This document shows positions 1 through 14,801 of a DNA stretch of 14,801 nucleotides, piece by piece. Position 1 is the first letter of the stretch. Every line of letters starts with the position of its first letter. This stretch comes from Elusimicrobia bacterium HGW-Elusimicrobia-2. GTDB lineage: Bacteria; CG03. Below the pieces are notes generated by a model. The model was given only the letters and a program-made list of their open reading frames with translations, made no database searches and was not told where the DNA came from. The stretch lies in contig PHAM01000046.1 in the NCBI GenBank assembly GCA_002841685.1, positions 1-14,801 on the forward strand, in the 5' to 3' direction. Both the position numbers and the translations under genes were made by a program.

Positions 1-1
1 G

Positions 2-29
2 TTTCCCCCTTTTATCAAAAAGGGGGAAA
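2..29. repeat. Perfect 12-bp inverted repeat (hairpin)
   Basis: TTTCCCCCTTTT at 2-13 is exactly complementary to AAAAGGGGGAAA at 18-29, with a 4-base loop (ATCA). The stem is strong. On the plus strand it is followed by AATAAAG, not a T-run, so it is not a classical terminator for plus-strand transcription. In the minus direction the downstream flank lies outside the window. It could be a terminator of a gene to the left, or a repeat tied to a mobile element. Confidence 0.7.
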
Positions 30-36
30 ATAAAGA

Positions 37-90
37 GTTCACTTTTGATTCTTAAATCTAACAAAAACGGTTCACTTTTGATTTTTAAAT
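37..90 (+). repeat. 21-bp direct repeat, two copies 33 bp apart
   Basis: Copy 1 spans 37-57 and copy 2 spans 70-90. They match at 20 of 21 positions (C51 versus T84) and both begin GTTCACTTTTGATT. The 33-bp period is about three helical turns. Tandem copies like this occur as terminal transposase-binding sites in some insertion sequences (for example the IS21 family) and as operator pairs upstream of regulated genes. Neither reading can be proven here: no transposase is visible and the next gene starts at 172. Confidence 0.65.
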
Positions 91-110
91 GACAAATGAA
101 AGGCGGATTA

Positions 111-139
111 TTGTCTGATGGCCGTATATTTGATAGAAA
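111..139 (+). promoter_or_regulatory. Weak candidate promoter for the lipoprotein/sigma operon
   Basis: TTGTCT at 111-116 is followed after 17 bases by TAGAAA at 134-139. Each hexamer matches the sigma-70 consensus at 4 of 6 positions. Transcription would begin near 146 and leave a short leader containing the whole ribosome binding site at 162-170. This is the only gap large enough for an operon promoter on the left side, but the hexamers are poor and the call is tentative. Confidence 0.22.
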
Positions 140-171
140 AAGGCTGTTGCGTATAAAAATCAGGAGGTGGT

Positions 172-852
172 TTGTTTTTTGATTCTTTCAGACAGAATTC
201 ACGGGAAGGCCTCTGCTGTGTTGTTATTATCCTACTGGCGGGCTGTATTTCTCCGCCGGCAGGCCACAACTGGTATTATGTGAGGAGGGGTGACACGCTC
301 TGGTCCATCGCGCGGCAGAATAAAACGGATTTTTTCTCCCTTGTAAATGCCAATGACATTCAAAATCCTTCGCGCATATATCCCGGCATGAAGTTGAAGG
401 TGCCTGCGGAGGGGAGCGCTGTTTCCGCCAAGAGTCCCGCCGCGGCAAAAAAGCGGCAAAGGGCGTCAAACCCCGCTAAGAGCGCGGATGTTTCCTTTTC
501 CTGGCCGGTCAAAGGCAAGGTTGTGGAGAATTTCGGCAAAGTCGATCTTGTCCGCTCGCTGGGGATTGTGATAAAAGCTGATTCGCCGGCTGTTAAAGCA
601 TCAGCATCGGGAAAAGTCTCTTTTTGCGGCGAAGCGGGGAATTTCGGACACACCCTTATAATAAAGCACGCGGGCGGTTATCACAGTGTTTACGCTTATC
701 TTGACAGCGTGTCTGTAAAGACCGGCGATACTGTCGCCTCCGGCGCCCCGGTGGGCATTTGTGGCAGCAGTAAAAAATACGGCGGGAGAGTGCTTTATTT
801 TGAGATACGTTTCGGCACGGAAGCTTATGACCCGATGATGTATCTGAACTGA
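172..852 (+). CDS. NlpD-like LysM/LytM lipoprotein with degenerate M23 domain
   Basis: This is a predicted outer-envelope lipoprotein of 226 aa. It starts at TTG, which sits 1-2 bases after a strong AGGAGGTGG ribosome binding site (162-170). A signal peptide ends in the lipobox L22-A23-G24-C25. A LysM peptidoglycan-binding domain follows (about 34-78, with WYYVRRGDTLWSIA), then an Ala/Lys/Ser-rich linker and a LytM/peptidase M23 fold (about 110-224). The usual zinc ligands appear lost: the first-motif H-x(3)-D, the YAHL histidine (here YAYL) and the HLHFE histidines (here VLYFE). Metal-less LytM proteins such as NlpD and EnvC activate periplasmic amidases during cell separation, so an activator role is inferred rather than hydrolysis. 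It sits 3 bases upstream of a sigma-70 gene, as nlpD precedes rpoS in proteobacteria. The family is secure; the NlpD function is less so. Confidence 0.85.
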   Translation: MFFDSFRQNSREGLCCVVIILLAGCISPPAGHNWYYVRRGDTLWSIARQNKTDFFSLVNANDIQNPSRIYPGMKLKVPAEGSAVSAKSPAAAKKRQRASNPAKSADVSFSWPVKGKVVENFGKVDLVRSLGIVIKADSPAVKASASGKVSFCGEAGNFGHTLIIKHAGGYHSVYAYLDSVSVKTGDTVASGAPVGICGSSKKYGGRVLYFEIRFGTEAYDPMMYLN

Positions 853-855
853 ATT

Positions 856-1689
856 ATGGAAAAGATTGATTCCGTTAAACTCTACCTCAAGGAAATAGGG
901 GACATCCCCCTGCTTGGGGAAGACGAACTCACGAAGCTGATAATACTTTCCCGAACGGGGAATGTCTGGGCGAAACAAAAACTCATAGAGTCAAATCTGA
1001 GGCTGGTGGTGTCCATAGCGAAAAAATATCTTCACAGTCAGAAGGTGCTCAGCCTCCTGGATCTTATAGGCGAGGGCACGCTCGGCCTTATGAGGGCGAT
1101 AGAGAAATACAAGCCCGAATACGGCTACAGATTTTCAACATACGCTTACTGGTGGGTGAAGCAATCCATACAAAAGGCCCTGATGAATCAGATGAAAATG
1201 ATCTATATCCCCACCTACACCGACACGCACATAAAACAGGCGCTGAAATTTGTGAGCAAGCTCAAGGCGAAACTGCACAGAAATCCGAGCGCTAAGGAAC
1301 TTGCGAAAGAGATGAGAACACCCGAGGATAAAGTGGAGAAAATACTGGGCAATATTCAGGCCTGGGAGAACATCATATCTCTTGATATGCCAATCGACGA
1401 GAGCGAGGAGATATTCCTTAAAGACATAATCGTGTCGGAAGAAGGCCGGCCCGAGGATATAGCTTCCTGCAACGAAAGAAAAACTTTTCTCGTCAAAGCC
1501 CTCAAACGGCTTCTGCCTAGGGAGCAGGACATCCTGCGCTGCCGCAGCGGAATGCACGGCGAAAAGCCGGCCTCTTTGTCAATTCTGGCGAAAAAATATA
1601 GAATTACGAGGGAACGCGTGCGTCAGATCGAACGCCGCGCTCTGGAAAAAATGAAAAGTTATCTTCTTGAAGAGGGTGTGGAATTCTGA
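856..1689 (+). CDS. RNA polymerase sigma-70 factor (RpoD/RpoS-like, group 1/2)
   Basis: This sigma factor directs RNA polymerase to promoters and is 277 aa long. Region 1.2 lies at about 5-30 ([11 protein letters not shown]). Region 2 lies at about 38-108, with [29 protein letters not shown] and the promoter-melting segment [17 protein letters not shown]. Region 3 lies at about 120-200, and region 4 ends in a helix-turn-helix at about 240-268 ([19 protein letters not shown]). The long region 1.1 and the non-conserved insert of housekeeping RpoD are absent, so it resembles RpoS or another alternative group 2 sigma. It begins 3 bases after the lipoprotein stop without its own clear ribosome site, implying coupled translation. 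The basic part of region 4.2 is intact. Whether it is the stationary/general-stress sigma or a compact primary sigma cannot be decided without knowing the other sigma genes of the genome. Confidence 0.9.
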
Positions 1690-1710
1690 TTTGTGAAAGG
1701 GGGATGTTAA

Positions 1711-2229
1711 ATGATGGATCTTAAAAAGTTTATCAGGGGAGTGAAGGATTTTCCCATCAAGGGGATATACTTCTATGATATCACAACGCTTCTGAAAAAC
1801 CCGAAGGCTTTTTGCGCGGCGGTTGACGCCATGGCCGCGCATTACCGCGGCCGGAAAATAGACTATATCGCCTGTATAGAATCGCGCGGTTTTATCTTCG
1901 GCGCGGCGCTGGCCTATAAACTGAAAACCGGGATGGTCGTGATACGTAAAAAAGGCAAACTGCCGGCGAAAAAACTCTCAGTGCGTTACAAACTTGAATA
2001 CGGGTTTGACAGCATAGAAGTGCATGAGGATGCCGTGGTCAAAAACAAAAGATACATCATCCTTGACGACCTTCTCGCCACCGGCGGCACGTCGCTTGCG
2101 GCATATAAGCTCCTTAAAAAGAAAAACGCCATAGTCGATTCTTTCGCGTTTCTCATTGAGCTGACCGGCTTGAACGGCAGGAAAAAACTTCCCCCCGGCC
2201 CGGAGCTTTTCACAATGCTCCAATACTGA
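1711..2229 (+). CDS. apt: Adenine phosphoribosyltransferase
   Basis: This cytoplasmic purine-salvage enzyme converts adenine plus PRPP to AMP plus pyrophosphate. The 172-aa length is typical for Apt. Family signs are the N-terminal DFPIKGIYFYDITTLL segment (13-28), IESRGF (56-61), the flexible YGFDSIEVHEDAV segment (97-109), and the PRPP-binding loop ILDDLLATGGT (117-127). The ATG at 1711 follows a GAAAGGGGG ribosome site at 1696-1703; the second ATG at 1714 is an alternative. The gene lies 21 bases after the sigma factor and ends one base before lpxI begins, so it appears cotranscribed with the lipid A genes. That pairing is probably expression convenience rather than a pathway link. Confidence 0.95.
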   Translation: MMDLKKFIRGVKDFPIKGIYFYDITTLLKNPKAFCAAVDAMAAHYRGRKIDYIACIESRGFIFGAALAYKLKTGMVVIRKKGKLPAKKLSVRYKLEYGFDSIEVHEDAVVKNKRYIILDDLLATGGTSLAAYKLLKKKNAIVDSFAFLIELTGLNGRKKLPPGPELFTMLQY

Positions 2230-3030
2230 ATGGCCCTTATAGGTTTAATAGCGGGCGAAGGGAGTTTTCCGATCCTTGTCGCGGGTCAGCTCAGGAAGCA
2301 GGGTTATGACCTGAAAATAGCGGCTATACAAAATCACGCGGACGGCAAAATAGAGGAATACGCTTCCTCTTTCATATGGGCGCACATAGGGGAGCTTAAG
2401 AAAACCATAGATTTTTTCAAAAGCGCCGGCGTTAAGGAACTTATTCTTGCCGGCCGTGTGCGGCACGCTTCGGTTTTTTCGATCAAACCCGACCTGAAGG
2501 CGGTGAAACTGATCGCTTCGCTTAAAGATAAAAGGGCCGCCACAATGCTCAAGGCTGTCTGTGATCTTTTTGAGAAAGAGGGAATCAAGATCCTTTCTTC
2601 CGTCGCTCCGCTTGAAAGCCTGCTTTTCAGAGAGAAAGTCTACACCCGCCGCAAACCCTCCAAAAAAGAGCTCGGAGATATGGCGCTCGCGCAATCCGCG
2701 GCGAAATGTATAAGCGGTCTTGATATAGGCCAGACAGCGGTTGTAAAAGAAGGGGTTGTCGTGGCGCTCGAGGCGATGGAAGGCACCGATGCGTGTATTT
2801 TGCGCTCAGGAGAACTGGCCGGGGCCGGAACGGTTGTCGTCAAGGCCGCCCGTCCCAAACAGGATACCCGTTTTGATGTGCCTGTGATAGGTCTGCGCAC
2901 CGTCAAAAAGCTCGTGCGTTCGGGAGCATCCGTTCTTGCCGCCGAGGCGGGGTCGGCACTTTTTTTCGAACAGGAAGAAAGCGTAGCTCTGGCCGATGAA
3001 CACCACATTTGTATTCTTGGAATAAAGTGA
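2230..3030 (+). CDS. lpxI: UDP-2,3-diacylglucosamine pyrophosphatase LpxI
   Basis: LpxI cleaves UDP-2,3-diacylglucosamine to lipid X (2,3-diacylglucosamine-1-phosphate) and UMP, the fourth step of lipid A synthesis. It is the alternative to LpxH and is common in alphaproteobacteria and several deep-branching phyla. The 266-aa protein has the N-terminal motif LIAGEGSFP (6-14), AGRVRHAS (74-81), a central GLDIGQTAVVKEGVVVALEA region, AMEGTDA (182-188), the conserved KQDTRFDVPVIG (210-221) and AAEAGSALF near the end. These are typical of the LpxI (former DUF1009) family. The ATG directly abuts the apt stop (TGAATG) and has no obvious ribosome site, consistent with coupling. The lpxB start overlaps its last codons, which strongly supports the assignment. 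Confidence 0.94.
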   Translation: MALIGLIAGEGSFPILVAGQLRKQGYDLKIAAIQNHADGKIEEYASSFIWAHIGELKKTIDFFKSAGVKELILAGRVRHASVFSIKPDLKAVKLIASLKDKRAATMLKAVCDLFEKEGIKILSSVAPLESLLFREKVYTRRKPSKKELGDMALAQSAAKCISGLDIGQTAVVKEGVVVALEAMEGTDACILRSGELAGAGTVVVKAARPKQDTRFDVPVIGLRTVKKLVRSGASVLAAEAGSALFFEQEESVALADEHHICILGIK

Positions 3031-4121
3031 GAGTTTTGATTTCGGCGGGCGATTTTTCAGGCGATGTGTTCGCATCGCGTCTGGCAAAAACATTTATAGG
3101 GTCCGGCTGGGATGTCTCCTCTGTCGGCGGAGCGGCTCTGCGGGACGCCGGCGCGGATATAATAGAGGATGTTTCAGGAAGGAACGCCATAGGATTTATA
3201 GAGCCGGTCAGAAATATATTTTTTTTCCGGCGTCTCCTCGGCAGGATCAAAGAATTTTGCAAAAGGGATCGCCCCGACGCGGCGGTTATGGTTGATTTCT
3301 GGGGTTTTAATTCACAACTTCTGCCTCTTTTTTCCGCCGCGGGCACGCCGGTGTTTTATTATATCTGTCCCCAGATATGGGCGAGCCGCTTCGGGAGGAT
3401 AAAAAAAATAAAAAAATATGTCAGTAAAGTTTTTCCTGTTTTTCCTTTTGAGGAAAAAATCTATCTTGAAAACGGGGTGAGCGCTCTTTTTCCGGGTCAT
3501 CCCCTCGCTCAAATGCTGCCGGAGCCTTCGTATAACCCCGAATCACCCTATATAGGGCTGCTCCCCGGTTCCAGAAAAAGCGAATTGGACAGGCATCTGC
3601 CGGTTATGGTCAAGGTTGTAAATCTTCTCGGCAGTGAGGGCAACTTCCGTTTCAAATGTTTTAAGGCCCCGTCTCTTCCCAAAGCGCTTTATGCGTCTTT
3701 GCCGAATAACTGCGAGCTTCTTGAAGATAAAGATTATTCCCATCGCCAAAACCTGCGCCTGGCGATATCGTCATCCGGCACAGCGTCTTTTGAGAACGCG
3801 ATGCTGGGCATACCGACTTTGATCATGTATAAGACATCGTTTGTCTCTTATTTCATCGCTAAACAGATCGTTAAGACAAGATTCATAGGTATGCCTAATA
3901 TTCTGGCAGGAAAATCGGTGACGCCTGAGCTGATCCAGTCAGCCGCGGCTCCTTTCAGGATCTTACGCGAAGTCAGGGGTATGCTAAAAAAAGATAATTT
4001 GCTCGGAATTTCCGCCGAGCTCCTTCAATTGAGGCCTTTGCTCGATAAAAAAAACGCGGAAGAGAATATCGTGGGAGAAATAGAAAAGCTGCTGGCTGTC
4101 AGGGGCGGGGGGATTTCGTGA
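3027..4121 (+). CDS. lpxB: Lipid-A-disaccharide synthase LpxB
   Basis: This GT-B fold, GT19-family glycosyltransferase joins UDP-2,3-diacylglucosamine with lipid X to form the lipid A disaccharide, at the inner face of the cytoplasmic membrane. Numbering from the GTG at 3027, the protein has AGDFSGD (7-13; most family members read GExSGD, so the acidic residue is shifted here), a hydrophobic membrane-associating stretch, GHPL, LLPGSR (178-183), SSGTASFE (249-256) and RFIGMPNI (285-292). The 364-aa length is normal. I chose GTG 3027 over the longer TTG frame beginning at 3009: it makes a 4-base GTGA overlap with the lpxI stop and puts the conserved VRVLISAGD at the N-terminus. It overlaps msbA by another GTGA. 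Confidence 0.95.
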   Translation: MRVLISAGDFSGDVFASRLAKTFIGSGWDVSSVGGAALRDAGADIIEDVSGRNAIGFIEPVRNIFFFRRLLGRIKEFCKRDRPDAAVMVDFWGFNSQLLPLFSAAGTPVFYYICPQIWASRFGRIKKIKKYVSKVFPVFPFEEKIYLENGVSALFPGHPLAQMLPEPSYNPESPYIGLLPGSRKSELDRHLPVMVKVVNLLGSEGNFRFKCFKAPSLPKALYASLPNNCELLEDKDYSHRQNLRLAISSSGTASFENAMLGIPTLIMYKTSFVSYFIAKQIVKTRFIGMPNILAGKSVTPELIQSAAAPFRILREVRGMLKKDNLLGISAELLQLRPLLDKKNAEENIVGEIEKLLAVRGGGIS

Positions 4122-5860
4122 AAACAAAAGATATTATGAAAAGGCTGGCGGTGTATCTTAAGCCCTATCGTATCCGCTTTGTTGAAGCCCTCCTGTGCAT
4201 GATCGTAGTGGCCGCCATTAAAAGCGGACGCGTTTATCTGCTCAAGCCCGGCCTCGATAAACTGATTGAGAGCAGGAACGCCAATCTTGTCATATTTTTT
4301 TCAGCGGCGCTGATCGTCCTCACCGTAATCCACGCCGTTTTCTCGTACATACAGAATTATCTTCTCGCCTATATCGGGCAGAGGGTTATAATAGATGTGC
4401 GCAATGAAACCTACGCTCACATGCAGAACCTTTCGCTGGATTACTACATTAAGAGGACGACGGGGGCTCTACTTTCACGGCTCACCAATGACATGATGTA
4501 TGTGCAGAACGCCATAACCTCCGTGCCTGTCAAGCTGATCAGGGACGGGCTCAGTTGCGCGGGCCTGCTTGTCGTTCTTTTCGCGCTCAACTGGCAGTGG
4601 ACGCTCGCGTCTTTGATCTTCTTCCCGCTGATCATGTTCCCAATCAAATTTTTTGCTCGGAAAATGAGAAAGACCTCCCGTCAGACGCAGGAAAAGATGG
4701 CCCAGATATACGCTCTCCTGGCCGAGAGGATAAGCGGCATAAAGGTGACGAAAGCCTTTGCCCGCGAAAAAAGTGAAATTGAAAAAATGGAGGAGAGCAA
4801 CAGGGATTACTTTAATGTCATCATGCGCCTCCTGCGGGCAGAGACGATGCAGAGGCCGGTGCTGGAGATAATCACTTACACGATATCTCTCGTTATAGGC
4901 GCTTATGTTATCAACGCCATCTTCAGGGAAACGGTCAGCGTCGGAACAGCTGTTGCTTATCTGGCGGCTCTCATCAATTTTTACGCGCCCATTAAAAGCC
5001 TTGCCGACCTGAACAAGATACTCCAGTCCTCGTTGTCGGCCTCGGAAAGGATCTTCCGCGTTCTTGACGCCGAGATAACAGTAAAGGAAAAACCCGCAGC
5101 GAAGGATTTCCCGGACCTGAAAAACAGCATCAGCTTTGAGAATGTCTCTTTTTCATATTTCGCGGATGGCGCCGGTGACAGGGCTTTGAAAAACATAAAT
5201 CTGCAGATAAAAAAAGGCTCTATTTGCGCGCTCGTCGGTTCGTCCGGCGGAGGAAAAACAACAATAGCCAATCTCATCCCCCGTTTTTTCGATCCGACGG
5301 AGGGGAGAATAATGATAGACGGCGCGGATATCAGGGATTTTAAACTTGCCCAGCTCCGGCGCAGCATAGGAATCGTCTCACAGGACATTATGCTGTTCAG
5401 GGACAGCGTCAGGAATAACATATCTTACGGCGTCGATAACGCGAGTGAAGAGGATGTGATCCGCACCTCGAAGCTGGCCAACGCCTATGATTTTATTAAG
5501 GAGATGCCGCTGGGTTTTGATACTATCATAGGAGAAAGAGGGGCGACGCTTTCCGGCGGCCAGGCTCAGCGCATATGTATAGCCAGGGCGGTTATTATGG
5601 ATCCGCCCATCCTTATACTCGACGAAGCGACTTCGGCGCTGGACACGGAATCTGAAATGCAGATCCAGAAAGCTCTTGACGCCATTGTGACCACCAGGAC
5701 CACGGTTGTCATAGCACACAGGCTTTCTACCGTGCGCCGGGCGGATAATATAGCGGTGATCTCCTCCGGAGAGGTGGTGGAGAGCGGCCGGCACGATGAA
5801 CTCCTGAAAAAGAACGGTTATTACAGCCGGCTTTATAACATCCAGTTTAAGATCCAGTGA
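4118..5860 (+). CDS. msbA: MsbA-type lipid A/multidrug ABC exporter (fused TMD-NBD)
   Basis: This 580-aa ABC half-transporter probably works as a homodimer that flips lipid A-core across the inner membrane. An N-terminal six-helix exporter domain (about 1-315) precedes the ATPase domain (about 335-575). The ATPase shows Walker A GSSGGGKT (374-381), a Q-loop (SQDIMLF), the signature LSGGQ (478-482), Walker B ILILDE with D502/E503, the D-loop SALD and the switch IAHRLST. The GTG start overlaps the lpxB stop by 4 bases and is preceded by a G-rich ribosome site (about 4101-4112). Sequence alone does not separate MsbA from other type-I exporters such as lipid-linked oligosaccharide or drug pumps. 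The position directly after lpxI-lpxB makes lipid A transport the best inference. Confidence 0.88.
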   Translation: MKTKDIMKRLAVYLKPYRIRFVEALLCMIVVAAIKSGRVYLLKPGLDKLIESRNANLVIFFSAALIVLTVIHAVFSYIQNYLLAYIGQRVIIDVRNETYAHMQNLSLDYYIKRTTGALLSRLTNDMMYVQNAITSVPVKLIRDGLSCAGLLVVLFALNWQWTLASLIFFPLIMFPIKFFARKMRKTSRQTQEKMAQIYALLAERISGIKVTKAFAREKSEIEKMEESNRDYFNVIMRLLRAETMQRPVLEIITYTISLVIGAYVINAIFRETVSVGTAVAYLAALINFYAPIKSLADLNKILQSSLSASERIFRVLDAEITVKEKPAAKDFPDLKNSISFENVSFSYFADGAGDRALKNINLQIKKGSICALVGSSGGGKTTIANLIPRFFDPTEGRIMIDGADIRDFKLAQLRRSIGIVSQDIMLFRDSVRNNISYGVDNASEEDVIRTSKLANAYDFIKEMPLGFDTIIGERGATLSGGQAQRICIARAVIMDPPILILDEATSALDTESEMQIQKALDAIVTTRTTVVIAHRLSTVRRADNIAVISSGEVVESGRHDELLKKNGYYSRLYNIQFKIQ

Positions 5861-6921
5861 TAAACATTTCGATTCTGCCCGGAAAAATCATTCAGTGCAA
5901 AACAGGGGATCTGGCTCAAGCCCTGAACGACGAGGGGAAAAGATGCTTTATAATAGGGCCGAAAGATGTTCATGAAATTCACGGGTCCCTGATAAACGGG
6001 GCGCTCGGCAAAAGAGCGAAAATATATGCGGGTTTCAGCGGCGAGTGCTGTGAAACTGAGATTGCCCGGCTCGCTGCCGGGGTAAAGACCCACAAAAGTG
6101 ATTTTATTTTTGCTTTCGGCGGCGGCAAGGCGATGGACGCTTCCAAAAGTGCGGCCGCAAAAACCGGCTGCAGGCTCATCGCTGTTCCGACCTCCGGTTC
6201 GACCTGCGCGGCTTTCACGCCGCACAGCGTTATTTACGGTGAGCAGGGTAATTTTTTAAAAGAGGACAATCATCTTAAATGCCCCGATACGCTGATTCTA
6301 GCGGATGAGATACTCTGTTCGGCTCCGCGGCGGCTGCTTTTTGCGGGTATCGCGGATGCCTGCGCGAAATATTATGAATTCACATTTAACGGCGGCGCAG
6401 AAAGCAGCGTGGCCGCGATGGCCCGCGATATGCTGAAACGCTTTTTTATGGGCGTTCCCGCGGTTCAGAAGTCCGACGACAGGGCAACTTTTCTGATCCT
6501 GAGCCGCCTCTGTATAATAAACACAGGACTCATAAGCGCGCTGGGCGGCGCCGATTTCAGGGCCAGCACCGCCCATGCGCTGGCAAACGGTTTTACACAG
6601 GTTTTTCCCAGGCGTCCAGAATTTGCCCGTATGCTCCACGGTGAACTGGTGGGGGCAGGCATTCTCGCCTCTCTTTTCGCCCTGAACCGCATAGATGAAC
6701 TTGTGATGCTGCGGAAACTTTTTTCCGATTGCGGTATTTTTGATGAATTTGCCTCCTGCGGGAAATTAGATAAGGACATATTTGAAACCGCCGCGCGTTT
6801 TGCCGTCAAAAACGAAGGGCGGTTCAGGGAATTAAAAATAAACGCCTATGACCTGACCGTGGCGCTGAATTCTGTTAAACTTGACAGCGCCAGTGTCGGG
6901 AATATTCATCAGGGAGTGTAA
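5857..6921 (+). CDS. Glycerol-dehydrogenase-like metal-dependent oxidoreductase
   Basis: This 354-aa protein belongs to the dehydroquinate-synthase/iron-alcohol-dehydrogenase superfamily, closest in pattern to glycerol dehydrogenases. It has the nucleotide-binding GGGKAMDASK (about 88-97), VPTSGSTCAAFTPHSVIY (about 109-126) and metal-ligand motifs GIADACAKYYEF (Asp), STAHALANGF (His) and MLHGELVGAG (His), so metal binding looks intact. In characterised glycerol dehydrogenases the second motif reads ASTDAP, with Asp contacting glycerol; here it is STCAA, so the substrate may differ. The reaction is probably NAD(P)-dependent oxidation or reduction of a polyol or a related carbonyl compound. The GTG start overlaps the msbA stop by 4 bases with no clear ribosome site, implying cotranslation with the lipid A genes. 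A role in envelope glycerol chemistry is possible but unproven. Confidence 0.8.
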   Translation: MINISILPGKIIQCKTGDLAQALNDEGKRCFIIGPKDVHEIHGSLINGALGKRAKIYAGFSGECCETEIARLAAGVKTHKSDFIFAFGGGKAMDASKSAAAKTGCRLIAVPTSGSTCAAFTPHSVIYGEQGNFLKEDNHLKCPDTLILADEILCSAPRRLLFAGIADACAKYYEFTFNGGAESSVAAMARDMLKRFFMGVPAVQKSDDRATFLILSRLCIINTGLISALGGADFRASTAHALANGFTQVFPRRPEFARMLHGELVGAGILASLFALNRIDELVMLRKLFSDCGIFDEFASCGKLDKDIFETAARFAVKNEGRFRELKINAYDLTVALNSVKLDSASVGNIHQGV

Positions 6922-6950
6922 CAAAATCGCCTCATGCGGCGTCTAACATT

Positions 6951-7470
6951 ATGGAAGAGAAAGAATTCGTAGAAAGATTAAAAAAGGGGGATGAGGATGC
7001 CTACAGGGAGTTTATGGCGCTTTATAAAAACGCTGTTTACCGCATCATCCATTCTTTTTCGGGAATGGCTCCGGAAATTGACGATATCGCCCAGGATGTG
7101 TTTATCGCGGTATTCAGGAAAATCCATAAATTCCGCGGTAATTCCTCTCTTTCCACATGGCTTTACCGCGTTACGATCAATAGATGCAAGGATTATCTCA
7201 GGAAGAGGAGAACTGACACGGTAGAGTTGAGCGACAGTATCATCTCGCCGGGCGCGGATGTTTCGTAAACGCTATTGAACGAGGCCCGGGCCCGCAACCT
7301 GCTGGCGCAGCTCCCGGAGAAATTCAGGAGCGTTGTGATACTCCGTGAGATAGAGGCCATGTCATATGATGATATAGCCCGGACGCTTAAGATCCCTCTG
7401 GGCAGGGTGAAGATAATGCTCTTCAGGGCGAGAAAAAAAAATGAAGGAGGCCGCGTTAAATGGAATGTAA
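6951..7470 (+). pseudogene. ECF-family sigma factor, interrupted by an in-frame TAA
   Basis: The first part (6951-7268, 105 codons) is an ECF sigma region 2, with DDIAQDVFIAVFRKIHKF and STWLYRVTINRCKDYLRKRR. It stops at TAA 7266-7268. The same frame then continues at once through a normal region 4 (7269 onward), with LLAQLPEKFRSVVILREIEAMSYDDIARTLKIPLGRVKIMLFRARKK. A single G-to-T change (GAA to TAA) would explain the break. A second problem may follow: at an A9 run (7433-7441) the open frame continues to 7490 with an atypical tail, while a +1 shift gives KKMKEAALNGM ending at TAA 7468-7470, a far more usual ECF C-terminus. No good ribosome site precedes the second half. The gene may be a pseudogene, a sequencing error or a split/recoded sigma. 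The anti-sigma gene downstream is intact. Confidence 0.8.
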
Positions 7471-7897
7471 AAAATGCCTTTCGCTTTTAGGCGTATTCAA
7501 AGACGGTGAGTTGATCGGCGATGCTGCCTCTCCGGTAAAAAGCCATCTTGGAACATGCCCGGCCTGTTCCGCGGAACTGGAGGCCCTCTACGCCCTATCG
7601 GAGATCATAACTTCCATTAAAGCGCCCCCGCCCCCCGACGGTTTTGAAGATAATGTCATCAGAGCCATGAGGAAACCCGCGCGCCAATTCTCATTCATCC
7701 CGTCATTTACTCCGGCTTTTTTTTACCGCCCGGCGATGGCAATGGCCGTTCTTGCATTGGTCGTGGTCACCGGAGTTTTTTACGCGCGTAAAAATACCGC
7801 GCCGCCGGACGAGTCTTATGCGCAGCTTCTCATAAGCGACGCTGAATTGAGAGAGTTTGACAGCGATATACTGGACATCTTTTACGGCGAGATTTAA
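7460..7897 (+). CDS. Zinc-finger (zf-HC2/ZAS type) membrane anti-sigma factor
   Basis: This 145-aa protein has an N-terminal zinc-binding anti-sigma domain: C3/C6, then H29-x3-C33-x2-C36. A proline-rich linker (55-60) and a single membrane segment (about 92-109, MAMAVLALVVVTGVFYA) follow, ending in a short, acidic, probably extracytoplasmic tail. Such proteins hold their cognate ECF sigma at the membrane until a signal releases it. The ATG at 7460 follows AAGGAGG at 7443-7449. The start overlaps the end of the ECF sigma gene, the usual sigma/anti-sigma arrangement. The gene remains open although its partner is interrupted, which argues either that the lesion is recent or artefactual, or that the partner is still expressed in some form. 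The sensor tail matches no family I recognise. Confidence 0.85.
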   Translation: MECKKCLSLLGVFKDGELIGDAASPVKSHLGTCPACSAELEALYALSEIITSIKAPPPPDGFEDNVIRAMRKPARQFSFIPSFTPAFFYRPAMAMAVLALVVVTGVFYARKNTAPPDESYAQLLISDAELREFDSDILDIFYGEI

Positions 7898-7911
7898 GGA
7901 AGCAAGAAGTA

Positions 7912-8898
7912 ATGGCTACGGAACCGTCCCCATCACCCTACTCTATGAAAAATAAAGCGGTTATACTTTTCTCGGGCGGTCTGGACTCGGCGCTCGCCGC
8001 GAAGCTCACGGAAGATATCTTCGATCTTTCGGGCGTTGTTTTTTCCACTCCCTTTTCGCGGGCGAAACAAGAGGTGTTTGCCCTGGCTGAAAAGATGTCA
8101 CTTCCGCTGAAGCATATTTTTCTCGGCGAGGAATATTTTGAAATCATTTTTAGGCCTAAATTCGGTATGGGCAAGGGGATGAATCCCTGCCTGGACTGTC
8201 ACATAATGATGCTAAAAAAAGCGAAATTATATGCCATAGAGCTGGGCGCGGAATTTTTAATAACCGGTGAGGTGCTGGCTCAGAGGATGATGTCTCAGAA
8301 GAGCGGAGATCTTTTAAAAGCCGAGAAAGAGAGCGCGATGGACGGCAGGATCATCAGGCCGTTGTGCGGAGCGCTCCTGCCGCCCACGGAAGCCGAGAAA
8401 AAAGGGATCATTAAAAGAGAGGAGATGCTTTCCGTTTCAGGCAAAAGCCGTAAAACACAGTTTGAGCTGGCGGAAAAATACGCCCTCAGCGGCTTTGCCA
8501 CACCCGCCGGCGGATGTGTGCTCACTGACAAAATTTTTTCAAAAAGAATAAAAGACGCCGTCGTCCACGGCGAACTCGATCTTTTGAGGAGCCGTCATCT
8601 TATGACGGGCCGGCATTTTCGTCTTGAAAAAGGATCCAAGCTCGTGATTGCCCGTAAGGCTTCAGAAGATAAATTCCTCTCGGACAATGCCGGCGGCCTC
8701 ATAAGGATACTGCCGTCGGGGGCTCCCGGCCCCGGGGCGCTTCTTTCGGATATGCGCGACATTGACCTGGCGCTTTCCATAATCGCCAGATACAGCGGCA
8801 AGACGCATGAATTTATCATCCGCACTGCCGGCGGAGCGGACATCGTGCGAAAAGCCGAAGCCGCGGTCGAGGAAACCGTCAGAAAATATCTGGTCTGA
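7912..8898 (+). CDS. PP-loop ATP pyrophosphatase, ThiI/MnmA-like sulfur-transfer family
   Basis: This 328-aa protein has an adenylating PP-loop, SGGLDS (21-26). Also present are GMNPCLDCH (C93, C96), a GEVLAQRMMSQ segment, a basic segment SGKSRKTQ and TPAGGCVLTD (C202). The C-terminal part (about 228-328, from GRHFRLEKGSKLVIAR) looks like an NFACT-R-type RNA-binding or tRNA-associated region. This architecture matches an uncharacterised family usually annotated as a tRNA thiouridylase-like protein. tRNA thiolation is the likely role, but substrate and position are unknown. The three cysteines could be catalytic or bind an iron-sulfur cluster, as in TtcA/TtuA. The ATG at 7912 follows a GGAAG-type ribosome site 14 bases after the anti-sigma gene; an internal ATG at 7945 lacks one. 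It ends in a 20-bp convergent overlap with the minus-strand operon. Confidence 0.75.
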   Translation: MATEPSPSPYSMKNKAVILFSGGLDSALAAKLTEDIFDLSGVVFSTPFSRAKQEVFALAEKMSLPLKHIFLGEEYFEIIFRPKFGMGKGMNPCLDCHIMMLKKAKLYAIELGAEFLITGEVLAQRMMSQKSGDLLKAEKESAMDGRIIRPLCGALLPPTEAEKKGIIKREEMLSVSGKSRKTQFELAEKYALSGFATPAGGCVLTDKIFSKRIKDAVVHGELDLLRSRHLMTGRHFRLEKGSKLVIARKASEDKFLSDNAGGLIRILPSGAPGPGALLSDMRDIDLALSIIARYSGKTHEFIIRTAGGADIVRKAEAAVEETVRKYLV

Positions 8899-9148
8899 GA
8901 AGGCCGTCTTCTATGAGCTCGTTTGTGTCTTTGGCCTCTCTGCCTTTTGATTCAAAAAAAGTTTTTCGCGCTTTTTCGAGGAGCCGCTCTTTGAGCGCTT
9001 TTTCCTTTGCCTCTATTTCTTCAAGGGATGGCCGGGTGATCCCCGCCTGAGGCAGTAATTTGATCTCTGTTTTTCTGCGTTTCGCGTAGAAACTGATCCA
9101 CCACAGGAGAGCTATGAGAATAAAGAGCAGCCAGCTGCGTTTTTTCAT
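8879..9148 (-). CDS. Small single-pass membrane protein, unknown function
   Basis: This 89-aa protein is the last gene of the minus-strand operon. It has a short basic N-terminus (MKKR), one strongly hydrophobic segment at about 5-22 (WLLFILIALLWWISFYA), a basic stop-transfer KRRK, then a highly charged, probably helical or coiled stretch (about 42-75) and a C-terminal KDTNELIEDGLLRPDIF. Predicted topology is N-terminal anchor with the soluble part outside or inside undetermined. Its ATG overlaps the pdxJ stop by 4 bases (ATGA), matching the other junctions in this operon, which supports it being real. I do not recognise a family. Its 3' end overlaps the convergent PP-loop gene by 20 bases. 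Confidence 0.7.
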   Translation of the reverse strand: MKKRSWLLFILIALLWWISFYAKRRKTEIKLLPQAGITRPSLEEIEAKEKALKERLLEKARKTFFESKGREAKDTNELIEDGLLRPDIF

Positions 9149-9855
9149 AAGAGGAGTTTTTTCATGTCCCGGACGGCTTTATCAAGACCGGCGAAAAGAG
9201 CGTAGGCGATTATGCTGTGGCCTATATTGAGTTCGTTCATTCCCTTTATGCGCGCTATCGCGGTTGTGTTCTCGTAGTCCAGGCCGTGACCCGCGTTAAG
9301 GAGCAGGCCCTGTGTCAGGGCAAAAGCGGAAGCTTTTTTTATGCCCAGCAGTTCCTTCGCCCGCGCGGCTCCCCGCAGATTTGCGTATGAGCCTGTGTGG
9401 AACTCCACCGCGTCGGCCCCGAGTTTTTTTGACAGGGCGATAGCTTTTTCGGTTGCTTCTATAAAAAGGCTGACCCTGATGCCTTTTTTGTTGAAAAGAG
9501 GGATGATCTTTTTGAGGCGCCTTTCGTTTTTGAAGACATCAAGGCCGCCTTCCGTCGTGAGCTCTTTTCGTTTTTCCGGCACGATGCACACATCCGCCGG
9601 AGCGAGTTTTAGGGCGAAGTCCGTTATCCAGGGGCTCAGCGCCAGTTCAAGATTGAGTTTTGTTTTTATGTTTTTCTTTATAAGAATGCAGTCTTTCTCC
9701 TGTATGTGCCGCCTGTCCTCGCGCAGATGTATGGTTATGCCGTCGGCCCCGGCTTTTTCGCATATGAGAGCCGCCTTCAAAGGGTCGGGGTAAGCCGTAA
9801 AACGCGACTGTCTTATCGCGGCGACATGGTCCACATTGACACCGAGCAACGGCAT
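9145..9855 (-). CDS. pdxJ: Pyridoxine 5'-phosphate synthase PdxJ
   Basis: PdxJ condenses 1-deoxy-D-xylulose-5-phosphate with the aminoacetone-phosphate product of PdxA to give pyridoxine 5'-phosphate (DXP-dependent vitamin B6 pathway). The 236-aa TIM-barrel protein shows GVNVDHVAAIRQSR (5-18), ADGITIHLREDRRHI, PEKRKELTTEGGLDV, VSLFIEA, VEFHTGSYA, NAGHGLDYEN and ELNIGHSII, all strongly PdxJ-like. I chose ATG 9855, which places the conserved GVNVDH next to the N-terminus as in E. coli PdxJ. The longer open frame to 9954 only reads through the upstream micro-ORF in another frame. The start overlaps that micro-ORF stop by one base (TAATG), so translation is probably coupled. Confidence 0.96.
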   Translation of the reverse strand: MPLLGVNVDHVAAIRQSRFTAYPDPLKAALICEKAGADGITIHLREDRRHIQEKDCILIKKNIKTKLNLELALSPWITDFALKLAPADVCIVPEKRKELTTEGGLDVFKNERRLKKIIPLFNKKGIRVSLFIEATEKAIALSKKLGADAVEFHTGSYANLRGAARAKELLGIKKASAFALTQGLLLNAGHGLDYENTTAIARIKGMNELNIGHSIIAYALFAGLDKAVRDMKKLLL

Positions 9856-9941
9856 TACTTTATACCGACGACATATCTGACATACAGCCACAGCAGCACG
9901 GCGATCAGCCCGGCGGTGAGTTTTAAGTATGATTTTTTCAT
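9855..9941 (-). CDS. 28-aa membrane microprotein, CdaR/YbbR N-terminus-like
   Basis: This is a 28-codon ORF: a basic start (MKK), one hydrophobic segment (LKLTAGLIAVLLWLYV) and a short RYVVGIK tail before TAA. Its ATG overlaps the cdaA stop by 4 bases (ATGA) and its TAA overlaps the pdxJ ATG by 1 base (TAATG). It therefore exactly fills the gap between two genes whose other junctions are all overlaps. The hydrophobic segment resembles the N-terminal anchor of YbbR/CdaR proteins (typically a LKLLSLLLAxxLWLYV pattern), which regulate the diadenylate cyclase and often lie directly downstream of cdaA. No YbbR repeats follow. It could be a minimal CdaR-like partner, a remnant, or a coupling leader. 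Whether it is translated is inferred from position only. Confidence 0.6.
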   Translation of the reverse strand: MKKSYLKLTAGLIAVLLWLYVRYVVGIK

Positions 9942-10726
9942 GGCGCTGAGTCAAACTCTTTAACCCTGTAAAGGGCGACGAGTTCTTTTTTCAATTCCTC
10001 GCTTGAGATATTCCTTGTGAGTTTTCCCGCGCGGGCAAGTGAGATGGAGGAAGTTTCCTCAGATAAGACGATTGCCCATGCGTCCGACACCTCGCTGATT
10101 CCCACCGCGGCTCTGTGCCGCGTGCCCAGGATGCGCGAGGCTATTTCCTCCATCGTCAGGGGCATTATGCAGGAAGCCGCCAGCAGCCTGTTCCCTTTTA
10201 TAACCACAGCTCCGTCATGCAGAGGGCTTGTGGGATTGAATATTGACAGCATCAACTCCGACGAAACTTCCCCGTCTATTTTCATGCCCGTTTCCGTGTA
10301 ATTTTTCATTCCCATATTAAGTTCTATGACGATGAGGGCGCCCCATCCTTTTTTTTGAGCGTTTTCCATGGTTTCGATAATGGCGTTGATCCAGTCCGGT
10401 TTTATGCGGAACAGGAACCCCGCGACTTTTCCGCTGCCGAGTTTGGCCAGAAGAAAGCGCAGCTCCGGCTGAAAGACTATGACGATCGCCACCATTCCCA
10501 CAACCCACGCGCCCGAAAGGAGCCAGGACAGTGTGGTGAGTTTTAGAAGTTTTGAAAAAACTGTCAGAAAAACGAGGATGACAATGCCTTTGAAAATCGC
10601 TATGGCCCTGGTGCCCTTCAGCAGAGAGAGTATGTAGTATATGATAACCGCAGTTATAAGGATATCGGCGGCATGGCTCAAATAGCCCAGCCACACATCC
10701 CATGACAGGGGCAGATAATCAGCCAT
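9938..10726 (-). CDS. cdaA: Diadenylate cyclase CdaA/DacA (c-di-AMP synthase)
   Basis: This membrane enzyme makes the second messenger cyclic di-AMP from two ATP, a regulator of potassium and osmolyte balance and of envelope homeostasis. The 262-aa protein has three N-terminal membrane helices (about 18-36, 41-58 and 66-85). The DAC domain follows, with catalytic PLHDGAVVI (D171-G172-A173) and [12 protein letters not shown] (R203-H204-R205), both intact. The length and layout match CdaA rather than DisA or CdaS. Its ATG lies inside the folE stop region (8-base overlap, ATGGCTGA). It is followed immediately by a tiny membrane ORF where cdaR is common in other bacteria; glmM is not next here. 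A DNA-level promoter of its own is not evident. Confidence 0.95.
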
Positions 10727-11285
10727 TTTTGATGAGAGTCATCGCTTCGGAGCGGACTTTCGCGTCAGCCATAAAGATCCCGCGCAGGGCGGAAGTCGTC
10801 ATCTTCGTGCCGGGTTTTTTAATTCCGCGCATGGTCATGCAAAGATGCTCGGCTTCTATTATCACCATCACGCCCAAAGGTTTGAGGGAGCCGTTGATAG
10901 TGTCGGCTATCTGCTGGGTCAGCCGTTCCTGTATCTGGAGGCGACGCGCGAAAATATCCACGAGCCGCGGTATTTTGCTAAGCCCCAGGAGCGCCCTGTC
11001 TTTGGGGATATAGGCCACATGCGCCTTGCCGAAGAAGGGAAGGATGTGGTGCTCGCAGAGAGAATGGAAGGGGATATCCCTCACGAGGATTATCTCGCTG
11101 TATCTCTCACTTTTATAGACGGTGCTGAGAATTTTTTCTGGTGATTTTACGGAATAGCCCGAGAGCAGTTCCTCGTACATCTCCGCCACTCTTTTGGGCG
11201 TTTTTTTCAGGCCTTCCCGCGCAGGGTCTTCTCCGGCGGCTTCTAATATGAGTTTTACGGCCTCACACAGTTTCTTTTTGTTCAT
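10719..11285 (-). CDS. folE: GTP cyclohydrolase I
   Basis: FolE converts GTP to 7,8-dihydroneopterin triphosphate, the first step of folate (and of 6-carboxytetrahydropterin/queuosine) synthesis. The 188-aa length is typical. The zinc and active-site residues are present: FHSLCEHH with C77 and H80 (H79 also conserved), and [15 protein letters not shown] with C149. [24 protein letters not shown] and the C-terminal TTSALRG segment are also characteristic. The ATG at 11285 lies within the end of ftsH (23-base overlap), with an AAAGGA some 15 bases upstream, so expression probably depends on ftsH translation. No other folate genes are in the window. Confidence 0.96.
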
Positions 11286-13200
11286 CGTCTTTTTTTATCC
11301 TTTCATCGTTGTTTTTTGTTTCAGGGTCAGTTTTTTTTGCTGTCTCATCCGGGGAGTTTTTCATTTCCGCGGCCGCGTTTTCGCTTTTCGCTGGGTGCGA
11401 CGCTAACGGCACTAACTCCTCGCCTTTCATGAGCTTATCAAGGTCCTCCGCGTTAAGCATTTCCCTTTTTTCAAGCTCTTCCGCGATCGCGTCAAGATAT
11501 TTTCTGTTTTTGGCCAGAGCGTTTTCGGCGTCCCGCTCGGCTTTTATGATTATGCTCCTGATCTCTTCATCTATGATCTGCTTCATCTTTTCGCTCACCC
11601 GCGAACCTTTGGAAATATCCATGCCGAGAAAAACCGAATCCTGCGAGTCCTTGAACACCGCCGGCCCCACCCGTGAGCTCATGCCGTATTGCGTGACCAT
11701 GCTGTGGGCGATCTCGGTGGCTTTTTCAAGATCGTTGCTGGCGCCGGTGGAGAGCTGTTTGAAGATTATTTTTTCCGCCGCCCGGCCACCGAGCAGGGTT
11801 TTTATTTTGTTGATGAGCTCGTCTTTTGAGGCGATGAATCTGTCTTCAAGGGGCAGCTGCAGGGTGTAGCCGAGCGCCGGCCCGCGGGGTATTATGGAAA
11901 CCTTGTGCACGGTGTCGCCGTCGGGCATGAGCTTTGCCACAAGAGCGTGCCCCGATTCGTGATAGCAGATGATCTTTTTCTCACTGTCGCGCATCACGCG
12001 GCTTTTTTTCTCCGGCCCCGCCAGAACCCGGTCTATCGCCTCCTCAAGGTCTATCATCTCAACACTTTCCTTGTTTTTCCTGGCCGCCAGCAGAGCCGAT
12101 TCATTTATTATATTGGCGAGGTCGCTGCCGACAAAACCCGGGGTTCTCCGCGCTACTATCTCCAGGTTTATGTCTTTGTTCATTTTAATTTTTTTAGCGT
12201 GCACATCGAGGATGTCTTCCCGTTCTTTGATGTTCGGTTTGGGTATGTGGATGTGACGGTCAAAGCGTCCGGGCCTAAGCAGCGCAGGGTCAAGAATGTC
12301 AGGCCTGTTTGTGGCGGCGATGACAATCACATTTGTGTTGGGTTCAAAGCCGTCCATTCCCACAAGGAGCTGGTTCAGTGTCTGTTCCCGTTCATCGTGA
12401 CCGCCGCCGAGTCCCGCGCCCCTGTGCCTGCCCACGGCGTCTATCTCATCGACAAAGATAACGGCGGGGGCGCTGGATTTGGCCATCTGGAAGAGATCCC
12501 TGACACGGCTCGCTCCGACACCCACGAACATTTCCACGAATTCGCTGCCCGAGGCGGAAAAGAAAGGCACATTGGCTTCTCCCGCGATGGCTCTGGCCAG
12601 GAGCGTTTTTCCCGTACCGGGTTCGCCGTAAAGAATAACGCCCTTGGGTATGCGTCCTCCGAGTTTTTGGAATTTTTCGGGGTTTTTGAGGAAGGCTATC
12701 ACCTCCACCAGCTCGTCTTTCACCTCGTCGCATCCGGCTACGTCGGCGAAAGTTGTTTCCACTTTGACGGCATTCTGCGCGCGGCTTTTGCCGAAGGAAA
12801 ATATCTGTTTTGAGCCGCCACTCATTTTAGTGGCGAAAATAAACCACGCGAGTATGAAGAGCAGAATGGGTCCGAAGCTGAAAAGCAGGTTGCCCAGCCA
12901 TTTGCCGCCGGTTTTCCCCGCGTAATCAACTCCGTTCGCCTGCATGTCTTTTATCAGATCTTTGTCGTCGAGATAAGGGGTTTTGAAGCTGACGCTTTTC
13001 CCGTCCGCGCGGTAGTCGCCCTTTATCGTTTCGTCTTTCACTATTTCAACGGAGATGATTTTCCCCGCCTCCAGAAGAGTGCGGAATTTGTTGTAGCTTA
13101 TCTGCTCGTCGGATACCTTGGTTGACTGGCTGTAGTTGAGGTAGAGCACGATCGCCGCCAGCAGCACCCAGAAGGACAGGCCCACATTTCTCTTTTTCAT
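11263..13200 (-). CDS. ftsH: ATP-dependent zinc metalloprotease FtsH
   Basis: FtsH is a membrane-anchored hexameric AAA+ protease that extracts and degrades membrane and regulatory proteins. In many Gram-negatives it controls LpxC, linking it to lipid A supply. The 645-aa protein has two membrane segments (about 8-23 and 103-123) around a periplasmic FtsH_ext domain. The AAA domain follows, with Walker A GEPGTGKT (192-199), Walker B VIFVDE (247-252) and the [12 protein letters not shown] (308-316). The M41 protease site is HESGH (414-418), and D490 in ASNDLEKAT is the likely third zinc ligand. The last 50 residues are a charged, low-complexity tail. The ATG follows CAGGAG and overlaps the hpt stop by 4 bases (ATGA). 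Confidence 0.97.
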
Positions 13201-13745
13201 TTCTGGCTCCTGTATATCTCCGATTTCAGCACGCCTATGTAGGGCAGATGCCTGTAAATCTGGGCATAATCAAGTCCGTAACCCACGCAATATTTATTCG
13301 GGATAACGAATCCGGTGTAATCAATGTCTATTTTTTTCAGTCTGCATTCCTTTTTATCCAGCAGCACGCATATTTTCAGTGATTTGGGCTTTCTTGTGAG
13401 GAGGTTTCTTTTCAGATAAGAGAGCGTCAGGCCCGTATCCACGATGTCCTCGATGATAAGAACGTCTTTCCCCACGATGGATTCGCGCAGATCCATCAAA
13501 AGCCGCACGACGCCCGATGATTCGGTGGAGTCAGCGTAAGACGATACGCTTATGAAATCGAGCACGGGTGAGAATTCAAGTTCCCTGATGAGGTCGCACA
13601 GAAACACAACGCTTCCCTTGAGAACAGAAACAAGTATCGGCTTTTTACCTTTGTAATCTTTATTGAGGTTTTTTGCCAAATGTTTCACTTTTTTCTTTAT
13701 TTCAGTTTCGGAAATCAATATCTCTTTTATGTCCTGATGCTTCAT
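13197..13745 (-). CDS. hpt: Hypoxanthine phosphoribosyltransferase
   Basis: This cytoplasmic salvage enzyme converts hypoxanthine or guanine plus PRPP to IMP or GMP. The 182-aa protein shows VSVLKGSVVFLCDLIREL (39-56), the PRPP loop VLIIEDIVDTGLTL (95-108), and a base-recognition tail FVIPNKYCVGYGLDYAQIYRHLPYIGVL (146-173), all diagnostic of Hpt/HGPRT. The ATG overlaps the tilS stop by 4 bases (ATGA), with a GGAG ribosome site about 8 bases upstream. The order tilS-hpt-ftsH is conserved in many bacteria. With apt on the other strand, the window holds both main purine-salvage transferases. Confidence 0.96.
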   Translation of the reverse strand: MKHQDIKEILISETEIKKKVKHLAKNLNKDYKGKKPILVSVLKGSVVFLCDLIRELEFSPVLDFISVSSYADSTESSGVVRLLMDLRESIVGKDVLIIEDIVDTGLTLSYLKRNLLTRKPKSLKICVLLDKKECRLKKIDIDYTGFVIPNKYCVGYGLDYAQIYRHLPYIGVLKSEIYRSQK

Positions 13746-14722
13746 GTTTTTCTCCGCTTATGCAATTTGCCTTTTCTCACCGTTAAATCCATATCCCGCA
13801 GTTCAAAGACTCCGCCTTTTCCCGAGCTTATAAAGCCGTCGATTTTGTCTATGTAGCGGGAATTCACTTTTCTGCCGAGGAATTCCGCCAAAAAGCACTT
13901 CCTCAAAAATTTATTATAGCTCAAATAGACGCTATTATCAAGTTTTCCGTTTTTTGATTTTTTTTCAAGTTCTTCCGATGCCGTTGTAACGAGCGCGTTT
14001 AAATCTTCCGCCTGGCTTTCAAGGGCGGAAAGGTGTTTCAAAACGCTTTTCCCAAAGCGTTTTTTTATAAAAGGTATTAGATTGAGCCTTATTCTGTTCC
14101 GGAGAAATTTCCTGTCTTTGTTGGATTCGTCAGTCATAAAAAGCAGTTTTGACGCTGCGAGAAATTTTTTAAGCTCATCTCTCTCAAAATCAAGCAATGG
14201 CCTGGTGACAGGCACACCGAATATTTTTGTTTTTCTCGCTATCCCGTAAAATGAGGAGATCCCGCCTCCGCGGAAGAGTTTCAGGAAAAAGGTTTCCGTG
14301 TTGTCGGAGAGCGTGTGCCCCGTGAAAATAGTCTCAAATCCGTGTTTTTTACAGATCTCGCCGAGCAGTTTATAACGCGCTTCCCGTGCGCAGTCCTCCA
14401 GCGATTTTCCGGATCGTCCGGCGCGGGCGACATCAAAACTTTTTGTATAGAAAGGTATCTTGAATTTTTTCGCGAGGTTTTTTACAAACGCTTTTTCCTC
14501 GCCGGCGGCATTTCGCAGTCTATGGTCTATGTAAGCTGCCGCGATTGTATTCTTCAGTTTTGAGGCCAGCGCCAGCATGGCTATGGAATCGCTGCCGCCT
14601 GATACGGCAAGAAGGATTTTTTCTCCGCGGGCGGCGATGTTGTTTTCTTTGCAGGAGGCGAGAAATTTCAGAACTGTCTGTTTTTCAAAGTTTATTTTTT
14701 TATTTTGTCGAGTAGGGCTCAT
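13742..14722 (-). CDS. tilS: tRNA(Ile)-lysidine synthase TilS
   Basis: TilS attaches lysine to C34 of the CAU-anticodon tRNA-Ile using ATP, changing its codon from AUG to AUA and its charging from Met to Ile. The 326-aa protein has the N-type PP-loop SGGSDS (41-46), the conserved AAYIDHRLR, AREARYKLL and TGHTLSDNTETFFLKLFRGGG segments, and the NKDRKFLRNRIRLNLIP motif typical of TilS. It is shorter than the E. coli enzyme and close to the compact TilS type with a reduced C-terminal region. I chose ATG 14722: it lies 5 bases after AAGGAGGT. The upstream GTG at 14728 lies against that ribosome site and is unlikely. A 10-bp inverted repeat includes the start codon. Confidence 0.95.
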   Translation of the reverse strand: MSPTRQNKKINFEKQTVLKFLASCKENNIAARGEKILLAVSGGSDSIAMLALASKLKNTIAAAYIDHRLRNAAGEEKAFVKNLAKKFKIPFYTKSFDVARAGRSGKSLEDCAREARYKLLGEICKKHGFETIFTGHTLSDNTETFFLKLFRGGGISSFYGIARKTKIFGVPVTRPLLDFERDELKKFLAASKLLFMTDESNKDRKFLRNRIRLNLIPFIKKRFGKSVLKHLSALESQAEDLNALVTTASEELEKKSKNGKLDNSVYLSYNKFLRKCFLAEFLGRKVNSRYIDKIDGFISSGKGGVFELRDMDLTVRKGKLHKRRKT

Positions 14723-14769
14723 AGCCACCTCCTTTGGATTTTACAATCCATTGGGGACACTATGAGCCC
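14715..14769 (-). promoter_or_regulatory. Nested inverted repeats enclosing the tilS ribosome site and start
   Basis: GGGCTCATAG at 14715-14724 is the exact complement of CTATGAGCCC at 14760-14769. In the minus-strand transcript they can pair as a 10-bp stem that includes the tilS AUG. Inside it lies a second perfect hairpin, TGGATT at 14735-14740 with AATCCA at 14745-14750 (4-base loop), immediately upstream of the AAGGAGGT ribosome site. The geometry could control tilS translation. A 10-bp perfect match at this distance is unlikely by chance, but no regulatory family is recognised. Confidence 0.5.
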
Positions 14770-14801
14770 CCTCACAGAACCGGACTTGAAGTTTTCCCTC
14801 A
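14753..14801 (-). mobile_element. Possible 3' end of a group II intron (partial domain V and tail)
   Basis: Read on the minus strand, 14801-14777 resembles the distal half of group II intron domain V: a GAAA-containing loop, a two-base bulge and an ending GTCCGGTTC that would pair with GAGCCGGA just beyond the window edge. The following bases (14776-14753) include GGGG...CCCC, which could form a small domain VI-like hairpin. Group II introns end shortly after these elements, so the intron and any reverse-transcriptase gene would lie to the right of the window. The catalytic AGC triad is off-window, so this is a tentative match. Confidence 0.42.

Follow-up and report, generated by a model that had tools for sequence, protein, structure and literature searches.

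A conserved single-helix microprotein encoded directly downstream of cdaA and its probable relationship to the membrane helix of CdaR

The window analyzed here, i.e., the whole stretch of 14,801 nucleotides of contig PHAM01000046.1 (Elusimicrobia bacterium HGW-Elusimicrobia-2), contains a previously unannotated gene between cdaA and pdxJ which encodes a microprotein of 28 amino acids. The gene was confirmed to be real and conserved. There is good evidence from sequence comparison that its product is homologous to the N-terminal transmembrane helix of CdaR (YbbR) and does not merely resemble it by generic hydrophobicity. With considerable confidence we regard it as a helix-only CdaR, which would have lost the extracytoplasmic sensor and would pack on the membrane domain of CdaA as a small subunit.

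Genomic Context of the Microprotein Gene

The microprotein ORF is located on the minus strand (9855..9941) and consists of 28 codons plus a TAA stop codon. Upstream lies cdaA (9938..10726, minus strand), encoding a membrane diadenylate cyclase of 262 amino acids (Pfam PF19293 CdaA_N and PF02457 DAC). The microprotein start is situated within the cdaA stop codon, and the resulting ATGA overlap (9938..9941, minus strand, read from 9941 to 9938) likely couples the translation of both genes. At the opposite end, the TAA (9857-9855) has one base in common with the ATG (9855-9853) of pdxJ (9145..9855, minus strand, 236 amino acids, PF03740). The initial annotation had described an ORF enclosed by an ATGA and a TAATG overlap, and this arrangement was confirmed from the sequence and the Pfam assignments of the neighboring genes. 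It had further stated that the pdxJ frame can be extended over the ORF. This is indeed possible from a TTG at 9954, and the extension is considered accidental, since it is not open in all relatives (exceptions are L004 and L005). Pfam and NCBIfam scans of the 28-residue ORF matched no family.

In the window, pdxJ is followed by an ORF of 89 amino acids (8879-9148, minus strand) with an ATGA overlap, one membrane helix and no Pfam match. Its counterparts in relatives of the phylum have a tail like LETxIExFxxxxxRYPxxLxELVEKGYLxxxP, reminiscent of pseudopilins. A sigma-factor-like frame (6951-7487, plus strand) is interrupted by an in-frame TAA (7266-7268), and a zinc-finger (anti-sigma-like) ORF at 7460 comes after it. 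The TAA is absent from G002 and G001 and is probably not a sequencing error, because it was also found in the matching, 91% identical stretch of G003.

Conservation within the Phylum

Within the window's phylum, 15 of 16 genomes carry cdaA, and the remaining one (G007, 69% complete) lacks both cdaA and the microprotein. Reading the DNA downstream of cdaA revealed a short ORF directly after it in all 15 cdaA-bearing genomes, mostly with a lysine-rich start and a motif near LKxxALxIAxxLWxYVKY; most of them have pdxJ as the next gene. A similar ORF with this motif follows cdaA in G082, a member of another group. The initial annotation had considered that a full-length YbbR gene might directly follow cdaA or that related genomes might carry frame-disrupting changes in the ORF. 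No such YbbR gene was found among the 15 cdaA-bearing genomes, and no frame-disrupting change in the ORF was seen across the phylum. The similar size, place and motif in all 15 genomes together with the frame-specific substitution pattern described below argue that the ORF is not a product of chance.

Relationship to CdaR

A profile (A1) was built solely from 16 helix-only microproteins (15 of the phylum and the one of G082) and used to search 290 whole genomes in six frames. Almost all matches outside the clade were the N-termini, i.e., the membrane helix, of long YbbR/CdaR ORFs, and for 29 of these outside matches cdaA is the immediately preceding gene or the fusion partner. PF07949 was detected in five of six scanned ORFs directly after cdaA and in seven of ten Pfam-scanned outside-clade ORFs without cdaA in the DNA read. 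One match, in G071 (contig C18), was judged to be a false positive after reading its surroundings, since the true microprotein gene of G071 follows cdaA on contig C14; a match in G432 (contig C24), from the search of the related groups described below, was judged likewise. Independently of the profile, the position behind cdaA was surveyed in about 60 other genomes; most of them have either an ORF that combines a helix of this kind with an extensive extracytoplasmic region, or no gene of this type. Homology rather than generic hydrophobicity is indicated, because a motif of about 20 residues retrieved one protein family from 290 genomes and at the right gene place. The resemblance to the YbbR/CdaR N-terminal anchor, noted initially from the single sequence, was therefore confirmed by the profile search.

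The microprotein thus has the CdaR-type N-terminal transmembrane helix, as judged by this profile search in 290 genomes, and the gene place directly downstream of cdaA, while the extracytoplasmic YbbR domain is missing and almost no residues extend beyond the helix. As the defining domain is missing, the microprotein is not a member of PF07949. In accordance with the initial view that all YbbR repeats are lacking, PF07949 was found neither in the window's genome nor in any of the 16 genomes of its phylum, nor in the helix-only genomes tested from four further groups. The largest related group (G214 group) contains PF07949 in three of 198 genomes. One of these (G301) encodes the YbbR protein on a separate contig besides its microprotein, and in another (G385) YbbR is part of a 410-residue open frame which also contains CdaA.

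A PDB sequence search with the helix returned no solved chain alike. The entry 9g69, although described as CdaA-DAC with GlmM, includes a long CdaA sequence.

Distribution and Origin

In total, 107 distinct helix-only loci with microproteins of about 22-47 amino acids were identified, in the window's phylum and also in four other groups of phylum level. Counterparts after cdaA, which the initial annotation proposed to look for in related genomes, therefore extend well beyond the 15 genomes of the phylum. The profile matched six of six genomes of the G082 group, five of five of the G252 group, two of three of the G130 group and 102 of 198 of the G214 group. In the latter, 104 places matched and 89 of them were read: 86 adjoin cdaA or are fused with it, at two, the stretch read contains glmM as the next gene but no cdaA, and one is false. 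In many relatives of other groups the microprotein gene is followed by glmM and then often by pdxJ. Where glmM comes next, the order cdaA-helix-glmM corresponds to that of the cdaA-cdaR-glmM operon in Firmicutes.

Among 40 genomes of the G214 group without a profile match, 30 are without any CdaA. The other ten comprise four with a helix missed by the profile (three of them fused), one with a CdaA-YbbR fusion and five with neither. Since five genomes retain CdaA without the helix, the latter is not indispensable. At four loci of family f231 (L263-L266 in G334, G338, G384, and G349), CdaA without a microprotein is followed by an apparent gyrB; they are a natural setting in which to ask if the helix can be dispensed with. 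In family f223 of the G214 group (e.g., G300 and G313), the sampled genomes are devoid of CdaA and of the microprotein, and this joint absence suggests a loss of CdaA-made c-di-AMP.

The CdaA phylogeny (FastTree, 199 proteins) was midpoint-rooted and has many long branches. In this tree, the 112 rows with a helix-only or fused-helix arrangement form one clade (SH-like support 95), with a single change between the helix-only and the YbbR types. The simplest reading, though not a proof, is that the YbbR repeats were lost once, in one ancestor, long ago.

Fusion of the Helix to CdaA

The helix is fused to the C-terminus of CdaA in at least four lineages. In G252, G295, G296, and G297 it forms the C-terminal end of a CdaA of 296-298 amino acids, and it is kept separate in their relative G294. 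Further fusions were found in G311, in G406 and G380, in G465, and in G368 and G381. According to the CdaA tree, from which the fusions of G368, G380, and G381 were left out, those of G295-G297 with G252, of G311, of G406, and of G465 are four separate changes. CdaA-CdaR fusions of some streptococci likewise join the CdaR helix to CdaA within a single chain, the order being the same (PMC10243994); these are large fusions, whereas here the helix alone is fused. The loci L090 (G188), L141 (G039), and L269 (G385) differ from the helix-only fusions in that CdaA carries a longer YbbR-type extension in one open frame of 410-465 amino acids in total.

For the natural fusion L161, AlphaFold2 predicts a helix at residues 274-294 (pLDDT about 66-77) behind a low-confidence linker (252-266), with a pTM of only 0.54 and no contacts readable from the model. 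In a PDB fold search with this model the best matches were CdaA/DacA cyclase domains, with about 140 residues aligned. The fused helix should enter the membrane with its N-terminus inside, because the C-terminal cyclase domain of CdaA is cytoplasmic, and the lysines agree with this orientation.

Selection and Conserved Helix Face

Substitutions in the microprotein gene are biased toward synonymous changes, as the initial annotation had suggested to examine. For 55 non-overlapping pairs from all groups, a pooled pN/pS of 0.285 was obtained (317 synonymous and 320 nonsynonymous differences; binomial P 3e-53) in a test which assumes all changes to be equally likely, and the other two frames gave values of 0.60 and 2.28. 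Of six pairs in the window's genus, four had a dN/dS of 0.15-0.30, and the comparisons of G000 with G002 and G003 gave 0.49 and 0.65; all of these values rest on few changes and are noisy. The microprotein is under purifying selection at the protein level.

As judged from 113 distinct microproteins, conservation is highest at A0, W+4, K-7, L-1, N-11, and A/S-4; these positions lie mostly on one helical face, and the periodicity of the information profile peaks at 100-110 degrees. In the window this face comprises K7, A10, A14, and W18 (a small-xxx-small pattern plus Trp; codons 7-18, 9888..9923, minus strand), with K in 103, A/S in 107, A/S in 113, and W in 104 of the 113 sequences, respectively. 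When mutual information with average-product correction was used to look for covariation of the helix with CdaA, a set of 169 pairs (Neff 82), too small for a decision, gave no signal, the top pairs being spread over the membrane and DAC parts as by chance.

Discussion

CdaR and CdaA are reported to interact via their transmembrane domains (PMC10243994), and YbbR to interact with the membrane region of CdaA (PMC6368335). Given these reported contacts, a helix subunit residing on CdaA would best explain our observations, and the microprotein probably works like the membrane part of CdaR. Binding of the helix to CdaA, its topology and its effect on the cyclase activity are what we infer. For CdaR itself the mode of regulation is stated to be unclear (PMC8573169), with conflicting reports of a stimulation and an inhibition of the cyclase (PMC5207132). 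In the papers searched, nothing was found on YbbR together with pdxJ or on a diadenylate cyclase in Elusimicrobia.

We propose that, once all YbbR repeats were lost, the CdaR transmembrane helix persisted as a separate protein of about 28 residues and that it would be made together with CdaA through overlapping translation. On membrane insertion the lysine-rich N-terminus would stay inside, and the conserved A/S-xxx-A-xxx-W face may pack on the membrane helices of CdaA, so that the small subunit could shape or stabilize the cyclase, probably its dimer or oligomer. As the helix has no sensor, signal input would have to come from elsewhere, for instance from GlmM, whose gene adjoins the microprotein gene in many relatives.

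The initial annotation left open whether the ORF encodes a minimal partner of CdaA or is the relic of a lost cdaR. The former is favored by the conservation over five groups, the purifying selection and the fusions, and "relic" holds true of the origin only. A decaying cdaR of which just the first codons are left, without function, would agree with the microprotein being an N-terminal piece of CdaR whose repeats are gone. It is nevertheless highly improbable: after a single loss at the base of the clade the piece was kept over several phylum-level groups with a conserved helix face and repeatedly fused to CdaA, and the selection seen in the pooled pN/pS acts on the protein, hence it is not decaying. 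Very improbable, too, is an ORF that hands ribosomes from cdaA to pdxJ or glmM and whose product is unimportant. The ATGA and TAATG overlaps of the window would suit such a coupler or leader, as would the 4-base overlap at 49 of the 107 distinct loci, but tight overlaps are missing at many others (at 24 loci the ATG is 10 or more bases away) and the downstream gene varies between pdxJ, glmM and others. Moreover, the conservation covers amino acids and not the overlaps alone, and the fusions contain no separate ORF to couple.

Single-helix microproteins function in many complexes, and the contact of this one with CdaA rests on inference, so that a free membrane microprotein which is merely co-expressed with cdaA and has another partner, e.g., an envelope or transport protein, has to be weighed as well. 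The natural fusions to CdaA, the co-absence with CdaA and the homology to the helix of a known CdaA partner make this unlikely. As a helix subunit of CdaA, the microprotein would resemble CydX, KdpF, and AcrZ, single-helix accessory subunits of a few dozen residues in larger membrane complexes. No sequence relation to these is claimed; here the helix is homologous to a part of a larger known regulator.

The CdaR of Firmicutes, the regulator of CdaA/DacA, resembles the microprotein in its place directly after cdaA, often before glmM, and, by profile, in its single N-terminal membrane helix. It differs by the PF07949 repeats of the extracytoplasmic part and by its size, with open frames of about 126-510 residues. 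We consider it somewhat probable that the conserved functional core of CdaR consists of nothing but the membrane helix, acting as a constitutive assembly subunit of CdaA, while the YbbR repeats would be an optional sensor that was discarded by one large radiation, some members of which then built the helix into CdaA.

The microproteins define a conserved family for which Pfam and NCBIfam hold no model. Helices without a sensor and helices fused to the cyclase are natural minimal constructs that may show which part of CdaR matters, and a peptide of about 28 residues makes the action of the helix alone accessible to direct testing.
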